A DNA stretch of 64,000 nt from Geodermatophilus telluris (GTDB taxonomy: Bacteria > Actinomycetota > Actinomycetes > Mycobacteriales > Geodermatophilaceae). Below the pieces are notes generated by a model. The model was not told the origin of the DNA. It was given only the letters and a program-made list of their open reading frames with translations, and ran no database searches. Positions 1 to 64,000 of the stretch are shown piece by piece. Positions within the stretch are counted from its first letter, which is position 1. Each line of letters opens with the position of its first letter. The translations under genes and the position numbers were made by a program. Location of the stretch: the NCBI RefSeq assembly GCF_900102745.1, contig NZ_FMZF01000001.1, forward strand, positions 620,001-684,000. Reading direction: 5' to 3'.

Positions 1-44
1 CTGGTCAGCAGGAACCCGCTGGGCAGCTTCTCCTCGAGACCCAT
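1..44 (-). CDS. nuoB: NADH-quinone oxidoreductase subunit B, N-terminal fragment
   Basis: Only the first 14 codons are inside the window. They read MGLEEKLPSGFLLT, the usual N-terminus of the actinobacterial NuoB subunit, which carries the terminal N2 iron-sulfur cluster of complex I. The ATG at 44-42 is preceded by a GGGAGCT ribosome site. It follows nuoA on the same strand after about 40 bases, so it is the second gene of the nuo operon, which continues off the left edge. The cluster-binding cysteines cannot be seen. Confidence 0.8.
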   Translation of the reverse strand, partial: MGLEEKLPSGFLLT

Positions 45-86
45 CTCAGCTCCCTGCCGTCGGGGTCGTCGTTGGTGTCACGGTCG

Positions 87-449
87 TCAGTCCCACTCGA
101 GCCCGCCGCGGCGCCACACGTAGGCGTAGGCGAGGAACACCGTCGCGATGAACACGACCATCTCGACCAGGCCGAACACGCCCAGCGCGTCGTTGGCGAC
201 GGCCCACGGGTAGAGGAAGACGATCTCGATGTCGAAGACGATGAAGAGCATCGCCGTCAGGTAGTACTTCACCGGGAACCGGCCGCCCTGCAGCGGCTGG
301 TCGACCGGCTCGATGCCGCACTCGTAGGCCTCGAGCTTGGCCCGGTTGTAGCGGCGCGGGCCGACGAACGGCGCGACCGTCACGGAGAACAGCGCGAAGG
401 CCGCGGCCAGCGCGAACAGGCCCACGATGGGCACGTAGGTCGAGAGCAC
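87..449 (-). CDS. nuoA: NADH-quinone oxidoreductase subunit A
   Basis: Small membrane subunit of proton-pumping complex I, which oxidises NADH and reduces menaquinone. The protein has three hydrophobic segments and the conserved loop with YECGIEP and the KYYLTAMLFIVFDIE stretch typical of NuoA. I chose the GTG at 449-447 because it gives VLSTYVPIV and has a strong AGGGGGGAG ribosome site 5-6 bases upstream; an upstream in-frame start at 479 has no such site and would run towards the promoter. First gene of the nuo operon. A perfect Rex operator lies at 489-506 just upstream, so transcription should rise when NADH is high. Identity is certain; the start is well supported. Confidence 0.95.
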   Translation of the reverse strand: MLSTYVPIVGLFALAAAFALFSVTVAPFVGPRRYNRAKLEAYECGIEPVDQPLQGGRFPVKYYLTAMLFIVFDIEIVFLYPWAVANDALGVFGLVEMVVFIATVFLAYAYVWRRGGLEWD

Positions 450-488
450 CGGCTCCCCCCTTCGACGATCCAGGACCACGGGCGGCGC

Positions 489-525
489 TTGTGAAGAAAT
501 TCACAAACCGTCGGGGACGAGCCTA
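489..525 (-). promoter_or_regulatory. Rex operator and nuo promoter
   Basis: The sequence TTGTGAAGAAATTCACAA at 489-506 is an exact match to the 18-bp ROP consensus (TTGTGAA, four bases, TTCACAA) known for the redox sensor Rex in Streptomyces. On the minus strand a TAGGCT -10 element lies at 525-520, which puts the start of transcription near 513, so bound Rex would sit over the start site and block the nuo operon when NAD+ is high. The rex gene itself is in this window at 25.7-26.4 kb. The operator is seen directly; the regulation is inferred from the known family. Confidence 0.9.
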
Positions 526-613
526 TGCCTCCCTCCGGAGGATGAGAAGCACGGGGGGTGAGTGAGTTCACATCTGCGCGTCACGGTCTGGTCACGCTCC
601 GGCCGGAGCGGGC

Positions 614-1888
614 TCAGACCGACGGCGTCAGGCGGGTGAGGACGGCGACGAGGCGGTCGAAGCGGTCGCCGTCGCGGCCGTCGGAGAGGTTGCCCATCAG
701 CCGCAGCGCGGCGGCCACCATCCCCGGTCGCTTGAGCCCGTGGGCGGTGGCGAACCGGACCAGCCCCGGCCGGTCGAGCAGCGCGAGGAACGCCGTCCCG
801 AGGCGGTGGTGGCGGCCGTACTCCTCGCGCAGCCGCTGCGGGTAGCGGCGCAGCACCGCCTCCCGCGCGGGGCCCTCCGGCGCGGCCAGCGCCGCGGCCG
901 CGGTCTCCCCCGCCATCCGGCCGGTCTCCAGCGCGTAGCTGATGCCCTCGCCGTTGAACGGGTTGACCACCCCGGCGGTGTCGCCGGCCAGCAGCAGGCC
1001 GCGGGTGTAGGCCGGGCCGCGGTTGAGAGCCATCGGCAGCCCGGCGCCGCGCAGGGGGGTGACCGCGTGCTCCTCGCCGAGCTGCCACTCCGGCGGGAGG
1101 CTGGCCAGCCACCGCCGCAGCACGGTGCGCGGGTCGGCGTCCCCGCCGCGCCGCGTGTCGAGGAGCCCGAAGCCGACGTTGGCGGTGCCGTCGCCCATGC
1201 CGAACGACCACCCGTAGCCGGGCATCGCGTCCGCGGTGGGCCCCTCGGCGGAGAGGTCGAAGGAGATGTCGAGCCAGGGGTCCTCGCCGCGCGGCGTCTC
1301 GACGTAGCGGCGGACGGCGACGCCGAGCGGGCGGTCCTCGCGGCGGGTGAGCCCGATGGCCTTGGCCAGCCGGCCCGACAGGCCCTCGGCGGAGACCACC
1401 AGCGGGGCGCGCCAGGTGACCGGCTCCTTGCCCGGCCCGGCCTGCGCGTGCACGCCGGCGACCCGGCCGGCGTCGTCGAGCAGCGGCCCGGTGACGGTGA
1501 CCTCCTGCTCGAGCCGGGCACCGGCGGCGACGGCGTGCTCGGCCAGGAGCGGGTCGAGGTCGCGGCGGGCGCGGATGAGCCCGTAGGAGGGCCAGGAGTC
1601 CAGCGTGGGCCAGTCGACCTCGACCACCTGGCCACCGCCGAAGACCCGCAGGCCCCGGTGCCGCACCCAGCCGGCGGCCGGGGAGACGTCGACGCCCATC
1701 TCGTCGAGGGCCCGCACCGCCCGGGGCGTCAGGCCGTCGCCGCAGACCTTCTCGCGGGGGAAGCGCGCCTTCTCCAGCACCACGGCGTCGAGGCCGGCGG
1801 TCGCCAGTGCCCAGGCGGCGGCCGAGCCCGCCGGTCCGGCCCCGACCACCACGACGTCGGCGCTGCCCCCGGCGGTCGGATCGGTCAC
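614..1888 (-). CDS. menJ: Geranylgeranyl reductase family FAD oxidoreductase (menaquinone reductase, MenJ-like)
   Basis: A 424-residue flavoprotein. The dinucleotide-binding GAGPAG motif is at residues 16-21, followed by the family motif KVCGDGLTPRA and a second FAD motif LLAGDTAG near residue 300. Members saturate polyprenyl chains; the actinobacterial MenJ type hydrogenates one isoprene unit of menaquinone-9. The genes for menaquinone synthesis lie on both sides in this window, and nuoA follows immediately, as in Streptomyces, which favours the quinone role over lipid or carotenoid reduction. Start: GTG at 1888-1886 with a GAGGGGG ribosome site 8 bases upstream; the reading frame stays open much further upstream but that part is a shadow of the phosphoribosyltransferase. 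Confidence 0.85.
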   Translation of the reverse strand: MTDPTAGGSADVVVVGAGPAGSAAAWALATAGLDAVVLEKARFPREKVCGDGLTPRAVRALDEMGVDVSPAAGWVRHRGLRVFGGGQVVEVDWPTLDSWPSYGLIRARRDLDPLLAEHAVAAGARLEQEVTVTGPLLDDAGRVAGVHAQAGPGKEPVTWRAPLVVSAEGLSGRLAKAIGLTRREDRPLGVAVRRYVETPRGEDPWLDISFDLSAEGPTADAMPGYGWSFGMGDGTANVGFGLLDTRRGGDADPRTVLRRWLASLPPEWQLGEEHAVTPLRGAGLPMALNRGPAYTRGLLLAGDTAGVVNPFNGEGISYALETGRMAGETAAAALAAPEGPAREAVLRRYPQRLREEYGRHHRLGTAFLALLDRPGLVRFATAHGLKRPGMVAAALRLMGNLSDGRDGDRFDRLVAVLTRLTPSV

Positions 1889-1940
1889 GCGCTGGCCCCC
1901 TCGGTGCTCGGCTGCGGCCCTCCCGGACCGCCGTCCGAGC

Positions 1941-2615
1941 CTAGGCGCGGGTGCCGGCCAGGGCCGCCCGCACCTCGTCGTCGGTGGTCTGGCCGAAGTC
2001 GTCGTAGTACCGGCCGACCGCGCCGAACGGCACCGGCGTGCGCAGGCAGACCACCTCGTCGGCGTCGAGCTCGGCGCACACCTCGGGCGCCCCGACCGGG
2101 ACGGCGACGACGACGGCGGCGGGACCGGTCCCGCGCACGGCGGCCAGCGCGGCGCGCACGGTGGAGCCGGTGGCCAGCCCGTCGTCGACCAGGACGACGG
2201 TGCGCCCGGCCAGGCGCGGGGGCGGCCGGTCGCCGCGGTAGGCCTCCTGGCGGCGGCGCAGCTCGGCGAGCTCGGCCCGGCGGACCGCGGCGGCCGCCTC
2301 GTCGTCGACCGCGTGGCGGGCCAGGACCGCCTCGCTGCGGACGGTCTCCACGGTGTCCCCGACGGCGGCGAGCGCCCCCATCGCCAGCTCCGGGTGGCCG
2401 GGCAGGCCGAGCTTGCGGACGGCGACGACGTCGAGCTCGGCCCCCAGCGCGGCGGCCACCTCGGCGGCGACCAGGACCCCACCGCGGGGCAGGCCGAGGA
2501 CCAGCGTCCCGGGCCCGAGCGGGACGGTGGCCGCGCGGTCGGGGTCGGTCAGCAGCGCGGCGAGCTCCCGGCCGGCCTCACGCCGGTCGGCGAAGGGACG
2601 GCGGCCGTCGTCCAC
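1941..2615 (-). CDS. Phosphoribosyltransferase family protein
   Basis: A 224-residue protein of the type I phosphoribosyltransferase fold. The PRPP-binding signature VVLVDDGLATGST lies near residues 140-152, and the N-terminal half carries the LGLPRGGVLVAAEVA segment seen in stand-alone actinobacterial members. Such proteins bind phosphoribosyl pyrophosphate; the base accepted here cannot be told from sequence, and the family also includes proteins of unknown substrate fused to hydrolases. It sits between menJ and menG on the same strand, with 50 bases to menJ. There is no evidence that it belongs to the quinone pathway. Start is the ATG-equivalent codon giving MDDGRRPFADR, the first possible in this frame after the preceding small frame. 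Confidence 0.8.
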   Translation of the reverse strand: MDDGRRPFADRREAGRELAALLTDPDRAATVPLGPGTLVLGLPRGGVLVAAEVAAALGAELDVVAVRKLGLPGHPELAMGALAAVGDTVETVRSEAVLARHAVDDEAAAAVRRAELAELRRRQEAYRGDRPPPRLAGRTVVLVDDGLATGSTVRAALAAVRGTGPAAVVVAVPVGAPEVCAELDADEVVCLRTPVPFGAVGRYYDDFGQTTDDEVRAALAGTRA

Positions 2616-2627
2616 CGCGCGGACGGG

Positions 2628-2768
2628 TCAGACCGGCTGTGGCCCCGAGGGCGGCGGCGCGGTCGGGTCCGTGGGGCTGGGCTGCGGGAGCGGGGCCGGT
2701 GAGGGCGGCGAGATCGGGTCGACCGGCGACGGCGACGGGCCGGGCGGCTCGGGCAGCGGTGTCGTCAT
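2628..2768 (-). CDS. Proline-rich 46-residue hypothetical peptide
   Basis: A short ATG-started frame just upstream of the phosphoribosyltransferase, ending 12 bases before that gene starts. The product is almost half proline, with repeated SP and PP pairs and no hydrophobic segment. No clear ribosome site is visible before the ATG. Proline runs arise easily in GC-rich shadow frames, so this may be leader sequence rather than a gene. It is listed because it fills the gap exactly and is in the operon direction. Confidence 0.25.
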   Translation of the reverse strand: MTTPLPEPPGPSPSPVDPISPPSPAPLPQPSPTDPTAPPPSGPQPV

Positions 2769-2855
2769 GGAGCGACGCTACAAGGACCACGTCGCCCCCC
2801 ACACCACGCTGCGCACGGTGCGGGTCCCCGCGACGCGGCCGTTCCGGCAGGTCAC

Positions 2856-3572
2856 CTACGGGCGGACGGCGCGGTGCAGGGCGACGATGCCGCCGGTGAG
2901 GTCGCGCCACTCGACGTCGGCCCACCCGGCGGCCTGGATGCGCGCGGCCAGCGCCGGCTGGTCGGGCCAGGCGCGGATCGACTCGGCCAGGTAGACGTAG
3001 GCGTCGGGGTTGCTGCTCACCGCGCGGGCGATCCGTGGCAGCGCCCGCATCAGGTACTCGGTGTAGACGGTGCGGAACGGCGCCCACGTCGGGCTGGAGA
3101 ACTCGCAGACCACCAGCGTCCCGCCCGGCCGCACCACGCGGGCGAACTCGCGCAGGGCCACGTCGGGGTCGGCCACGTTGCGCAGCCCGAAGGAGATCAC
3201 CAGCCCGTCGGCGCTGGCGTCGGCCAGCGGCAGCGCCATCGCGTCGCCGGCCACCTTGGGCACCGGGCGCGCGGCCCCGGCGCGCAGCATCCCCTGGGAG
3301 AAGTCGCAGGCGATGGCGTGCACGCCCGCGGCGGCGAGCTCGACGGTGGACACCGCGGTGCCGGCCGCGACGTCGAGGACGACCTCGCCCGGCCGGGCGC
3401 CCAGCGCCTCGCGGGTGGCCCGCCGCCAGCCGGCGTCCAGCCCGCCGGAGAGCACGGTGTTGGTGACGTCGTAGCGGCGCGCGACCCGGTCGAACATGGC
3501 CGCGACGTCGCGGGGCTGCTTGTCCAGCCCGGCCCGCAGCCCGGTGTGTGCGCTGTCTCGCCGGGAACCCAC
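2856..3572 (-). CDS. menG: Demethylmenaquinone methyltransferase
   Basis: A 238-residue class I SAM-dependent methyltransferase of the UbiE/MenG family, which adds the last methyl group to demethylmenaquinone. The SAM-binding motif VLDVAAGTA is near residues 65-73, and the family signatures [18 protein letters not shown] and LVVCEFSSP follow. The start is the GTG at 3572-3570: a TAGCGT -10 element lies at 3586-3581, only 8 bases upstream, so the message is probably leaderless. The gene is divergent from menF, and the two -10 elements are about ten bases apart, which would tie expression of the two pathway genes together. Confidence 0.93.
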
Positions 3573-3607
3573 GGCGGCCGACGCTACCGGGCTCCTACCC
3601 TGGTGCC
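3573..3607. promoter_or_regulatory. Overlapping divergent leaderless promoters, menG and menF
   Basis: Two -10 hexamers face outward in 35 bases. TAGCGT on the minus strand (3586-3581) ends 8 bases before the menG GTG, and TACCCT on the plus strand (3596-3601) ends 6 bases before the menF GTG. Neither gene has a ribosome site. The hexamers are close enough that two polymerases could not easily sit on both at once. Seen in the sequence; the competition is inference. Confidence 0.75.
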
Positions 3608-4879
3608 GTGACCGCGGCTGCGCTGACCTCGCCGGACGCCGCCGCGCCCGCCGTCACCACGGTCCGGCTCGCCGACTCCCCCGACCTGCTGCGCCTGCTG
3701 CCCCGCGACGGTGCGCTGTCCTGGGTACGCCGCGGCGAGGGCCTCGTCGGCTGGGGCCAGGCCGACCGGCTGGAGGTCTCCGGGCCCGGCGCGCTCGCCG
3801 AGGCCGCGGCCTGGTGGGCCGAGCGCAGCGCCGGCCTGGTGGTCGACGACGGCGTCGGCGTCCCCGGCTCGGGCCCGGTCGTGTTCGCCAGCATCGCCTT
3901 CGACCCGGTCGCGGGGACGTCGGTCTTCGTCGTCCCGGAGGTCGTCGTCGGCCGCCGCGGGAGCGTGGCCTGGCTGACCACCACCGGTGACGCCGACCCG
4001 CGCGAGGTGCTGGCGTCCGCGGGGTCGCTGCCGCCGGCGCCGTCCCGGCTGCGCTACGCCGACGGCGTGCTCGACCCCGCCTCCTGGTGCTCGGCCGTGG
4101 CCGCGGCGGTGGCGCGCATCGACGACGGCGACCTGGCCAAGGTGGTGCTCGCCCGTGACCTGCTGGTCACCGCCGACGCCCCCCTCGACCCGCGCCGGCT
4201 GCTCGACCGGCTCGCCGCCCGCTTCCCGGACTGCTGGACGTTCGCCGTCGAGGGGCTGCTCGGCGCCACCCCGGAGCTGCTGCTGCGGCGCACCGGCCGC
4301 CGGCTGTCCGCGCGCGTGCTGGCCGGCACCGCCCCGCGCGGCGCGGGCGCCGAGGACGAGCGGCTGGCCGCGGGGCTGCTCGACAGCGCCAAGGACCGCG
4401 CCGAGCACGCCCTCGCCGTCGACTCGCTGGTGCGCGCGCTGGACCCCTACTGCACCGCGCTGTCGGTGCCCGAGGGCCCCTCGCTGCTCACGCTGGCCAA
4501 CGTGCGCCACCTCGCCACCGACGTCACCGGCACCCAGCGCCGGACGGGCCGCCGCGGCTCGGCGGGCCTGCTGGAGCTGGTCGACGCGGTGCACCCGACG
4601 GCGGCCGTCTGCGGCACCCCGCCGGACCGGGCCGCCGCGCTCATCGCCGAGCTCGAGGGGCTCGAGCGCGGCCGCTACGCGGGCCCGGTCGGCTGGCTCG
4701 ACGCCCGCGGCGACGGCGAGTTCGGCCTGGCGCTGCGGTGCGCCCAGCTGTCCGACGACGACCCGTGCTCGGCACGGCTGTTCGCCGGCTGCGGCATCGT
4801 CGCCGGTTCCGACCCGGCCGCCGAGCTGGCCGAGACCCAGTCGAAGTTCGCCGCCGTCCAGGCCGCGCTGGAGGGCTGA
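3608..4879 (+). CDS. menF: Isochorismate synthase
   Basis: A 423-residue chorismate-binding enzyme that converts chorismate to isochorismate, the first committed step of the classical menaquinone pathway. The C-terminal catalytic domain shows [12 protein letters not shown], the [13 protein letters not shown] segment and the [13 protein letters not shown] motif of MenF/EntC/DhbC enzymes, ending with the conserved [10 protein letters not shown]. No N-terminal extension is present. The GTG at 3608 was chosen because it follows a TACCCT -10 element by 6 bases; the frame is open to 3548 but that would cross the promoter. An isochorismate synthase for a siderophore is possible in principle, but the surrounding men genes make the quinone role most likely. 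Confidence 0.93.
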
Positions 4880-4880
4880 C

Positions 4881-4915
4881 CGCCGTGGTCCCGGACCTGT
4901 CCTGGGACCACGGCG
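4881..4915 (+). terminator. Hairpin terminator after menF
   Basis: A perfect 12-bp inverted repeat (arms 4881-4892 and 4904-4915, loop of 11 bases) starts two bases after the menF stop. No T-tract follows, which is common for GC-rich actinobacterial terminators. It also lies beyond the end of the converging membrane-protein gene. Confidence 0.75.
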
Positions 4916-4991
4916 CGCACTACCGGCCGCTGTTGCGCCCACTGGCGCATCACTGCGACTAAAGCCCGAAAAGCGCATCGCAACTCGAGCG

Positions 4992-6143
4992 TTAGGGTTG
5001 CCGCTCAAGTCGGCGCTTGAGATCTGCTCGTCGCACCTGCGCCCACACACCGTGTGCGCGGACGGCGAATCGAGCTGGACCCCGTCCGAGCCTCCTGGCA
5101 ACCGTCAACGCCAGCGCAGGCATCCCCAAACCGCCGATCCAAATGCTACCTACGACAAGCCAACGAATCTCCGTAGTCGACTGGTATGCCATAACGAACA
5201 AAGCGGATGTCATCGACAGCCAGAAGAAGCCGCGGAAGAATGACATGATCAGCCGGTCAGTGACCGAAGTTCCCAACTGAGCTTGCCACAGACTCTTGGT
5301 CAGACCCACCATAACTGCAGCAAGTCCCGCCACGAAGGCGGTCAATCCCAGAAAGCGCCACGGCCACGGCCACGCCGTTTCTGGGGCACCCCAAATCCAT
5401 TGAGCCACCACTACGAGGACAGCCACGGTCACACCCGATGAAGCAGAGAAACGCAGGAGCCCGCCTCTCACCTTAACCGCTGGCATCGAGTGCAGCACTT
5501 GAAACCTTCTCCGCAATCCTCGATCAAGAGCCTCAATGGACCGACGGTAGTAGATGTTGTCCGCCGTCTCTTGACCCGTGTACGACGTTACCGCTAGTGA
5601 GAGCACCACAGCAAGCAGGCCGAGGCACGTCAGGATCGCGGCCATGACCGGTCGGCTATTTGAATCCTCCGCAAACCACTGCGTCAAGGCGATGGCTAGG
5701 GCGAGCGCAGAAGTCAATAGAGCTGAGAATGCGGCGACCTGAGCCCACGCGTAGGCGTTAACATAGGCTTTGACCTCGTTCGACTCCTTGACCTCAGACG
5801 GCCGCGGCGTCACAAGAGCGAGTGCAATGCTGAGCGTGGCCTCCAAGGCCAAGAGCCCAAGTACTACATCCGTGGCCTTGTCCAGCGACAGTTCAGCGTC
5901 CCCCAACAATTCACGCCAGCGCAGATTGGACCCATCGTGGGGGAACGCCTGGAGATTACCGAGGGCCTGCAACATCAGGAGGACAACTAGTGCCACTAGC
6001 GCTACCCCCAGCAACCTAACCGGCCAAGCTCGGCGCACTGCACGGGCATGCACCTCAAAGATGCGCTCAAAGTCTGGCGGCGGAGGCGCAGAGTTGCCCC
6101 CAAGTGGCGAAGTCGCCGTACTGCTTGCCATCAGGAGTGCCAC
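4992..6143 (-). CDS. Unrecognised polytopic membrane protein in a lower-GC island
   Basis: A 383-residue protein I do not recognise. A soluble N-terminal part (about 40 residues) with a PPPP run is followed by about eight hydrophobic segments, near residues 43-64, 88-110, 131-155, 163-185, 236-255, 262-285, 306-325 and 330-352, with a long soluble loop at about 186-235. The C-terminus is basic. No transporter or enzyme motif is seen. The DNA is clearly less GC-rich than the rest, uses many A/T-ending codons and ends in TAA, all unlike its neighbours, so recent acquisition is likely. The GTG at 6143 opens the frame; an ATG at 6131 is equally possible, and neither has a good ribosome site. It interrupts the men region. 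Confidence 0.7.
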   Translation of the reverse strand: MALLMASSTATSPLGGNSAPPPPDFERIFEVHARAVRRAWPVRLLGVALVALVVLLMLQALGNLQAFPHDGSNLRWRELLGDAELSLDKATDVVLGLLALEATLSIALALVTPRPSEVKESNEVKAYVNAYAWAQVAAFSALLTSALALAIALTQWFAEDSNSRPVMAAILTCLGLLAVVLSLAVTSYTGQETADNIYYRRSIEALDRGLRRRFQVLHSMPAVKVRGGLLRFSASSGVTVAVLVVVAQWIWGAPETAWPWPWRFLGLTAFVAGLAAVMVGLTKSLWQAQLGTSVTDRLIMSFFRGFFWLSMTSALFVMAYQSTTEIRWLVVGSIWIGGLGMPALALTVARRLGRGPARFAVRAHGVWAQVRRADLKRRLERQP

Positions 6144-6347
6144 CGATTCATGACGCCGATCATCTCATCGACCGACTGCTTCACGTTCGTAGACGCGACC
6201 CTGCAAACCTCGTGCCACAATTTTCACACTGGCCTCGTGCGTCCGTTGTCGCTCGGCTGACTGCAGCAGCCAAACGTCGGGTTTTCGCTCAGCGGGATAT
6301 GCGTGTGCAGCTACCAACGCCGCCTCCTCGTCGACGAGGCCGACGAC
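6144..6347. other. Lower-GC intergenic stretch beside the membrane-protein gene
   Basis: About 200 bases between the start of the unknown membrane protein and the terminator of the Rpf gene. It shares the lower GC of that gene and presumably holds its promoter, but I could not pick a convincing -35/-10 pair. Short frames run through it but none looks coding. No integrase, tRNA end or direct repeat that would mark an insertion was seen. Confidence 0.4.
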
Positions 6348-6381
6348 GGGGCCACGACCGCCGGGTGGCGGTCGGGGCCCC
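6348..6381 (-). terminator. Hairpin terminator of the Rpf gene
   Basis: An 8-bp perfect stem (6355-6362 with 6367-6374, GGGT loop) is extended by six more pairs across one mismatch. It lies about 20 bases past the stop of the Rpf gene on the minus strand. No T-run. Confidence 0.7.
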
Positions 6382-6402
6382 GTGGCGTCGAGAGCGGTCG
6401 CG

Positions 6403-7533
6403 TCAGTCGACGTAGTTCACGTGCACGTGGTCCATGTGGTTGGCGGTCGCGCTGCCGCGGTCCTCCATGGCCTTCCAGGTGCCGGTCGGCGAGGTGAGGA
6501 TCCGCTGCTGCCAGATGACGTAGGAGACGCCGAGCTCCTCCCAGTGGTCGACGTGGTACTGCGCGATCGCGTCGCCGAGGGCGGCGTCGGACAGCACCAT
6601 GTAGTCCAGGGCCAGGCCGGACGGGTGGCCGTTGGGGTCGACGGCGCTGGCGCGGGTGCCGCCGAGGCTGATGTCCGCGGCACCGGGCACGTTGCTGACG
6701 ACGGCGTCCGCGGCCGCCTGCACGACGGAGTGCACCGAGCCGGCGGAGTTGGTGATCGTCGCGGTCGCGGTGGTGGCCGTGGCCGGCGCGACGGCGAGGC
6801 TGGTCTGGGCCAGCGGGGCGACGGCGGCGGCGGGCGCGGACTCGCCGGCCTGGGCCGGGGCGGCGGCCTCGGCGGTCGTCGCGGTCGCCGACCCGGCGAG
6901 CTCGAGCACCTGGCCGGGGTAGATCCGGTTCGGGTTGCCGCCGATCGTCTCGACGTTGCGCTGGTAGAGGTCGCGCCACTTCTCGCCGTGGGCGGCCGCG
7001 ATGGTCGCGATGGTGTCGCCGCGGTGGACGGCGTACTCCCCGGCGGAGGCGGCGTGCCGGCCGTAGTCGTCGGCGTCGTGCGCCTCGGCGTCGTGGTCGT
7101 GCTGCTCGGCGGCGGGCGCCTCGGCGGCCGGCTCGGCGGCGGGTACCTCGGCGGCGGCCGCGGTGCTGCCGCCGGCCAGGTACTTCCCGCAGCTCGGCCA
7201 CGCGCCGATGCCCTGGCCGGCGAGGACGCGCTCGGCGACCTGGACCTGCTGGGCGGGGGTGGCGAGGTCGGCGCGCGGCGCGAGGTCGGTGCCGCCGAAC
7301 GCGGCCCAGGTCGACTGGCTGAACTGCAGGCCGCCGTAGTAGCCGTTGCCGGTGTTGGTGCTCCAGTTGCCGCTCGACTCGCACTGGGCGACGCCGGTCC
7401 AGTCGTGACCGGCGGACGCGGAGGCGGGCGAGCTGAGGACGCCGAGCCCGACCACGGTGGCGCCGGCGGCGACAGGGGCCCGGGCGATGACCTTCTTGGT
7501 GCGGACGTAGCGGGGTGCGCGGTGCTTGGCCAT
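6403..7533 (-). CDS. Resuscitation-promoting factor-type cell-wall hydrolase with LysM domain
   Basis: A 376-residue secreted protein. Residues 1-41 are a signal peptide with a basic start and ASASA cleavage region. The Rpf transglycosylase-like domain covers about 42-115, with the catalytic glutamate at E52 in AQCESSGNW and the family motifs YYGGLQFSQSTW. A Glu/Ala/His-rich linker leads to one LysM peptidoglycan-binding domain (about 168-212), then an Ala/Thr-rich linker and a C-terminal domain of about 110 residues ending HMDHVHVNYVD, resembling a domain found at the end of several actinobacterial Rpf-like proteins. It should cut peptidoglycan glycan strands during growth or resuscitation. 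The long leader carries a c-di-AMP riboswitch. Confidence 0.92.
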   Translation of the reverse strand: MAKHRAPRYVRTKKVIARAPVAAGATVVGLGVLSSPASASAGHDWTGVAQCESSGNWSTNTGNGYYGGLQFSQSTWAAFGGTDLAPRADLATPAQQVQVAERVLAGQGIGAWPSCGKYLAGGSTAAAAEVPAAEPAAEAPAAEQHDHDAEAHDADDYGRHAASAGEYAVHRGDTIATIAAAHGEKWRDLYQRNVETIGGNPNRIYPGQVLELAGSATATTAEAAAPAQAGESAPAAAVAPLAQTSLAVAPATATTATATITNSAGSVHSVVQAAADAVVSNVPGAADISLGGTRASAVDPNGHPSGLALDYMVLSDAALGDAIAQYHVDHWEELGVSYVIWQQRILTSPTGTWKAMEDRGSATANHMDHVHVNYVD

Positions 7534-7549
7534 GGTGATGATCTCCCGA

Positions 7550-7730
7550 TCACCGCCGGCGAGGTGAGCTGTCGGGTTCGGGCGATCGGTGCCCGGCCGC
7601 GGGACGCGGCTTCACCCCGGAGGCGCGCACCGACGGGCCCCGTGGACCGTCACGCGCCGGAAGTGGTTCCCCCACCCCTGCCCTGGGACGTGGTGTCAGG
7701 CGACCGGTGGGCAGGGTTTGGCGGACCGGC
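7550..7730 (-). promoter_or_regulatory. c-di-AMP riboswitch (ydaO/yuaA type) controlling the Rpf gene
   Basis: Read on the minus strand the leader contains, in order, GCCAAACCCTGCCC, GGGGGAACCAC, GGGGTGAAGCCGC and CCCGAACCCGACAGCTC followed by ACCTCG, which are the conserved blocks of the ydaO/yuaA RNA in the right order and spacing. This class binds cyclic di-AMP and usually turns its gene off; in actinobacteria it is typically found before rpf and other wall-hydrolase genes, as here. A TAGCGT candidate -10 element at 7768-7763 lies just upstream of the aptamer. The rest of the gap to menD (about 7770-7945) shows nothing I can name. The aptamer ends only about 15 bases before the start codon, so control could be at translation initiation or by termination. 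Confidence 0.92.
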
Positions 7731-7945
7731 GCCGCGCTCTGTCTTCGCTGAGCGCAGCCAAAACGCTACGTGCGGTCATGTCGAGTGTCGCCGTGTCCTG
7801 GGTCACACCCGGGCCTCCCGCGGCGTGTCGCGACCGGCGTGGCGCCGTCCGGGCGGGGCCGTGACGGACCGTTCCCGCTGGTCAGCGCGACGCCGTCCGG
7901 CCACACCAGGATGAGTCGAAAAAGTGACGGGGAGTCCGCGGGCGC

Positions 7946-9625
7946 TCACGCCAGCGTGCGGACGGCGGCGTCCCGGACGGCGACCGCGAGGTCGGCCTCG
8001 GCGCGCTGGTCGGTGCGGACGACGACCACCCGCGGCCCGCCGAGCGCGAGCGCGGCGGTCAGCTCCTGCGCGGTGGTCACCGCCGTCGCGGCCCAGCCCA
8101 GCGCCTCGGCGACGGCGACCAGGTCGCGGCCGTGGGGTGTGCCGAACACCCGCCGGTAGTCGCGGGCGTGGGCGGGGCCGCCCGGCTCGAGCTGGGCGAA
8201 GATCCCGCCGCCGTCGTTGTCGGGCACCACCACGGTGAGGTCCGGTCGCGGTTCGCCCTCGCCGGTCAGCAGTCCCTGCAGGTCGTGCAGGAAGGTGAGG
8301 TCGCCCATGAGCGCGACCGCCGGGCCGCCGTGCACCAGCGCCGCCCCGACCGCGGTCGAGACCGTGCCGTCGATGCCGGCGACGCCGCGGTTGGCGAGCA
8401 CCGTGAGGTCGCCGCGGGGGACGGCGAGCCGGTCGACGTCGCGCACCGGGGTCGAGGAGCCGAGCACCAGCAGGCCCCCGGCGGGCAGCGCGGCCACCAC
8501 GTCCCGGGCCAGGCGGGCGGCGGTCAGCCCGGGTGCGGCGTCGAGCAGCGCGTCGACCGCCGTCCCCACCCGGCCGGCCGCGTCCCGCCACGCCCCCGCC
8601 CAGCCGTTGCCGGCCGGCGCCCCCGCGGGGAGCGCGTCCCGGCCCACGGCCGCGCTGGTCCGGCCGGCGTCGGGCCAGCGCGGCGCCACGGCGACGGTCT
8701 GCACCCGCACGCGCGCGTCGGCCAGCAGCGCCGACACCGGCCGGGACAGCGTGGGACGGCCGACCACGACCACGCGCTCCGGGCGGTGCGCGTCGAGCCA
8801 CCCGGGTGCGCCGAGCAGCAGCGCCCCGCCGCGGACCGCGTCGCCGGTCCAGGCGCCGCCGCTGGGCTCGGCGACCACCGGCCAGCCGGCTCCGGCGGCG
8901 CCCGCGGCCCACGCCCGGCCGACGGCGTCCGGCCCGTCCCCGACGACGACCAGCGTGCGCGGGCCGGCGTCGACCGGCGCGGACGCCACCGGAGCGGGTG
9001 CCCCGGCGGTCCAGGGCGCCCCGCCGTCCCGCCCGGCCCACGGGCCGGTGGGCACCCCGGGCTCGCCGTCGGGCAGCAGCGGCTCGCGGAAGGGCAGGTT
9101 CAGGTGCACCGGGCCCGGGTCGGCCGACAGCGCGCCGGTGGCCGCCAGCACCGCCCGCGACACCAGCGAGCGCCAGTAGCGGTTCTGCGCCTCCTCGCGG
9201 CCGGCCTCGGGCACGCCGACGTCGGCCGCCCAGCGCACCGCGCCGCCGTAGAGCCCGGGCTGCTCGACGGTCTGGTTGGCGCCGGTGGCGCGCAGCTCCG
9301 GCGGGCGGTCGGCGGTCAGCGCCAGCAGCGGGACCCCGCTGGCGTCGGCCTCCAGCACCGCGGCGTGCAGGTGCGCGGCGGCCGTCCCGGAGGTGGTGAG
9401 CACCGGCACCGGCCGGCCCGACGCGCGGGCCAGGCCGAGGGCGAGGAAGGCCGCCGTCCGCTCGTCGGTGCGCACGTGCAGCCGCAGCACGCCGGCCCGC
9501 TCCGCCGCGGCCAGCGCGAGCGCGACCGGCGCCGAGCGCGAGCCGGGGGCCAGCACGGCGTCGGTGACGCCGTGGCGGGCCAGCTCGTCGACCAGCACGC
9601 GGGCCAGCGCGGTGGCGGGGTTCAC
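7946..9625 (-). CDS. menD: 2-Succinyl-5-enolpyruvyl-6-hydroxy-3-cyclohexene-1-carboxylate synthase
   Basis: A 559-residue thiamine-diphosphate enzyme that joins isochorismate and 2-oxoglutarate. The N-terminal domain has APGSRSAP and the ThDP-activating glutamate in RTDERTAAFLALG; the C-terminal pyrophosphate-binding region has MGDLTFLHDLQGLL. Its GTG start overlaps the menC stop by four bases (GTGA), so the two are translationally coupled. The open frame extends to 10.6 kb but everything beyond 9625 is menC in another frame. Confidence 0.95.
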   Translation of the reverse strand: MNPATALARVLVDELARHGVTDAVLAPGSRSAPVALALAAAERAGVLRLHVRTDERTAAFLALGLARASGRPVPVLTTSGTAAAHLHAAVLEADASGVPLLALTADRPPELRATGANQTVEQPGLYGGAVRWAADVGVPEAGREEAQNRYWRSLVSRAVLAATGALSADPGPVHLNLPFREPLLPDGEPGVPTGPWAGRDGGAPWTAGAPAPVASAPVDAGPRTLVVVGDGPDAVGRAWAAGAAGAGWPVVAEPSGGAWTGDAVRGGALLLGAPGWLDAHRPERVVVVGRPTLSRPVSALLADARVRVQTVAVAPRWPDAGRTSAAVGRDALPAGAPAGNGWAGAWRDAAGRVGTAVDALLDAAPGLTAARLARDVVAALPAGGLLVLGSSTPVRDVDRLAVPRGDLTVLANRGVAGIDGTVSTAVGAALVHGGPAVALMGDLTFLHDLQGLLTGEGEPRPDLTVVVPDNDGGGIFAQLEPGGPAHARDYRRVFGTPHGRDLVAVAEALGWAATAVTTAQELTAALALGGPRVVVVRTDQRAEADLAVAVRDAAVRTLA

Positions 9626-10578
9626 GCCGCCAGCACCGCCGCGAGCCGGCCGGACCAGCGCGTGGCCGTGCCCGGGCCGGCGGCGACCGCGGCCAGCCGG
9701 TCGGGCACCACCGCGCGGACCGGCAGCACGCCGTCGACCGGGAGCAGCGGCGCCGACGTCACGTCCTCCGCCAGCAGCGCGACCGTGGCCAGCCCGCAGG
9801 CGAAGGGCAGCTCGGGCAGCGCCGCGGCCAGCGCCACCCCCGCCGCGATGCCCACCGACGACTCCAGCGCGGAGGAGACGACACACGGCAACCCGTGCGC
9901 CTCGGCCACCCGCAGCGCCGCGCGCACGCCGCCCAGGGGCTGCACCTTGAGGACGACGACGTCGCAGGCCTCCCGCAGGTCGACCGCGAGCGGGTCGGCC
10001 GCGCGCCGCACGACCTCGTCGGCCGCCACGCGCACGTCCACCCGGCGGCGCAGCGCGGCGAGCTCGTCCAGACCGGCGCAGGGCTGCTCGACGTACTCCA
10101 GCCCGACGCGGTCGAGCTCCCGGATCCGCGCGACGGCGGTGTCGACGTCCCAGGCGGCGTTGGCGTCCACCCGCACGGCGCCGCCGGGGCCCAGGGCGTC
10201 GCGCACGGCCTCCACCCGGGCGAGGTCGTCGGCGGGGGTCTGGCCCGGCTCGGCGACCTTCACCTTCGCCGTGCGGCAGCCCGACGCCGTCACGATCGCG
10301 TGCGCCCGCACGGCGTCGACCGCGGGCACCGTGACGTTGACCGGCACCGTGTCGCGCACCGGCGGCGGCCAGCCCCCGGACGCCGCCTCCGCCGCGGCGG
10401 CCCACCAGCGGCGGCTCTCGGCGGCGTCGTAGTCCCAGAACGGGGAGAACTCGCCCCAGCCGCCCGGGCCGCGCACCAGCACCCCGTCGCGGACGTCGAT
10501 CCCGCGGAAGCGGGTGCGCATCGGCACCGACCACACCGCCAGCTCCTCGATCCCCGGCGGGACGGCGGCGGTGATCAC
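9622..10578 (-). CDS. menC: o-Succinylbenzoate synthase
   Basis: A 318-residue enolase-superfamily dehydratase that forms the aromatic ring of o-succinylbenzoate. The catalytic KVKV lysine motif, the metal ligands in RVDANAAW, EQPC and ADEVV, and the C-terminal VLKVQPLGGV and SSALESSVG motifs are all present in the expected order. Start: GTG at 10578-10576, 7 bases after a TACGCT -10 element on the minus strand (10591-10586), so the menC-menD message is probably leaderless. It is divergent from menE-menA. Confidence 0.94.
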   Translation of the reverse strand: MITAAVPPGIEELAVWSVPMRTRFRGIDVRDGVLVRGPGGWGEFSPFWDYDAAESRRWWAAAAEAASGGWPPPVRDTVPVNVTVPAVDAVRAHAIVTASGCRTAKVKVAEPGQTPADDLARVEAVRDALGPGGAVRVDANAAWDVDTAVARIRELDRVGLEYVEQPCAGLDELAALRRRVDVRVAADEVVRRAADPLAVDLREACDVVVLKVQPLGGVRAALRVAEAHGLPCVVSSALESSVGIAAGVALAAALPELPFACGLATVALLAEDVTSAPLLPVDGVLPVRAVVPDRLAAVAAGPGTATRWSGRLAAVLAA

Positions 10579-10669
10579 GCCCGCAAGCGTATGGCCCTCC
10601 TGCGGGGGCCCGCCGCGAGCCCACGAGTGGTGGGGGGCGGCAGGGTCCCCTTACGTACCCTGGTTCGCC
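10579..10669. promoter_or_regulatory. Divergent leaderless promoters, menC-menD and menE-menA
   Basis: On the minus strand TACGCT (10591-10586) ends 7 bases before the menC GTG. On the plus strand TACCCT (10656-10661) ends 8 bases before the menE GTG. No ribosome site precedes either start. This repeats the arrangement between menG and menF, so four men transcripts share one promoter design. Confidence 0.72.
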
Positions 10670-11806
10670 GTGCCCCGGCAGCTGACCGTCCTCCCCGCGC
10701 CGGACTCCCCTGACGCCGTCCTCACCACCGTGCTGCCGGCCGTCCGCGCCGCCCTCGACGGCGGTGCGCCGCTCGCCGTCCTACCTGCCGGCCCCGCCGC
10801 GGCGGCCGCCCGCGAGGTCCTGGCACCCGGCGAGCCGCTGGAGGACGGCGCCGACCTCGTCGTGGTCACCTCCGGCTCCACCGGAGGTGGGCGCGGCGTG
10901 CTGCTGCCCGCCGCGGCGCTGCGGGCCTCGGCCACCGCCACGCTCGACCGGCTGGGCGGCCCGGGCACCTGGCTGCTCGCCCTGCCGGTGCCGGCGATCG
11001 CCGGCCTGCAGGTGCTCTGCCGCTCGGTGCTGGCCGGCACCGAGCCCACCGTCCTGCGGGCCGGGGAGCCGCTGGCCGAGGCGGTCACCCGCACCGGTGG
11101 CGACCGCCGCTACACGGCGTTGGTGCCCACCCAGCTGCGCCGGTACCTGGAGCGCGAGCCGGCGGCGCTGCGCGCCTTCGACGCCGTGCTGGTGGGCGGC
11201 GCCGCCACCGACCCGGGGCTGCTCGCGCGCGCCCGCGAGGAGGGGGTGGCCGTGGTGACCACCTACGGGATGACCGAGACCGCCGGGGGTTGCGTCTACG
11301 ACGGCGTCCCGCTCGACGGCGTCCGGGTCCGCGTGGACGACGAGGGGATCGCGGTGGCCGGCCCGGTGCTGGCCCTGGGCTATCGGCGCGACCCCCGGGG
11401 CACCGCGGAGGCCTTCACCGGCGGGGAGTTCCGCACCCGCGACGCCGGCTCGATCGGCCCCGACGGTCGGCTCACCGTCACCGGCCGGCTCGACGACGTC
11501 GTCGTCACCGGCGGGGTGAACGTCGCCCCGCAGGCGGTCGAGGGCGCGCTGCGCGAGCACCCCTCGGTGGCCGACGCGGTGGTGTTCGGCCGGCCCGACG
11601 AGGAGTGGGGGCAGCGGGTGGTGGCCGCCGTCGTGCCCGCGCCCGGTGCGGTGCCCGAGCTGGGTGCCCTGCGGCCGTGGGTGGTCGAGCGGCTCGGCGG
11701 CCCGTCGGCCCCCCGGGAGCTGCACCTGCTCGAGACGGTGCCCACCCTGCACACCGGCAAGCCCGACCGCCGCGCGGTCGCCGCCGCGGTGGAGGACCGG
11801 GCATGA
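10670..11806 (+). CDS. menE: o-Succinylbenzoate-CoA ligase
   Basis: A 378-residue AMP-forming ligase that activates o-succinylbenzoate with CoA. The ATP-binding TSGSTGGGRGV motif is near residue 65, followed by TTYGMTET, the RTRDAG-type hinge and the C-terminal TGRLDDVVVTGGVNV and catalytic-lysine HTGKPDRR segments. It is shorter than Gram-positive and enterobacterial MenE, lacking much of the N-terminal subdomain, as in other actinobacteria. The GTG start at 10670 fits the leaderless promoter; an upstream extension of the frame crosses it. menA follows with an ATGA overlap. Confidence 0.92.
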   Translation: MPRQLTVLPAPDSPDAVLTTVLPAVRAALDGGAPLAVLPAGPAAAAAREVLAPGEPLEDGADLVVVTSGSTGGGRGVLLPAAALRASATATLDRLGGPGTWLLALPVPAIAGLQVLCRSVLAGTEPTVLRAGEPLAEAVTRTGGDRRYTALVPTQLRRYLEREPAALRAFDAVLVGGAATDPGLLARAREEGVAVVTTYGMTETAGGCVYDGVPLDGVRVRVDDEGIAVAGPVLALGYRRDPRGTAEAFTGGEFRTRDAGSIGPDGRLTVTGRLDDVVVTGGVNVAPQAVEGALREHPSVADAVVFGRPDEEWGQRVVAAVVPAPGAVPELGALRPWVVERLGGPSAPRELHLLETVPTLHTGKPDRRAVAAAVEDRA

Positions 11807-12678
11807 CGGCGACACCTGCGCAGTGGGTGGCCGGCGCCCGGCCCCGCACGCTGCCCGCGGCCCTCGCCCCGGTGCTCGTGGGCACCGGCGCCGCGGCCGC
11901 GCTCGACGGGTTCCGGCTCGTGCCCGCGCTGCTGGCGCTGCTGGTGGCCCTGGCGCTGCAGGTGGCGGTCAACTACGCCAACGACTACTCCGACGGCCGG
12001 CGCGGCACCGACGCCGTCCGGGTCGGGCCGATGCGGCTGGTCGGCTCGGGCGCGGCCTCGCCCCGCGCGGTGCTGACGGCGGCGCTGCTCGCCTTCGCCG
12101 TCGCCGGTGTCGCGGGGCTGGTGCTGGCCGCCCTGTCGAGCTGGTGGCTCGTCGCCGTCGGCGCGGTGTGCATCGCGGCGGCCTGGACCTACACCGGCGG
12201 CCCGCTGCCCTACGGCTACCGCGCGCTGGGCGAGGTGTTCGTCTTCGTCTTCTTCGGCCTGGTCGCCGTGGCCGGGACGACGTTCGTGCAGACCGGCCGG
12301 GTCGAGGGGCTCGCGCTGGCCGCGGCGGTGCCGATCGGGCTGCTGTCGGTGGCGCTGCTGGTGGTCAACAACCTGCGCGACGTCGAGGGCGACGCGCGGG
12401 TGGGCAAGCGCACGCTGGCGGTGCTGCTCGGTGACACGCGGACCCGGTGGTTCTACGTCGGGCTGCTCGCGGTCGCCGTCGCCGTCGTCGTCGCGATCGG
12501 GGTGGACCGGCCGTGGGCGCTGCTCGCGCTGGCCGCCGCCCCGCTGGCGGTGCCGCCGTCCCGCGTGGTGCTCTCCGGCGGCCGCGGGCCGGCGCTGATC
12601 GCCGCGCTGCAGGCGACCGGCCTGCTCACGCTGGCCACCGGCGTGCTGCTGGCGGCCGGCCTGGCCCTGTCGGGCTGA
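11803..12678 (+). CDS. menA: 1,4-Dihydroxy-2-naphthoate polyprenyltransferase
   Basis: A 291-residue integral membrane prenyltransferase of the UbiA superfamily, which attaches the polyprenyl tail to dihydroxynaphthoate at the inner face of the membrane. Both aspartate-rich motifs are present: NYANDYSDGRRGTDAVR near residue 45 and NNLRDVEGDARVGKRT near residue 190. Eight to nine hydrophobic helices are visible. The ATG overlaps the menE stop (ATGA), so the two are coupled. Confidence 0.95.
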   Translation: MTATPAQWVAGARPRTLPAALAPVLVGTGAAAALDGFRLVPALLALLVALALQVAVNYANDYSDGRRGTDAVRVGPMRLVGSGAASPRAVLTAALLAFAVAGVAGLVLAALSSWWLVAVGAVCIAAAWTYTGGPLPYGYRALGEVFVFVFFGLVAVAGTTFVQTGRVEGLALAAAVPIGLLSVALLVVNNLRDVEGDARVGKRTLAVLLGDTRTRWFYVGLLAVAVAVVVAIGVDRPWALLALAAAPLAVPPSRVVLSGGRGPALIAALQATGLLTLATGVLLAAGLALSG

Positions 12679-12681
12679 GCG

Positions 12682-12984
12682 TCAGGCCGCGGCGTCGCCG
12701 CTGAGCCGGGCGCGCAGCTGCTCCTTGGCGCGGCGCTTCTCCTCCGCGCGCAGCACCAGCGCCACGCTCAGCCGCTCGCGCGAGCGGCGCAGCAGGAAGT
12801 ACGCGACCGGCATCGACAGCACCAGCCCGAAGAGGAGGCCCGACCAGAGGTCCAGGCCGACCATCCACAGGACGACGGTCAGCACCGCGAACACCGCCAG
12901 CCGGCCGACGGTGTGGATCACCAGCCAGGGCAGCACCTTCGGGCGCTCCGCAGCCGTCCCGGGCGTGCGGTCCTGCTCAGCCAT
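12682..12984 (-). CDS. DUF4229-type small membrane protein
   Basis: A 100-residue protein with two hydrophobic helices (about 20-40 and 45-66) and a highly charged, basic C-terminal tail. The shape and the VLRAEEKRRAKEQLRARL tail match the DUF4229 family found beside men and ccs genes in many actinobacteria; its function is unknown. Its ATG lies inside the last codons of the Lrp-type regulator (8-base overlap), so it is co-translated with it. It converges on menA with only three bases between stops. Confidence 0.75.
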   Translation of the reverse strand: MAEQDRTPGTAAERPKVLPWLVIHTVGRLAVFAVLTVVLWMVGLDLWSGLLFGLVLSMPVAYFLLRRSRERLSVALVLRAEEKRRAKEQLRARLSGDAAA

Positions 12985-13486
12985 GACGGCCCTCCCACTT
13001 CGTCGACAGCACCACGGTGGTGCGGGTCCGGGCGACGCCCTCGATCCGGTTCAACGCGTTGATGGCCGCCTCCAGTGCCGGGATGTCGGTCACCCGCACC
13101 TTGAGCACGAAGGCCTCGCTGCCGGCCACCCGCCAGCAGTCCTCCACCTCGGGCATCGCGCGCAGCGTCGCCTCCACCCCGGTGTCGTCGACCGAGTCGC
13201 TCTCGATGACGCCGACCAGCGCGGTGACGTCCAGGCCGAGGGCGGCGGGGTCGACGACGGCGCGGTAGCCGGTGATGACGCCCGCGGCCTCCAGCTTGCC
13301 GACGCGCTCGTGCACCGACGGCGCGGAGAGGCCGACCTGGCGCGCCAGCTCGGCGTAGCTGGCCCGGCCGTTGTCGCGCAGCAGCTCGATCAGCTGGCGG
13401 TCGACGGCGTCGATGGGTCTCTCCGTCCTGCTCGGGGCCGGGGCGGTGTCGCGCTCCGGCCCCCGAGTATCCCCGCGTGCGTACAT
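12977..13486 (-). CDS. Lrp/AsnC family transcriptional regulator
   Basis: A 169-residue regulator. The N-terminal winged helix reads DAVDRQLIELLRDNGRASY, with the recognition helix in LSAPSVHERVGKLEAAG, and the C-terminal half is a RAM ligand-binding domain (VGVIESDS to TTVVLSTKW). Such proteins form octamers or dimers and respond to amino acids. The start is uncertain: no start codon lies close to the conserved domain, so the ATG at 13486, or a GTG at 13495, adds about 22 poorly conserved residues. The ligand cannot be told. It is divergent from a small membrane protein and coupled to the DUF4229 gene. Confidence 0.88.
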   Translation of the reverse strand: MYARGDTRGPERDTAPAPSRTERPIDAVDRQLIELLRDNGRASYAELARQVGLSAPSVHERVGKLEAAGVITGYRAVVDPAALGLDVTALVGVIESDSVDDTGVEATLRAMPEVEDCWRVAGSEAFVLKVRVTDIPALEAAINALNRIEGVARTRTTVVLSTKWEGRHG

Positions 13487-13522
13487 TGACGGCACGGACC
13501 CGTCGAGGAGGGGGTGGCGAGG

Positions 13523-13732
13523 GTGTTCGCGGTGCTGCTGGTGGTCGCGGTGCTCGTGGTCGTGCTCGTGGTGCGCGCGACGGCCGCTGCCGGGAGCGGG
13601 GTGCGCCCGCCGCGGCCTGCCCGCCGTCCGCGCCCCCCGCAGGCGGCCCGTCCGGTCGCCCCCGACGACGACCCCGAGTTCCTCCGGGAGCTCGCCCGCC
13701 GCGTCCGCCGCGACGACGGCTCCCCCGCCTGA
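13523..13732 (+). CDS. Small single-helix membrane protein
   Basis: About 69 residues: one strongly hydrophobic N-terminal helix of valines and leucines, then a Pro/Arg-rich linker and a charged tail with DDDPEFLRELARRVRRDD. The GTG at 13523 has a GGAGGGGG ribosome site at the best distance; a GTG at 13514 in the same frame is closer to that site. Function unknown. The soluble tail would face the cytoplasm if the helix inserts as predicted by its few positive N-terminal residues, but this is weak. Confidence 0.6.
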   Translation: MFAVLLVVAVLVVVLVVRATAAAGSGVRPPRPARRPRPPQAARPVAPDDDPEFLRELARRVRRDDGSPA

Positions 13733-13747
13733 CGCAGTAGCGGGCAC

Positions 13748-13812
13748 TTCCGCGGAGTTGCCCCGTGCACGTCCGCGGAGTTGCCCGGTGCACGTCCGCG
13801 GAACTGCGTGCG
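13748..13812. repeat. Three tandem copies of a 23-bp repeat
   Basis: The unit begins TTCCGCGGAGTTGCCCCGTG, then repeats from 13771 and, with changes, from 13794 (third copy ends early in GAACTGCG). The period is exactly 23 bases. It lies between two converging small genes and starts right after the first one. CCGCGG inside each unit is a palindrome. It may be a terminator-like or binding element; no function is known to me. Confidence 0.8.
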
Positions 13813-14112
13813 CTAGGCGGCGCGGCCGCCGAAGAGGCGGCGCCAGCCGCGCCGGCCGGGTGGTCCCGGGTCGTCCGCGGGCACGGGCACCGGCGGGACG
13901 GCGTCGATGCGGGCGGTCTCCGCCGCGGCGTCGGTCGAGCCGGGCCAGCCCAGCCCGCCCCCGGTGGTGGTGTCGCCGGGCCAGCCGAGTCCGCCCTCGG
14001 TGCCCTGCGTGGAGCCGGCGCCCTCGGTGGACGCCGACGCCTGCCGCCGGGCGAGCGCGGCTGCGACGATCGGGTCGGTGCCGGCGTCGTCAGCGGCTGC
14101 GTGCCTAGCCAC
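13813..14112 (-). CDS. Hypothetical protein with duplicated GLGWPG motif
   Basis: A 99-residue, probably soluble, low-complexity protein. The N-terminus (ARHAAADDAGTDPIVAAALARRQ) could form a helix; the middle carries GLGWPG twice, 12 residues apart, and the end is basic with RRGWRRLFGG. I do not recognise it. The GTG at 14112 is preceded by GAGGAGG at a good distance, which is the main reason to call it real; an upstream in-frame start exists at 14139. It follows no operon partner directly. Confidence 0.5.
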   Translation of the reverse strand: MARHAAADDAGTDPIVAAALARRQASASTEGAGSTQGTEGGLGWPGDTTTGGGLGWPGSTDAAAETARIDAVPPVPVPADDPGPPGRRGWRRLFGGRAA

Positions 14113-14185
14113 GGTGGCCTCCTCGCCGGTCCCCCGCACGTGCGGTCATGCGGGGAATGGAAGCACGCAACCGACCCGCCCGGGG

Positions 14186-14210
14186 CCCGCACCCCTGCTC
14201 AGGGGGCGGG
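14186..14210 (-). terminator. Possible terminator after ccsB
   Basis: CCCCTG and CAGGGG arms with a very short loop are flanked by CCCG and CGGG. It lies about 30 bases past the ccsB stop. Weak. Confidence 0.35.
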
Positions 14211-14239
14211 AGTGCCCTGCTGGGACGGGTGGTGCGGAC

Positions 14240-15193
14240 TCAGTTCACGCCGCCGTAGCTGTGCAGGCCGGTGGACACCATGTTCACGTAGAGCAGGTTG
14301 AACACCATGACCGCCAGGCCGACGACGTTCACCCACGCCGCGGACCGGCCGCGCCAGCCCGCCGTCGTCCGGGCGTGCAGGTAGGCGGCGTAGACGACCC
14401 ACGCGATGAACGCCCAGGTCTCCTTCGGGTCCCAGCCCCACGGCCGGCCCCAGGCGCTCTCGGCCCAGATGGCGCCGGCGATGACGGCGAAGGTCCAGAT
14501 CGGGAAGCCGAAGACGACGGTGCGGTGCGCCACCCGGTCGAGCGTGGCCGCGTCGGGGATGCGCGCCACCAGCCCGGCCGGGTCGCCGCCGCGGGCCTCG
14601 TGCCGCGACCGCACCAGGTACAGGATGCTGGCGATGCCGCTGACGAAGAAGACGCCGAAGCCGAGGATCGCCGTCGTCACGTGGACGGCCAGCCAGCTCG
14701 AGCGCAGCGCGGCCACCAGCGGGCCGTCCTCGACGTAGAGGAACAGGCCGATCGCCACCAGGCTGACCACGACCGGGGCGAGCACGAACAGGCCCAGGTG
14801 CCGCAGGCCCGGCGAGCGCACCGCCAGCACCACGAAGGCCACCACGGCGACGAGCACGACGGCGGTCGCGAACTCGTACATGTTGCCCCACGGCAGCCGG
14901 TCGGTGGCCAGGCCGCGGGCGACCAGGACGCCGGTGTGCGCGACCGCGCCGAGCGCCGTGAGCAGCATCGCGACCCGGCCCCAGCGGCGCACCGCCGGCG
15001 GGTCGGCCCGGTGCGCGGACGCCGCGGGGGCGCCGGGCTCGACGGGAGCACCGGCGCCGACCAGCTCGCGGGCGCGGGCGGGCCGGCGGCCGAAGGCCAG
15101 CTGCGCGCAGAAGGCCACGACGGCCAGGGAGTAGAGACCGACGCTGCTGGAGAACAGCGTGTCGGAGAGGGCGGCCAGCTGGTCAGCGGTCAC
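14240..15193 (-). CDS. ccsB: Cytochrome c biogenesis protein CcsB (ResC/CcsA family)
   Basis: A 317-residue polytopic membrane protein of System II cytochrome c maturation. It carries the tryptophan-rich WGRPWGWDPKETW (WWD) domain near residue 240 that presents haem, conserved flanking histidines (HVTTAILGFG, LHSYGG), and about eight helices. With ResB it moves haem out and attaches it to apocytochrome c. The GTG start lies inside the end of resB (11-base overlap). Known family role; all motifs seen. Confidence 0.94.
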   Translation of the reverse strand: MTADQLAALSDTLFSSSVGLYSLAVVAFCAQLAFGRRPARARELVGAGAPVEPGAPAASAHRADPPAVRRWGRVAMLLTALGAVAHTGVLVARGLATDRLPWGNMYEFATAVVLVAVVAFVVLAVRSPGLRHLGLFVLAPVVVSLVAIGLFLYVEDGPLVAALRSSWLAVHVTTAILGFGVFFVSGIASILYLVRSRHEARGGDPAGLVARIPDAATLDRVAHRTVVFGFPIWTFAVIAGAIWAESAWGRPWGWDPKETWAFIAWVVYAAYLHARTTAGWRGRSAAWVNVVGLAVMVFNLLYVNMVSTGLHSYGGVN

Positions 15194-16829
15194 GCGGGGA
15201 GGCCTCCGGTTCCGGTGCGGCCCCGTGGGACGGGGCGCGGTCTGCAGCGCGGGCCGCCAGGGCCGCCCGCAGGTCGTCGGTGAGCGCGGCGGAGCGCGGG
15301 GCGCCGTCGCCGCTGCCGCGGGTCAGCACGCCGACGCCGAGCACGGTACCGCCGTCCGCGGGGGCGGCGGTGGCGCGGGCGAAGACCCGCTCGCGGCGCA
15401 CCAGGAGCATGCCGAGCAGGCCGACCAGGACGGCGATCGCGGCGACGAGCACCCACACCTGGCCGGGGTCGTGCGAGAACTGCAGGGCGGCGTACTCGGC
15501 GACGCCGGTGAAGGTCACCGTCGTCCCGTCGGGCAGCGTCGTCGACTCCCCCACCCGCAGGTTGGCCGAGCCGACCTCGGTGAGCCGGCCGCGCTCGATC
15601 TGCGAGGTGTCCAGCGAGTACACCGACTGCGGCAGGCCGGAGTCCAGGCCCAGGTAGCCGCGGTAGACCACGACCGCGACCTGCGGCGCCAGCGGCTGCG
15701 GGTCGATCGAGGTGAGGATGCCGTCGCGGACGACGCCGGTCGGGGCGAAGAAGCCCTGCAGCGCGAGCTGGTCCTCGGCGCCGGCGCCCAGGTCGGGCAG
15801 CTTGAGCGCGCCCTCGCTGGCCATGGTGCTCTGCTCGGTGGGCAGGAACGGCGCGGAGACGTCGTCGAACGTCGACCCGTCGGGCAGCGTCACGGTGAAC
15901 CGCGGGGCGAACCCGTGGCCGGTCACGTAGACGCGGTCGCCGTCGACCCGCAGCGGGTCGTTGACGCCGATCGTCGTGGGCCGGCCCTCCTGCCCGGGCG
16001 GCCCGTAGGTGATGTCGGCGGTGAACGAGGCGGCCGTCAGGTTCTCCTCGTACTCGGCGCGGAAGTCCTCGAGGCCGACGCAGACCGGCGTCAGGTCGCT
16101 GCCCTCGACCAGCGCGCCGGAGGAGTAGGTGTCGTACTGCTGGAACGAGTTGCAGAACCGGCCGCCCTCGGTGACCAGGATGCTGCCCTCGTAGCCCCAC
16201 AGCTTCCCGCCGGCCAGGGCCACCAGCAGCGCCAGCAGCGCGAGGTGGAAGAGCAGGTTGCCGGCCTCCTTGAGCAGCCCCTTCTCGGCCGACAGCTCCG
16301 CCTGGCCCCCGCGCTCGCGGCGGACGACGCGGTAGCGGCGCACCCGCAGCTCCTCCTCGACGACGTCGAGGGCGTCGGCGGCCGGCAGCGGGGTGGGCAG
16401 CTCCGCGGCGTCGGGCAGCCGGGAGAGCCGGCGCGGGGCCGGCGGCGGCGGGGTGCGCAGCGCGCGGGCGTGCTCGAGCGCGCGGGGCAGCACGCAGCCG
16501 ACGAGCGAGACGAACAGCAGCAGGTACACCGCGGCGAACCACGGGGAGCTGAAGACGTCGAACAGGAACAGGTCGTCCAGCACCGGCGCGAGCGTCGGGT
16601 GCTCGGTGAAGTACTGGGCGACGTTGGCCTGCGACAGGGAGCGCTGCGGCAGCAGCGAGCCGGGGACGGCGGCGAGCGCGAGCAGGAACAGCAGCACGAT
16701 CGCCGTCCGCATGGCGGTGAGCCGACGCCACTGGCGCAGCAGGAACCCGCCGAGCCGGCGGGCGGCCGACGGCCGGGCGGGGGGCGGCGGGGGCGTGGCG
16801 GCCGACCGCGGCGGGGCGGTGACGGTCAC
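15183..16829 (-). CDS. resB: Cytochrome c biogenesis protein ResB
   Basis: A 548-residue System II haem-ligation subunit. A basic, proline-rich N-terminus is followed by three helices (start near residues 40, 95 and 195), a large extracytoplasmic domain of about 250 residues and one C-terminal helix near 480. The GSLLPQRS and SPWFAAVYLLLF segments are typical of ResB. The GTG at 16829-16827 overlaps the ccdA stop (GTGA). The open frame continues to 17.6 kb but that is ccdA in another frame. The C-terminal 60 residues are low complexity. Confidence 0.93.
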   Translation of the reverse strand: MTVTAPPRSAATPPPPPARPSAARRLGGFLLRQWRRLTAMRTAIVLLFLLALAAVPGSLLPQRSLSQANVAQYFTEHPTLAPVLDDLFLFDVFSSPWFAAVYLLLFVSLVGCVLPRALEHARALRTPPPPAPRRLSRLPDAAELPTPLPAADALDVVEEELRVRRYRVVRRERGGQAELSAEKGLLKEAGNLLFHLALLALLVALAGGKLWGYEGSILVTEGGRFCNSFQQYDTYSSGALVEGSDLTPVCVGLEDFRAEYEENLTAASFTADITYGPPGQEGRPTTIGVNDPLRVDGDRVYVTGHGFAPRFTVTLPDGSTFDDVSAPFLPTEQSTMASEGALKLPDLGAGAEDQLALQGFFAPTGVVRDGILTSIDPQPLAPQVAVVVYRGYLGLDSGLPQSVYSLDTSQIERGRLTEVGSANLRVGESTTLPDGTTVTFTGVAEYAALQFSHDPGQVWVLVAAIAVLVGLLGMLLVRRERVFARATAAPADGGTVLGVGVLTRGSGDGAPRSAALTDDLRAALAARAADRAPSHGAAPEPEASPRDR

Positions 16830-17668
16830 AGCAGCGACTCCCCCAGGCCCGAGGCCGCCAGCCAGGACCGCAGCCAGGACATCATCTCGCTCCAGGCGCC
16901 GGTGACCAGCAGCAGGCCGACGAGCACGAGGACGGCGCCGCCGAAGCGGGTGACGGTGCGGGCGTGCCGGCGCAGGAACGCCGTCGCCCCGACCGCCCAC
17001 CGCGCGCCGAGCGCGACGAGCACGAACGGCACGCCCAGGCCCAGGCAGTAGGCCACCGACAGCAGCGCGCCCCGGCCGGCGGTGGCCTCGGTGTAGGCCA
17101 GCGAGTACACCGCCGAGAGCGTGGGCCCCAGGCACGGCGTCCAGCCCAGGCCGAAGACGACCCCGAGCAGCGGCGCGCCGGCCAGGCCCGCGGCCGGCCG
17201 CACCGACAGCCGGGCGGTACGCTGCAGCAGCGGCAACCGGCCGAGGAAACCCAGCCCGACGACGATGACGACGACGCCCATGACCCGGGTGATCACGTCG
17301 TCGTACTGCACGAGCAGCCGGCCCAGCCCGCCGAAGGCGGTGCCCACGGCGACGAACACCGCGGTGAAGCCGAGGACGAACAGCACCGCCCCGAGCACCA
17401 TCCGCCCGCGGGGCGAGCGCTCGTCGGCGCGGACGGCGGTGGCGGTGGCGGCCGTCGCCCCGGCGCCGTCCCCGGCGAGTGCCGGGGCGGTGGTCCGGGC
17501 GCCGCTGGCCGCCCCGCTGCCGACCAGGCCGGTGACGTAGGAGAGGTAGCCGGGCACCAGCGGCAGCACGCACGGCGAGGCGAAGCTGACCAGGCCGACG
17601 AGGGCGGCGACGGCCGCGGCGACGAGCAGCGGGCCGTCGGTGACCAGCGCGGCGAGCTCCTGCCCCAC
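16826..17668 (-). CDS. ccdA: Cytochrome c biogenesis protein CcdA
   Basis: A 280-residue membrane thiol-electron carrier of the CcdA/DsbD family, which passes reducing power across the membrane to keep apocytochrome cysteines reduced. The two redox cysteines are in SPCVLPLVPGYLSY near residue 33 and GWTPCLGP near residue 175. Between the first helix pair there is an unusual Ala/Thr-rich, low-complexity insertion of about 40 residues. One base separates it from the stop of the upstream TlpA-like gene. Confidence 0.94.
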   Translation of the reverse strand: MGQELAALVTDGPLLVAAAVAALVGLVSFASPCVLPLVPGYLSYVTGLVGSGAASGARTTAPALAGDGAGATAATATAVRADERSPRGRMVLGAVLFVLGFTAVFVAVGTAFGGLGRLLVQYDDVITRVMGVVVIVVGLGFLGRLPLLQRTARLSVRPAAGLAGAPLLGVVFGLGWTPCLGPTLSAVYSLAYTEATAGRGALLSVAYCLGLGVPFVLVALGARWAVGATAFLRRHARTVTRFGGAVLVLVGLLLVTGAWSEMMSWLRSWLAASGLGESLL

Positions 17669-17669
17669 C

Positions 17670-18245
17670 TCAGCCCTCCCCGACCAGCGAGTCGACGACC
17701 GCGCGCAGGTCGTCCTGGGCGACCTCGCCGGTGTAGACGGCGGCCACCCGGCCCTCGCGGTCGAGCACGATGGTGGACGGGATCGCCGTGGCCGGGTAGT
17801 CCCGGAACGCGAGGGCGACCTCGCCGGCGGGGTCGTAGAGCGAGGGGAACTCGATGCCCTCGCTGTCGACGAACGCCTGCGCGAACTGCTCGTCGGTCTC
17901 CTTGACGTTGAGGCCGAGGAACGCCACGCCCTCGTCGCGGACGTCGGCGTAGACCTCCTGGAACTGCGGCGTCTCCACCCGGCACGGTGGGCACCACGAG
18001 CCCCAGAAGTTCAGCACGGCGACCTGACCGTCGAGCTCGGCCGAGGTCCAGTCGCCGCCACCGAGGAGGGTGCCGCGGAAGTCGGGGGCGGCGGCCCGCT
18101 CGGCCTCGGCGATGACCTCGCCGGCCGGGGTCGCCGCGACGAAGCGGAACTGGCCGCCGTTGGCGACGTCGACCTGGCCCTCCCCGGTGGAGCAGCCGGT
18201 GAGCACGCCGAGCGCCGCCACCGCGGCGAGCGGGGCCCGCCTCAT
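17670..18245 (-). CDS. TlpA/ResA-like thioredoxin-fold lipoprotein
   Basis: A 191-residue exported thiol-disulfide oxidoreductase. A lipobox LTGC ends at C18, so it is probably anchored to the outer face of the membrane. The thioredoxin fold carries the active site WCPPC (C85 and C88) and the cis-proline region TAIPSTIVLD. It would accept electrons from CcdA and reduce apocytochrome c. The ATG overlaps the stop of the histidine phosphatase (ATGA). Order phosphatase-tlpA-ccdA-resB-ccsB matches the mycobacterial block. Confidence 0.93.
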   Translation of the reverse strand: MRRAPLAAVAALGVLTGCSTGEGQVDVANGGQFRFVAATPAGEVIAEAERAAAPDFRGTLLGGGDWTSAELDGQVAVLNFWGSWCPPCRVETPQFQEVYADVRDEGVAFLGLNVKETDEQFAQAFVDSEGIEFPSLYDPAGEVALAFRDYPATAIPSTIVLDREGRVAAVYTGEVAQDDLRAVVDSLVGEG

Positions 18246-18880
18246 GCCCCGGGCACCGCGTCGGGGTCGGTGGCCCCGGCCGGCTCGGCGTAGGAGACGC
18301 CGACCACCCGGTCGCCCTCGTAGGTCACCGAGGTCACGCTGGCCAGCCCGCACTGGCGGCGGCGCGGGTCGTGGGCGTAGCGGCGTCCCTCCAGGTGCAG
18401 CCGCAGCGTCCAGATGGGCAGCTGGTGGCTGACGCAGACGGCGGCACTGCCGCGGGCGGCGTCGCGGGCGGCCTCGACGGCGGCCAGCATGCGCGCGGCG
18501 ATCTCGACGTAGGGCTCGCCCCACGACGGCCGCAGCGGGTTGCGCAGCTTCCACCAGTGCTGGGGGGAGCGCAGGGCGCCGTCGCCGACGCCCACCCGCA
18601 GCCCCTCGAAGGCGTTGCCTGCCTCGATGAGCCGGTCGTCGACGGCCACCGGCAGGCCCAGCCGCTCGGCGAGCGGTGCCGCGGTCTGCTGAGCGCGCTC
18701 CAGCGGGCTGGACACCAGGTGGGTCACGCCGCGGCCGGCGAGCCACTCCGCCGCCGTCCGGGCCATCCCCTCCCCCGCCGCCGAGAGCCGGTAGCCCGGC
18801 AGCCGGCCGTAGAGCACGCCGGCGGGGTTGTGCACCTCGCCGTGCCGCAGCAGGTGCACCACCGTCGTCGCGTCCGTCAC
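18242..18880 (-). CDS. Histidine phosphatase family protein
   Basis: A 212-residue member of the phosphoglycerate-mutase-like superfamily. The phospho-acceptor histidine is in [10 protein letters not shown] (H13), with the partner histidine in [10 protein letters not shown] near residue 150. The substrate cannot be told; the family includes small-molecule phosphatases and is often mis-named phosphoglycerate mutase. A true gpmA is elsewhere in the window. It overlaps hemL by four bases and tlpA by four bases, so it is one link in the hem-ccs operon. Confidence 0.88.
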
Positions 18881-20259
18881 GGGGAGAGCTCCTGCGCGTC
18901 CTTGGCGGCCTCCTCGGGCGGCGCGTCAGCCGGGTCGGCGGCCGCGGCGGCGCGGGCGGCGGCGGGCAGCGCGGCGAGCACCCGCTCCACCGCCGCGTCG
19001 TCGAGCGCGGCGTTGACGAACCACGACTCGTAGGCCGACGGCGGCAGGTACACGCCGCGGGCGAGCATCTCGTGGAAGAAGGCGGTGTACGCGGCGGTGT
19101 CCTGGGTGCGGGCGTCGTCGTAGTCGCGCACCTGGCGCTCGTCGGGCACGAAGAACACCGAGAACATCGAGCCGGCCTGCTGCACCCGGTGCGGGACGCC
19201 GGCGGCGAACAGCGCCGCGCTGGTGGCGCCGCGCAGCACCGCGGCCACCTCGTCGCAGCGGGCGTACACCTCGTCGGTGCAGTGCCGCAGCGTGGTCAGC
19301 CCGGCGGCGACGGCGACCGGGTTCCCGGCCAGCGTGCCGGCCTGGTAGACCGGCCCGGTCGGCGCCAGGTGGTCCATGAGGTCGGCGCGGCCGCCGAACG
19401 CCGCCGCCGGCAGACCGCCGCCCATGACCTTGCCGAAGGTGAACAGGTCGGCGTCGACCGGGTCGTGGCCGTACCAGCCCGAGCGGGACACCCGGAAGCC
19501 GGTCATCACCTCGTCGAGCAGCAGCAGCGCGCCGTGCGCGGCGGTGATCCGGCGCAGCTCGGCGTTGAAGCCGTCCCGCGGCGGGACGACGCCCATGTTG
19601 CCCGGCGCCGCCTCGCTGACGACGAGGGCGATGTCGGAGCCGCGCTCGGCGAACACCCGCTCGACGGCGGCGACGTCGTTGTAGGGCAGCACCACGGTGT
19701 CGGCGGCCGCGCCGGTGGTGACGCCGGGGGTGTCGGGCAGGCCGAGGGTGGCCACGCCGGAGCCGGCCGAGGCGAGCAGCGCGTCGACGTGGCCGTGGTA
19801 GCAGCCGGCGAACTTGACCACGACCGGCCGACCGGTGGCGCCGCGGGCCAGCCGCACCGCCGAGAGCACCGCCTCGGTGCCGGAGTTGACCAGCCGCACG
19901 CGCTCCACGGGGGGCATCCGCGCGCTGATCTCCTCGGCGAGCTCCAGCTCCCCCTCGGTGGGGGTGCCGAAGGAGAACCCGCGGCGCGCGGCGGCGGTGA
20001 CCGCCTCGACGACGGCCGGGTGGGCGTGGCCGAGGATCATCGGCCCCCACGACGCGACGAGGTCCACGTAGCGGCGGCCGTCGGCGTCGGTGAGCCACGG
20101 GCCGGAGCCGGAGGTCATGAAGCGCGGGGTGCCGCCGACGGCGCGGAACGCGCGCACCGGGGAGTTCACGCCACCGGGGGTGACGCGCTGCCCGCGCGCG
20201 AACAGCTCGGCCGAGACGGGTGCCGCGTAGTCGTACCGGGCGGTGTCCAGCGAGGTCAC
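18877..20259 (-). CDS. hemL: Glutamate-1-semialdehyde 2,1-aminomutase
   Basis: A 460-residue PLP enzyme that makes 5-aminolevulinate from glutamate-1-semialdehyde, the second step of the C5 route begun by HemA. The family signatures [11 protein letters not shown], the PLP-phosphate site and the PLP lysine in [17 protein letters not shown] are present. The C-terminus has an Ala/Glu-rich tail. The start codon overlaps the end of the upstream membrane protein (GTGA). Confidence 0.95.
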
Positions 20260-20786
20260 GGCCCCAGTGTCCTCCTCCCGCCCGGGCGGCCGTCGGGGGC
20301 GTCGGGGTCGGCGCGCTGTGACGTCGCCCTCGCCGGCACCGCGCCGAGCAGCGCGGTGCCCAGGGCGGCCGGGTCGCGGGTGGGGACCAGCACGGTGCGC
20401 CCGTCGGCCAGCCGCAGCGGCAGCCCGCTGCGGCCGCGCGGCACCGTCCAGCCGCCACCGAGGACGGGGGCACCGGCGTCCACGCCCGCCGTCCCCTCCC
20501 GCACGGCGCGCAGGTGCGCGGCGTCGACGTCGGCCAGCGCCACCCGCTCACGACCCACCGACAGCGCGCCGTCGGGCCCGCCCGGGTCCACCCGCACCGT
20601 CCAGGCGCGGCGCGCGGCCAGGCAGACGGCGGCGACGACGCCGGGCACCGCGAGCGCGGCGAGCGCCCACAGCGGCGGCGGCACGTCGATCCCCGGCAGC
20701 ACGGCGTCCAGGACGGCGAGGAGCCCGAGGACCCCGGCGGCCAGCCAGAACGGCCGCCAGGAGCCCCCGGGCTCGACGTAGGGCAT
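20256..20786 (-). CDS. Two-helix membrane protein, possibly DUF3093-like
   Basis: A 176-residue protein with two N-terminal helices (about 13-31 and 38-58) and a soluble domain of about 90 residues that looks like a small beta-rich, PH-like fold ([21 protein letters not shown] to [17 protein letters not shown]). This layout resembles DUF3093 proteins, but I am not sure of the match. It sits exactly between hemB and hemL with an overlap at its downstream end. M. tuberculosis has a membrane protein, Rv0513, after hemB, so a conserved link to haem synthesis is possible. Function unknown. Confidence 0.65.
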
Positions 20787-21784
20787 CAGCGCAGCAGGCG
20801 CGCGGCCTCGACGGCCCAGTAGGTGAGGACCTGGCCGGCCCCGGCCCGCCGGATGGCGGTGAGCGTCTCGAGGATCGCCCGCTCGCGGTCGATCCAGCCG
20901 TTGCGGGCGGCGGCCTCGACCATCGCGTACTCACCGCTGACCTGGTAGGCGCTGACCGGGACGTCGACGGCGTCGGCGACCCGGGCGACGATGTCGAGGT
21001 AGGGCAGCGCCGGCTTGACCATGACGGCGTCGGCGCCCTCGGCGAGGTCCTGCGCCACCTCGCGCAGCGCCTCGTCGGCGTTGGGCGGGTCCATCTGGTA
21101 GGTCGAGCGGTCGCCGAACTGGGGCGCCCCCTCGGCCGCCTCGCGGAACGGGCCGTAGAAGCCGCTCGCGTACTTGGCGGCGTAGGCGAGGATCGGCGTC
21201 TCGGTGAACGCGCGGGAGTCCAGCGCCCGGCGGATCGCCGCGACCTGCCCGTCCATCATCCCGCTGGGGGCGATGACGTGGGCGCCGGCCTCCGCCTGCG
21301 CGATGGCCACCGAGGCGTACCGGTCCAGGGTCGGGTCGTTGTCGACGACGCCGGCCGGGGTGACCACCCCGCAGTGCCCGTGCGAGGTGTACTCGCACAG
21401 GCACAGGTCGGCCACCAGCACCAGCTCGTCGCCGAGGTCGGCCCGCAGCTGGCGCAGCGCCACGTTGACGATGCCGTCGGCGGCGTCGGCCTGCGAGCCG
21501 ACCTCGTCCTTCTCGGCGGGGACGCCGAAGAGGACCAGCCCGCCGATGCCGGCGTCGGCCGCCTCGTGCGCGGCCTTGCGCAGCGAGTCGAGCGTGTGCT
21601 GGACGACGCCGGGCATCGAGCCGATCGGCTGGGCCTCGGTGATGCCCTCCTTGACGAACACCGGCAGCACCAGGTCGGCAGGGGCCACCCGGGTCTGCGC
21701 GGTGAGCCGGCGCAGCGCGGGCGTCGACCGCAGCCGGCGCCCGCGCGCGAAGCCCGGGTTCGACCCGCCCTGCGCCGCGGTCAC
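20786..21784 (-). CDS. hemB: Delta-aminolevulinic acid dehydratase (porphobilinogen synthase)
   Basis: A 332-residue enzyme that condenses two 5-aminolevulinates to porphobilinogen. The zinc-ligand region DLCLCEYTSHGHCG (near residue 120) has all three cysteines, so it is a zinc-dependent type. The two Schiff-base lysines are in AYAAKYASGFYGP and the VMVKPALPYLDI motif. The GTG start overlaps the hemD stop (GTGA). The frame is open further upstream but that is hemD shadow. Confidence 0.95.
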   Translation of the reverse strand: MTAAQGGSNPGFARGRRLRSTPALRRLTAQTRVAPADLVLPVFVKEGITEAQPIGSMPGVVQHTLDSLRKAAHEAADAGIGGLVLFGVPAEKDEVGSQADAADGIVNVALRQLRADLGDELVLVADLCLCEYTSHGHCGVVTPAGVVDNDPTLDRYASVAIAQAEAGAHVIAPSGMMDGQVAAIRRALDSRAFTETPILAYAAKYASGFYGPFREAAEGAPQFGDRSTYQMDPPNADEALREVAQDLAEGADAVMVKPALPYLDIVARVADAVDVPVSAYQVSGEYAMVEAAARNGWIDRERAILETLTAIRRAGAGQVLTYWAVEAARLLR

Positions 21785-23310
21785 TCCCCGGCCTCCGCCC
21801 GCCGCGCCTCGGCGAACTCGGCCAGCGCGTCGACCAGCGGGCCGACGGCGGCGGTCTCGGGCTGCACGTCCACCCGCAGGCCGAACTCCTGCGCGGTGGC
21901 GGCGGTGGCCGGGCCGATGACCGCGACGACGGTCTTGGCGTGCGGCTTGCCGGCGATGCCGACCAGGTTGCGCACGGTGCTCGACGAGGTGAAGCACACC
22001 GCGTCGAAGCCGCCGCCCTTGATCGCCTCGCGCACCGGCGCCGGCGGCGGGGCCGCCCGCACGGTGCGGTAGGCGGTCACGTCGTCGATCTCCCAGCCGC
22101 GCTCGACCAGGCCCGCGGCGAGGGTCTCGGTGGCGATGTCGGCGCGCGGCAGCAGCACCCGGTTGATCGGGTCGAGGACGTCGTCGTACTCGGGGAAGTC
22201 GGCCAGCAGGCCCTCGCTGGACTGGGCGCCCGTGGGCACCAGCTCGGGCACGATGCCGAAGGCGCGCACCGACTCCGCGGTCTGCTCGCCGACGCAGGCC
22301 ACCTTGACGCCGGCGAACGCGCGGGCGTCGAGGCCGAGCTCGGCGAACTTCTCGCGCACGGCCTTCACCGCGTTGGCCGAGGTGAACACGATCCAGCCGT
22401 AGCGGCCGGTGACCAGGCCCTTGATCGCCCGGTCCATCTGGGCCGCGCTGCGCGGGGGCTCCACGGCGATGGTGGGCACCTCGACCGGCACCGCGCCGTA
22501 GGCCCGCAGCCGGTCGCTCATCTCCCCGGCCTGGTCCTTGGTGCGCGGCACCAGCACCCGCCAGCCGAACAGCGGCCGGCTCTCCCACCAGGAGAGCTTG
22601 CCGCGCTTGTCGACGGCCGCGCCGACGGTGGCCACGACCGCGCCGGTGAGCGCGTCGACCCCGGCGGTCTTCTCGGCCACGGCCGACAGCTTGGCGACGA
22701 CGCTCTTCTGGCCGGTGCCCGAGCCGCCGGCGGTGACCACGACCGGCGTGCTGCCGGACAGGCCGCCCTCGACGAGGCGGGCCGCGGCGTCGGGGAGCTG
22801 CTCGGCGCCGGCCTGCAGCACGACGGGGGCGCCGAGCGCGGCGGCCGCGCCGGCCAGCGCCGGGAGGTCGGCCGTGCCGTCGCGGAGGTCGGCGGTCAGC
22901 GAGGTGCCGCCGAGGGCCACGCCGGCGAAGGCGGGGACGGCGGTCGCGGGCGCGACGCCGGGGACGACGTCGAAGGGCACCGAGGTGCGGCCGACGGCGA
23001 GCACCTCCTTGACCGCGGCGTCGGAGGTGAACGGGTCGCCGGCGACCAGCCGGACGACGACGTCGCCGTTCTTCGCCGCCGCGACCGCGCCCTTGGCGAC
23101 GTCGGCCGGCTCGCCGTTGACCGGGGTCAGCTCGAGGCCGGGGCGGCTGTCGCGGACCGCGTCCTGCACGGGCGCGGGGACGTCGGGGTCGACGAGCACG
23201 ACCCCGGCCTCGGCCAGCGCGGCCGTGGCGCGGGCGGTCAGCATGCCGGGGTCGCCGGGGCCGGCGCCGACGAAGACGACGCGGCCTGGGGTCTTGCGGA
23301 AGCGCGTCAT
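21781..23310 (-). CDS. hemD: Fused uroporphyrinogen-III C-methyltransferase / uroporphyrinogen-III synthase
   Basis: A 509-residue two-domain protein. Residues 1-240 are a tetrapyrrole-methylase domain (FVGAGPGDPGMLT at the start, RLVAGDP in the middle), and 245-509 are a HemD synthase domain (VLVPRTKDQA, VFTSANAV, CFTSSSTVRNL). HemD closes the linear tetrapyrrole with inversion of ring D; the methylase would divert uroporphyrinogen III to precorrin-2 for sirohaem or cobalamin. Such fusions are common in actinobacteria. The methylase half lacks some of the usual extra motifs and its activity is uncertain. It follows hemC after a 91-base gap, the largest inside the hem operon. Confidence 0.92.
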   Translation of the reverse strand: MTRFRKTPGRVVFVGAGPGDPGMLTARATAALAEAGVVLVDPDVPAPVQDAVRDSRPGLELTPVNGEPADVAKGAVAAAKNGDVVVRLVAGDPFTSDAAVKEVLAVGRTSVPFDVVPGVAPATAVPAFAGVALGGTSLTADLRDGTADLPALAGAAAALGAPVVLQAGAEQLPDAAARLVEGGLSGSTPVVVTAGGSGTGQKSVVAKLSAVAEKTAGVDALTGAVVATVGAAVDKRGKLSWWESRPLFGWRVLVPRTKDQAGEMSDRLRAYGAVPVEVPTIAVEPPRSAAQMDRAIKGLVTGRYGWIVFTSANAVKAVREKFAELGLDARAFAGVKVACVGEQTAESVRAFGIVPELVPTGAQSSEGLLADFPEYDDVLDPINRVLLPRADIATETLAAGLVERGWEIDDVTAYRTVRAAPPPAPVREAIKGGGFDAVCFTSSSTVRNLVGIAGKPHAKTVVAVIGPATAATAQEFGLRVDVQPETAAVGPLVDALAEFAEARRAEAGE

Positions 23311-23401
23311 CGCGTGCTCCTGGTCCTTGTGGGTGTCGTGGCCCCCGGGAGGGCGTGTGCGGGGGTCGTGGGGGCCGGGGCGGGCTGCCCGGCGGAGGGG
23401 G

Positions 23402-24364
23402 TCACCGGGACGCCGCCATCAGGTCGGCGGCGCCGCGGTCGAGCAGGTCGGCGGCGATCTCGCGGCCGAGCCGCTCGGCGTCGCCCACCGGGCCGGTGGC
23501 CGAGCCGCGGACGCCGTCGCTGCCGTCGAGCGCGGTGACCGAGGCCCGCAGGTAGAGCTCGGGGCCGTCGTCGCCCTCGGCCAGCTCCGCGTACGCGGCG
23601 ACCGGCGCGCTGCACCCGGCCTCCAGCGCGGCGAGCGTGGTGCGCTCGGCGAGCACGCAGGCGCGGGTGCCGGCGTCGTCGAGGGCGGCGAGCACCTCCA
23701 GTGTGCGCTCGTCGTCGGCCCGGCACTCGACGGCCAGCGCGCCCTGGGCGGGCGCGGGCAGCACCTGCAGCGGGTCGAGGGTCTCGGTGACCGCGCCGAG
23801 CCGGCCCAGCCGGGAGAGCCCGGCGCGGGCGAGCACGACGGCGTCGAGGTCGCCCGGGACGACGCGGGCCATCCGGGTGTCCACGTTGCCGCGGATCGGC
23901 ACGACGTCGAGGCCCAGGCCGAGGGCGCGCAGCTGGGCGACCCGGCGGGGCGCGCCGGTGCCCACCCGGGCGCCGGCCGGCAGCTCGCCGAGGGTCAGCC
24001 CGTCGCGGGCGACGAGCGCGTCGCGCGGGTCCTCCCGGGGCGGGACGGCGGCCAGCAGCAGGCCGGGCTCGGGTGCGGTGGGCAGGTCCTTGTAGCTGTG
24101 CACGGCGACGTCGACGGTGCCCTCGAGCAGGGCCTGCCGGATGGCGGTGACGAAGACGCCGGTGCCGCCGAGCTGCGCGATGGCCGCGGCCGACCGGTCG
24201 CCCTCGGTGCTGATGTGGACCAGCTCGACGGGCAGCCCGCTGGCCGCGGTGATCGCGTCGGCGACGGTCTGCGACTGGGTGCGGGCGAGCTGGCTGGCGC
24301 GGGTGCCCAGCCGCAGCGTCCGGGTGGCCGTGCTGGTGGCGGTGCTGGTGGACGGCGTCGTCAC
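23402..24364 (-). CDS. hemC: Hydroxymethylbilane synthase (porphobilinogen deaminase)
   Basis: A 320-residue enzyme that polymerises four porphobilinogens. The N-terminal [14 protein letters not shown] and the cofactor-binding cysteine C251 in [12 protein letters not shown] are conserved, as is the catalytic aspartate region HSYKDLPT. An extra Ser/Thr-rich leader of about 15 residues precedes the domain. The GTG start overlaps the hemA stop (GTGA). Confidence 0.95.
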
Positions 24365-25752
24365 GCGGCGCCGCCCGGGCGCAGCTCGTCGGGGTCGACG
24401 CCGACCGCCTCGGCCAGGTGCGACCCGTCGGCCGGCACCTCGGCGTCGATGCCCAGGCCGAACAGCGCGCGCAGCGCGTCGGCGTAGTCGACGCCGCCGG
24501 GGGTGCTGGCCAGCTCCTTGACCCGCACGGTCGGCTCGTGCAGCAGCTTGTCGACGACGCGGCGCACGGTCCGCGCGATCTCGTTGCGGGCCCGGGTGTC
24601 GAGGTCGGGCAGCCGGGTGGACAGCCGCAGCAGCTCGGCGTCGACGACCTCGGCGGCCTGGCTGCGCAGCGCGGACACCGTCGGGGCGACGGCGGCGGCC
24701 TGCTGCTCGGCGCGCAGCAGCGCGGTCTCGGCCTCGATGAGGGCGTGCGCGGCGGAGACGTCGTCGGCGCCGATCGCGCCGGCCACCGGGTCGGCGCCGG
24801 CAGCCGGGCGCTCGCCGTGCAGGAGGGCCCCGTTGCGCTCGCCCTGGAGCAGGGCGAGGTCGACGACGTGCACGCCGGGGAGCGCGGCGACGCCGGGGGC
24901 GACGTCGCGGGGCAGCGCCAGGTCGACGACGGCCAGCGGGCGGTGGGCGCGGCCGGCCATGGCGGTGGCGACCGCGTCGGTGGAGACGACCAGGCCGGTG
25001 GCGCCGGTGCAGGTGACCAGCACGTCGGCGTCGGCGAGGGCCCGGGGCAGGTCGGCCAGCTCGGCGGTGCCGCCGTCGACGGCCGCGGCCAGCCGCGCCG
25101 CCGACTCCGGGGAGCGGCTGGCGACGGTGACCAGCGCCCCGCGGCGGGAGAGCGTGGTGGCGGCGAGCGCGCCCATCGAGCCGGCGCCGACGACGAGCAC
25201 CGGCCGGCCGGCCAGCGGGCCGACGCGCGCCTCGGCGCGGTCGAGTGAGACGGTGACCAGCGACTGCCCGGCCCGGTCGATGCCGGTCTCGGCGTGCACC
25301 CGCTTGCCCACCCGCAGGGCGTGCTGGGCCACCGGGTGCAGCGCGCGGGCGACCGTGCCCTCCTCCTGGGCGAGGGCGTAGGCGGCGCGCAGCTGGCCGA
25401 GCACCTGGGTCTCGCCGACGACCATGGAGTCCAGGCCGGCGGCGACGGTGAACAGGTGGGCGACGGCCTGGTCCTCGTAGTGCACGGTGACGTAGGGCGA
25501 GAGCTCCTCGACGGTGGCGCCGGCCTGGCGGGCGAGCACCCGGCTGACCTCGGCGACGCCGCCGTGGAAGCGGTCGACCTCGGCGAAGACCTCGACCCGG
25601 TTGCAGGTGGCCAGCACCAGCGCCTCGCTGACGTGGTCGTTGCCGACCAGCTCGTGCAGTGCCTTGACCTGCTCGTCGCGGGTCATGGCGAACTGCTCGA
25701 GCAGCGCGACCGGCGCGGTCTGGTGGCTGATGCCGACGGCGAGCAGGCTCAT
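24361..25752 (-). CDS. hemA: Glutamyl-tRNA reductase
   Basis: A 463-residue enzyme reducing glutamyl-tRNA to glutamate-1-semialdehyde. The catalytic cysteine is C50 in [10 protein letters not shown]; the NADPH-binding [14 protein letters not shown] and the C-terminal dimerisation helices ([20 protein letters not shown]) are present. A 40-residue low-complexity insertion occurs near residue 310. The ATG overlaps the rex stop (ATGA), so haem synthesis is directly coupled to the redox sensor, as in Streptomyces coelicolor rex-hemACD. Confidence 0.95.
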
Positions 25753-26420
25753 GCCATCCCCCCGGCGGGCGCGAGGACGGCCGCGGCGGGGCCGCGCTGC
25801 TTGTCGAGGAACGCGAGGACCTGCAGCTCGACGGAGAGGTCGACCTGGCGGACGTCGACCCCCGCGGGCGCGGTGAGCGCCACCGGTGCGAAGTTCAAGA
25901 TGCTCCTCACCCCGGCCGCGGTCAGCCGGTCGCAGACCCGCTGCGCCACCTCGGCCGGTGTCGCGATGACCCCGATCGTCGCCCGGGTGGCGGTGACGAC
26001 CTCGTCGAGCTCCTCCATGGGGCGCACCACCCGGCCGCCGACCTCCTGGCCGACGCGGGCCGGGGAGGCGTCGAACAGGCCGACGAACTCGAACCCGCGG
26101 CTGCCGAAGCCGCCGTAGCCGGCGAGGGCGGAGCCGAGGTTGCCGAGCCCGACCAGCACGCACGCGTGCGCGGTCTCCATCCCGAGCACGCCGGCGATGC
26201 GGTCGCGCAGGGTGGCCACCTCGTAGCCGACGCCGCGGGTGCCGCAGGGCCCCAGGTGGGAGAGGTCCTTGCGCAGGCCCGCCGGGTTGACGCCGGCCGC
26301 CGAGGCCAGCTCACCGGAGGAGACCGTGCCGCGACCGCTCTCGGCCAGGCCGCTGAGCACCCGCAGGTACACGGCGAGGCGCGCGACGGTGGCCTCCGGG
26401 ATCCGGGGCCGCGACTGCAT
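25749..26420 (-). CDS. rex: Redox-sensing transcriptional repressor Rex
   Basis: A 223-residue repressor. The N-terminal winged helix ([19 protein letters not shown], then [20 protein letters not shown]) binds DNA, and the Rossmann domain ([18 protein letters not shown] near residue 85) senses NADH/NAD+. The YVSSxxLA-type region and [10 protein letters not shown]-like segment ([12 protein letters not shown]) are typical. The ATG at 26420 has a GGAG ribosome site; a GTG one codon upstream is possible. An imperfect Rex operator at 26531-26548 lies in its leader, so it should repress itself and the hem genes, and a perfect site lies before nuoA. Confidence 0.95.
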
Positions 26421-26530
26421 CACGGGTCCACTCCACAGCGGTCGCGCCCGGACGACGGCGGGAGCCGAGGGGGGCGGACGACATCGGGGATCCGGGCGGA
26501 CGACCACCCGGCGACTGCCACGGTAACCGC

Positions 26531-26548
26531 TTGTGAACGCAGGAACAA
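26531..26548 (-). promoter_or_regulatory. Rex operator upstream of rex-hem operon
   Basis: TTGTGAACGCAGGAACAA has one perfect ROP half (TTGTGAA) and a second half matching 4 of 7 bases, keeping the outer TTGT/ACAA symmetry. It lies 111 bases upstream of the rex ATG. The weaker match suggests lower affinity than the nuo site, which would let autorepression respond at a different NADH level. Confidence 0.72.
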
Positions 26549-26644
26549 AGTCGCGGCGGGCCCACGGGGCCGCTGGCCAGCGCGGACGGGTGGCGCTGTG
26601 TCCGACACCATAGCCGGACGGGGCCGGGCCGGCGCGCGCCGGGC

Positions 26645-26890
26645 CTAGCCGAGCCCCAGGTCGCGGCGCAGCCGAGGGACGTCGACGGTGAAGTAGGAGT
26701 GCTCCCGGCCGTCGAGCAGCACCACCGGCACCCGGTCGCCGTACTCCGCGCGCAGCTCCGGGGCGGTGTCGACGTCGATCTCGCGACTGGCCACCCCCGC
26801 CTCCGCGGCGAGCCGGGCGACCGTCTCGGCGGCGGCGACGCACAGGTGGCAGCCCTCGCGGGTGAGCAGTTCCAGCCGCACCGTGCTCAC
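26645..26890 (-). CDS. Glutaredoxin family protein
   Basis: An 81-residue thioredoxin-fold protein with a CxxC site (C14-H-L-C17) and the conserved VPVVLLDG cis-proline region. Its small size and C-terminal RLRRDLGLG match the DUF836-type glutaredoxin-like proteins that lie next to rex/hemA in many actinobacteria (Rv0508 in M. tuberculosis). Partner and substrate unknown. It precedes rex on the same strand with a 224-base gap containing the rex promoter, and is divergent from the sigma-factor gene. Confidence 0.87.
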   Translation of the reverse strand: MSTVRLELLTREGCHLCVAAAETVARLAAEAGVASREIDVDTAPELRAEYGDRVPVVLLDGREHSYFTVDVPRLRRDLGLG

Positions 26891-26981
26891 GGCGCCTCCT
26901 CCCGGCCGCGCCCCGGCACTCCGGGGACGCGGGGTGCGGGTGGGGCGCTCGACGTGGACGGTTCGCAGTCAGGTTGTCACC

Positions 26982-27770
26982 ATGGGAGACGACCCGCAGC
27001 AGGAGCGGGTACCCGTCGAGATCGGGAGGGACACCCCGTCGGGCGAGCCGTCACGGCTCGGCGGGTGCGACGAGGAGGTCGACGCCCGCATGCCGCAGTC
27101 GCGCCCGGTGGACGACGCGCCGTCCGCCGTCCGCGGGCCGGACGCCGTCGCCGGGCCGTCCCTGTCGGGCGACGACGGACCGGACGACGGGTTCGCGGTC
27201 CCCGGGGAGGAGCTCCCGGCCGACCTGGTCGACGCCTGGGACCTCGTCCGCCGGACCCAGGACGGCGACGCCGAGGCGTTCGGGCAGCTCTACGACCACT
27301 ACGTGACGCTGGTCCACCGCTTCGTGCTGCACCGCACGGGCGACCGCGCGCACGCCGAGGACGTCACCAGCGAGACCTTCGTGCGGGCGCTGCGGCGGAT
27401 CGACTCGCTGTCCTTCCAGGGCCGCGACGTCGGCGCGTGGCTGGTGACGATCGCCCGCAACATCGTCCGCGACCACGTGAAGAGCAGCCGGTTCCGGCTG
27501 GAGGTCAGCACCGCCGACATGCGCGACGCCGACCGCGCCACGGACGGCCCCGAGGACACCGTGGTCGCCCGGCTGACCAACGAGCAGCTGCTGGCCTGCG
27601 TCCGGCAGCTGGGCAGCGAGCAGCAGGAGTGCATCTCCCTGCGGTTCCTGCAGGGGCTGTCGGTGTCGGAGACCGCCGCGGTCATGGGCAAGAAGGACGG
27701 CGCGGTCAAGGCGCTGCAGCACCGCGCGGTGCGGCGGCTGGCCGCCCTGCTGCCGGAGGAGCTGCGGTGA
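26982..27770 (+). CDS. RNA polymerase sigma factor, sigma-70 family (ECF type)
   Basis: A 262-residue sigma factor. An acidic, probably disordered N-terminal extension of about 95 residues is followed by region 2 (FGQLYDHYVTLVHRFVLHRT, HAEDVTSETFVRALRRI) and region 4 (LRFLQGLSVSETAAVMGKKD). The extension is unusually long for an ECF factor, recalling the BldN group, but I cannot assign the group firmly. The ATG at 26982 was chosen because it follows a short purine-rich site; the open frame to 26766 is glutaredoxin shadow. A DUF5667 protein follows 67 bases downstream and is the likely regulator. Confidence 0.85.
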   Translation: MGDDPQQERVPVEIGRDTPSGEPSRLGGCDEEVDARMPQSRPVDDAPSAVRGPDAVAGPSLSGDDGPDDGFAVPGEELPADLVDAWDLVRRTQDGDAEAFGQLYDHYVTLVHRFVLHRTGDRAHAEDVTSETFVRALRRIDSLSFQGRDVGAWLVTIARNIVRDHVKSSRFRLEVSTADMRDADRATDGPEDTVVARLTNEQLLACVRQLGSEQQECISLRFLQGLSVSETAAVMGKKDGAVKALQHRAVRRLAALLPEELR

Positions 27771-27837
27771 CCCTGCCGGCGCCGGACCGGCGCCGCTCCC
27801 CCCGACCACGCCCCGACCGACCGACCGGAGGACCCAG

Positions 27838-28965
27838 GTGAGCCCCTCGCACGACGCCGCGGGCAGCCCCCGCCCGGCGTCCGTGCGGGACCGCGAGGCC
27901 GCCCTGGAGGCCCGCCTGCGGGCGCTGGCCGCCGACCTGGACGACGGCCCGGCGCCCGGGTTCCGCGCCGCCACGCGCGCCCGGCTGGTCGCGATGGCCG
28001 CCGTCCGCCCGCCGGCGCCCGCGCCGCCCCGCGGCCTGCGCGCCCGTCTCCGGCCCGGACGCGGTGCCCGGCGGTCCCGGCTGACCGCCGCGGTGGCCGG
28101 CGCGGTCCTGGCGGTCACCGCGACGGGCGCGCTGGTCGCGCTGTCGACCGGCGCCGGGCCCGGCGACGCGCTCTACGGGCTCAAGCGCGGCACCGAGCAG
28201 ACCCAGCTGGCCCTGGCCGGCGACGAGCGCGGCCCGACGCTGCTGCAGCTCGCCACCACGCGGCTGCAGGAGCTCGACGGGCTGGCCGACGGCGGCGCTC
28301 CCGCCCCGCTCGTCCGCGACACGCTCGCCACGATGGACGCGCAGACCACGGAGGGCGCCGCGCTGGTGTCCACCGAGGCGCTCGGCGCCCGCGACGCCGC
28401 GCCGCTGACGGCGCTCGCCGACTGGGCGCGGCAGCAGCGCTCCGGGCTGGCCGACCTGCGGGCCGCGCTGCCCGGCGACACCGGCGGTGCGGCCACCGGC
28501 TCGATCGACCTGGTGGGCCGGATCGGCGCCCGCGCCGAGCGGCTGCGGACGGCGCTGTCCTGTGCCGGGGGCCCGGCGACCAGCGGCCGCGACGAGCTCG
28601 GCCCGGTGCCGGCCCCGTGCGCCGCGCCCGGGACGCCGGAGCCGTCGGCGCCGGGCGCCCCCGCCACCGTCCCGGCCGACCCCGCCGGCGAGACCCCTCC
28701 GGCCGCACCCACCCCGGACCCCGTGCCCGCGGCGCCCTCCTCGGGCGGCGGCAGCGGCGGGGCGACGGGCTCCGCGCCGGCTCCTGGCGCCCCGACGCCA
28801 CCGGTCGGCACCCCCGCGCCGACGACGCCCGCGCCGGACGGTGGTCCGGTGCCCCCGCTGCCGGTGCCCGGCGGGAGCGGCACCTCGCCGTCGCCGTCCA
28901 GCACTCCTCCGCCGGTGCTCGACACCCCGCTGTCGACCTGCCTGCTGCCCCCGCTGCTCTGCTGA
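27838..28965 (+). CDS. DUF5667 domain protein, putative anti-sigma factor
   Basis: A 375-residue protein. Residues 1-70 are cytoplasmic and could hold the sigma-binding part ([19 protein letters not shown]); one helix at about 82-104 crosses the membrane; the following DUF5667 region has the signature [20 protein letters not shown]. Residues 250-360 are a Pro/Ala/Gly-rich extracellular stretch, and the protein ends CLLPPLLC. It follows the sigma gene with a GGAGGACC ribosome site before the GTG. Proteins of this kind act as membrane anti-sigma factors in the BldN/RsbN system; here that is inference from position and layout. The C-terminal cysteine pair is odd. Confidence 0.78.
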
Positions 28966-29045
28966 GGTCCCGGTCCGGCGGGGCGGCGCCCCCCGCTAGG
29001 GTCGCGGGTGCCGCCCGCGGGCGGCGACGGACCAGGGAGGTGACG

Positions 29046-29954
29046 GTGCCGCGACTGCCGTTCCGGAGGCGCGGTGCACGGGCTGCCGAGGCCCACGCCG
29101 AGGAGGAGATCCGGGCCCACGTGGCCGGCGCGGCCTCCGCGGCGGCCGCCGAGGTGGAGCCCGTCCCGGCCGTCGTCGCCGACCGCACCGCGGCCGCGTT
29201 CTTCGACGTCGACAACACCATGATGATGGGCGCCTCGCTGTTCTGGTTCGCCCGCGGCCTGGCCTCGCGCAAGTACCTCACCTCGCGCGACATCGCCCGC
29301 TTCGCCTGGCAGCAGGCCAAGTTCCGCGTCGCCGGCAACGAGAGCGCCGGCGACATGCACACCATCCGCGAGACGGCATTGGCCTTCGTCGCCGGCCGGG
29401 AGGTCGCCGAGATCGTCGACGCCGGCGAGGAGATCTACGACGAGCTGATGGCCGACCGCATCTGGTCGGGCACCCGCAACCTCGCCCAGCAGCACCTCGA
29501 CGCCGGGCAGCGGGTGTGGCTGGTCACCGCGACGCCGGTGGAGCTGGCCAGCATCATCGCCCACCGGCTCGGCCTGACCGGCGCGCTGGGCACCGTCTCC
29601 GAGGTGGTCGACGGGCGCTACACCGGCCGGCTCGTCGGGGAGCTCATGCACGGCGAGGCAAAGGCGGAGGCGGTGCGGGCGCTGGCCGAGCGCGAGGACC
29701 TCGACCTGTCCCGCTGCACGGCCTACAGCGACTCGGCCAACGACCTGCCGATGCTCGGCCTCACCGGCACGGCGGTCGCGGTGAACCCCGACACCGAGCT
29801 GCGCGCCGTCGCCCGCTCGCGCGGGTGGACCGTGCGCGACTTCCGCACCGGTCGGAAGGCGGCGCGCATCGGCGTCCCCACCGTGGCGGCCGCGGCCCTC
29901 ACCGGCGGCGTCGTCGGCGGCGCGGTGGCGCTCCGCCGTCGCCGGACGGCCTGA
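29046..29954 (+). CDS. HAD-IB family hydrolase (SerB-like phosphatase)
   Basis: A 302-residue phosphatase of the haloacid dehalogenase superfamily. The nucleophile motif is FFDVDNTMM near residue 60, motif II is in [11 protein letters not shown], and motif IV is [12 protein letters not shown] basic N-terminus and a hydrophobic C-terminal segment ([20 protein letters not shown]) suggest membrane association. The GTG at 29046 was preferred over 29040 because AGGGAGG sits at the right distance. Its neighbours, an acyltransferase and an epimerase, and the homologous layout in M. tuberculosis (serB1 near Rv0502), suggest a lipid or sugar phosphate substrate, not necessarily phosphoserine. Confidence 0.87.
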
Positions 29955-30038
29955 CCCCTACCGGTTCTCCGGCGACCGCGCACCCGTCGGGCTCCGCCGG
30001 TCCCCCGAGGGCCCGGCAGGTGCACGGTCGGCCGGTCG

Positions 30039-30944
30039 TCAGGAGAAGACGGAGCTCCGCTGCAGCAGCAGCTGGTAGATGGACTGCTGGATGGTCTCGC
30101 GGACCTGGTCGGTCAGGTTGAACACCAGCATCGGGTCCTCGGCGGCCGCGGGGCCGTAGGACGCCGTCTCGATCGGCTCCCCGAACGCGATCAGCCACTT
30201 CGACGGCAGCGGCACGAGGCCGAGCGGGCCCAGGGCCGGGAAGGTCGGGGTGATCGGGAAGTAGGGCAGGCCGAGGAGCCGGGCGACGGTCCGCGCGTTG
30301 CCGACCATCGGGTAGATCTCCTCCGCGCCGACGATCGCGCAGGGCACGATCGGCTTGCCGGTGCGCAGTGCCGCTGTGACGAAACCACCCCGGCCGAACC
30401 GCTGCAGGGTGTACCGGTCGCGGAAGGGCTTGCCGATCCCCTTGAACCCCTCGGGGAAGACGCCGACCAGCTCGTCACCGCGCAGCAACCGCTCGGCGTC
30501 CTCGCTGCAGGCGAGCGTGGCGCCGAACTTGCGCGCGAACTCGCCGACGACGGGCAGGTCGAACACCAGGTCGGCGCCCAGCAGCCGGAACCGCCGCTGC
30601 GCCGGGTGGTCGTCGTGCAGCGCGACGGTGGTCATCAGCGCGTCGACCGGCACCGTGCCCGAGTGGTTGGCCACCACCAGGGCCCCACCGGAGGCCGGCA
30701 CGTTCTCGACGCCGTGGGTCTCGACGCGGAACCACCGGCGGAACAGCGGCCGCAGCAGCGGCAGCAGCAGGTGGTCGGTGAGGTCGGGGTCGAAGCCGAA
30801 CTCGTCGGTGGCGTACTCGCCGGTCAGCCGACGACGGAGGAACTCCACGCCGCCGACCACCTGCTCGTCCCAGCTCGGCTCCCCGGCCGGCGGGACGTGC
30901 GACTGCTCGTCGGGCCGCAGCGGGATGACGCGGGCCTCAGGCAT
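30039..30944 (-). CDS. Lysophospholipid acyltransferase family protein
   Basis: A 301-residue PlsC-like acyltransferase. The catalytic block is VVANHSGTVPVDALM near residue 90, where H and D are separated by six residues rather than the usual four, as in the subfamily with NHSG starts; block III GVFPEGFKGIGKP is near residue 165; PCAIVGAEE follows. It would add acyl groups to a lysolipid at the membrane. Substrate unknown. It overlaps the epimerase gene by eight bases and is the last gene of the bldC-bS22-epimerase-acyltransferase run. It converges on the HAD gene. Confidence 0.87.
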   Translation of the reverse strand: MPEARVIPLRPDEQSHVPPAGEPSWDEQVVGGVEFLRRRLTGEYATDEFGFDPDLTDHLLLPLLRPLFRRWFRVETHGVENVPASGGALVVANHSGTVPVDALMTTVALHDDHPAQRRFRLLGADLVFDLPVVGEFARKFGATLACSEDAERLLRGDELVGVFPEGFKGIGKPFRDRYTLQRFGRGGFVTAALRTGKPIVPCAIVGAEEIYPMVGNARTVARLLGLPYFPITPTFPALGPLGLVPLPSKWLIAFGEPIETASYGPAAAEDPMLVFNLTDQVRETIQQSIYQLLLQRSSVFS

Positions 30945-32055
30945 CGCGCACCGCCCGCAGGCCCGGGGACGCCGGCGCCGGCCGCAGCCGCCCGCCCACC
31001 GCCGAGCCGACCGCGGCCGCCACGGACCCGGCGCGGGTGACCAGCTCCTCGGTGCCGGCCGCGAGCTCGCCGATCAGGTCGGGGGGCACCACGGGCGAGA
31101 CCGTCTGGGCGTAGTCGGCCAGCGCCGCCTCGGTGGTGTAGCGCGGCGTGTAGCCGAACTCGGTGCGCAGCACGGTCGTGTCGACGACCCGGCCGAAGTT
31201 GAGGAAGCGCATCTGTTCCGGGGAGTAGTCGACGAAGCCGAACCGGCGGGTGAACCGGCCCAGCGAGCCCAGCGCGGGCGACGGTACGGGCAGCTGCAGG
31301 CGGCCCAGCCGGCGGATGACCTGGGAGAGCAGCAGGGTGCCGGTCCCCCCGACGTTGACCGTGCCGGTGAAGTCGCCGGTGGTGGCGCGGGTGAGCACCC
31401 CGAGCGCGTCGTCCTCGTGCAGCAGCTGCACGCGGGCGTCGTAGCCCAGCGCCGTGGGGACCACCGGCACCCGCAGGAACCCGGTGAGCACCGAGTCGAT
31501 GCGCGGGCCGATGAAGTTGGTGAACCGCAGGACGGCGATCCTGACGTCGGGACGGCGGCGCGAGAACGACCGCACGTAGCCCTCGATGTCGAGGCTGTCC
31601 TTCGCGAAGCCGCCCGAGGGCACCCGCCGGGCCTGCATCGCCTCGGTGAAGACGGCCGGGTCGCGCGGGGAGGCGCCGTAGACGGCGCTGGTGGACTTGA
31701 GCACCAGCCGGCGCACCGAGGGCGCGCGCTGGCAGGCGGCCAGGAGCTGCATCGTCCCGATGACGTTGAGCTCCTTCATCGGCCCCCGCCCGCCGGACCC
31801 GGCGGGCGTGGAGCTGATGTTCATGTGCACGACGGTGTCGACGGCCGCGGTGCTGATCACCTTGCCGATCAGCGGGTTGCGGATGTCGGCCCGCACGAAC
31901 TCGGTGCGACCGAGCCGGCGGAGCAGCTCCGCCGACGGGGGGACGGTGTCCACCCCGATGACCCGCTCGACGGAGGGGTCGCGAGCCAGCTCGGCCGCCA
32001 GGGCACCACCCAGCCACCGGCTGACACCGGTGACCAGGACGACCGCAGGCGGCAC
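30937..32055 (-). CDS. NAD-dependent epimerase/dehydratase family protein
   Basis: A 372-residue extended short-chain dehydrogenase. The NAD-binding motif VLVTGVSRWLGGALA is at the start, VVHMNISST and the LRFTNFIGPR segment follow. The catalytic YxxxK is not obvious: STSAVYGA and GGFAKDSLDIEGYV are the nearest, so the active site may be altered. Equivalent to the gene annotated galE2 (Rv0501) in M. tuberculosis, whose function is also uncertain. It starts after bS22 by 10 bases. Confidence 0.85.
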   Translation of the reverse strand: MPPAVVLVTGVSRWLGGALAAELARDPSVERVIGVDTVPPSAELLRRLGRTEFVRADIRNPLIGKVISTAAVDTVVHMNISSTPAGSGGRGPMKELNVIGTMQLLAACQRAPSVRRLVLKSTSAVYGASPRDPAVFTEAMQARRVPSGGFAKDSLDIEGYVRSFSRRRPDVRIAVLRFTNFIGPRIDSVLTGFLRVPVVPTALGYDARVQLLHEDDALGVLTRATTGDFTGTVNVGGTGTLLLSQVIRRLGRLQLPVPSPALGSLGRFTRRFGFVDYSPEQMRFLNFGRVVDTTVLRTEFGYTPRYTTEAALADYAQTVSPVVPPDLIGELAAGTEELVTRAGSVAAAVGSAVGGRLRPAPASPGLRAVRDA

Positions 32056-32065
32056 GAGCGTCAGC

Positions 32066-32164
32066 TCACTTCTTGTTGCGACGCTGCACGCGGGTCTTCT
32101 TGAGCAGCTTGCGGTGCTTCTTCTTCGCCATCCGCTTGCGCCGCTTCTTGATGACCGAACCCAT
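32066..32164 (-). CDS. Small ribosomal protein bS22 (AURKAIP1/COX24 domain)
   Basis: A 32-residue, extremely basic protein reading [17 protein letters not shown] and on to [13 protein letters not shown]. It is the actinobacterial mini-protein that binds the small ribosomal subunit (bS22; Rv0500B position in M. tuberculosis). It is too short for usual gene finding. A GGGAGCAGGAC ribosome site precedes the ATG. The gene lies between bldC and the epimerase on the same strand. Confidence 0.93.
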
Positions 32165-32393
32165 GTCCTGCTCCCGACGTCGTGGCCGCGGGGCGGCCGG
32201 TGACCGCAGGGGCGGAACCGGGCGCCACGCGAGTGTGGATCAGCTCGTGTGCGACGGCTCCGGCCGGGGCCGGGGTGTCGCTCGGGGCCCGAGCCTACCC
32301 GGCGCCCCCGCCGCGTCGTCGCGACGGGAACCGCGCCGGGTCGATCTCCCCCGGACGGGCCGGGTGGTGGTGCGGTCGAGCAGCCGGATCCGG

Positions 32394-32442
32394 CCTCGTC
32401 CGGGGTCCCGCCCTGAGCCTGCGAAGGGTGGGGAGGACGAGG
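32394..32442 (-). terminator. Nested hairpin downstream of bldC
   Basis: Outer arms CCTCGTCC (32394-32401) and GGACGAGG (32435-32442) enclose an inner pair CCCGCCCT/AGGGTGGG around the loop GAGCCTGCGA. It lies just after the bldC stop on the minus strand, so it may end bldC transcription before bS22. The inner CCCTGAGCCTGCGAAGGG resembles a common REP-like intergenic palindrome. Confidence 0.6.
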
Positions 32443-32449
32443 TCCTTCC

Positions 32450-32791
32450 TCAGGCGATGTCGGTGTAGGCGTCGCGCAGGTAGTCCTGGACGGCGCGCTC
32501 GGGCACCCGGAAGGAGCGGCCGACGCGGACGGCGGAGAGCTCGCCGGCGTGGACGAGGCGGTACACGGTCATCTTCGAGACGCGCATCATGCTGGCGACC
32601 TCGGCGACGGTGAGGAAGGTGACGGCGGCGCGCGGCTGCGGGACGACCGGGCGGCCGACCGGCATGGCGGCCGGGTGCTGCGGGCCGACGGGGCGGGCCA
32701 TGGCGGCGGCGGGGATCGGGCGGGCCATCGGGCGCGGGCCGGGGACGGCCGGGCGGACGTAGGCGGCGTTGGTGCGCTGGGGCATGGTCAT
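32450..32791 (-). CDS. bldC: BldC-family DNA-binding protein (MerR-like HTH)
   Basis: A 113-residue protein. The C-terminal 60 residues (VTFLTVAEVASMMRVSKMTVYRL to VRVGRSFRVPERAVQDYL) are the single-domain MerR-like helix-turn-helix of BldC, a developmental regulator that coats direct repeats in Streptomyces. A flexible Pro/Ala/Met-rich N-terminal extension of about 55 residues is unusual, since Streptomyces BldC has 68 residues. The ATG at 32791 or two codons later is possible. The position before bS22 matches Rv0500A. A TACTCT -10 candidate lies at 32872-32867. Confidence 0.9.
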   Translation of the reverse strand: MTMPQRTNAAYVRPAVPGPRPMARPIPAAAMARPVGPQHPAAMPVGRPVVPQPRAAVTFLTVAEVASMMRVSKMTVYRLVHAGELSAVRVGRSFRVPERAVQDYLRDAYTDIA

Positions 32792-33042
32792 GATCAGTCT
32801 CCGGACCTAGCACGCGTCGGGCGTCGGCTTCCCCACCGACTACGGGACACGCACGTGCTGATACAGAGAGTAGGGGGACCGGCGTGACAGAAGCGATGGA
32901 AGAAACGGACAGGCGGAACGGTCCGTCCTAGGCAGAACTACACCTATGCAACTCGCTTCACAGCCGTATCGGCGCGTCGACGGGCCGACGTGTCGACTCG
33001 ACTACGCAGCGTCCCCCCTCCGTCGGGCGCCCGGAGGTACCG

Positions 33043-33861
33043 TCACCGGCTCCCGTCGGCCCGGCCCAGCTCGACCGACCGCTGCGCGGCCGCCTCGATC
33101 GCGGCGATCAGCGCCGAGCGCACCGAGTGCCGCTCGAGCTCGCGGATGCCGGCGATCGTCGTCCCGCCCGGGCTGCTGACCGCGTCGCGCAGCTGGGCCG
33201 GGTGCTGTCCCGACTCACGCAGCATGACCGCCGAGCCCAGCGCCGTCTGCACGACCAGCTCGGTGGTCAGCGCCCGCGGCAGGCCCAGCAGCACGCCGGC
33301 GTCGACCATCGCCTCGACGAGGTAGAAGAAGTAGGCCGGGCCGCTGCCCGACAGCGCCGTCACCGCGTCCTGCTGGTGCTCGGGCACCCGGGCCACCCGG
33401 CCGACCGTCGCCAGCAGCGCCGCCGCCTCGTCGAGCTCGGGCTCACCGGCCGACGCCCCGGCCGACAGCACGCTCATCCCCTCGTCGACGAGCGCCGGGG
33501 TGTTGGGCATGACCCGCACCACCGGCACGCCGGGCGGCAGCGCCGCCTCGATGGTGGCGGTGGAGATGCCCGCGGCGATGCTCACCACCAGGTGGCCGGG
33601 GTCCACCGACGGCGCCAGCAGGCCGAGCAGGCCCGGGAGGTCCTGCGGCTTGACCGCCAGCAGCAGCACGCGCGCGCGGGCGGCGGCCTCCGCCAGCCCG
33701 ACCACGGCCACGCCGTAGCGGTCGGCGAGCTCGGCGGCCCGCTCCGGGTGCCGCTCGCAGACGACGACGCCGTCGGCACCCGACCGCCGTACCAACCCGG
33801 CGAGCAGCGCCTCGCCCATCTTGCCGCCGCCGAGGACCGCCAGTCCCTGCCGCTCCGCCAT
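33043..33861 (-). CDS. proC: Pyrroline-5-carboxylate reductase
   Basis: A 272-residue NADPH-dependent enzyme for the last step of proline synthesis. The Rossmann start LAVLGGGKMGEALLAGL, the VRVMPNTPALVDEG motif, and the C-terminal signature ALSGSGPAYFFYLVEA with SPGGTTIAGI are all present. The ATG at 33861 is preceded by GGGAGGACGAC. The longer open frame upstream is shadow of the DJ-1 gene. Confidence 0.96.
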   Translation of the reverse strand: MAERQGLAVLGGGKMGEALLAGLVRRSGADGVVVCERHPERAAELADRYGVAVVGLAEAAARARVLLLAVKPQDLPGLLGLLAPSVDPGHLVVSIAAGISTATIEAALPPGVPVVRVMPNTPALVDEGMSVLSAGASAGEPELDEAAALLATVGRVARVPEHQQDAVTALSGSGPAYFFYLVEAMVDAGVLLGLPRALTTELVVQTALGSAVMLRESGQHPAQLRDAVSSPGGTTIAGIRELERHSVRSALIAAIEAAAQRSVELGRADGSR

Positions 33862-33943
33862 GTCGTCCTCCCAGCTCCCGGTGTGGCTCGGACCGTAGTG
33901 CGGGCGGGTGTGCCGTCCGGACGCCCCGGGTAGCGGCCGCCGC

Positions 33944-34510
33944 ATGGCAGGAGAACTGGACGGGATGAAGGTGGCCGTGCTCGCGACCGACGGCGTCGAG
34001 CAGGTCGAGCTGGAGCGGCCGTGGCAGACCCTGGAGGAGGCCGGGGCCGAGCCGGAGCTGGTGTCGCTCGACGGCGGCGCGATCACGATGTACCAGCACA
34101 TCGACAAGGGCGACCAGAAGCGGGTCGACACGACCGTCGCCTCGGCCGACCCCGAGGACTACGCGGCGCTGGTCCTGCCCGGCGGCGTCATCAACGGGGA
34201 CTTCGTGCGGGCCGACGCCGACGCGGTCGCGTTCGTGAAGGCGTTCTTCGACGCCGACAAGCCGGTGGCGGCGATCTGCCACGCGCCGTGGGTGCTCGCC
34301 GAGGCCGACGTCGTGCGCGGCCGGCGGATGACGTCGTGGCCCTCGCTGCAGACCGACCTGCGCAACGCCGGGGCGAAGTGGGTCGACGAGGAGGTCGTCG
34401 TCGACGGCAACCTGGTCACCAGCCGCAACCCCGACGACCTCGACGCCTTCAGCGCGGCGATCGTCGAGCAGTTCGCCCAGTCCCCCGACGGGGACGACGA
34501 GGACGAGTGA
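33944..34510 (+). CDS. DJ-1/PfpI family protein (type 1 glutamine amidotransferase-like)
   Basis: A 188-residue protein. The fold is that of DJ-1/PfpI: VAVLATDGVEQVEL, a conserved glutamate region, LVLPGGVINGDF, and the nucleophile-elbow cysteine in VAAICHAPWVL followed by histidine. Members include stress-related deglycase- or protease-like proteins and YhbO-type; the exact activity is not decided by sequence. The ATG at 33944 follows TAGCGG by 7 bases, so the message may be leaderless. The tail is very acidic. Confidence 0.88.
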   Translation: MAGELDGMKVAVLATDGVEQVELERPWQTLEEAGAEPELVSLDGGAITMYQHIDKGDQKRVDTTVASADPEDYAALVLPGGVINGDFVRADADAVAFVKAFFDADKPVAAICHAPWVLAEADVVRGRRMTSWPSLQTDLRNAGAKWVDEEVVVDGNLVTSRNPDDLDAFSAAIVEQFAQSPDGDDEDE

Positions 34511-34540
34511 GCCCGGCCGGGCCGCTCGCCCTGCCCCGGC

Positions 34541-35398
34541 TCAGGTGGCGGCGGCGAGCAGCCCGGCGGCCGGGGCGATCGTCAGCAGCGTCCCGGCGAA
34601 GACCAGGACGGCGACCAGGCGCACGCCGATCGGCTCCCGGCCGGTGCGCTGCCGCCACGCGGCGACGGCCGCGACCAGCCCGGTGACCGCCAGCGGGGCG
34701 AGCACGACCGCGACCTGGGGTACCTGCTCCCAGACGACGGTGGACAGGAAGTAGATCCCCACCCCCGCGGCGAGGGCCAGGACCAGCTCGCCGGCGAAGC
34801 GCAGCCAGGCGACCACGCCCTCCTTGGCGCCGAGGGGCTCGTCCTCGAGCAGCGTGGCCTCGTCCCCGCGGGTGACCGGGATCGGGCCGGTGGCCGGTGC
34901 GGCGGCCGGCGCGCCGGGGACGCCGGGCTTGCCGCCCGTGGGCCGCAGCCCGGGGATGGCCGCGGTCGACGGCTCGGCCGCGCCCGTCGCGGCCGCGGCG
35001 CCGCGCGGCGCGCGCCCGGCGACCCGTCCGGTGTCCCGGGAGACCCGTCCGGTGTCCTGCGGGACCCGACCGGTGTCGTCGGGCACCCGGCCGGTGTCCT
35101 GCGGCACCCGCCCGGTGCCGCGGTCGGCGCGCACCGGCCGCGGCGGGTCGGCGACCCGGCCGGTGTCCCGCGACAGCCGGCCGGTCTCGGAGACCCGCCC
35201 GGTGTCGCCGAGCCGGCGGCCGGGGTTGGGCCGGCCGGCGTCGGTGTCGGACTCGCGGCGGCGCTGCCGGATGGGCGTCTCGCCGGTGTCCTCGCCGCGG
35301 CGCCGGCGGACGCTGCGCGGCGCCTCGATGCCGGCCTCGCGCAGGATGTCGGCGAGCGGCCGGCCGCCGGTCTCGGGGTCGTTCCTGGGGTGGGCCAT
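34541..35398 (-). CDS. Membrane protein with heptad TGRV repeats
   Basis: A 285-residue protein. Residues 1-60 are basic and hydrophilic with LADILREAGIEAP. Residues 65-126 hold eight copies of a D-T-G-R-V unit, spaced exactly seven residues in the last four copies. A Pro/Ala linker follows, then three C-terminal helices at about 200-222, 232-250 and 262-283. The long charged N-terminal part would be cytoplasmic. Function unknown. It corresponds in position to Rv0497 of M. tuberculosis, a membrane protein beside ppx. The stop of ppx and this ATG share a base (TGATG). Confidence 0.75.
   Translation of the reverse strand: MAHPRNDPETGGRPLADILREAGIEAPRSVRRRRGEDTGETPIRQRRRESDTDAGRPNPGRRLGDTGRVSETGRLSRDTGRVADPPRPVRADRGTGRVPQDTGRVPDDTGRVPQDTGRVSRDTGRVAGRAPRGAAAATGAAEPSTAAIPGLRPTGGKPGVPGAPAAAPATGPIPVTRGDEATLLEDEPLGAKEGVVAWLRFAGELVLALAAGVGIYFLSTVVWEQVPQVAVVLAPLAVTGLVAAVAAWRQRTGREPIGVRLVAVLVFAGTLLTIAPAAGLLAAAT
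35021..35206 (-). repeat. In-frame TGRV heptad repeat
   Basis: Eight related units encoding (D/E/G)TGR(V/L), the final copies a regular 21-base period (TGRVPQD, TGRVPDD, TGRVPQD, TGRVSRD). Both the protein and DNA repeat, so the number may vary by slippage. The arginine-threonine pattern could be a phosphorylation or binding site, which is inference. Confidence 0.8.
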
Positions 35399-36342
35399 CA
35401 CGCACTTCCCAACGAGTCGAGTCGCCGGAGGATGACGCCCTCCCGCAGCGCCCACGGGCAGATCCGCACGGAGGGTAGATCCAGCGCCCGCATCGCCGCC
35501 TGCGCCACGGCCGCACCGGCCGGCACCTGGTGCGCGCGGTCCGGCGACACGCCGCGCAGCTCCGCCAGCGCCCGCGACTCGATCCGCGACACGAAGCCGA
35601 CGAGCTGGCCCAGCCCGTCGGCGGTGAGCTCCCGGTGCACCCGCAGCCCGGCCGAGTACGGCGCCGCGCCGGTGAGCCGCGCGAGCGTGCGGAAGGTCTT
35701 GCTCGTGGCCGCGACCAGGTCCGGGGGCCCGGCCTGCACCAGCTTCCTGACCGCCGGCCGGAGCACGTCGGCGGCGTGTTCCGACAGCGCCTCCAGCGCC
35801 GCGAGGTCGGGCCGGCCGCCGGTGGCGGCCTCGGGCAGGAAGCGGCGGGTCATCCGCCCGGCGCCCAGCGGCACCGACAGCGCGACCTCGGGGTCCTCGT
35901 CGACACCGGTGGCGAGCTCCAGCGAGCCGCCGCCGATGTCGAGCACGAGCAGCCGCCCGGCGCTCCACCCGTACCACCGGCGGACGGCGAGGAAGGTCAG
36001 CCGCGCCTCCTCCTCGCCGCTGGTCACCGTCAGGTCGACGCCGGTGCGCTGGCGCACCCGCGCCAGCACGTCCATCCCGTTGCGCGCCTCGCGGATGGCG
36101 GAGGTGACCAGCGCGAGGACCTCCTCGCAGCCCAGCTGCTCCGCCTGGTCGCAGGCCTTCTGCACGGCCTTGACCAGCGCCTTCTCGCCCTCCTTGGACA
36201 GCACGTCGTCGTCGCCCACGTGCTCGGCGAGGCGCAGCAGCCAGCGGTCGTCGTGCTGCGGGGTGGGGTGGCCGCCGCGGTGCGCGTCGACCACGAGCAG
36301 GTGGACGGTGTTCGAGCCGACGTCCAGCACCCCGAGCCGCAT
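35398..36342 (-). CDS. ppx: Exopolyphosphatase (Ppx/GppA family)
   Basis: A 314-residue ASKHA-fold phosphatase that degrades polyphosphate or pppGpp. Motifs: VLDVGSNTVHLLVVD at the start, SAIREARN, SGEEEARLTF, and LLVLDIGGGSLELA. It lacks the C-terminal HD domain of long Ppx proteins, like the short actinobacterial Ppx1 (Rv0496). It is divergent from the cysteine-rich gene at 36.4 kb. Start ATG at 36342; no clear ribosome site. Confidence 0.93.
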   Translation of the reverse strand: MRLGVLDVGSNTVHLLVVDAHRGGHPTPQHDDRWLLRLAEHVGDDDVLSKEGEKALVKAVQKACDQAEQLGCEEVLALVTSAIREARNGMDVLARVRQRTGVDLTVTSGEEEARLTFLAVRRWYGWSAGRLLVLDIGGGSLELATGVDEDPEVALSVPLGAGRMTRRFLPEAATGGRPDLAALEALSEHAADVLRPAVRKLVQAGPPDLVAATSKTFRTLARLTGAAPYSAGLRVHRELTADGLGQLVGFVSRIESRALAELRGVSPDRAHQVPAGAAVAQAAMRALDLPSVRICPWALREGVILRRLDSLGSA

Positions 36343-36414
36343 GGGCCCAGTCTGCCGGGCCGCCGGGGAGCGGGCCGTCCGGTCCCCGGACGGGTGCCTC
36401 CCTAGGCTGGGCCG

Positions 36415-37221
36415 GTGCAGGACGTCCCCCCGGAGGTCGCTCCCGACTTCGCCCGCGAGTGGGTCGAGTTCCCCGACCCGGCCGACCCGCGGCACGTCGT
36501 CCGCGCGGACCTCACCTGGCTGGCCTCGGCCTGGACGTGCGTGTACGGCCGCGGCTGCGCGGGCGTCGTCCCCGGCCGGCCCGACGACGGCTGCTGCAGC
36601 CACGGCGCCTTCTTCAGCGACGAGGACGACCTGCTGCGGGTCACCGCCGCCGTCGCCGACCTCGCCGACGAGGACTGGCAGCTCGCCCCGGTGGCCCGCG
36701 GCGCCTGGACCGAGGAGGACTCGGCCGACGACGAGGGCGGTGTCCGCTCCCTCCGCACCCGCCTCGTCGACGGCGCCTGCGTGTTCCTCAACCGGCCCGG
36801 CTTCCCCGGCGGCAGCGGGTGCGCGCTGCACCGGATGGCGCTGCGCGAGGACCTGCACCCGCTGACCACCAAGCCCGACGTCTGCTGGCAGCTGCCGGTG
36901 CGCCGGGAGCAGGAGGAGGTCGAGCGGCCCGACGGCAGCACCGTCCTGGTGAGCACGATCGGCGAGTTCGACCGCCGCGGCTGGGGTCCCGGCGGCGCCG
37001 ACCTGCACTGGTGGTGCACCGGCTCCCCCGCCGCGCACGTCTCCCCCGAACCGCTGGTCCTCACCTACGGCCCGGAGCTCACCGCGCTGCTCGGCCCGGC
37101 CGCCTACGCCGAGCTGCGCCGGCTGACCGAGGCCCGGCTCGACCTGGGGCTCGTGGCCCCGCACCCCGCCAGCCCGGCCCCGGTGCCGCTCACCCTGTCC
37201 CGGCGCCGGCCGGCCGGCTGA
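36415..37221 (+). CDS. Conserved cysteine-rich protein (Rv0495c-like)
   Basis: A 268-residue soluble protein. Cysteines at 42, 48, 60 and 61 (WTCVYGRGC and GCCSHGAFF), then in [24 protein letters not shown] and HWWCTG, form a pattern like a metal- or Fe-S-binding cluster domain such as YkgJ-type proteins. It appears equivalent to Rv0495c, whose function I do not know. Start: GTG at 36415, 6 bases after a TAGGCT -10 element (36403-36408), so leaderless. It is divergent from ppx. Confidence 0.78.
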
Positions 37222-37315
37222 GCGCGACGCCCCCGGCGGGGACGAGAGGGGCCTGCCGGAGCGGTCCGGCCACTAGCCTGCTCCCGACGACCGCGACGAC
37301 CGGACGGCGAGGACA

Positions 37316-39475
37316 GTGAGCGACCGACAGGCGAGCGCGGGCGCGCACCCGGCGGAGCCGTCGGCCGGCGGCCGCGCGCCGGACAGCGCACTGCGGGCGC
37401 TGGTGCGCATCCCGGTGTTCCGGCGGCTGTGGGCGGCCGTCGCCGTCTCCAGCCTGGGCGACTGGCTCGGCCTGCTGGCCACCACGGCGATGGCCGCGCA
37501 GCTCACCGCCGACGAGTCGACGGCGGTGCAGGGCGCGGCGATCTCCGGGGTCATCCTCACCCGCCTGCTGCCCGACCTGCTGCTCGGCCCGCTCGCCGGC
37601 GCGCTGGCCGACCGGCTCGACCGGCGCACCACCGTCGTCGTCGGCGAGCTGCTGGCCGCGGGGCTGTACCTGTCGATCGCGGTCAGCTACGAGCTGACCT
37701 GGCTCTACGTCGCCCAGTTCCTCGTCGAGGCGGTCGGGTTGTTCACCAACCCGGCCAAGCAGGCGATCTGGGTGGCGATCGTGCCGCGGGAGCGGCTGGC
37801 GGTGGCCAACCAGGTGTCGCTGTTCAGCGTCTACGGCGCCGTGCCGGTGGCCTCGCTGCTGTTCGCGCTGCTGTCCACCGTCAGCCGGGTCTTCCCGGGC
37901 GCCGGGGACGGCGGCGACGTGCGGACGGCGATCGTCGTCGCGCTGGTGTTCAACGCGACCAGTTTCGGCGTCTCGGCCACCACCGTGCTGCTCTCCCGCC
38001 GGCTGATCCCGCCCACGGCCACCGACCGCGAGACGCCGGCCAACGTCTTCTCGCTGGTGGTCGAGGGCGTCTCCTTCCTCCGCGGCCAGCCGCTGATGCG
38101 CGCGCTCTACGTCGGGGTCATCGGCGCGTTCGGGGCCGGCGGCCTGATCATCGGCGTCGCCCAGCTCTACATCGCCACCCTCGACGCCGGCGCGGCCGGC
38201 TACGGCGTGGTCTTCGGCATCGTCTTCACCGGGCTGGCGCTGGGCATGCTCACCGGCCCGCGCATCCTGCCCACGGTCCCGCGGCGCACGCTGTTCGCCC
38301 GCTCGATCGGGCTGGCCGGGGTGGCGCTGCTGGCCATGTCGCTGCTGCAGGAGTTCGTGCTGGCCGCGGCCGCGGCGTTCCTCGTCGGCCTGTTCGCCGG
38401 GGTCTCCTGGATCATCGGCTACACGCTGATCGGCTTCGAGGTCGAGGACCGGCTGCGCGGGCGGGTGTTCGCCTTCGTCATCTCCTCGGTGCGCATCGTG
38501 CTGCTGCTCGCCGTCGCCGTCGGCCCGGGGCTGGCCGGCCTGCTCGGCACGCACGAGCTGCGCGTCGGCGCGCTGGTGCTCAGCCTCACCGGTCCCGGTC
38601 TGACGCTGCTGGTGGGCGGCGTCCTCGCCCTGCTGGTCAGCGCCTATGCCGTCCGGCAGGTGGCGCCGCGCGGCCGCTCGCGCACCCGGCTGCGCGACCT
38701 GCTGCGGCTGCTGTGGGGCAGCTCGGACATCCTCTCGGCCTCCTCCAGCGACACCGGCCTGTTCGTCGTCGTCGAGGGCGCCGACCGCGACCTCACCCGC
38801 CGCTACACCGCCGACCTCGCGCGGGTGCTGCGCGACGGCGGCTGCCCGGTCGTGGCCACCCACGAGCCCAGCGACACCGCGCTGGGCCGGCAGGTGCGCC
38901 AGCTGCTCTACCCCCCGGCGCCCGCGGCCGGCCGGTCGGTGACCGACGGCGAGGGCCACCCGGTCGCCGCCTACACCGCGGCGCTGCTGGCGGCTGCCGA
39001 CCGCGCCGAGCACGTGGCCACGGTGATCCGGCCGGCCCTGCAGCGGCGCGAGGTCGTGGTGTGCAACCACTACGTGGACACCTCGATCGCCTTCCACGGC
39101 GCCGGGCAGGGTCTCGACGCCGACCGCATCTTCCGCACCTCGCTGTGGGCCACCCGCGGCCTGCTGCCCGACCTCACCGTCGTCGTCGACTCACCGGTGA
39201 CCGTGGGGCCCGACGGTGCCGACGCCGACGCCGTCCGGGCCGCGTTCCTCGCGCAGGCCGAGGCCGCACCCGACCGCTACGTCGTCGTCCCCGGGGAGCT
39301 GCTGGGCACCGATCCCGGCGGCCTGGTATCCGACGTCGTCCGGCGGCGGATCACCGCGCTGCTCACCCAGCGCTACCCGGAGTCGGGCGAGACGCGGTCC
39401 GACGGCGCCGCCGGGGCGGCCGACCCGCCGGTGGGCGCAGCGCGCACGGGCGCCGGGGGCGGCTCCGTACGCTGA
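37316..39475 (+). CDS. MFS transporter fused to a degenerate thymidylate-kinase-like domain
   Basis: A 719-residue fusion. Residues 25-450 are an MFS permease with about 12 helices (FRRLWAAVAVSSLGDWLGLL at the start, the loop ADRLDRRTTVV). Residues 480-690 align by eye with dTMP kinase, but the P-loop, normally GxDGxGKST, reads EGADRDLTRRY (487-497) with no glycine-lysine; TREPGGT is THEPSDT (515-521); and the catalytic DRY is NHY (584-586). DRAEHVATVIRPAL before it is well kept. So the second half is probably a pseudo-enzyme with a binding or sensing role. Transporter-thymidylate kinase fusions are known in other actinobacteria. It starts GTG at 37316; no close ribosome site. Confidence 0.82.
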   Translation: MSDRQASAGAHPAEPSAGGRAPDSALRALVRIPVFRRLWAAVAVSSLGDWLGLLATTAMAAQLTADESTAVQGAAISGVILTRLLPDLLLGPLAGALADRLDRRTTVVVGELLAAGLYLSIAVSYELTWLYVAQFLVEAVGLFTNPAKQAIWVAIVPRERLAVANQVSLFSVYGAVPVASLLFALLSTVSRVFPGAGDGGDVRTAIVVALVFNATSFGVSATTVLLSRRLIPPTATDRETPANVFSLVVEGVSFLRGQPLMRALYVGVIGAFGAGGLIIGVAQLYIATLDAGAAGYGVVFGIVFTGLALGMLTGPRILPTVPRRTLFARSIGLAGVALLAMSLLQEFVLAAAAAFLVGLFAGVSWIIGYTLIGFEVEDRLRGRVFAFVISSVRIVLLLAVAVGPGLAGLLGTHELRVGALVLSLTGPGLTLLVGGVLALLVSAYAVRQVAPRGRSRTRLRDLLRLLWGSSDILSASSSDTGLFVVVEGADRDLTRRYTADLARVLRDGGCPVVATHEPSDTALGRQVRQLLYPPAPAAGRSVTDGEGHPVAAYTAALLAAADRAEHVATVIRPALQRREVVVCNHYVDTSIAFHGAGQGLDADRIFRTSLWATRGLLPDLTVVVDSPVTVGPDGADADAVRAAFLAQAEAAPDRYVVVPGELLGTDPGGLVSDVVRRRITALLTQRYPESGETRSDGAAGAADPPVGAARTGAGGGSVR

Positions 39476-39480
39476 CCGCC

Positions 39481-40335
39481 GTGACTGCCGCGGTGACTCC
39501 TCCCCCGCCGACGTGGACGGCCGAGGACACCGAGGAGGTCGACTGCTGCCTCTGCGGCGTGCCCGGCCGGCCGGTGCACGACCTCGACCCCTTCGCCGTG
39601 GTCCGCTGCCCGCGGTGCGGCCTGGTCTTCGTCAGCCCCCGGCTGCGGCCCGAGGCGCTGCAGCGGCTCTACGACGACGTCGGCTACTTCGAGGGCGGCG
39701 TGTACGGCGGCGCCGTCGAGGGCGGGGCCGCGCAGGAGGGCCGCCGGTTCGACCCCGCGATGCTGCTGCAGCGCACCTGGACGGCGGGCCGGCTCGCGCT
39801 GCTCGACCGGGTGCGCGGCCGCGGCCCCGGCGGACGGCTGCTGGAGGTCGGCGCCGGGTACGGCCTGTTCCTCGACGCCGCCCGGCGGCACGGGTGGCAC
39901 ACCAGCGGGGTCGAGCTGTCCCGCACCGGCGCGGAGCACGCCACCGACGTGCTCGGCCTCGACGTCTTCTGCGGCCAGCTCGCCGACGCGCCGCTGGAGC
40001 CGGGCTTCGACGTCGTCTGCGCGTGGGACACCGTCGAGCACGTGCCCGACCCGCTCGAGTTCTGGCGCACGGCCCGCTCGCTGGTGGCCGACGACGGCGT
40101 CGTCCTCTTCTCCACGCCCTACGTGTCGTCGCTGCCGGCGCGGCTGCTGGGCACCCGCTGGTGGACGCTCAAGCCCGCCGAGCACATCTGGCACTTCACC
40201 CCGCGCACCCACGCGGTGCTGCTCGCCCGCGCCGGGCTGGCGCTCACCCAGGTCGTGCGCAGCCCGCTGGCGGCGGCCAACGCCGGCCGGCTGGACAGCC
40301 TGGTCGGCGTCGCCCGCCCCGTGCCCCTGAGCTGA
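39481..40335 (+). CDS. Class I SAM-dependent methyltransferase with N-terminal zinc-ribbon-like motif
   Basis: A 284-residue protein. The N-terminus carries CCLCG and RCPRCGLVF, a four-cysteine motif like a small zinc ribbon. The SAM motif is LLEVGAGYGLFLDAA near residue 120, with AWDTVEHVPDPLEF as motif post-I. This layout is common in Methyltransf_23/11 proteins that act on sugars or lipids. Substrate unknown. The GTG at 39481 follows TACGCT (39468-39473) by 7 bases, and that -10 overlaps the end of the upstream MFS-fusion gene, so it can be transcribed alone as a leaderless message. Confidence 0.87.
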   Translation: MTAAVTPPPPTWTAEDTEEVDCCLCGVPGRPVHDLDPFAVVRCPRCGLVFVSPRLRPEALQRLYDDVGYFEGGVYGGAVEGGAAQEGRRFDPAMLLQRTWTAGRLALLDRVRGRGPGGRLLEVGAGYGLFLDAARRHGWHTSGVELSRTGAEHATDVLGLDVFCGQLADAPLEPGFDVVCAWDTVEHVPDPLEFWRTARSLVADDGVVLFSTPYVSSLPARLLGTRWWTLKPAEHIWHFTPRTHAVLLARAGLALTQVVRSPLAAANAGRLDSLVGVARPVPLS

Positions 40336-40661
40336 GGGCCGCGGCTCCCGCGACCCCCCTCTACCGCTTCTCCCGGGCAGAGCAGTTCTCGCTCTGCGGC
40401 CTGGTCCTCCTGGTCGATGGCCTGATCCTCGGTCTCGCCGGGCTCCTGGGCTGGTCGTGGGCATGGGAGTACAGCCGGCTCGCGGTCATCCCACCCACCC
40501 TGGCCACGGCCTGGGGCTGGTACGCGTACTGCGAGCGTCGCAGCCTCCGAGACGTACGACGCGCACGGCCACCGGTCAGCGATCGAGATGAGGGAGAGCC
40601 AGCGGCGCCGACGTACCAGGGCGTCTCGCGCGCCCGCCCCTGGAGCCGCCCTCCACGGTGA
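40332..40661 (+). CDS. Possible two-helix membrane protein (start unclear)
   Basis: A frame of 109 codons reading RFSRAEQFSLCGLVLLVDG, then a second hydrophobic stretch with WSWAWEYSRLAV, and a basic tail. The two helices and natural composition look protein-like, not like a GC shadow. But there is no ATG or GTG near the start; a CTG at 40332 overlapping the methyltransferase stop is the best candidate. It may be a remnant of a longer gene or a coupled small protein. Without it the stretch 40336-40744 would be empty. Confidence 0.35.
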   Translation: MRAAAPATPLYRFSRAEQFSLCGLVLLVDGLILGLAGLLGWSWAWEYSRLAVIPPTLATAWGWYAYCERRSLRDVRRARPPVSDRDEGEPAAPTYQGVSRARPWSRPPR

Positions 40662-40744
40662 GCCCGGCCGGTGTCCCTGAGCGGCCCACCATGAGACGGG
40701 CCCCGCCGCGGCTGAGCCCCTGCAGCATCGCGATGACGCCACAC

Positions 40745-41026
40745 CTAGGTCTGCTCGGCGCCCCAGCGTGCGAGCGCGACGATCGCCTCGCGCAGGGCGA
40801 GCCCGCGATCGGTCAGCGCGTAGGCCCGGGTGTTGTGCCGCAGCGGCAGACGGGTCAGCACGCCGGCCGCTTCGAGCTCGCGCAGGCGGGTCGCGAGCAC
40901 GTTGGTCGGCACGCCGAGGTCGCGCTGCAGGTCGCCATAGCGCTGCGGCCCGTCGAGCAGTCGCTCCACGACCAGGAGGGCCCACCGGGCTCCGACGGTG
41001 TCGAGGGCCGCGGCGAGGTCGCTCAC
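40745..41026 (-). CDS. HxlR-family winged-helix transcriptional regulator
   Basis: A 93-residue regulator. The winged helix has GARWALLVVERLLDGPQRYGDLQRDLGV and VLATRLRELEAAGVLTR, typical of HxlR proteins, which often sense reactive small molecules or oxidants. The usual N-terminal cysteine is absent (it starts MSDLAAALDTVG). The GTG overlaps the VOC gene stop (GTGA), so both are one operon controlled from the palindrome at 41436-41454. Confidence 0.9.
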   Translation of the reverse strand: MSDLAAALDTVGARWALLVVERLLDGPQRYGDLQRDLGVPTNVLATRLRELEAAGVLTRLPLRHNTRAYALTDRGLALREAIVALARWGAEQT

Positions 41027-41427
41027 GCGGTCGGATCGGCGGCCGGCTTCGTCCAGAACGGCGAGTAGTGGTAGCCGTCGAGGTCGTCGAACTGGCGCTG
41101 GTACATGAAGGGGTAGTCGTCGGTGTCACCGATCCGCCCGCCGGCGGCGCCGGCGCGCTCGGTGAGCTCGTCGACCGCCTGGCGGCTGCCCAGGTCGAAG
41201 GAGACGGTGACCTTCGAGGGCGTGTGGAGCCCACCGACGAGCTCCTCGGCGCCACCGACGCTCGCGTACATCTCGCGGCTGCCGAGCATGACGTACTGCT
41301 CGGGCGCGATCGCGAAGCAGGACACGTTGTGATCGGACATCTCGGCGTTGAGGGTCCAGCCGAGGGCGGTGTAGAAGGCGGTTGCCCGCTCGACGTCCTC
41401 GACCGGGCAGGTGATGAAGAGGCTCAT
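41023..41427 (-). CDS. VOC (glyoxalase/bleomycin-resistance fold) family protein
   Basis: A 134-residue protein with two beta-alpha-beta-beta-beta modules: LFITCPVEDVERATAFYTAL at the start and an ending FDDLDGYHYSPFW. Such proteins are metal enzymes or binding proteins; the substrate is unknown. A likely metal ligand pair is H in SDHNVS and E in the second half. Start ATG 41427; the longer frame crosses the operator. First gene of the pair with the HxlR regulator. Confidence 0.87.
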   Translation of the reverse strand: MSLFITCPVEDVERATAFYTALGWTLNAEMSDHNVSCFAIAPEQYVMLGSREMYASVGGAEELVGGLHTPSKVTVSFDLGSRQAVDELTERAGAAGGRIGDTDDYPFMYQRQFDDLDGYHYSPFWTKPAADPTA

Positions 41428-41435
41428 GCGGTCGA

Positions 41436-41454
41436 CACTTGCAAAATGCAAGTG
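41436..41454. promoter_or_regulatory. Perfect palindromic operator of the VOC-hxlR operon
   Basis: CACTTGCAAAATGCAAGTG is an 8-bp perfect inverted repeat around AAA, lying 9 bases before the VOC start codon. On the minus strand a TTGACG at 41463-41458 could be the -35, placing the palindrome over the spacer and -10. HxlR proteins bind such ACTTGCN-type repeats as dimers, so autoregulation is likely. Confidence 0.8.
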
Positions 41455-41648
41455 CGACGTCAAGTCCCCGCCGCACGCTCACGTCGGGACGCGTCACAGG
41501 AGCACGTCGAGCGGTCCGGGGAGTCGGACCCGAACGGGAACGGTCCACCGGAGGCGGCGCCCGGTGAGCGCCTCACGCCCCCGGATCGACGTCCCACAGG
41601 CCGCCTCCAGGGACAGCGCGGGCTCGCGCAGGATCTCCTGGACGGGAG

Positions 41649-42653
41649 CTAGGCGGCCGAGCCCTCGGCGACGACGGACACCGCGGCGGCGGTCCGGAAG
41701 GTCTGCCGGTAGGCGCGCGGGGAGACGCCACGGCGGCGGGCGAACTGGTCGCGGAAGCCGGCGGCGGTGCCGAAGCCGACCAGCCGCGCGATCTCCTCGA
41801 CCGGGGCGTCGCTCTCCTCGAGCAGCGTCTCGGCGGCGGCCAGGCGCTGGGCGAGCAGCCAGGCGTGCGGCGTCGTCCCGGTGGTGGCCTTGAAGCGGCG
41901 GGCGAAGCTGCGCGGGCTCATCAGCGCGCGGCGGGCCAGCGCCTCCACGCTGATCTCCTCCGCCAGGTGCGCCCGCGCCCAGTCGAGCACGATGCCCAGC
42001 AGGTCGTCCTCGCAGCGGGCGACCGGGGTGTCGATGTACTGCGCCTGCCCGCCGTCGCGGTGCGGCGGGACGACCATCTCGCGGGCCAGCCCGTTGGCCG
42101 CCGCCGACCCCCACTCGCGGCGCACGAAGTGCAGCAGGGCGTCGACGCCGCTCGCCGTGCCGGCGCCGGTGATGATCGTGCCCTCGTCGACGTAGAGGAC
42201 CCGCGGGTCGACGTCGACGCGTGGGTAGCGGGCGGCCAGCTCGCCGGCGTAGCGCCAGTGCGTGGTGGCCCGCCGGCCGTCGAGCAGGCCGGCCTCGGCG
42301 ACGACGAAGGCGCCGGTGCAGTGGCTGACCAGCTGCCCGCCGCGGGCGTGCACGGCCCGCAGCGCCTCGAGGACCGTCGGCGGGACGGGTGCGGAGAGCT
42401 TCTCCCAGGCGGTCACCAGGACGACGTCGGAGGTGGCCAGCCGCTCCAGGCCGTGCTCGACGTACAGCGCCAGGCCGGTGTCGGTGCGCACGATGCCCGG
42501 GCGGTCGGTGACCACGGCGAAGTCGAACTCCGGCATGCCCAGGCGGCGGTAGTCGTAGCCGAAGACCTCGGCGGCGACGCCGAGGCCGAAGGCACCCAGG
42601 ACGCCGTCGCCGGCGAGCAGGCTGACGACGAGCGGACGGTCGGTTCCGGTCAC
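41649..42653 (-). CDS. GlxA-family AraC-type transcriptional regulator
   Basis: A 334-residue regulator with an N-terminal DJ-1/PfpI-like sensing domain (about 8-190, with SHCTGAFVVAEAGLLDG holding the elbow cysteine) and a C-terminal AraC HTH (about 225-320: ISVEALARRALMSPRSFARRFK and PVEEIARLVGFGTAAGFRDQF). Ligand unknown. The GTG at 42653 follows TTCC-rich sequence without a clear ribosome site; the open frame runs further upstream but loses similarity. It is divergent from the small CPxCG protein. Confidence 0.92.
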   Translation of the reverse strand: MTGTDRPLVVSLLAGDGVLGAFGLGVAAEVFGYDYRRLGMPEFDFAVVTDRPGIVRTDTGLALYVEHGLERLATSDVVLVTAWEKLSAPVPPTVLEALRAVHARGGQLVSHCTGAFVVAEAGLLDGRRATTHWRYAGELAARYPRVDVDPRVLYVDEGTIITGAGTASGVDALLHFVRREWGSAAANGLAREMVVPPHRDGGQAQYIDTPVARCEDDLLGIVLDWARAHLAEEISVEALARRALMSPRSFARRFKATTGTTPHAWLLAQRLAAAETLLEESDAPVEEIARLVGFGTAAGFRDQFARRRGVSPRAYRQTFRTAAAVSVVAEGSAA

Positions 42654-42734
42654 GCGGACATGATGGCAGGAAAGACGCGATCCGTGTCGTGTCTGCCACT
42701 CGTCCCGGTGCGGGCACCGGAGCACGCTGCTCGC

Positions 42735-42953
42735 ATGACGTTGATCACCTGCCCCGTGACCCGGACCGACGAGCTGGTCGCCGACCGGCGCATCCGATCG
42801 GTCACCAACCACCCGACCCACATCGCCCTGGCGATCGAGTGCCCCGCCTGCGGGAGCGTGCACGTCTACCGGACCGGCCGGCGCTGGGAGGCGACCAGGG
42901 CCGCGCACGAGGCGGCCGCCGCTCGACCTGCGGACCAGCTCGTGCACGCCTAG
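42735..42953 (+). CDS. Small CPxCG zinc-ribbon-like protein
   Basis: A 72-residue protein with one CPACG motif (near residue 36) and another cysteine in LITCPV, followed by a basic HVYRTGRRWEATRAAHEAAA end. The compact size and CPxCG suggest a zinc-binding fold or protein-interaction module. Not recognised. No strong ribosome site; CACGCT lies 6 bases before the ATG, a weak -10 form of the leaderless layout. The next gene starts 10 bases on. Confidence 0.55.
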   Translation: MTLITCPVTRTDELVADRRIRSVTNHPTHIALAIECPACGSVHVYRTGRRWEATRAAHEAAAARPADQLVHA

Positions 42954-42963
42954 TCTCGAACAC

Positions 42964-43185
42964 ATGAGCGAAGAGAACGTCAACACCGGTCAGGCCGGCG
43001 ACCCCACCGCGGAGAAGGACCCGTCGGACTGGGTGACCGGCGACGAGCCCGCCACCGGCGCGCAGAAGAGCTACCTGCACACCCTGGCCCGCCAGGCCGG
43101 CGAGGACGTGCCCGACGACATCACCAAGGCCGACGCGTCGAAGAAGATCGACGAGCTCCAGGAGGAGACCGGCCGGGGCCAGTGA
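42964..43185 (+). CDS. DUF3072 domain-containing protein
   Basis: A 73-residue acidic soluble protein with the DUF3072 core DWVTGDEPATGAQKSYLHTL and the AGEDVPDDITKADASKKIDELQ helix. Function unknown; the family is widespread in actinobacteria and some proteobacteria. The ATG follows a TAGTCT -10 (42951-42956) by 7 bases, so leaderless. A strong hairpin terminator follows. Confidence 0.87.
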   Translation: MSEENVNTGQAGDPTAEKDPSDWVTGDEPATGAQKSYLHTLARQAGEDVPDDITKADASKKIDELQEETGRGQ

Positions 43186-43209
43186 CCTCGCCGGGACGAC
43201 GCCGTCGTC

Positions 43210-43235
43210 AGGGCGGCTCGAACTGGAGCCGCCCT
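43210..43235 (+). terminator. Hairpin terminator after the DUF3072 gene
   Basis: A perfect 10-bp stem (AGGGCGGCTC with GAGCCGCCCT) and a GAACTG loop lie 25 bases after the DUF3072 stop. Confidence 0.85.
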
Positions 43236-43329
43236 GCGAGGGACGGCGGACCGGTCGCGGAGCCGGAGGCTCCCGACCCGGACGCCGTGGCAGGGCTCAG
43301 CGCCAGGTGAGGAGCTACCTGGTCGCCGT

Positions 43330-43347
43330 GTCGGCCGGTAGGCCGAC
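43330..43347 (-). terminator. Hairpin after regX3
   Basis: GTCGGCC and GGCCGAC arms with a GGTA loop lie about 20 bases past the regX3 stop on the minus strand. Confidence 0.55.
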
Positions 43348-43367
43348 GGTGACGCAGCCCGACCGTG

Positions 43368-44048
43368 TCACGTCTCGAACTTGTAGCCCAGGCCCCGCAC
43401 GGTCACCAGGTGCTTGGGGTTGGCCGGGTCCGGCTCGATCTTGGCGCGCAGCCGCTTGACGTGGACGTCGAGCGTCTTGGTGTCGCCGACGTAGTCCGAG
43501 CCCCAGACCCGGTCGATGAGCTGCCCGCGGGTGAGCACCCGCCCGGCGTTGCGCAGCAGCAGCTCCAGCAGGTCGAACTCCTTGAGCGGCAGCGCCACCT
43601 GCTCGCCGTCGACGGCGACCACGTGCCGCTCGACGTCCATCCGGACCGGGCCGGCCTCCAGCGCGCCGTCCGCCGGAGCCTCGACGTCGCCCTGGCGGCG
43701 CAGCACGGCGCGGATGCGGGCCACCAGCTCGCGGGCCGAGTAGGGCTTGGTCACGTAGTCGTCGGCGCCCAGCTCGAGGCCGACGACCTTGTCGACCTCG
43801 GAGTCCTTGGCCGTGAGCATGATGATCGGCACGTTGCTGCGGGAGCGCAGCTGCCGGCAGACCTCGGTGCCGGGGAGCCCCGGCAGCATGAGGTCGAGCA
43901 GGACGATGTCGGCGCCCGCCCGGTCGAACTCGGCGAGCGCCTCGGGCCCGGTGGGGGCCACGACCGCCTCGAAGCCCTCCCGGCCGAGCATGTAGGACAG
44001 CGCGTCGGAGAAGGACTCCTCGTCCTCCACCACCAGCACTCGGGTCAT
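43368..44048 (-). CDS. regX3: Response regulator RegX3/PhoP type
   Basis: A 226-residue OmpR-family regulator. The receiver domain has the acidic pocket VEDEESF and phospho-acceptor D52 in VLLDLMLPG, with conserved threonine and lysine (LTAKDSEVDKV and TKPYS). The C-terminal winged helix is KEFDLLELLLRNAGRVLTR to DTKTLDVHVKRLRAKI. It pairs with SenX3 and should control phosphate uptake and stress genes through PHO boxes. The ATG overlaps the senX3 stop (ATGA). Confidence 0.95.
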   Translation of the reverse strand: MTRVLVVEDEESFSDALSYMLGREGFEAVVAPTGPEALAEFDRAGADIVLLDLMLPGLPGTEVCRQLRSRSNVPIIMLTAKDSEVDKVVGLELGADDYVTKPYSARELVARIRAVLRRQGDVEAPADGALEAGPVRMDVERHVVAVDGEQVALPLKEFDLLELLLRNAGRVLTRGQLIDRVWGSDYVGDTKTLDVHVKRLRAKIEPDPANPKHLVTVRGLGYKFET

Positions 44049-45265
44049 GACCGTCCTTTCTGGAGCTGCCCGGCGACGGCGTCGGTCGCCGGGCCGGAGG
44101 GGTCGGGGCGGTCGGAGGGGTCCTCGACCGCCAGCGGGATGCGCAGGGTGAAGGTGGACCCGAGGCCCTCCTCGCTCCACACGCTGACCGAGCCGCCGTG
44201 GTTGCTGGCCACGTGCTTGACGATGGCCAGGCCCAGGCCGGTGCCACCGGTGCTCGTGGCCCGGGACTGGTCGACGCGGTAGAAGCGCTCGAACACCCGC
44301 GCGCGGTCCTGCCGCGGGATGCCGATGCCGCTGTCGGTGACGGCGATCTCGGCGAAGCCGGAACGGGCCCGCGCGCCGACGGCGATGCGGGTGTTCTCCG
44401 GGCTGTACGCGACCGCGTTGGCCAGCAGGTTGGTCACCGCCGTCGCCAGCTGGGCCTCCACGCCGCGCACGACGAGCCCCGGCCGACCGCCGACGGCGAT
44501 GGTGATGCCCTTCGCGGCCGCGGCCAGGCCGGTGCGGTCCACGGCCTCGGCCAGCACCGTGTCGACGTCGACCGGCGCCAGCTCCGGCAGCGGCTCGGCG
44601 CCCTGCAGCCGGGACAGGTCGATGAGCTCGCGCACCAGCCGCGCGAGCCGGTCGGCCTCGTGCGCCATCCGGGCGGCGAAGCGCTGCACGGTCTCGGGGT
44701 CGTCGGCGGCGCCCTGCATCGCCTCGGCGAGCAGGCCCAGGGCGCCGACCGGGGTCTTGAGCTCGTGGCCGACGTTGGCGACGAAGTCCCGGCGGACGGC
44801 CTCCACCCGGCGGGCCTCGGTGACGTCCTGCAGCACCAGCGCCACCGGCCCGGGCGCCGGCGCGGGTCCGCTCTCCAGCCGCACCCCGTGGACGCCGACC
44901 ATCCGCGGGCCGGTGCCGACCAGGTCGCCGGGCAGCCGCACGTCGGCCCGCCGGCTGCCGCCGCCGCGCACGTCGCGGACCAGCCGCAGCAGCTCGGGCA
45001 CGAGCAGCCGCCGGTCCCGGACGATGCCCAGCCCGCGGGCGGCCGGGTTGGCCAGCACCACCGCGTCGTCGACGTCGAGGACGAGCACCGCCGGGTCCAT
45101 GAGGTCGAGCAGGCGGCGGGCGAGCTGCGCCTCCCGCACCGCGCCGTCGGGCTCACCGCTGCGCGGTGGGGGGACGGCGACCGGACGGCGGACGAGCAGG
45201 ACGACGGCGGCCGCGACGACGGCACCGACGACGAGGCCGGTCACGAGGGCGACCAGCGGGCTCAC
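44045..45265 (-). CDS. senX3: Sensor histidine kinase SenX3/PhoR type
   Basis: A 406-residue membrane kinase. One N-terminal helix (about 5-26), a PAS-like domain (about 50-155), the dimerisation domain with phospho-acceptor H167 in VGHELKTPVGAL, and an ATPase domain with NLLANAVAYS, DSGIGIP and TGGTGLGLAIVKH. It lacks a large extracellular sensor, like mycobacterial SenX3, which senses phosphate status through the transporter and PhoU. The gene is divergent from phoU across a PHO box. Confidence 0.95.
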   Translation of the reverse strand: MSPLVALVTGLVVGAVVAAAVVLLVRRPVAVPPPRSGEPDGAVREAQLARRLLDLMDPAVLVLDVDDAVVLANPAARGLGIVRDRRLLVPELLRLVRDVRGGGSRRADVRLPGDLVGTGPRMVGVHGVRLESGPAPAPGPVALVLQDVTEARRVEAVRRDFVANVGHELKTPVGALGLLAEAMQGAADDPETVQRFAARMAHEADRLARLVRELIDLSRLQGAEPLPELAPVDVDTVLAEAVDRTGLAAAAKGITIAVGGRPGLVVRGVEAQLATAVTNLLANAVAYSPENTRIAVGARARSGFAEIAVTDSGIGIPRQDRARVFERFYRVDQSRATSTGGTGLGLAIVKHVASNHGGSVSVWSEEGLGSTFTLRIPLAVEDPSDRPDPSGPATDAVAGQLQKGRS

Positions 45266-45338
45266 GCGGCCGATGCTAGGCCGCGCACCGCCCCGGTCAT
45301 CCCCCGTGCGGGTGGCGGCGGACCGGGCGTCGGGGACT

Positions 45339-45404
45339 GTTCACGCCGCCGTGCACGGGCGTTCACCGCGGCGGAGCCGGCACCCCGCCGGGACCTCCTA
45401 CCCT
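45339..45404 (+). promoter_or_regulatory. PHO box with three 11-bp repeats and phoU promoter
   Basis: Three adjoining 11-base units begin GTTCACGCCGC (45339), CGTGCACGGGC (45350) and GTTCACCGCGG (45361). This is the layout of Streptomyces PhoP boxes: direct GTTCAC-type repeats in 11-bp steps. TACCCT at 45399-45404 is a good -10 for phoU, and no -35 is seen, which suits an activated promoter with the regulator bound just upstream. The same box could act on senX3-regX3 in the other direction. Confidence 0.82.
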
Positions 45405-45485
45405 CGGGTACCAGACGAGGGCACCGGAGCAGTCGGTGGCCGCAGGGCGCAGCCGTCGGGGGGCGGCCGGCCACGAGGAGGACCC

Positions 45486-46148
45486 GTGCGCGAGCACTAC
45501 CGCGAAGAACTCGAGGACATCAACACCTGCCTGGTGGACATGGCCACCTCGGTGGGCTCGGCGATGACCAGGGCGACGACGGCCCTGCTCGACGCCGACG
45601 TCGCGCTCGCCGACCTGGTCATCGCGGGCGACGAGCACGTCGACGCGGTGCGGGAGAGCATCGAGGAGCGCTGCTTCACCCTGCTGGCGCGCCAGCAGCC
45701 GGTGGCCACCGACCTGCGCACCATCACCACCGCCATGCGGATCGTCGCCGACCTCGAGCGGATGGGCGACCTCGCCGTCCACGTCGCCAAGCTGGCCCGG
45801 ATGCGCTTCCCGGACTCCGCCGTCCCCGCCGAGGTGCGGCCGATCTTCCTCGAGGCCGGCCACGTCGCGCAGAGCCTGGTGGCCAAGACCGGCGCGGTCA
45901 TCGCCCAGCTCGACGTGCAGGCCGCCACCGAGCTCGAGAGCGACGACGACCTCATGGACGCGCTGCACCGCCAGCTGTTCACCGAGCTGCTCAGCCCCGG
46001 CTGGCCGCACGGCATGGAGTCGGCGATCGACATCACGCTGCTCGGGCGCTACTACGAGCGCTTCGCCGACCACGCGGTCAGCGTCGCCCGCCGCGTCGTC
46101 TACCTGGTCACCGGCGAACGCCAGATGCAGGAGGCGGCGACGCCCTGA
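45486..46148 (+). CDS. phoU: Phosphate signalling protein PhoU
   Basis: A 220-residue all-helical protein made of two three-helix repeats. It starts VREHYREELEDINTCLVDMA; each repeat carries an E/D-rich metal-binding motif (IVADLERMGDLAVHVAK and LGRYYERFADHAVSVARRV). PhoU links the Pst transporter to the phosphate sensor kinase and inhibits it when phosphate is plentiful. The GTG at 45486 has a GAGGAGG ribosome site. The PHO box sits upstream. Confidence 0.94.
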   Translation: MREHYREELEDINTCLVDMATSVGSAMTRATTALLDADVALADLVIAGDEHVDAVRESIEERCFTLLARQQPVATDLRTITTAMRIVADLERMGDLAVHVAKLARMRFPDSAVPAEVRPIFLEAGHVAQSLVAKTGAVIAQLDVQAATELESDDDLMDALHRQLFTELLSPGWPHGMESAIDITLLGRYYERFADHAVSVARRVVYLVTGERQMQEAATP

Positions 46149-46155
46149 CCGCGGG

Positions 46156-46725
46156 TCAGCCGGCGCCGACCGGGCGCCAGTCCGCGGGCACGTCCTCGCC
46201 GACCCGGCCGTCGACCGCCTCGCGCAGCAGGTCGGCGTGGCCGGTGTGCCGCCCGTACTCCTCGACCAGGTCGCACAGCAGCCGGCGCAGGCTGGCCCGG
46301 CGGCCGTCGGGCGCGGTGACGTGCACGGGCTGGTCCAGGCCGCCCTCGGCGAGCGCCTCGGCGATCCGCCCGCGGGACCGCGCCACGGCGTCGTCCCAGG
46401 TCGCGTAGAGGTCGGCGGGCTCGTCGTCTGCCGCCGACGCGAACGGCCACTCGTAGTCGCCGTCGGAGAGGACGGCCAGCCACTGCTCGCCCGGGAACGC
46501 ACCGCGGAGCTTCCAGGTGCTGGTGACGTCCTCCACGAGCGCGAGGTGCTCGAGCAGCCCCCCGAGGGTCAGCGACGACGCCCCGACCCGCGCCCGCAAC
46601 CCGGCTGCGTCGAGGCCGTCGGCCTTCCAGCGGAACGTCGTGCGCAGCCGGTCCAGCGCCCCGAGCAGGTGCTCGGCCTCGGTGCCCGCGAACGGCGGCT
46701 CCCAGGGCGGGAGCGCGTCGGTCAC
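46156..46725 (-). CDS. DinB-like / DUF664 family protein
   Basis: A 189-residue four-helix-bundle protein. The metal-ligand histidines are in LLEHLALVED (near residue 60) and EEYGRHTGHADLLRE (near residue 160), the usual DUF664/DinB pattern. Such proteins in actinobacteria are possible mycothiol-dependent enzymes, and mshA is 4 kb away, but the link is only suggestive. The start is right beside the gpmA stop with no gap. Confidence 0.85.
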   Translation of the reverse strand: MTDALPPWEPPFAGTEAEHLLGALDRLRTTFRWKADGLDAAGLRARVGASSLTLGGLLEHLALVEDVTSTWKLRGAFPGEQWLAVLSDGDYEWPFASAADDEPADLYATWDDAVARSRGRIAEALAEGGLDQPVHVTAPDGRRASLRRLLCDLVEEYGRHTGHADLLREAVDGRVGEDVPADWRPVGAG

Positions 46726-47505
46726 CTACTTCTTGCCCTGGTTCTTCACGGCCTCGATCGCCGCCGCGGCCGCCTCGGGGTCGAGGTACTCACCCCCGGG
46801 CTTCACCGGCTTCAGGTCGGCGTCGAGGTCGTAGCGCAGCGGCACGCCGGTGGGGATGTTGAGGCCCACGACCTCGTCCTCGCCCATGCCGTCGAGGTGC
46901 TTGACCAGCGCCCGCAGGCTGTTGCCGTGCGCGGCCACCAGGACGGTGCCGCCGCTGCGCAGGTCGGGGACGATCGCGTCGTACCAGTACGGCAGCATCC
47001 GGACGACGACGTCGGCCAGGCACTCGGTGGCCGGGCGCACCTCCGGCGGGAGGAACGCGTAGCGCGGGTCGGCGTCCTGGGAGTACTCGCTGCCGGGCTC
47101 GATCGGCGGCGGCGGGGTGCTGTAGGAGCGGCGCCACACCATGAACTGCTCCTCGCCGTACTCGGCGAGCGTGGCGGCCTTGTCCTTGCCCTGCAGCGCG
47201 CCGTAGTGCCGCTCGTTGAGCCGCCACGACCGGCGCACCGGGATCCACTGCCGGTCGGCGGCGGCGAGCGCCAGCTCCGCGGTGGTGATGGCCCGCCGCA
47301 GCAGCGAGGTGTGCAGGACGTCGGGCAGCAGGCCGTGCTCGGCCAGCAGCTGCCCGCCGCGGGTGGCCTCGGCGCGGCCCTTCTCCGAGAGCTCGACGTC
47401 GACCCACCCGGTGAACAGGTTGGCCTTGTTCCACTCGCTCTCGCCGTGGCGGAGCAGGACCAGGGTGCCGGGCGCGTTCACCGCTGACGTCGTCACGCCG
47501 CTCAT
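46726..47505 (-). CDS. gpmA: 2,3-bisphosphoglycerate-dependent phosphoglycerate mutase
   Basis: A 259-residue glycolytic enzyme. [12 protein letters not shown] with the phospho-histidine at H20, [25 protein letters not shown] and [15 protein letters not shown] mark it as dPGM. The N-terminus has about 10 extra residues. In M. tuberculosis gpm1 lies beside senX3-regX3, as here. Start ATG at 47505. Confidence 0.95.
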
Positions 47506-47521
47506 CCTGCCCGAACCGCGC

Positions 47522-47824
47522 TCAGCCCGTCAGGAGCGGCCAGAGCACCCAGGTCTCGTAGAGCACCGGCGGCGCCAGCCCGGCCAGCAGCCACGGGCTG
47601 AGCACCCGCCGGGCCGCACCCCACCGCACCGCGGCCACCAGCGCCACGCAGCAGCCGGCCGCCACCGCCAGCCACAGCACGGTCGCGGCGACGTCGACGA
47701 CGAACAGCTGGGCGAGCACCAGCTGCACCGCGCACAGCAGCAGCGGGTAGACCAGCCCCGAGGCCGCGACCACGCCGATCAGGGCGCGGGCCAGGCGCTC
47801 CTGCTGGGCGGGCGGGTCGGTCAC
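47522..47824 (-). CDS. Three-helix membrane protein, unknown
   Basis: A 100-residue protein with helices at about 12-38, 45-68 and 78-98 and no long soluble part. The only mark is [17 protein letters not shown]. Not recognised. It lies between gpmA and the MFS gene, starting 11 bases after the MFS stop. Start GTG at 47824. Confidence 0.6.
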
Positions 47825-47834
47825 CGGCCCCAGG

Positions 47835-49448
47835 CTAGGCGCCGGGTCGGGCCGCCGCGCCCGTGTGCGGCTCCGGCCGGCGCCGTCCGGGGAGCCACAC
47901 CAGGACGACGACGGCGGCCACCGACGACGCGGCCGCGGTGCCCACGGCGGTGAGGTGCATCGCCGAGACGAACGCCTCGCGCGCCGGCTCGACCAGCCCC
48001 TCCGCCGCCGCGGCCGCCTCCTCGTCGCCGGCCGCGCGGGCCTGCGCGGCGGTCGCCCGGGCCATCTCCAGCGTCGCCGCGATCGAGCTGCGCGCCTCGT
48101 CGCGCAGCGCGGCGGGCAGCACGTCCACCTGCCGGCCGATGTCGGCGGCGTAGGCGGAGGCGAGCACCGAGCCCAGCAGTGCCACCCCGAGGGCGCCCCC
48201 CACCTGGCGCACCGAGTTGTTCACCGCGGCCCCGGCCCCGGCCTTCTCCCGCGGCACCACCGACATGATCGACTCGGTGGCCGGCGCCATGACCGCGCCC
48301 ATGCCCAGCCCCTGCACGCTCAGGGTGGTGAGCAGCAGCCACAGCGGGGCGTCCTGGTCGAGCAGCTGGAAGCCGAGGAAGGACAGCGTGATGAGCGCGA
48401 ACCCGCCGGCGCAGACCGCCTTGGCGCCGTGGCGCTCGGCCAGCCGGGAGCTGCGCGGGGCCATGACGGCCATGCCGAGGGCCACCGGGATGAGCGCGGC
48501 GCCCGACTGCAGCGGGTCGTAGCCGCGGGCGCCCTGCAGGTAGTAGACGAGGTAGAAGGTGGCGCCCATCAGGGCGAAGAAGTTCAGGCCCAGCGCCACG
48601 GCCGCCGCGGAGAACGCCGGCAGCCGGAACAGCGAGACGTCCAGCGCCGGGTGCGCGGAGCGCCGCTGCAGCCACACGAACAGCACCATGAGCGCCGCGC
48701 CGCCGAGCAGCGGCACCAGCACGCCCGGCGTCGTCCAGCCCACCCCCGAGCCGCCGTGGATGATCCCGTAGACCAGCCCGGCCAGCGCCGCGATCGACAG
48801 CAGGACCCCGGGGACGTCGAGCCGCCCGGGGTCGGGGTCACGCGACTCCGGCACGAACGCCAGCGTGCCCAGGACGCCGAGCAGCGCGACCGGGACGCCG
48901 ATGAGGAAGATCGCGCCCCACCAGAAGTGCGTGAGCACCGCACCGCTGGCCAGCGGGCCGCCGGCGACCGCCAGCCCCGCGGTGGCCGCCCAGATCCCGA
49001 TCGCGCGGCCGCGCTCGGCCGGCGGGAAGACGTTGGTGATCACGGCGAGGGTGGTCGGCTGCACCGCGGCACCCCCGACGCCCATGACCGCGCGCCAGGC
49101 GATGAGCTCCAGCGGGCTGTCGGAGAACGCGGCCAGCACCGATCCCGTGGCGAAGACGCCCAGCCCGACGAGCAGCACCGTCCGGCGGCCGATGCGGTCG
49201 CCGACGACGCCCCAGGAGAACAGCAGCCCGGCGAACACCACGATGTAGGCGTCCACGGCCCACTGCAGCTCGCCCTGCGTGGCGCCGAGCTCGCGCTGCA
49301 GCGTCGGGATCGCCACGTTGAGCGTCGTGTTGCCGGTGATCACCACGAGCAGGCAGACGGTCATGGTGGCCAGCACCCACCACCGCCGGGCGTACCCGGG
49401 GCGCTCCTCGCCGCCGGCGGCCGTGCGGTCCCGCTCGGGAGCGGTCAC
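47835..49448 (-). CDS. MFS transporter, DHA2 (EmrB/QacA) type
   Basis: A 537-residue drug:H+ antiporter-like permease with about 14 helices. The DHA2 marks are GNTTLNVAIPTLQRELGA, the loop GDRIGRRTVLLVG, and the central SRDPDPGRLDVPG segment. A 40-residue Ala/Glu-rich insertion (RATAAQARAAGDEEAAAAA) lies before the last helix. Substrate unknown. The GTG start overlaps the YbjN gene (GTGA), so it is translated with mshA and ybjN, which is unusual for an exporter. Confidence 0.9.
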   Translation of the reverse strand: MTAPERDRTAAGGEERPGYARRWWVLATMTVCLLVVITGNTTLNVAIPTLQRELGATQGELQWAVDAYIVVFAGLLFSWGVVGDRIGRRTVLLVGLGVFATGSVLAAFSDSPLELIAWRAVMGVGGAAVQPTTLAVITNVFPPAERGRAIGIWAATAGLAVAGGPLASGAVLTHFWWGAIFLIGVPVALLGVLGTLAFVPESRDPDPGRLDVPGVLLSIAALAGLVYGIIHGGSGVGWTTPGVLVPLLGGAALMVLFVWLQRRSAHPALDVSLFRLPAFSAAAVALGLNFFALMGATFYLVYYLQGARGYDPLQSGAALIPVALGMAVMAPRSSRLAERHGAKAVCAGGFALITLSFLGFQLLDQDAPLWLLLTTLSVQGLGMGAVMAPATESIMSVVPREKAGAGAAVNNSVRQVGGALGVALLGSVLASAYAADIGRQVDVLPAALRDEARSSIAATLEMARATAAQARAAGDEEAAAAAEGLVEPAREAFVSAMHLTAVGTAAASSVAAVVVLVWLPGRRRPEPHTGAAARPGA

Positions 49449-50020
49449 GCCCCGCCGTCCGGGGGGCTCCCTCCCCCGTCGCCGGGCCGGTCGGCGCGGC
49501 CGGCCTGCGCGAAGGCGGCGAAGGCCTCGAGGTTGCGCAGCGACTCGCCCCGCTTGACCCGCCACTCCCACTCACGCCGGATCGAGCTGCCGAAGCCGAT
49601 CTCCAGCAGGGTGTTGAAGTGGTCGTCGGCGTAGCTGAGCACCGCGCCGAGCACCCGGTCGAGCTCCTCGGGCGTGACCGCGGCGTGCGGCAGCCGGCCG
49701 GTCAGGTAGACGTCACCGACCCGGTCGACCGACCACGCGACGCCGTACATGCGCGCGTTGTGCTGCAGCAGGTAGGTCCACAGCTGCTCGCGGTTCTCGT
49801 CGGGCTGGCGGCAGACGAAGGCCTCCACCCGCAGCGCGTGCTCCCCCACCACGAGCCCGCAGACGGTCTTGAGCTTCCGGGTGCCCGGCAGGTCGACCAG
49901 CCACCGCCCCGGCGCCGGGTGCTCGTGCACCAGCTCGGCGTCCCGCAGCGTCCGGTCGATCACCGCGTCGAGGACCGCGACCACGTCGTCCCGCGCCGGG
50001 CGCTCGGCCGGCCCGCTCAC
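49445..50020 (-). CDS. YbjN domain-containing protein
   Basis: A 191-residue protein with a YbjN/type-III-chaperone-like fold, lacking helices across the membrane. It has [20 protein letters not shown] and a conserved C-terminal [23 protein letters not shown]. It matches the position of Rv0487, right after mshA. It may be a chaperone-like partner. The GTG start overlaps the mshA stop (GTGA). Confidence 0.84.
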
Positions 50021-51414
50021 CAGGCCACCTGCGTCCCGGCCACCGGCCACAGCGCACCCAGCGCCCGCTCCCGGCGGGCGGGGGCCGCCCCGGCGGCCAT
50101 CTCGGCGGCCGCGGCGGCGTAGGCGGCCACCAGCGCGTCGGCCGTGCGCTCCCAGGAGAACGCGCTGGCGTGCCGGCGGGCACCCGCGGCCAGCAGCGCC
50201 CGGCGGGCCAGCACCGCGCGGATCGCCGCGGCGTAGGCGGCCGGGTCGCGGCTGCCCACGAGCACACCGGAGACGCCGTCGTCGACCGCCGTGATCAGCC
50301 CGCCGACCTCGGCGGCGACCACCGGCGTCCCGCAGGCCTGCGCCTCCAGGGCGACCAGGCCGAAGGACTCGTTGTGGCTCGGCACGACGGCGACGTCGGC
50401 GGCCCGGTAGTGCAGGGCCAGCCGGTCGGGCGCCTGCGGCGGCAGGAACCGGACGCGGTCGGCGATGCCGAGCCGGACGGCGAGCTCCTCCAGCCGGCGC
50501 GGCGCCTCCAGGCCCGAGCCGCTGGGCGCCCCGACGACGTGCACCTGGAGCCGGTCGCGCAGCGCCGGGTCGTCCTCGAGCATCCGCGCGGCCGCCTCGA
50601 GCAGCAGGTCGGGCGCCTTGAGCGGCTGGATGCGGCCGACGAAGGTCAGCACGACGGCGTCGGCGGGGACGCCGAGCGCGCGGCGGGCGGCCGCCCGGTC
50701 GCCGGGGCGGAAGCGGTCGAGGTCGACGCCCGGCGGGACGACGAGGGTGCGGCGGGGGTCGGCGCCGTAGTGGTCGACGAGCTGGCGGGCCTCCTCCTCG
50801 GTGTTGGCCACCAGCCGGTCGGCCTCGGCCACGACCTGCTCCTCGCCGATCACGCGGGCGCGCGGCTCGGGCCGGTCGCCGTCGGCCAGCGCGGCGTTCT
50901 TCACCTTGGCGAGGGTGTGCGCGGTGTGGATCAGCGGCACGCTCCACCGGTCGCGCGCCAGCCAGCCGACCTGGCCGGAGAGCCAGTAGTGCGAGTGGAC
51001 GACGTCGTAGTGCCCCGGCTCGTGCTGGGCCTCCTCGCGCAGCACGCCGGCGGTGAACGCGCACAGCTGGGCCGGCAGCTCCTCCTTGCCGAGACCCTCG
51101 AACGGTCCGGCGCTGACGTGCCGCACCGTGACACCGGGGGTCATCTCGACCACCGGCGGCAGGTCGCTGGAGGTGGCCCGGGTGAAGACGTCGACGGCGA
51201 TGCCGCGGGCGGCCAGCCGGCGGGAGACCTCGACGATGTAGACGTTCATGCCCCCGGCGTCGCCCGCGCCGGGCTGGTCGAGCGGGCTGGTGTGCACCGA
51301 GACGGTGGCCACCCGGCGGGGCGCGCGCGGGGAGAGCAGGCGGCGAGCAGGCACCCCGACCTCCCGCCTCGCGCCCGTGCCGGGCGCCCGGAGGCACCCC
51401 TGTCGGCTCTCCAT
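50017..51414 (-). CDS. mshA: D-inositol-3-phosphate glycosyltransferase
   Basis: A 465-residue GT-B glycosyltransferase (GT4) that starts mycothiol synthesis by joining N-acetylglucosamine to inositol-3-phosphate. The N-terminal part has [22 protein letters not shown], which includes the inositol phosphate-binding loop; the C-terminal part has [16 protein letters not shown] and the catalytic [17 protein letters not shown]. About 30 low-complexity residues precede the domain. The ATG at 51414 was used; an internal start nearer the domain is possible. It is divergent from the SDR gene. Confidence 0.92.
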
Positions 51415-51439
51415 CCTGCAACAGCGTCAGGATGACCAC

Positions 51440-52207
51440 ATGTCCGCCCCCACCTCCCGCCCGCTGCCGGGGACCGGCCGCACCGCCGTCGTCACCGGCG
51501 CCTCCAGCGGCATCGGCGCCGCCACCGCGACCCGGCTGGCGGCCGAGGGCTTCGACGTCGTCCTCGGTGCGCGCCGCATGGACCGGCTGACCGAGCTCGC
51601 CGCCGCCATCGGCGCCCGGGCGCTGCCGCTCGACGTCACCGACGCCTCCTCGGTCGACGCGTTCGTGGCCCAGCTGCCGCGCGTCGACGTGCTGGTCAAC
51701 AACGCCGGTGGCGCCTTCGACGCGAAGCCCGTGGCCGACGCCGACCTCGACTCCTGGGCGCGCACCTTCGAGGTCAACGTGCTCGGCACCGTCCGGCTGA
51801 CCAAGGCGCTGCTGCCCGCGCTCATCGCCTCGGGCGCCGGCGACGTGCTGTTCGTGGGGTCCACGGCCGGGCTGGTCAGCTACGAGGGCGGCGCGTCCTA
51901 CACGGCGGCCAAGCACGGGGTGCACACGCTCGCCGAGACCGTGCGCCTGGAGCTGTTCGACCAGCCGGTGCGGGTGATCGAGATCGCACCCGGGATGGTG
52001 CGGACGGAGGAGTTCGCGCTCAACCGCACCGGTGACCAGGAGAAGGCCGATGCCGTCTACCGGGGCGTGCGCGCGCCGCTGGTGGCCGAGGACGTCGCCG
52101 ACTGCATCGCCTGGGCGCTCACCCGCCCGCACCACGTCAACGTCGACCTGCTCGTCGTCCGCCCCCGCGCGCAGGCCGCCCAGCACAAGGTGCACCGGGA
52201 GGGGTGA
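51440..52207 (+). CDS. Short-chain dehydrogenase/reductase
   Basis: A 255-residue classical SDR. Cofactor motif VVTGASSGIGAATA (about 17-30), LVNNAGGAF, and the catalytic YTAAK (S-Y-K set with GSTAG). The R-R after the strand-2 (GARRMDRL) favours NADP(H). Substrate unknown; Rv0484c is the gene in this position in M. tuberculosis. The stop overlaps the next start (GTGA). Start ATG at 51440; weak CAGGAT-type -10 before it. Confidence 0.9.
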   Translation: MSAPTSRPLPGTGRTAVVTGASSGIGAATATRLAAEGFDVVLGARRMDRLTELAAAIGARALPLDVTDASSVDAFVAQLPRVDVLVNNAGGAFDAKPVADADLDSWARTFEVNVLGTVRLTKALLPALIASGAGDVLFVGSTAGLVSYEGGASYTAAKHGVHTLAETVRLELFDQPVRVIEIAPGMVRTEEFALNRTGDQEKADAVYRGVRAPLVAEDVADCIAWALTRPHHVNVDLLVVRPRAQAAQHKVHREG

Positions 52208-52704
52208 GCGTGCACGTCCGCGAGGCGACCGGGGCCGACTGGCCGGCCATCCACCCGTTCTTCCGTGCGGTGGTCGACGCCGGCCGCACGTACGCCTACC
52301 CGGAGGGTCTGTCGGCGGAGGACGCGCGTCCCCTCTGGATGGAGGAGGCACCGGGGCGCACGGTCGTCGCCGTCGACGGGGAGGCCGTCGTGGGCAGCGC
52401 CAAGATGGGCCCGAACCGGCCGGGCCGCGGGTCGCACGTCGCCACCGCGAGCTTCCTCGTCGACCCGGCCGTGCAGGGCCGGGGCGTGGGACGCCTGCTC
52501 GGCGAGCACGTCGTCGCCTGGGCGCGTGAGGCCGGGTACCGCGGCATCCAGTTCAACGCCGTCGTCGAGACCAACACGCCTGCGGTGTCGCTGTGGCGCT
52601 CGCTGGGGTTCACGGTGCTGTGCACCGTGCCCGGCGCCTTCGACCACCCCGAGCACGGCTACGTCGGCCTGCACGTCATGTACCTGGACCTCACCGGCGA
52701 CTGA
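52204..52704 (+). CDS. GNAT family N-acetyltransferase
   Basis: A 166-residue acetyltransferase. The acetyl-CoA site is LVDPAVQGRGVGRLLGEHVVAWA (Q/RxxGxG/A), with the C-terminal FTVLCTVPGAFDH and YVGLHVMYLDL. Its substrate may be an antibiotic-like amine such as phosphinothricin, which this subgroup resembles, but this is a guess. It is coupled to the SDR gene. Confidence 0.89.
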   Translation: MSVHVREATGADWPAIHPFFRAVVDAGRTYAYPEGLSAEDARPLWMEEAPGRTVVAVDGEAVVGSAKMGPNRPGRGSHVATASFLVDPAVQGRGVGRLLGEHVVAWAREAGYRGIQFNAVVETNTPAVSLWRSLGFTVLCTVPGAFDHPEHGYVGLHVMYLDLTGD

Positions 52705-52725
52705 CGCGCCCCGGCCTCACGCCGC

Positions 52726-52763
52726 GGTGCCCGTCCTCGTGCTGTGCGGCGAGGTCGGGCACC
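52726..52763. terminator. Bidirectional hairpin between GNAT and murB
   Basis: GGTGCCCG and CGGGCACC arms enclose a second pair CCTCG/CGAGG with one T-T mismatch between, giving about 13 base pairs. It lies midway between the two converging genes. Confidence 0.75.
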
Positions 52764-52790
52764 ACGCGGTGCGGCCGGGCCCGCCGGAGG

Positions 52791-53792
52791 TCACAGCCGG
52801 GTGGGCTCGGGCACCAGCGTGACGCCGAACTGCTCCCGCACCGCGGTGACGACGCGGTCGGCGAAGGCCATGAGCTCGGCCGCCGTCGCCCCGGGCTCGG
52901 TGGTCAGCGCGAGGCTGTGCCGCGACGACGTCCCGACCCGGCCCTGGCGCGTGCCCCGGCCGAAGCCGGAGGACTGCACCAGCCACGCGGCGCTGAGCTT
53001 GACCCGCCCGTCACCCGCCGGCCAGCTCGGGCAGCCGGGCACCGCCTGCTCGGCGGGGACGACGGGGTTGGTGAAGAACGAGCCGGCGCTGCGGGTGTCG
53101 GGGTCGGCCGGGTCGACGACCATGCCCTTGCCGCGGCGCAGCTCCAGGACCGCGGCGCGGACGTCGGCCAGCGGCGCGCGGCCGCCGAGCTCGACGCCCA
53201 GCCGCTTGGCGAGCTCGGCGTAGCCGACCGGGCGGGACAGCGGGCCGGCGTCGAGCGCGAAGGTCACCGTGAGGACGACGAACCGCCCGGGCTCCCGCTT
53301 GAACCGGCTGTCGCGGTAGCCGAAGGCGCACGCGTCGTTCGACAGCGTCAGCTCGCGCTTCTCGGCCCGGTCGTAGGCGCGCACCTCGGTGATCGTCTGG
53401 GCGACCTCCTGGCCGTAGGCGCCGACGTTCTGCACCGGGGTGGCGCCGGTGGAACCGGGGATGCCGGAGAGGGCCTCCATGCCGGCCAGCTGCTGCCCGA
53501 CGGTCACCGCGACCAGGTCGTCCCAGTCCTCCCCCGCCTGCACCTCGAGGGTGTCGCCGCGCCGCTCGACGCCGCGGCTGCGCACGGCCACCACGTCGCC
53601 GTCCCAGCCCTCGTCGGGCGCGACCAGGTTGGAGCCGCCGCCGAGCACCAGCAGCGGCCGCCCGGCCTCGTCGGCCTCGCGGACGGCGGCGACCAGCTCC
53701 GCGGCGTCGGACACCTCGACCAGGCGCCCGACGGGGCCCCCGACGCCGAGGGTGGTCAGGTCGGCCAGGCGGGCGTCGGAACGGACGAGCAC
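52791..53792 (-). CDS. murB: UDP-N-acetylenolpyruvoylglucosamine reductase
   Basis: A 333-residue flavoenzyme that makes UDP-N-acetylmuramate. The FAD domain has LTTLGVGGPVGRLVE, LVLGGGSNLVAPD and the GIPGSTGATPVQNVGAYGQE motif; the catalytic serine is in RSAGSFFTNP. The start at GTG 53792 was chosen because a TACCGT -10 (53804-53799) ends 6 bases before it; an in-frame GTG at 53819 lies before that element and would need it inside the gene. It is divergent from a methyltransferase gene with its own leaderless promoter. Confidence 0.94.
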   Translation of the reverse strand: MLVRSDARLADLTTLGVGGPVGRLVEVSDAAELVAAVREADEAGRPLLVLGGGSNLVAPDEGWDGDVVAVRSRGVERRGDTLEVQAGEDWDDLVAVTVGQQLAGMEALSGIPGSTGATPVQNVGAYGQEVAQTITEVRAYDRAEKRELTLSNDACAFGYRDSRFKREPGRFVVLTVTFALDAGPLSRPVGYAELAKRLGVELGGRAPLADVRAAVLELRRGKGMVVDPADPDTRSAGSFFTNPVVPAEQAVPGCPSWPAGDGRVKLSAAWLVQSSGFGRGTRQGRVGTSSRHSLALTTEPGATAAELMAFADRVVTAVREQFGVTLVPEPTRL

Positions 53793-53851
53793 CGCCCCAC
53801 GGTAGCCGCGGTGCGCCACCCGCCCGTGGCGGCGGACTACCCTCCGGACCG
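53793..53851. promoter_or_regulatory. Divergent leaderless promoters, murB and methyltransferase
   Basis: Minus strand TACCGT (53804-53799) ends 6 bases before the murB GTG. Plus strand TACCCT (53838-53843) ends 8 bases before the GTG at 53852. Neither start has a ribosome site. Confidence 0.7.
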
Positions 53852-54709
53852 GTGAGCGAGGGGGGCAGCGGGCACAAGCGCCGGGCGGACCTCGCCCCCC
53901 GGCGGGGCCACCCCCGGCTGGCGGCCGGCCGGGCGCGCGCCCTGGGCCTGCCCACCCGCGGGACGACGAACGCCAACCGGCTGCGGCGCGTGGACCGGTG
54001 GATCCAGGCGACCCAGGTGCCGCGGCTGCGCGACGCGGCCCGCCCGCTGGTCGTCGACCTCGGCTACGGCTCCTCGGCGGTCACCACGCTGGAGCTGGCC
54101 GAGCGGCTGGCGCCGGAGGTCCCCGGCCTGGAGGTGGTCGGCCTGGAGATCGACCCCGCCCGGGTGGCCGCCGTCGCCGACGACCGCGACCCGCCCCGCG
54201 TCGACTTCCGGGTGGGCGGCTTCGAGCTGGCCGGGCTCAGTCCGGTGCTGGTGCGGGCGTTCAACGTGCTGCGCCAGTACGACGAGGCGTCGGCGGCGCG
54301 GGCCTGGGAGACCATGTGCGCCGCTCTCGGCCCCGGCGGGGTGCTCGTCGAGGGCACCTGCGACGAGTGGGGACGGCGGGCCACCTGGGTGGCGCTGGAC
54401 GCCGACGGGCCACTCACGCTCACCCTGGCCGCGCGGGTGGCCGACCTCGACCGTCCCTCCGACCTCGCCGAGCGGCTGCCCAAGGCCCTGATCCACCACA
54501 ACGTCCCGGGCCGGGCGGTGCACGCCCTGCTGCAGGCCCTCGACGCCGCCTGGGCGGCCGCCGCGGGGCTGTCCACCTTCGGCCCGCGGCAGCGGTGGGC
54601 GGCGGCGGTGCAGGCGCTCGCCGACGACGGCTGGCCCCTCGTCGGGTCGACGCGGCGCTGGCGGCACGGTGAGCTGACCGTGCGCTGGTCCGCGGTCGCG
54701 CCCGCGTGA
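53852..54709 (+). CDS. Class I SAM-dependent methyltransferase-fold protein
   Basis: A 285-residue protein. The SAM motif VVDLGYGSSAVTTLELAERL is near residue 70 and VVGLEIDPARVAAV follows. The motif II region (AFNVLRQYDEASA) lacks the usual acidic residue pattern. A basic N-terminus (KRRADLAPRRG) could contact nucleic acid. It does not match a family I can name. The next gene overlaps by four bases (GTGA) and has a related fold. Confidence 0.75.
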   Translation: MSEGGSGHKRRADLAPRRGHPRLAAGRARALGLPTRGTTNANRLRRVDRWIQATQVPRLRDAARPLVVDLGYGSSAVTTLELAERLAPEVPGLEVVGLEIDPARVAAVADDRDPPRVDFRVGGFELAGLSPVLVRAFNVLRQYDEASAARAWETMCAALGPGGVLVEGTCDEWGRRATWVALDADGPLTLTLAARVADLDRPSDLAERLPKALIHHNVPGRAVHALLQALDAAWAAAAGLSTFGPRQRWAAAVQALADDGWPLVGSTRRWRHGELTVRWSAVAPA

Positions 54710-55566
54710 GGCGCGGCGAGCGGCCGGACGTCGTCCCGCCCGGTCCGACGCCGGTGGACGGCGGCACCGCGGAGCTGCTGGGCGACGCCGACCGCGACGG
54801 GTCGTGGGTGCTCGTCGTCGACGGCACACCCCAGTCGCACGTCGACCTCGACGACCCGGCCCACCTGGAGTTCGAGTACGTCCGGCGGATGGGGCACGTG
54901 CTGGACCTGGCCGCGCCCGAGGGTGAGCCGGTCGACGCCGTCCACCTCGGCGGCGGGGCGCTCACCCTGGCCCGCTACCTGGCGGTGACCCGGCCGGGGT
55001 CGCGCCAGCGGGTGGTCGAGGTCGACGAGCGGCTCACCGACCTGGTCCGCGCCCACCTGCCGCTGCCGCGGGGGGCGCGCGTGCGGGTGCGGGCCGCGGA
55101 CGCCCGCGCCGGGCTGGCCGCGCTGCCCACCCGCAGCGCCGACGTCGTCGTCAGCGACGTGTTCGCCGGCGCCCGCACCCCGGCCCACCTGACCACGGTC
55201 GAGTACGCCGCCGAGGCACGGCGGGTGCTGCGGCCGGGCGGCGTGCTCACCGCCAACGTCGCCGACGGCCCGCCGCTGCGCTTCGCCCGCGGCCAGGTGG
55301 CCACGCTGCAGGCGGTGTTCGCGCACGTCTGCGTGCTGGCCGAGCCGGGCACGCTGCGCGGCCGGCGCTTCGGCAACCTGGTGGCGGTGGCCTCCGACGC
55401 GCCGCTGCCGGTGGCCGCGCTCACCCGGCGCTGCGCCGCCGACCCGATGCCCGCGCGGGTCGTCGCCGACGCCGACCTGGCCCGCTTCGCCGGCAGCGCG
55501 GCGCCGGTGCACGACCCGGAGGCACAGCCCTCCCCCGAGCCGCCTCCGGGTGTCTTCAGCCGCTGA
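54706..55566 (+). CDS. Spermidine synthase-like protein
   Basis: A 286-residue protein of the spermidine/spermine synthase fold. It has QSHVDLDDPAHLEFEYVRRMGHVLD, the glycine motif VHLGGGALTLARYL, and the acidic VVEVDERLTDLV, then DVVVSDVFAGAR. The usual DGG and aspartate pair for polyamine binding are changed (LGGG, SDVF), so the product need not be spermidine. It is the second gene of a two-gene unit with the preceding methyltransferase. Confidence 0.8.
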   Translation: MRRGERPDVVPPGPTPVDGGTAELLGDADRDGSWVLVVDGTPQSHVDLDDPAHLEFEYVRRMGHVLDLAAPEGEPVDAVHLGGGALTLARYLAVTRPGSRQRVVEVDERLTDLVRAHLPLPRGARVRVRAADARAGLAALPTRSADVVVSDVFAGARTPAHLTTVEYAAEARRVLRPGGVLTANVADGPPLRFARGQVATLQAVFAHVCVLAEPGTLRGRRFGNLVAVASDAPLPVAALTRRCAADPMPARVVADADLARFAGSAAPVHDPEAQPSPEPPPGVFSR

Positions 55567-55589
55567 GAAAGGACCCCTAGGGTCGGGAC

Positions 55590-55793
55590 ATGACCTACCC
55601 CGCACCCCGCCGGCTGGCCCGCGACACGCAGAACAAGGTGATCGCCGGCGTCTGCTCCGGCATCGCCCGTCGCTACGGGATCTCGACCGGCGCCCTGCGC
55701 CTGGCCTTCGTCATCTCCTGCATCCTGCCCGGGCCGCAGTTCGTCGCGTACCTGGTGCTGTGGGTGCTCATGCCGCGCGACGACCGGTACTGA
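55590..55793 (+). CDS. PspC domain-containing protein
   Basis: A 67-residue membrane protein of the PspC family, which senses or responds to envelope stress. It shows ARDTQNKVIAGVCSGIARRYG and FVISCILPGPQFVAYLVLW. The short single-domain form is common in actinobacteria. The ATG follows a TAGGGT -10 (55578-55583) by 6 bases, so leaderless. It lies 23 bases after the preceding gene. Confidence 0.9.
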   Translation: MTYPAPRRLARDTQNKVIAGVCSGIARRYGISTGALRLAFVISCILPGPQFVAYLVLWVLMPRDDRY

Positions 55794-55808
55794 CCCGGCC
55801 GGCCGCGG

Positions 55809-56093
55809 TCACCAGGAGCTGTTGCCCCGCTGGACGCCGCGCACCGCGGGCCGCACGTCGACGAGGTAGACGACGACGGCGATGACCGCGGGCAGGCCCA
55901 GGAAGGTCATCGGCCCCTGGAAGTAGAGGATCACGCCGGCGAGCGCGGTGATGGCCACCCAGGCCGGCTTGGTCAGCTTGCCGGCGGCGACGTAGCCGGC
56001 AGCCGGACGCACCACCGCGTCGACGAGCGCCCAGGCAGCCACCAGCAGGAGCAACCAGGACAGGCTGAGGAGCAGGAGCGCGTCGAACGCCAT
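55809..56093 (-). CDS. DUF2516 family membrane protein
   Basis: A 94-residue protein with three helices (about 4-28, 41-60 and 62-82), ending in a basic tail. It matches DUF2516 and the position of Rv0476, next to hbhA. Function unknown. The ATG at 56093 follows a TATCCT -10 (56106-56101) by 7 bases, so it is transcribed alone as a leaderless message after the hbhA terminator. Confidence 0.82.
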   Translation of the reverse strand: MAFDALLLLSLSWLLLLVAAWALVDAVVRPAAGYVAAGKLTKPAWVAITALAGVILYFQGPMTFLGLPAVIAVVVYLVDVRPAVRGVQRGNSSW

Positions 56094-56159
56094 GCCCGGG
56101 AGGATACCCGCCGGGCGCGCGCACCCCACCCCTGCGACGGGGCAGGCCCCCGGACGGCA

Positions 56160-56196
56160 CAGGGCCCCGGAGCGCGGTCGCAGCTCCGGGGCCCTG
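56160..56196 (-). terminator. Strong hairpin terminator of the hbhA-like gene
   Basis: A perfect 14-bp stem (CAGGGCCCCGGAGC with GCTCCGGGGCCCTG) and a 9-base loop lie about 20 bases after the HbhA-like stop on the minus strand. Confidence 0.87.
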
Positions 56197-56216
56197 GGCC
56201 TGGGGGTGTCCCGACG

Positions 56217-56939
56217 TCAGGCGTCGGTCTTCTTCGTGGTGCGGGTCACGCGGGCCGAGGCGGCCGGGGTGCGGGTGCCCTTGGCGGCCGAGGTGGTGCG
56301 CTTGGCCGGCTTGCGGGCGGGCTTGGCCGGGGCCTCCTCCGCGGTCTCCTCGAGCGCGGCCTTGGCGCTGTCGGCGGCCTCGTCGACGGCCTTCTCGGCC
56401 CGGGCGGTGGCCTTGGTGGTCTTCGAGGCGGCCTTCTGGACCAGCGAGGTGACCTCGTCGGAGGCCTCGTTCACGGTCTCGGCGGTCTCCTCGAGGACCT
56501 CCTCGACGACGTCCTCGACGCGGTCGACGGCCTGCTCGGTGCGGGCCACGAACCGGCGGAAGCCCGGCTGGCGGCGCAGCTCCTCGAGGACCTCGGCACC
56601 GCGCTCGGCGAGCTGCTCGACGGTGGCGAGGGCCTGGGTGCGGGCCTGCTCGACCAGCTCCGCGACGGTGCCGGCGACGGCGTCGGGGCGGACGGCGGTG
56701 GCCAGCTGACGGCCGGCGCCGCGGGCGCGGTCGGCGGCCTGCTCGGCGCGGGTGCGGGCCTCCTTGGTGGCCAGGTCGACCTGGACCTGGGCCTCGCCGG
56801 GGAGGGCCTCGGCGCGCGAGCGCAGCGTGGTCAGCACGGTGCGGGCCTGCTCGATGGCGAGGTCACCGGCGCCGACGGCGGCCAGCAGCGGGGTGCGGCC
56901 GCGCTCGGCGACCTGCTTGAGGGTGTCGGTGGTGCTCAT
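56217..56939 (-). CDS. hbhA: Heparin-binding hemagglutinin (HbhA)-like protein
   Basis: A 240-residue, coiled-coil, Ala/Glu/Arg-rich protein. The N-terminal MSTTDTLKQVAERGRTPLLA and long helices to about residue 185 are followed by a Lys/Pro/Ala-rich C-tail (EEAPAKPARKPAKRTT), the lysine-rich part that binds heparin in mycobacterial HbhA. It has no signal peptide, as in Mycobacterium. In a free-living organism the role is more likely in lipid inclusions or surface binding. The start overlaps the regulator stop (ATGA). Confidence 0.8.
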   Translation of the reverse strand: MSTTDTLKQVAERGRTPLLAAVGAGDLAIEQARTVLTTLRSRAEALPGEAQVQVDLATKEARTRAEQAADRARGAGRQLATAVRPDAVAGTVAELVEQARTQALATVEQLAERGAEVLEELRRQPGFRRFVARTEQAVDRVEDVVEEVLEETAETVNEASDEVTSLVQKAASKTTKATARAEKAVDEAADSAKAALEETAEEAPAKPARKPAKRTTSAAKGTRTPAASARVTRTTKKTDA

Positions 56940-57460
56940 GCGGACTCCTTGGAGGGGTTCGGCGCCGGAGGACCTCCGGCCGGGTGGTCCTGGGGAGGGG
57001 CGTCGCCCGCGGCCGGACCGCCGCTGGCGGCGTGCTCGCGGACGTAGGTCTCGTACAGCTCGAGCAGCACGGCCCTGTGCCGCTCGGAGAGGTGCTCGTC
57101 GGAGCGGATCGCCGCGACGGTGTCGGGGTTGCCGGCGCGCCGGTCGAGGATCCCCGCCTGCTCGTAGAGCGACTCGGCGGAGATCTTCAGACCACGCGCG
57201 ATGGCGGCGAGGATCTCCGCCGACGGCTTGCGCAGCCCGCGCTCGACCTGCGACAGGTAGGGGTTGCTCACCCCGGCGGTGCGGGCGAGCTCGCGCAGGG
57301 ACACCCGGGCGGCGTTGCGCTGCTCGCGGATGTACTCACCCACCTGCGAGCGCACCGCCGAGACCTGCTGGGCCTCGGCCGCGACGGTGCCGGCGAGCTG
57401 ATCCACCTTCTCGCGGACCGACCTCACCTGACCGCTGACGAACTCGCCGGGGGTCTGCAC
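56936..57460 (-). CDS. XRE-family helix-turn-helix regulator of the hbhA operon
   Basis: A 174-residue regulator. The HTH (VGEYIREQRNAARVSLRELA, GVSNPYLSQVERGLRKPSAEILAAIARGL) is in the middle, after about 40 residues that may form a helix and before a Pro/Ala-rich tail. It matches the position of Rv0474 before hbhA. The start at GTG 57460 was chosen because TACCGT (57473-57468) ends 7 bases before it and TTGCAA (57496-57491) gives a -35 with a 17-base spacer; a frame-extending TTG at 57496 lies inside the -35. The large palindrome at 57480-57513 is a likely operator. Confidence 0.88.
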   Translation of the reverse strand: MQTPGEFVSGQVRSVREKVDQLAGTVAAEAQQVSAVRSQVGEYIREQRNAARVSLRELARTAGVSNPYLSQVERGLRKPSAEILAAIARGLKISAESLYEQAGILDRRAGNPDTVAAIRSDEHLSERHRAVLLELYETYVREHAASGGPAAGDAPPQDHPAGGPPAPNPSKESA

Positions 57461-57467
57461 GTACTCG

Positions 57468-57513
57468 ACGGTAACCAGGGGTGCTAGCTGTTGCAAGCGG
57501 AGGAGCTAGCACC
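57468..57513 (-). promoter_or_regulatory. Promoter and palindromic operator of the regulator-hbhA operon
   Basis: Arms GGTGCTAGCT (57480-57489) and AGCTAGCACC (57504-57513) are a perfect 10-bp inverted repeat, 14 bases apart. Between them sits TTGCAA (-35, 57496-57491) and beyond the inner arm TACCGT (-10, 57473-57468), spaced 17 bases. A dimer bound to both arms would enclose the -35. This is a strong case for autoregulation. Confidence 0.83.
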
Positions 57514-57548
57514 TCCCCGTGAGACCCCTCACACCGGCGTGTCGGCGT

Positions 57549-58577
57549 TCAGCCGGCGAGCACCGCCGCGGGCGCGACCTCCCCGACGACGCCGTCGCCG
57601 CCGGTCACCGGCGTGACCGCCCAGGGCGCGAGGGTCTCGGCGGGCACGCCGAGGTGGTGCTGCAGCAGCGCGGCGAGGACCGGCGTCCGCCCGCGGTCGC
57701 CGCCGTCGTCGAGCTTGAACGCGACGGCGCCGCGGCCGGGCAGGGCCGCGACGTGCACGCCGTCGGCGCCGCCCTTGACCAGCAGGCCGGGGACGGCGGT
57801 CATCAGGTCGGTGTCCTCGCGGCCGGTGCCGGCGACGTACCAGGGGTGCGCCCGCACCGCGTCGGCCACCGCGCGCCCGGGGCTGCCCTGGGGCGCGGCC
57901 ACCAGCGAGCCCACGCCGCGGGCCAGCCCGGTGAGCGACAGGCCGTGCTGCGGGGCGCCGCACCCGTCGACGACGACGGCGGCCACCGGCTCGCCCGCCG
58001 CCTCGCCCAGCCGGGCCTCGATCGCCTGCTGCAGCGGGTGCGCGCGGTCGAGGTAGCCCTCGGTGGGCCACCCGGCGGCGACGCAGGCGGCGAGCATCGC
58101 GGAGTGCTTGCCGGAGCAGTTCATCGCCAGCCGCTCGGGCGCGCGGCCGGCCACCAGCCAGGCCGCGCGGGTGGGCTCGTGCCCCGGCAGCGCCGGCGGG
58201 CAGCCGAGCGCCTCCGGGCCGAGGCCGGCGGCACCGAGGATCCCGGCGGCGCGGTCGCGGTGGCCGTCCTCGCCGGCGTGCGAGCCGGCCGCGATGGCCA
58301 GCTCCTCGCCCGAGCGGGGCCGCCAGCCGGCGGCGAGGTAGGCGGTGGCCTGCACCGGCTTGTTGGCCGAGCGCGGCAGCACCGGGCGGGCGACGTCCCC
58401 GGCCGACCAGCGCAGGTCCCCCTCGGGGCCGACGACGACGGCCGCGCCGCGGTGCACCGACTCCAGGAAGCCCGAGCGCCGCACCTCCACCAGCACCGGC
58501 GCGTCCGGCCAAGAAAGGACCTCCTGGCCCCCCGCCACTCGCGAGCTCGCGGCGGGACCCTGCGAGGAGGCCGTCAT
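57549..58577 (-). CDS. Asparaginase (thermolabile/Rhizobium type, PF06089-like)
   Basis: A 342-residue amidohydrolase hydrolysing asparagine. It has the family motifs RSANKPVQATAYL (serine and lysine), MNCSGKHSAMLAACVAAGW and VDGCGAPQ with conserved cysteine. It is not the E. coli type I/II fold but the serine-lysine family first seen in Rhizobium etli. The ATG overlaps the rsiG stop (ATGA). Confidence 0.9.
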   Translation of the reverse strand: MTASSQGPAASSRVAGGQEVLSWPDAPVLVEVRRSGFLESVHRGAAVVVGPEGDLRWSAGDVARPVLPRSANKPVQATAYLAAGWRPRSGEELAIAAGSHAGEDGHRDRAAGILGAAGLGPEALGCPPALPGHEPTRAAWLVAGRAPERLAMNCSGKHSAMLAACVAAGWPTEGYLDRAHPLQQAIEARLGEAAGEPVAAVVVDGCGAPQHGLSLTGLARGVGSLVAAPQGSPGRAVADAVRAHPWYVAGTGREDTDLMTAVPGLLVKGGADGVHVAALPGRGAVAFKLDDGGDRGRTPVLAALLQHHLGVPAETLAPWAVTPVTGGDGVVGEVAPAAVLAG

Positions 58578-59140
58578 CGCCCCTCGTCGGCGAGCAGCGC
58601 GGCGACGTCGGCCTCGCCGTTGCGGTAGCGCCGGGCCAGTTCCCCGGCGAGGGCGTCCATCACGTGCTGCACGCCGCGGCGCCGCTCGGAGAGCTGGCCC
58701 TCGGCGGCGGCGAGCGCGCGGGCGGCCCGCTCCAGGTCGGCGTCGGCGAGGTCCATGACGTCGGAGAGGTCGACGTCCGGCGTCAGGCCGTGCACCCAGG
58801 ACTCGTACTCGTCCGGCGCGGCCGGCTGCACCGTCTGGTGCCGGCCCAGGCCGTGGGCCGGGCCGCGGCCCTTCTCGGCGAGGATCTCCGGCAGCAGGTC
58901 CACCAGGGAGCGGCCGTCGTGCTCGGCGCGGCGCTGCAGCTCGCGGCGGACGATGTCGAGCCGGCCCTGCAGCAGCCGCCGGGTGTAGGAGAGGTTGACC
59001 TCCTCCTGCTCGGCCCGGCGGCGCAGCACCCGCACGTCGGACATCGAGCGGTGCTCGACGTCCTGCAGGAACGCCGGGTCCAGCAGCTCGTCGACGGCCG
59101 CTCCGCCGGCGGGGGTCGGGTCAGGGATCGCGGAGGTCAC
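58574..59140 (-). CDS. rsiG: RsiG-type c-di-GMP-binding anti-sigma factor
   Basis: A 188-residue helical protein. The c-di-GMP motif E(x3)S(x2)R(x3)Q(x3)D occurs twice and exactly: E47-S51-R54-Q58-D62 and E147-S151-R154-Q158-D162, in the two long helices that form an antiparallel coiled coil. In Streptomyces, RsiG with c-di-GMP holds the sigma factor WhiG inactive until sporulation. The match supports the same role here with a WhiG/FliA-like sigma factor, which is not in this window. The GTG at 59140 overlaps the ygfZ stop (GTGA), and the asparaginase gene overlaps at the other end. Confidence 0.92.
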   Translation of the reverse strand: MTSAIPDPTPAGGAAVDELLDPAFLQDVEHRSMSDVRVLRRRAEQEEVNLSYTRRLLQGRLDIVRRELQRRAEHDGRSLVDLLPEILAEKGRGPAHGLGRHQTVQPAAPDEYESWVHGLTPDVDLSDVMDLADADLERAARALAAAEGQLSERRRGVQHVMDALAGELARRYRNGEADVAALLADEGR

Positions 59141-60255
59141 CGCCCGATGGTGGCAGACCGGACCGCCCGGACCCGGTCGCGGGCGGCCGTCCGGGTGTCG
59201 TCGGCCTCCCCGGCGACGTCGTCGGGGTCGAGCGCGGCCCGTGAACCGCCGACGGCGAGCTCGGCGTCGGCGGCCACCGACCGCTTCACCAGCGCCAGCG
59301 CGACGGCCCCGAGCTCGTGGTGGCGGACGACGGTGCCGACCCGGCCGACCTCGCGGGCACCCGCGAGCACCGGCGTCCCCGGTGCGGGGAGCTCCTCGCT
59401 GATGCCGTCGAGGTGCAGCAGCGCCAGCCGCCGAGGCGGACGGCCGAGGTTGTGCACGCGCGCGACCGTCTCCTGCCCGCGGTAGCAGCCCTTCTCCAGG
59501 TGGACGGCGGTGCGCAGCCAGTCCAGCTCGTTGGGGATGGTGCGGTGGTCGGTGTCCACGCCGGCCCGCGGGCGGCGGGCCTCGACCCGCAGTGCCTCGT
59601 AGGCGTCCAGCCCCGCGGCCCCGGCCCCGGCCGCGGCCAGCGCGTCGGCCCGCGCGACCAGCTCGGCGCGGGGCACGAGCAGGTCGAACGCCGTCGCCCC
59701 GCCGTCGCCGAGGGGCGGCACCCGACGGACCCAGCCGCCGGGCAGCGCCGCGACGGCGTACGGCTGCTCCGGGGCAGGCAGGCCGGCCGCGGCCAGCACC
59801 GCGGGCGCCTGCGGGCCGACGAGGGACAGCAGCGCCCAGGCGTCGGTGACCAGCGCTGGCTCGACGCGGAGCATGAAGACCATCCGCTGCAGGAAGGCCA
59901 GCAGCTGCGCACCCGTGCCCGGCTCGACGTCGGCCCAGGTGGTGCCGCCGAGCTCGGCGAGCACGAGGTGGTGCTCGACGTGCCCGTGCGGCGAGAGCAC
60001 CAGCGCCTCGGTGCCGGTGCCGTCGGCCAGCCGCTCGAGGTGCTGGCTGGTCAGGCTGTGCAGCCAGGTCAGCCGGTCGGCGCCGGGCACGGTGAGCACG
60101 TCGCGGTCGCTGCGGTCGACCAGGCCGGCACCCTCGGCCAGCAGCCGCTGCTCGCGCAGCGGGTCGCCGTGGTGGAGGGCGACCCGGTGGGCGGCGGTCG
60201 TGCCCTCGGCGACGACGGCGCCCGGCCGCGAGGCCAGCGGTGAGGTGGTGGTCAT
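59137..60255 (-). CDS. ygfZ: Folate-binding protein YgfZ (Fe-S cluster repair/assembly)
   Basis: A 372-residue protein of the T-protein fold, which uses folate to help maintain some iron-sulfur proteins. The family signature KGCYRGQETVARVHNLGRPPR is near residue 265, with the cysteine of the KGCYxGQE motif. The N-terminal domain has DRSDRDVLTVPGADRLTWLHSL. The ATG overlaps the fur gene stop (ATGA). Confidence 0.93.
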   Translation of the reverse strand: MTTTSPLASRPGAVVAEGTTAAHRVALHHGDPLREQRLLAEGAGLVDRSDRDVLTVPGADRLTWLHSLTSQHLERLADGTGTEALVLSPHGHVEHHLVLAELGGTTWADVEPGTGAQLLAFLQRMVFMLRVEPALVTDAWALLSLVGPQAPAVLAAAGLPAPEQPYAVAALPGGWVRRVPPLGDGGATAFDLLVPRAELVARADALAAAGAGAAGLDAYEALRVEARRPRAGVDTDHRTIPNELDWLRTAVHLEKGCYRGQETVARVHNLGRPPRRLALLHLDGISEELPAPGTPVLAGAREVGRVGTVVRHHELGAVALALVKRSVAADAELAVGGSRAALDPDDVAGEADDTRTAARDRVRAVRSATIGR

Positions 60256-60707
60256 GCGTTCTCCGTCCCGGACTCTCGGCAGCGGCGGCACGTCCCCGAC
60301 AGCGCGACGTGCCCCACGTCCACCGTGAAACCCAGGTCGGCGGCCAGACGTTCCGCCGCCTGGTCGAGCAGCGCGGGGTCGGCCGAGGCGATCTCGCCGC
60401 ACGAGGCGCAGACCACGTGCAGGTGCGGGTGCTCGGAGGCGTGGTAGACCGGCGCCCCCTTGCCCAGGTGCGTGTGCCAGACCAGGCCGAGCTTCTCGAG
60501 CAGCTCGAGGGTCCGGTAGACGGTGGAGGTGTCGGGTGCCGCACCGCCGGGGCCGGCCTGCTCGCGCAGCCGCGCGCCGATGGTCTCGGGCGTGGCGTGG
60601 TCGAGCTCGGAGACGGCGGCCAGCACCTGCTGGCGCTGGGGCGTCAGCCGCAGGCCCTGCGCCCGCAGCCGCTCCCCCAGCGGCGCGGGGCCGCGCTCGG
60701 ATGCCAC
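60252..60707 (-). CDS. Fur family metalloregulator (Zur/FurB-like)
   Basis: A 151-residue repressor. Winged helix (LRLTPQRQQVLAAV, STVYRTLELLEKLGLV), the metal-site HPHLHVVCASCGE, and a second CxxC in GTCRRCRE. The two CxxC pairs give a structural zinc site. It may be a zinc or iron sensor; sequence alone does not decide. The GTG at 60707 follows TACGCT (60720-60715) by 7 bases, so the fur-ygfZ-rsiG-asparaginase message is leaderless. Confidence 0.92.
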   Translation of the reverse strand: MASERGPAPLGERLRAQGLRLTPQRQQVLAAVSELDHATPETIGARLREQAGPGGAAPDTSTVYRTLELLEKLGLVWHTHLGKGAPVYHASEHPHLHVVCASCGEIASADPALLDQAAERLAADLGFTVDVGHVALSGTCRRCRESGTENA

Positions 60708-60733
60708 GACGACGAGCGTAGTTCCGGGCCGCG

Positions 60734-62071
60734 CTAGGCGACGGCGCTGCGGCCGCCGGCCAGCACCCGCTGCAGCGCCTCCAGGTAGCGCGGCGGGACG
60801 GCGTGCGGGCCGCGCGGGGCGAGGAAGCGGGCCACGGTGGCGCCGGTGACCTCGGCGGCCTCCGCGGCCTCGGCGCCCAGCGCCCGCACCACCCGCGCGT
60901 CGCCCCACGACCGGCTGGCCGCCAGGTGGGCCATCGCCGCCGCGCTCTCCGCGCGCTCGCCCACGCAGTCGAAGGGCTTCTCGGTGGCCCACAGGGCGCG
61001 GAAGCCGTCGGCCAGCGACACGTCGTCCAGCGGGTTGCCGCCGAACATCGCGACCGCCTCCTCCGGGCGGAGGAACACCGCGAAGCACAGGAAGGTGAAC
61101 AGGCACTTGTCGCAGTGCAGGCACCAGCGCTGCTCGGCCTGGCCGCCCACGTGCCGCTGGGTGTAGGAGCGGTTGCAGCTGAGGATGTCGGCCCGCAGCG
61201 GCAGCGCGGCGACGGCGGCGACGGTGGCCAGCTCCGAGAGCTGCCGGGTGAGACTGAAGTAGCCCACGCCGACCTCGGCGGCGGCCGCGGCGAACAGCTG
61301 CTCGAAGGCGAAGGACTTCGAGTACTGGTGGTTGACGCTCACGCCGTCGACGGTGAGCGTCTCCTCGTCGGCCGACCGCTCGTTGGCGAACACCACCGGG
61401 CCGTAGCCGCCCAGGACGGCCGCCAGCGTCGAGATCGCCGAGTTGATCGCGGTGACCGGCACGTGCCCGTTCAGGCCGCCCTGCGCCGTCCGCTCGGCCA
61501 GCAGCGGGTCCAGCCGGCGGCGCACCTCGACCAGCGGCGCCCCGGCGGCGCGGGCGACCTCGCGCTGCGCGCCGGTCGGGTTGACCGCCAGCGCCGTCCC
61601 GTCGGGGACGACGACCAGCGCCAGCGCGGAGTCCTTGCCGCCGCCCACCGGCAGCAGCGCGCCCCGCTCGCCCGGCGCGGGCGGCGGGCCGGGCTCGCGC
61701 AGCTCGAGGTCGAACTCCACCCGGTGCGGCACCGGCAGCCGGTTGACCGCGGCGAACTCGCCGAGCCCGTGCGTGTAGGCGGCCGCGGCGACGGCCGCCT
61801 GCGCGGCGGTGACGGGCCGCTCGACGGTCACCCGGCCGGGCGCGGCCAGCTTGTAGTAGCTGGTGCCCATCACCAGGTGCACCAGGTCGAGCGCCGCGTC
61901 GAGCTGGGCGGGAGCCGGTCCACCCGCCAGCAGCGCGGGGTCGAGGGTCAGCCGCTCGGTGAACTCGTCGTCGCCGAGCCGGTAGGTGAACGCCGCCTCG
62001 CCGGTCGCCGGGTCGAACGTGCGGCCGGCGACGACGAAGCCGGTGCCGGGGACGACGGCCTCAGAGCGCAC
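60734..62071 (-). CDS. murL: UDP-N-acetyl-alpha-D-muramoyl-L-alanyl-L-glutamate epimerase
   Basis: A 445-residue enzyme of the PP-loop ATP pyrophosphatase type. The LPVGGGKDSALALVVV nucleotide motif is near residue 140; a cysteine-rich metal site CLHCDKCLFTFLCF lies in the C-terminal half. It matches MurL, which in Xanthomonas flips the L-glutamate of UDP-MurNAc-L-Ala-L-Glu to D-glutamate, using ATP. It follows murD2, its usual partner. The GTG at 62071 overlaps murD2 by 11 bases; an ATG at 62110 would overlap by 50 and adds a non-conserved serine-rich stretch. Confidence 0.9.
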   Translation of the reverse strand: MRSEAVVPGTGFVVAGRTFDPATGEAAFTYRLGDDEFTERLTLDPALLAGGPAPAQLDAALDLVHLVMGTSYYKLAAPGRVTVERPVTAAQAAVAAAAYTHGLGEFAAVNRLPVPHRVEFDLELREPGPPPAPGERGALLPVGGGKDSALALVVVPDGTALAVNPTGAQREVARAAGAPLVEVRRRLDPLLAERTAQGGLNGHVPVTAINSAISTLAAVLGGYGPVVFANERSADEETLTVDGVSVNHQYSKSFAFEQLFAAAAAEVGVGYFSLTRQLSELATVAAVAALPLRADILSCNRSYTQRHVGGQAEQRWCLHCDKCLFTFLCFAVFLRPEEAVAMFGGNPLDDVSLADGFRALWATEKPFDCVGERAESAAAMAHLAASRSWGDARVVRALGAEAAEAAEVTGATVARFLAPRGPHAVPPRYLEALQRVLAGGRSAVA

Positions 62072-63434
62072 GGACGCGCTCGGCGCCGGCACCGACGAGG
62101 ATCTGCTCATAGGTGGCTGCCAACTCCTCGAAGTCGCGGAAGCGGTTGTAGCTGGGAGCGCCGGGAGAGAGCAGCACGACGCCTCCGGGCGGGGTGGTCG
62201 CGATCGCGCCGGCCACCGCCTCCTCCAGCGACGCCGTCTCGGTCACCCGGACCGGGACGCCCGCGGCCTCCCGGCGGACGTCGGCGGCCAGCCGGGCCCC
62301 GGTGTCGGGGACGGTGACCAGCGCGACCTCCTCCCGCCGGGCCACCAACGCGCGGGCCAGGTCGGTGTAGTCCAGGCCGCGGTCCTGCCCGCCGGCGACC
62401 AGCGTCACCGGCCGGCCGGCCAGCGCGTCGAGGGCGGCCAGCACCGACACCGGGGTGGTGGACAGCGTGTCGTCGACGAAGGTGACGCCGCCGAGGGCGG
62501 CCACCGGCGAGAGCCGGTGCGGCAGCGCCCGGAACGCCGCGACCGCGCCGGCGACCGCGTCGGCGTGCGCGGTCAGGTCGGCGCCGCTCAGCGCGGCGGC
62601 CGCCAGGGCCACCTCGAGGTTGCTGCGGTTGTGCGCGCCGGGCAGGTGCACGGGGACGACGCGGCCGCCCAGGCCGGGCGGGAGGACGTCGGCGGGGTCG
62701 ACCAGCTGTGCGGGGTCGAGGTGGCGCTCGGCCAGCGGCCGCGCCTGCGCGCTGACCACCACCGAGCGCTGCGGGCAGGCGGCGAAGACGCGCAGCTTGT
62801 CGCGGTAGTAGGTCTGCACCGAGCCGTGCCAGTCGAGGTGCTCGGGTGCCAGCGAGGTCAGCGCGCCGCGGCCGGTGAAGTCGGGGACGGCGGCGGCCTG
62901 GTAGCTGGAGACCTCGACGACGAGGGTCCGGCCGGCCCCGTCGTCGTCGAGCAGGACGTCGAGCAGCGGCGTGCCGATGTTGCCCACGTGCACCGCCGGG
63001 CGGCCGGCCGCGGTGAGGACGGCGGCGGCCAGCGCGCTGGTCGTGCTCTTGCCCTTCGTCCCGGTGACGCACAGGACCGGGACCCCGCGCGCCGCGGCCT
63101 CGGCCAGCGCGACGCCGGTCCCCGTGGTCACGGTCGTGCGCGCGGCCAGGTCGCGGGCGTCCTCGCGGTAGGGGCTGATGCCCGGCGAGCGGAAGACGAC
63201 GTCGCAGCCGGCCAGGTCGGCGACGCCGGCCGCGACGGCGACGCCGGCGGGCAGGGCCGCGGGGTCGACCGGGCGGCTGTCGGCGACGAGCACCGCGGCG
63301 GCGCCGGCGGCGAGCGCGGCCCGGACGGCGGCGCGGCCCTCGCGGCCGTGGCCCCAGACGCCCACCCGCCGGCCGGCCAGCTCGCCGAGCCGGAGGGACC
63401 CCTCCCGCGGCGGCGGGGCGGGGCGGTCGTCCAC
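62061..63434 (-). CDS. murD2: UDP-N-acetylmuramoyl-L-alanine-L-glutamate ligase
   Basis: A 457-residue Mur ligase. The P-loop [18 protein letters not shown] is near residue 120, with the central [20 protein letters not shown] and the substrate region [11 protein letters not shown]. It resembles MurD but its neighbour murL shows that it should add L-Glu instead of D-Glu, as MurD2. The start at GTG 63434 follows TAGAGT (63447-63442) by 7 bases; a GTG three codons upstream is possible. Divergent from nhaA. Confidence 0.9.
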
Positions 63435-63559
63435 GGCGACCACTCTACGGACCGGCCCGGTCCACGGACGGCGACGACGGGGACCCGGCGCTACGGTGGG
63501 CGCCAGGTGTGCCGGGAAGCCTGGTCGGCAGTGTCCGACCCGACCCCTGGAGCCGCCGC

Positions 63560-64000
63560 GTGACCACCCCCCACGGATCCACCCGCGTCTTCGCCCGCGG
63601 CTCGTGGACCGAGGCCAGCCGCATCGCCGACGTGCTGCGCAAGGAGACCGTCGGCGGCGTCCTCCTGCTCGCCGGCACCGTCGTCGCCCTGGTCTGGGCC
63701 AACTCGCCGTGGGCGGGGTCCTACGAGGCGCTGCGCGACACCCGCGTCGGCCCGGCGTCGCTGCACCTGGACCTGACGCTGGGCACCTGGGCCGCCGACG
63801 GGCTCCTGGCGGTCTTCTTCTTCGTCGCGGGGCTGGAGCTCAAGCGGGAGTTCGTCGCCGGCGACCTGCGCGACCCGCGGCGCGCCGTGCTGCCGGTCGC
63901 GGCCGCGGTCGGCGGCATGGTGGCGCCCGCGGTGCTCTACACGCTGGTCAACCTCGGCGCAGGCGGCGGCCTGCGCGGTTGGGCGATACCGACGGCCACC
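63560..64000 (+). CDS. nhaA: Na+/H+ antiporter NhaA, N-terminal part
   Basis: The first 147 codons of a membrane antiporter that exchanges sodium for protons. The typical start [24 protein letters not shown], the [34 protein letters not shown] block and [16 protein letters not shown] are present. It continues off the right edge, so the paired aspartates in helix V cannot be seen. GTG at 63560 with GGAG upstream; TACGGT at 63493-63498 is a possible -10. Confidence 0.9.

What the first reader, a model, noticed from the sequence alone, without database searches (positions are those of the whole stretch)
37316..39475. MFS transporter fused to a thymidylate-kinase domain that has lost its catalytic motifs
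The C-terminal 210 residues keep the shape of dTMP kinase (DRAEHVATVIRPAL, THEP, GAGQGL), yet the P-loop glycine-lysine-serine-threonine is replaced by DRDLTRRY at 490-497, and the DRY motif by NHY at 584-586. A kinase domain kept at full length without its catalytic residues, and joined to a 12-helix transporter, suggests a nucleotide-sensing or regulatory domain on an exporter. The fusion type is known in other actinobacteria; whether they are also degenerate I cannot tell. This is the best candidate here for an undescribed system.
Basis: partly seen in the sequence, partly recalled or inferred. Interest (0 to 1): 0.75.

Follow-up and report, generated by a model that had tools for sequence, protein, structure and literature searches.

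The report
Transporter carrying a dead kinase domain
A soil bacterium's membrane transporter carries a nearly full-length copy of a DNA-precursor enzyme (thymidylate kinase) that has lost the parts it needs for catalysis; similar decay occurred in other bacterial lineages that have a second kinase, and the dead domain was kept, which suggests that it serves the transporter rather than chemistry.

Summary
ORF 37316-39475 (719 aa; [quoted passage not shown] It is no frameshift: all 25 genus members with this form, the window's included, share it. The genome has a separate canonical tmk beside holB.

Most MFS-TMK fusions elsewhere keep their P-loop. In an order-level sample 57 of 91 do, and 42 of those 57 are the genome's only TMK match; 34 lost it, and all 34 genomes have another TMK. 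Loss occurred in three lineages. The dead domain is kept: median dN/dS equals that of the real Tmk among nine close congeners, and none of 68 degenerate proteins lacks it. The transporter half keeps its motifs.

Best reading: with another kinase present, the fused TMK became a pseudoenzyme, retained as a folded module of the transporter (assembly or allostery). Nine paper searches showed me no description of it. Substrate, function and the order of events are untested.

The parts
37309..37313 (+). GAGGA, likely ribosome-binding site of the fusion gene
   Evidence: sequence
37316..39475 (+). MFS / pseudo-thymidylate-kinase fusion, 719 aa, GTG start
   Evidence: 24 other genus members at 78-96% identity
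37403..38665 (+). MFS transporter half (aa 30-450), about 12 helices; motif-A charges D99, D102, R103, R104 conserved
   Evidence: Pfam; AlphaFold2; conservation
38666..38749 (+). linker (aa 451-478), mostly low model confidence
38750..39385 (+). pseudo-TMK domain (aa 479-690), TMK fold
   Evidence: PF02223 66.4 bits; Foldseek to P. aeruginosa TMK entries 4edh and 4gmd, TMt 0.79-0.86
38774..38806 (+). former P-loop, EGADRDLTRRY (aa 487-497); Lys and Ser of GKST replaced by Thr and Arg
38909..38968 (+). variable insert (about aa 532-551) absent from the active TMKs aligned
   Evidence: alignment; conservation 0.61
38990..38992 (+). Ala559 in place of the Tyr/Phe that precedes AADR in active domains
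39065..39073 (+). NHY (aa 584-586) in place of DRY/DRF
39188..39250 (+). place of the largely deleted LID with its arginine (about aa 625-645)
39481..40335 (+). downstream SAM methyltransferase gene (PF13489), GTG 5 nt after the fusion's stop; conserved neighbour
36415..37221 (+). upstream gene of unknown family, conserved neighbour in the genus
   Evidence: no Pfam or NCBIfam hit

Best explanation
This is an MFS transporter bearing a pseudoenzyme, related to the active MFS-Tmk fusion that many Actinomycetes encode between topA and holB. With another Tmk covering dTMP phosphorylation, the fused domain lost its P-loop, LID, DRX motif and an aromatic of the presumed dTMP pocket. It was not deleted because the MFS half has its own function and still needs the folded domain. 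Most likely mechanism: the TMK fold, typically a dimer in known TMKs, serves as a cytoplasmic assembly or allosteric module that stabilises or pairs the transporters. Shown here: motif loss, a second Tmk, recurrence, retention, selection. Inferred: no kinase activity (about 95%), service to the transporter rather than an independent function (about 65%), dimerisation as the specific role (about 35%). That the backup came first is assumed, not shown. The transported substrate is unknown.
For: Motif loss: of 70 columns at least 90% conserved in 139 domains counted as active, 16 of 16 P-loop/DRX/LID columns are lost in the 25 genus members against 9 of 54 others (Fisher 8e-10); B1 outside the genus 16 of 16 against 27 of 54, B2 12 of 16 against 21 of 54, B3 10 of 16 against 10 of 54. 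The domain is below NCBI's dTMP-kinase cut-off (72.3 against 83.25 bits); the genome's own Tmk scores 153.4, one intact fusion 181.9. Backup: 34 of 34 P-loop-less fusions of the order sample lie in genomes with another PF02223 match at E<=1e-10; 42 of 57 intact fusions are the only match. Recurrence: two separate clades, 100/100 each; a third in f30. Retention: median dN/dS 0.271 (pseudo-TMK), 0.269 (own Tmk), 0.218 (MFS), 36 pairs; in f15 0.177 against MFS 0.26 (21 pairs) and 0.146 against 0.135 (3 pairs). Former P-loop conservation 0.95 against 0.86 for the domain; 49 MFS residues the same at 90% or more in A, B1 and B2. Locus: topA-fusion-holB in intact relatives, topA-dead fusion-methyltransferase-tmk-holB in two Geodermatophilaceae MAGs. 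Fold kept in models; f15, at modest confidence.
Against: Over all 300 genus pairs the pseudo-TMK is looser than the MFS (dN/dS 0.384 against 0.262). Across B1 only 22 of 202 TMK columns stay at least 90% conserved, against 94 of 202 in intact fusions; f4 is very divergent, and G136 of f15 has lost its DRX segment: this also fits slow erosion. The whole gene is dispensable in places: 5 of 16 sampled f4 genomes have no fusion match. B1 is a separate clade and not sister to the intact fusions of the same family, so ancient duplication or transfer is possible. Nothing bears directly on dimerisation or on contact with the MFS half. dN/dS is Nei-Gojobori on GC-rich codons; the genomes counted are related, so the Fisher tests overstate.
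Confidence: 0.62

Rival explanations
1. Nucleotide-sensing regulatory domain: the dead kinase still binds dTMP or another nucleotide and gates transport.
For: Arg563 (AADR) and the EP loop are kept in 25 of 25 genus members; two MAG relatives (G032, G034) keep the aromatic, RY and QGAGR while lacking P-loop and LID; f15 keeps the DRX Arg in 13 of 14.
Against: The aromatic present in 139 of 139 domains counted as active is lost in 44 of 46 B1, 14 of 14 B2 and 8 of 8 B3; the DRX Arg is His in 25 of 25 genus members; the Walker Lys is absent in 68 of 68.
Confidence: 0.16
2. Docking platform: the pseudo-TMK pairs with the cell's real Tmk and brings it to the membrane.
For: Known TMKs are typically dimers (PMC3169407, passages); fusion and real tmk are adjacent in f3 and close together in some Geodermatophilaceae MAGs.
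Against: In the window's genome tmk lies on another contig. One f15 and one f30 example, and by sequence one f4 protein, are of the distant mycobacterial type, an unlikely partner, yet the domain is kept there.
Confidence: 0.12
3. Neutral relic: the C-terminal half is decaying and only the MFS matters.
For: Faster change than the MFS over the whole genus, strong divergence in f4, deletion in G136.
Against: Selection equal to the real Tmk in nine close congeners; nine ex-P-loop residues are invariant in 25 of 25, five of them with synonymous changes; none of 68 degenerate proteins read lacks the domain; three lineages keep it.
Confidence: 0.1
4. Still an enzyme, with other chemistry or a relocated lysine, for example using Arg491, Arg495 or Arg496.
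For: The former P-loop is highly conserved (0.95); three f30 proteins have Arg for Lys in an otherwise kept P-loop.
Against: P-loop, DRX and LID columns are all lost in this genus.
Confidence: 0.05

Closest known systems
Active MFS-TMK fusion of Actinomycetes (class A here; e.g. Nonomuraea, Streptosporangium, Quadrisphaera)
   Same: Same two-domain architecture, 49 shared MFS residues, TMK fold; same locus as degenerate fusions of a Nakamurella and of Geodermatophilaceae MAGs
   Different: P-loop, DRX and LID intact; in the order sample the only PF02223 match in 42 of 57 genomes
Bacterial dTMP kinase (PF02223, TIGR00041; P. aeruginosa 4edh, T. thermophilus 5x7j)
   Same: Fold (TMt 0.79-0.86 for 4edh and 4gmd chains) at 33-36% identity
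   Different: No Walker lysine, no DR, no LID; below the TIGR00041 cut-off
Pseudomonas putida tmk broken by a genomic island whose dNMPK took over (PMC10653934; abstract and outline seen)
   Same: Essential kinase activity covered by another gene while the old tmk is disabled
   Different: There the old tmk is a disrupted pseudogene; here the dead domain stays under selection and attached to a transporter
EntS / MFS_3 type exporters (PF05977, NF007792)
   Same: Weak profile matches (29.2 bits to PF05977, over its cut-off of 27; 29.3 bits to EntS)
   Different: Far below the EntS cut-off of 324 bits; no solved relative found by sequence (best E 0.45, unrelated)

Membership tests
dTMP kinase | TMK fold | tested here: met
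   PF02223 66.4 bits; Foldseek of the model, E 1.7e-9
dTMP kinase | P-loop GX4GK(S/T) | tested here: not met
   Lys in 0 of 25 genus members
dTMP kinase | DRX motif | tested here: not met
   NHY, THY or SHY in 25 of 25
dTMP kinase | LID with catalytic arginine (type II, as PMC3169407 describes) | tested here: not met
   LID columns gapped or replaced
dTMP kinase | NCBI equivalog score TIGR00041, 83.25 bits or more | tested here: not met
   72.3 for the domain, 68.5 for the whole protein
dTMP kinase | Enzyme activity | not testable with these tools
   needs an assay
MFS-TMK fusion | MFS followed by a TMK fold in one chain | tested here: met
MFS-TMK fusion | Supplies the genome's only TMK | tested here: not met
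   second, canonical Tmk at C3:400834-401394
MFS-TMK fusion | Lies between topA and holB | tested here: not met
   neighbours here are Ppx/GppA, an unknown gene and a methyltransferase; the slot is kept in relatives
MFS transporter | 12-helix fold with motif A | tested here: met
   PF07690 51.5 bits; helices; D99, D102, R103, R104
MFS transporter | Transport activity and substrate | not testable with these tools
   needs an assay

The most novel reading that the evidence does not exclude
The TMK fold has a second, non-catalytic job in all MFS-TMK fusions, active ones too: it is a built-in assembly or gating subunit of the transporter. When another kinase covers dTMP phosphorylation, only the chemistry is lost, and the domain lives on as a pseudoenzyme. 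At least three lineages have run this experiment, and one family (f30) shows intermediate states.
Probability: 0.33. Interest if true: 0.75.

Novelty: new variant of a known kind. Interest (0 to 1): 0.52.

Why it matters
It offers a natural series for how an essential enzyme domain becomes a pseudoenzyme: intact, pocket altered with Lys kept, Lys to Arg, fully dead. A second PF02223 gene is present in every f30 genome of the series. It gives a testable reason why a dTMP kinase is fused to a transporter at all, and warns against annotating these proteins as dTMP kinases.

Tried and rejected
Frameshift or chance similarity: rejected. Family-wide degeneracy: rejected; most fusions keep the P-loop. 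A single loss: rejected. A fixed order of decay: rejected. In B1 two MAGs kept the aromatic after losing the P-loop, whereas in f30 three proteins lost the aromatic with Lys still present. So in f30 function may have gone once although the lysine changed three times. 'Backup kinase first': not shown. In the one intact f30 genome (G165) the second gene that I read is of another kind, while six other f30 genomes have the mycobacterial type.

Literature: nine searches, seen as listings; passages of PMC3169407, PMC8679000 and PMC3711429; abstract and outline of PMC10653934. Nothing I saw describes an MFS-TMK fusion. PMC3711429 lists a thymidylate kinase translational-coupling cluster, not followed. 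A sequence search for a solved relative of the MFS half found nothing.

Rows dropped: L002, L035, L036 and L038 as duplicates; 29 of 122 fusion rows left out of the tree as near-copies; 23 of those 93 rows, including the two long rows G040 and G041, left out, where 17 intact class-sample loci were named and 14 entered. In one search the mis-parsed rows cls_L349 and cls_L360 were removed before counting (both intact), 3 of 79 class-sample loci were not parsed, and four f30 rows with Lys kept were set aside; with these four counted as active, the aromatic would be in 140 of 143. G159, G195 and G246 are cut by contig ends and were not fetched; G020 is cut by a contig end.

Full report
What is there. 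The frame 37316-39475 encodes 719 aa with a GTG start behind GAGGA. The first half is an MFS transporter (PF07690), the second a thymidylate-kinase fold (PF02223, 62.2 bits). AlphaFold2 on an alignment of 32 lineage-B1 proteins (mean pLDDT 81.8) gives about 12 membrane helices and a TMK domain mostly near 90, joined by a low-confidence linker. Foldseek's best solved match is P. aeruginosa TMK. The nearest named relatives are Geodermatophilus tzadiensis and G. dictyosporus at 96%; the window's own record is unnamed.

Degeneration is real and specific. The alignment puts EGADRDLTRRY against EGGEGTGKSTQ of the genome's own Tmk without a gap, NHY against DRY, and mostly gaps against the LID. Of 70 columns at least 90% conserved among 139 domains counted as active (124 P-loop-intact fusions and 15 stand-alone Tmks), all 16 in P-loop, DRX and LID are lost in the 25 genus members, against 9 of 54 elsewhere; the bias is weaker in the other degenerate groups. 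The Tyr/Phe before AADR, present in 139 of 139, is Ala in 25 of 25. The domain fails the NCBI dTMP-kinase cut-off, which the genome's own Tmk and one intact fusion pass.

The kinase function lies elsewhere. The same genome has a canonical Tmk (GGEGTGKST, DRY) on another contig, followed by a frame that I read as holB from its sequence. All 25 genomes of the genus with the degenerate fusion, the window's included, have a separate TMK match. In a quick tree the stand-alone Tmks of the nine genus members placed group with the fused, active TMKs of other Geodermatophilaceae (SH-aLRT 90).

How general it is. In an order-level sample of 120 genomes, 91 have a fusion match at E<=1e-40, one each: 57 with intact P-loop, 20 in degenerate lineage B1 (the window's), 14 in B2 (family f15). 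Another PF02223 match at E<=1e-10 exists in 34 of 34 genomes with a degenerate fusion and in 15 of 57 with an intact one (counted by hand; Fisher 1.4e-13, not corrected for kinship). In a class-level sample 84 of 148 genomes have a match; of 79 further loci read, 71 keep the P-loop and 8, all in family f30, do not. Among 79 named loci found with a query built from B1, hence biased to it, 38 lack the P-loop (33 Geodermatophilaceae records, three Nakamurella, one unclassified actinobacterial MAG, one Jatrophihabitans MAG) and 41 have it. The codes f15 and f30 are unnamed.

How often it arose. On the MFS tree (93 rows, TMK columns left out) the P-loop-less rows form two separate clades, each 100/100, and none of 200 bootstrap trees makes them one. 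Adding f30 (quick tree, 96 rows, SH-aLRT only) needs at least five changes, three of them inside f30; they are losses if the lysine is never regained. In f30 one sees intact (G165), Lys kept but aromatic lost and LID altered (G221, G209, G265), Lys to Arg (G183, G281, G248) and full loss (G197, G257, G230, G239, G273). All 12 f30 genomes have a second PF02223 match; six of those read have the mycobacterial-type Tmk. One f15 and one f30 example score 269 and 256 bits for NF005923 (cut-off 193); one f4 protein looks the same by sequence. In f3 and G072 the second Tmk lies next to the fusion, in three Geodermatophilaceae MAGs shortly after it.

Where it came from. In 37 of 41 named intact loci topA and holB lie on either side of the fusion within the fetched stretch; two degenerate loci (L240, L241) show the same, and two Geodermatophilaceae MAGs read topA - dead fusion - methyltransferase - tmk - holB (L228, L237). 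By position the dead fusion descends from the old tmk locus. Against simple descent, B1 is not sister to the intact fusions of the same family. In Geodermatophilus it sits between an unknown gene and the methyltransferase.

It is kept. Over 36 pairs among nine congeners, median dN/dS is 0.271 for the dead domain, 0.269 for the active Tmk of the same genomes, 0.218 for the MFS. Residues E487, G488, A489, D490, R491, L493, T494, R496 and Y497 are invariant in 25 of 25, five of them with synonymous codon changes. The 46 B1 and 14 B2 proteins all keep the domain (shortest 169 residues, G136), as do the 8 B3 proteins. Against this: over all 300 genus pairs the domain is looser than the MFS (0.384 against 0.262); across B1 only 22 of 202 columns stay at least 90% conserved; and 5 of 16 sampled f4 genomes lack the whole gene.

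How it works, most likely. The MFS half keeps 49 residues, among them D49, K148 and motif-A charges, the same at 90% or more in intact, B1 and B2 fusions, so it probably has its own function apart from kinase chemistry. TMKs are typically dimers (PMC3169407). I therefore favour an assembly or allosteric module for the transporter. Sensing is less likely because pocket residues are lost as well as the ATP site, though Arg563 and the EP loop remain. A tether for the real Tmk is less likely where that Tmk is of the distant mycobacterial type. None of these roles is tested.

Novelty. The active fusion is, from recall, known to genome annotation; nine paper searches showed me no description of it or of its dead form. 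It is a new variant of a known kind.

Changes made on checking: confidence in the best explanation went from 0.65 to 0.62 and the novel case from 0.35 to 0.33, because the order of events is not shown and the whole gene is absent in some f4 genomes; sensing and relic were raised by 0.01 and 0.02.

Noticed in passing
window 36415-37221: 268-aa gene with a Cys-rich start and no Pfam or NCBIfam hit, conserved upstream of the dead fusion in the genus and in Blastococcus and Trujillonella records.
   Followed up: partly
window 39481-40335: SAM methyltransferase gene starting 5 nt after the fusion's stop; its homologue sits between the dead fusion and tmk-holB in Geodermatophilaceae MAGs.
   Followed up: partly
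L063 (G020): A genome labelled same genus has a P-loop-intact fusion, cut by a contig end, and no other TMK match, instead of a dead fusion plus stand-alone tmk; a swap or a mislabelled genome.
   Followed up: no
G028, G101, G108, G138, G147 (Geodermatophilaceae g4): No fusion match and one TMK match each; for G028 it is a stand-alone Tmk. The transporter half was lost there or never linked.
   Followed up: no
L336, L331, L320 (f30): Walker lysine replaced by arginine in an otherwise kept P-loop, GAEGAGRST or GIEGAGRTT; residual activity would be worth testing.
   Followed up: partly
L168 (f15 G136): Degenerate domain that has lost its DRX segment by deletion.
   Followed up: no
L384 (G165), L385 (G183), L089 (G050): Further TMK homologues with a GP(S/G/A)GxGK(S/T) P-loop, neither the fused nor the mycobacterial type; kind and function unknown.
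   Followed up: no
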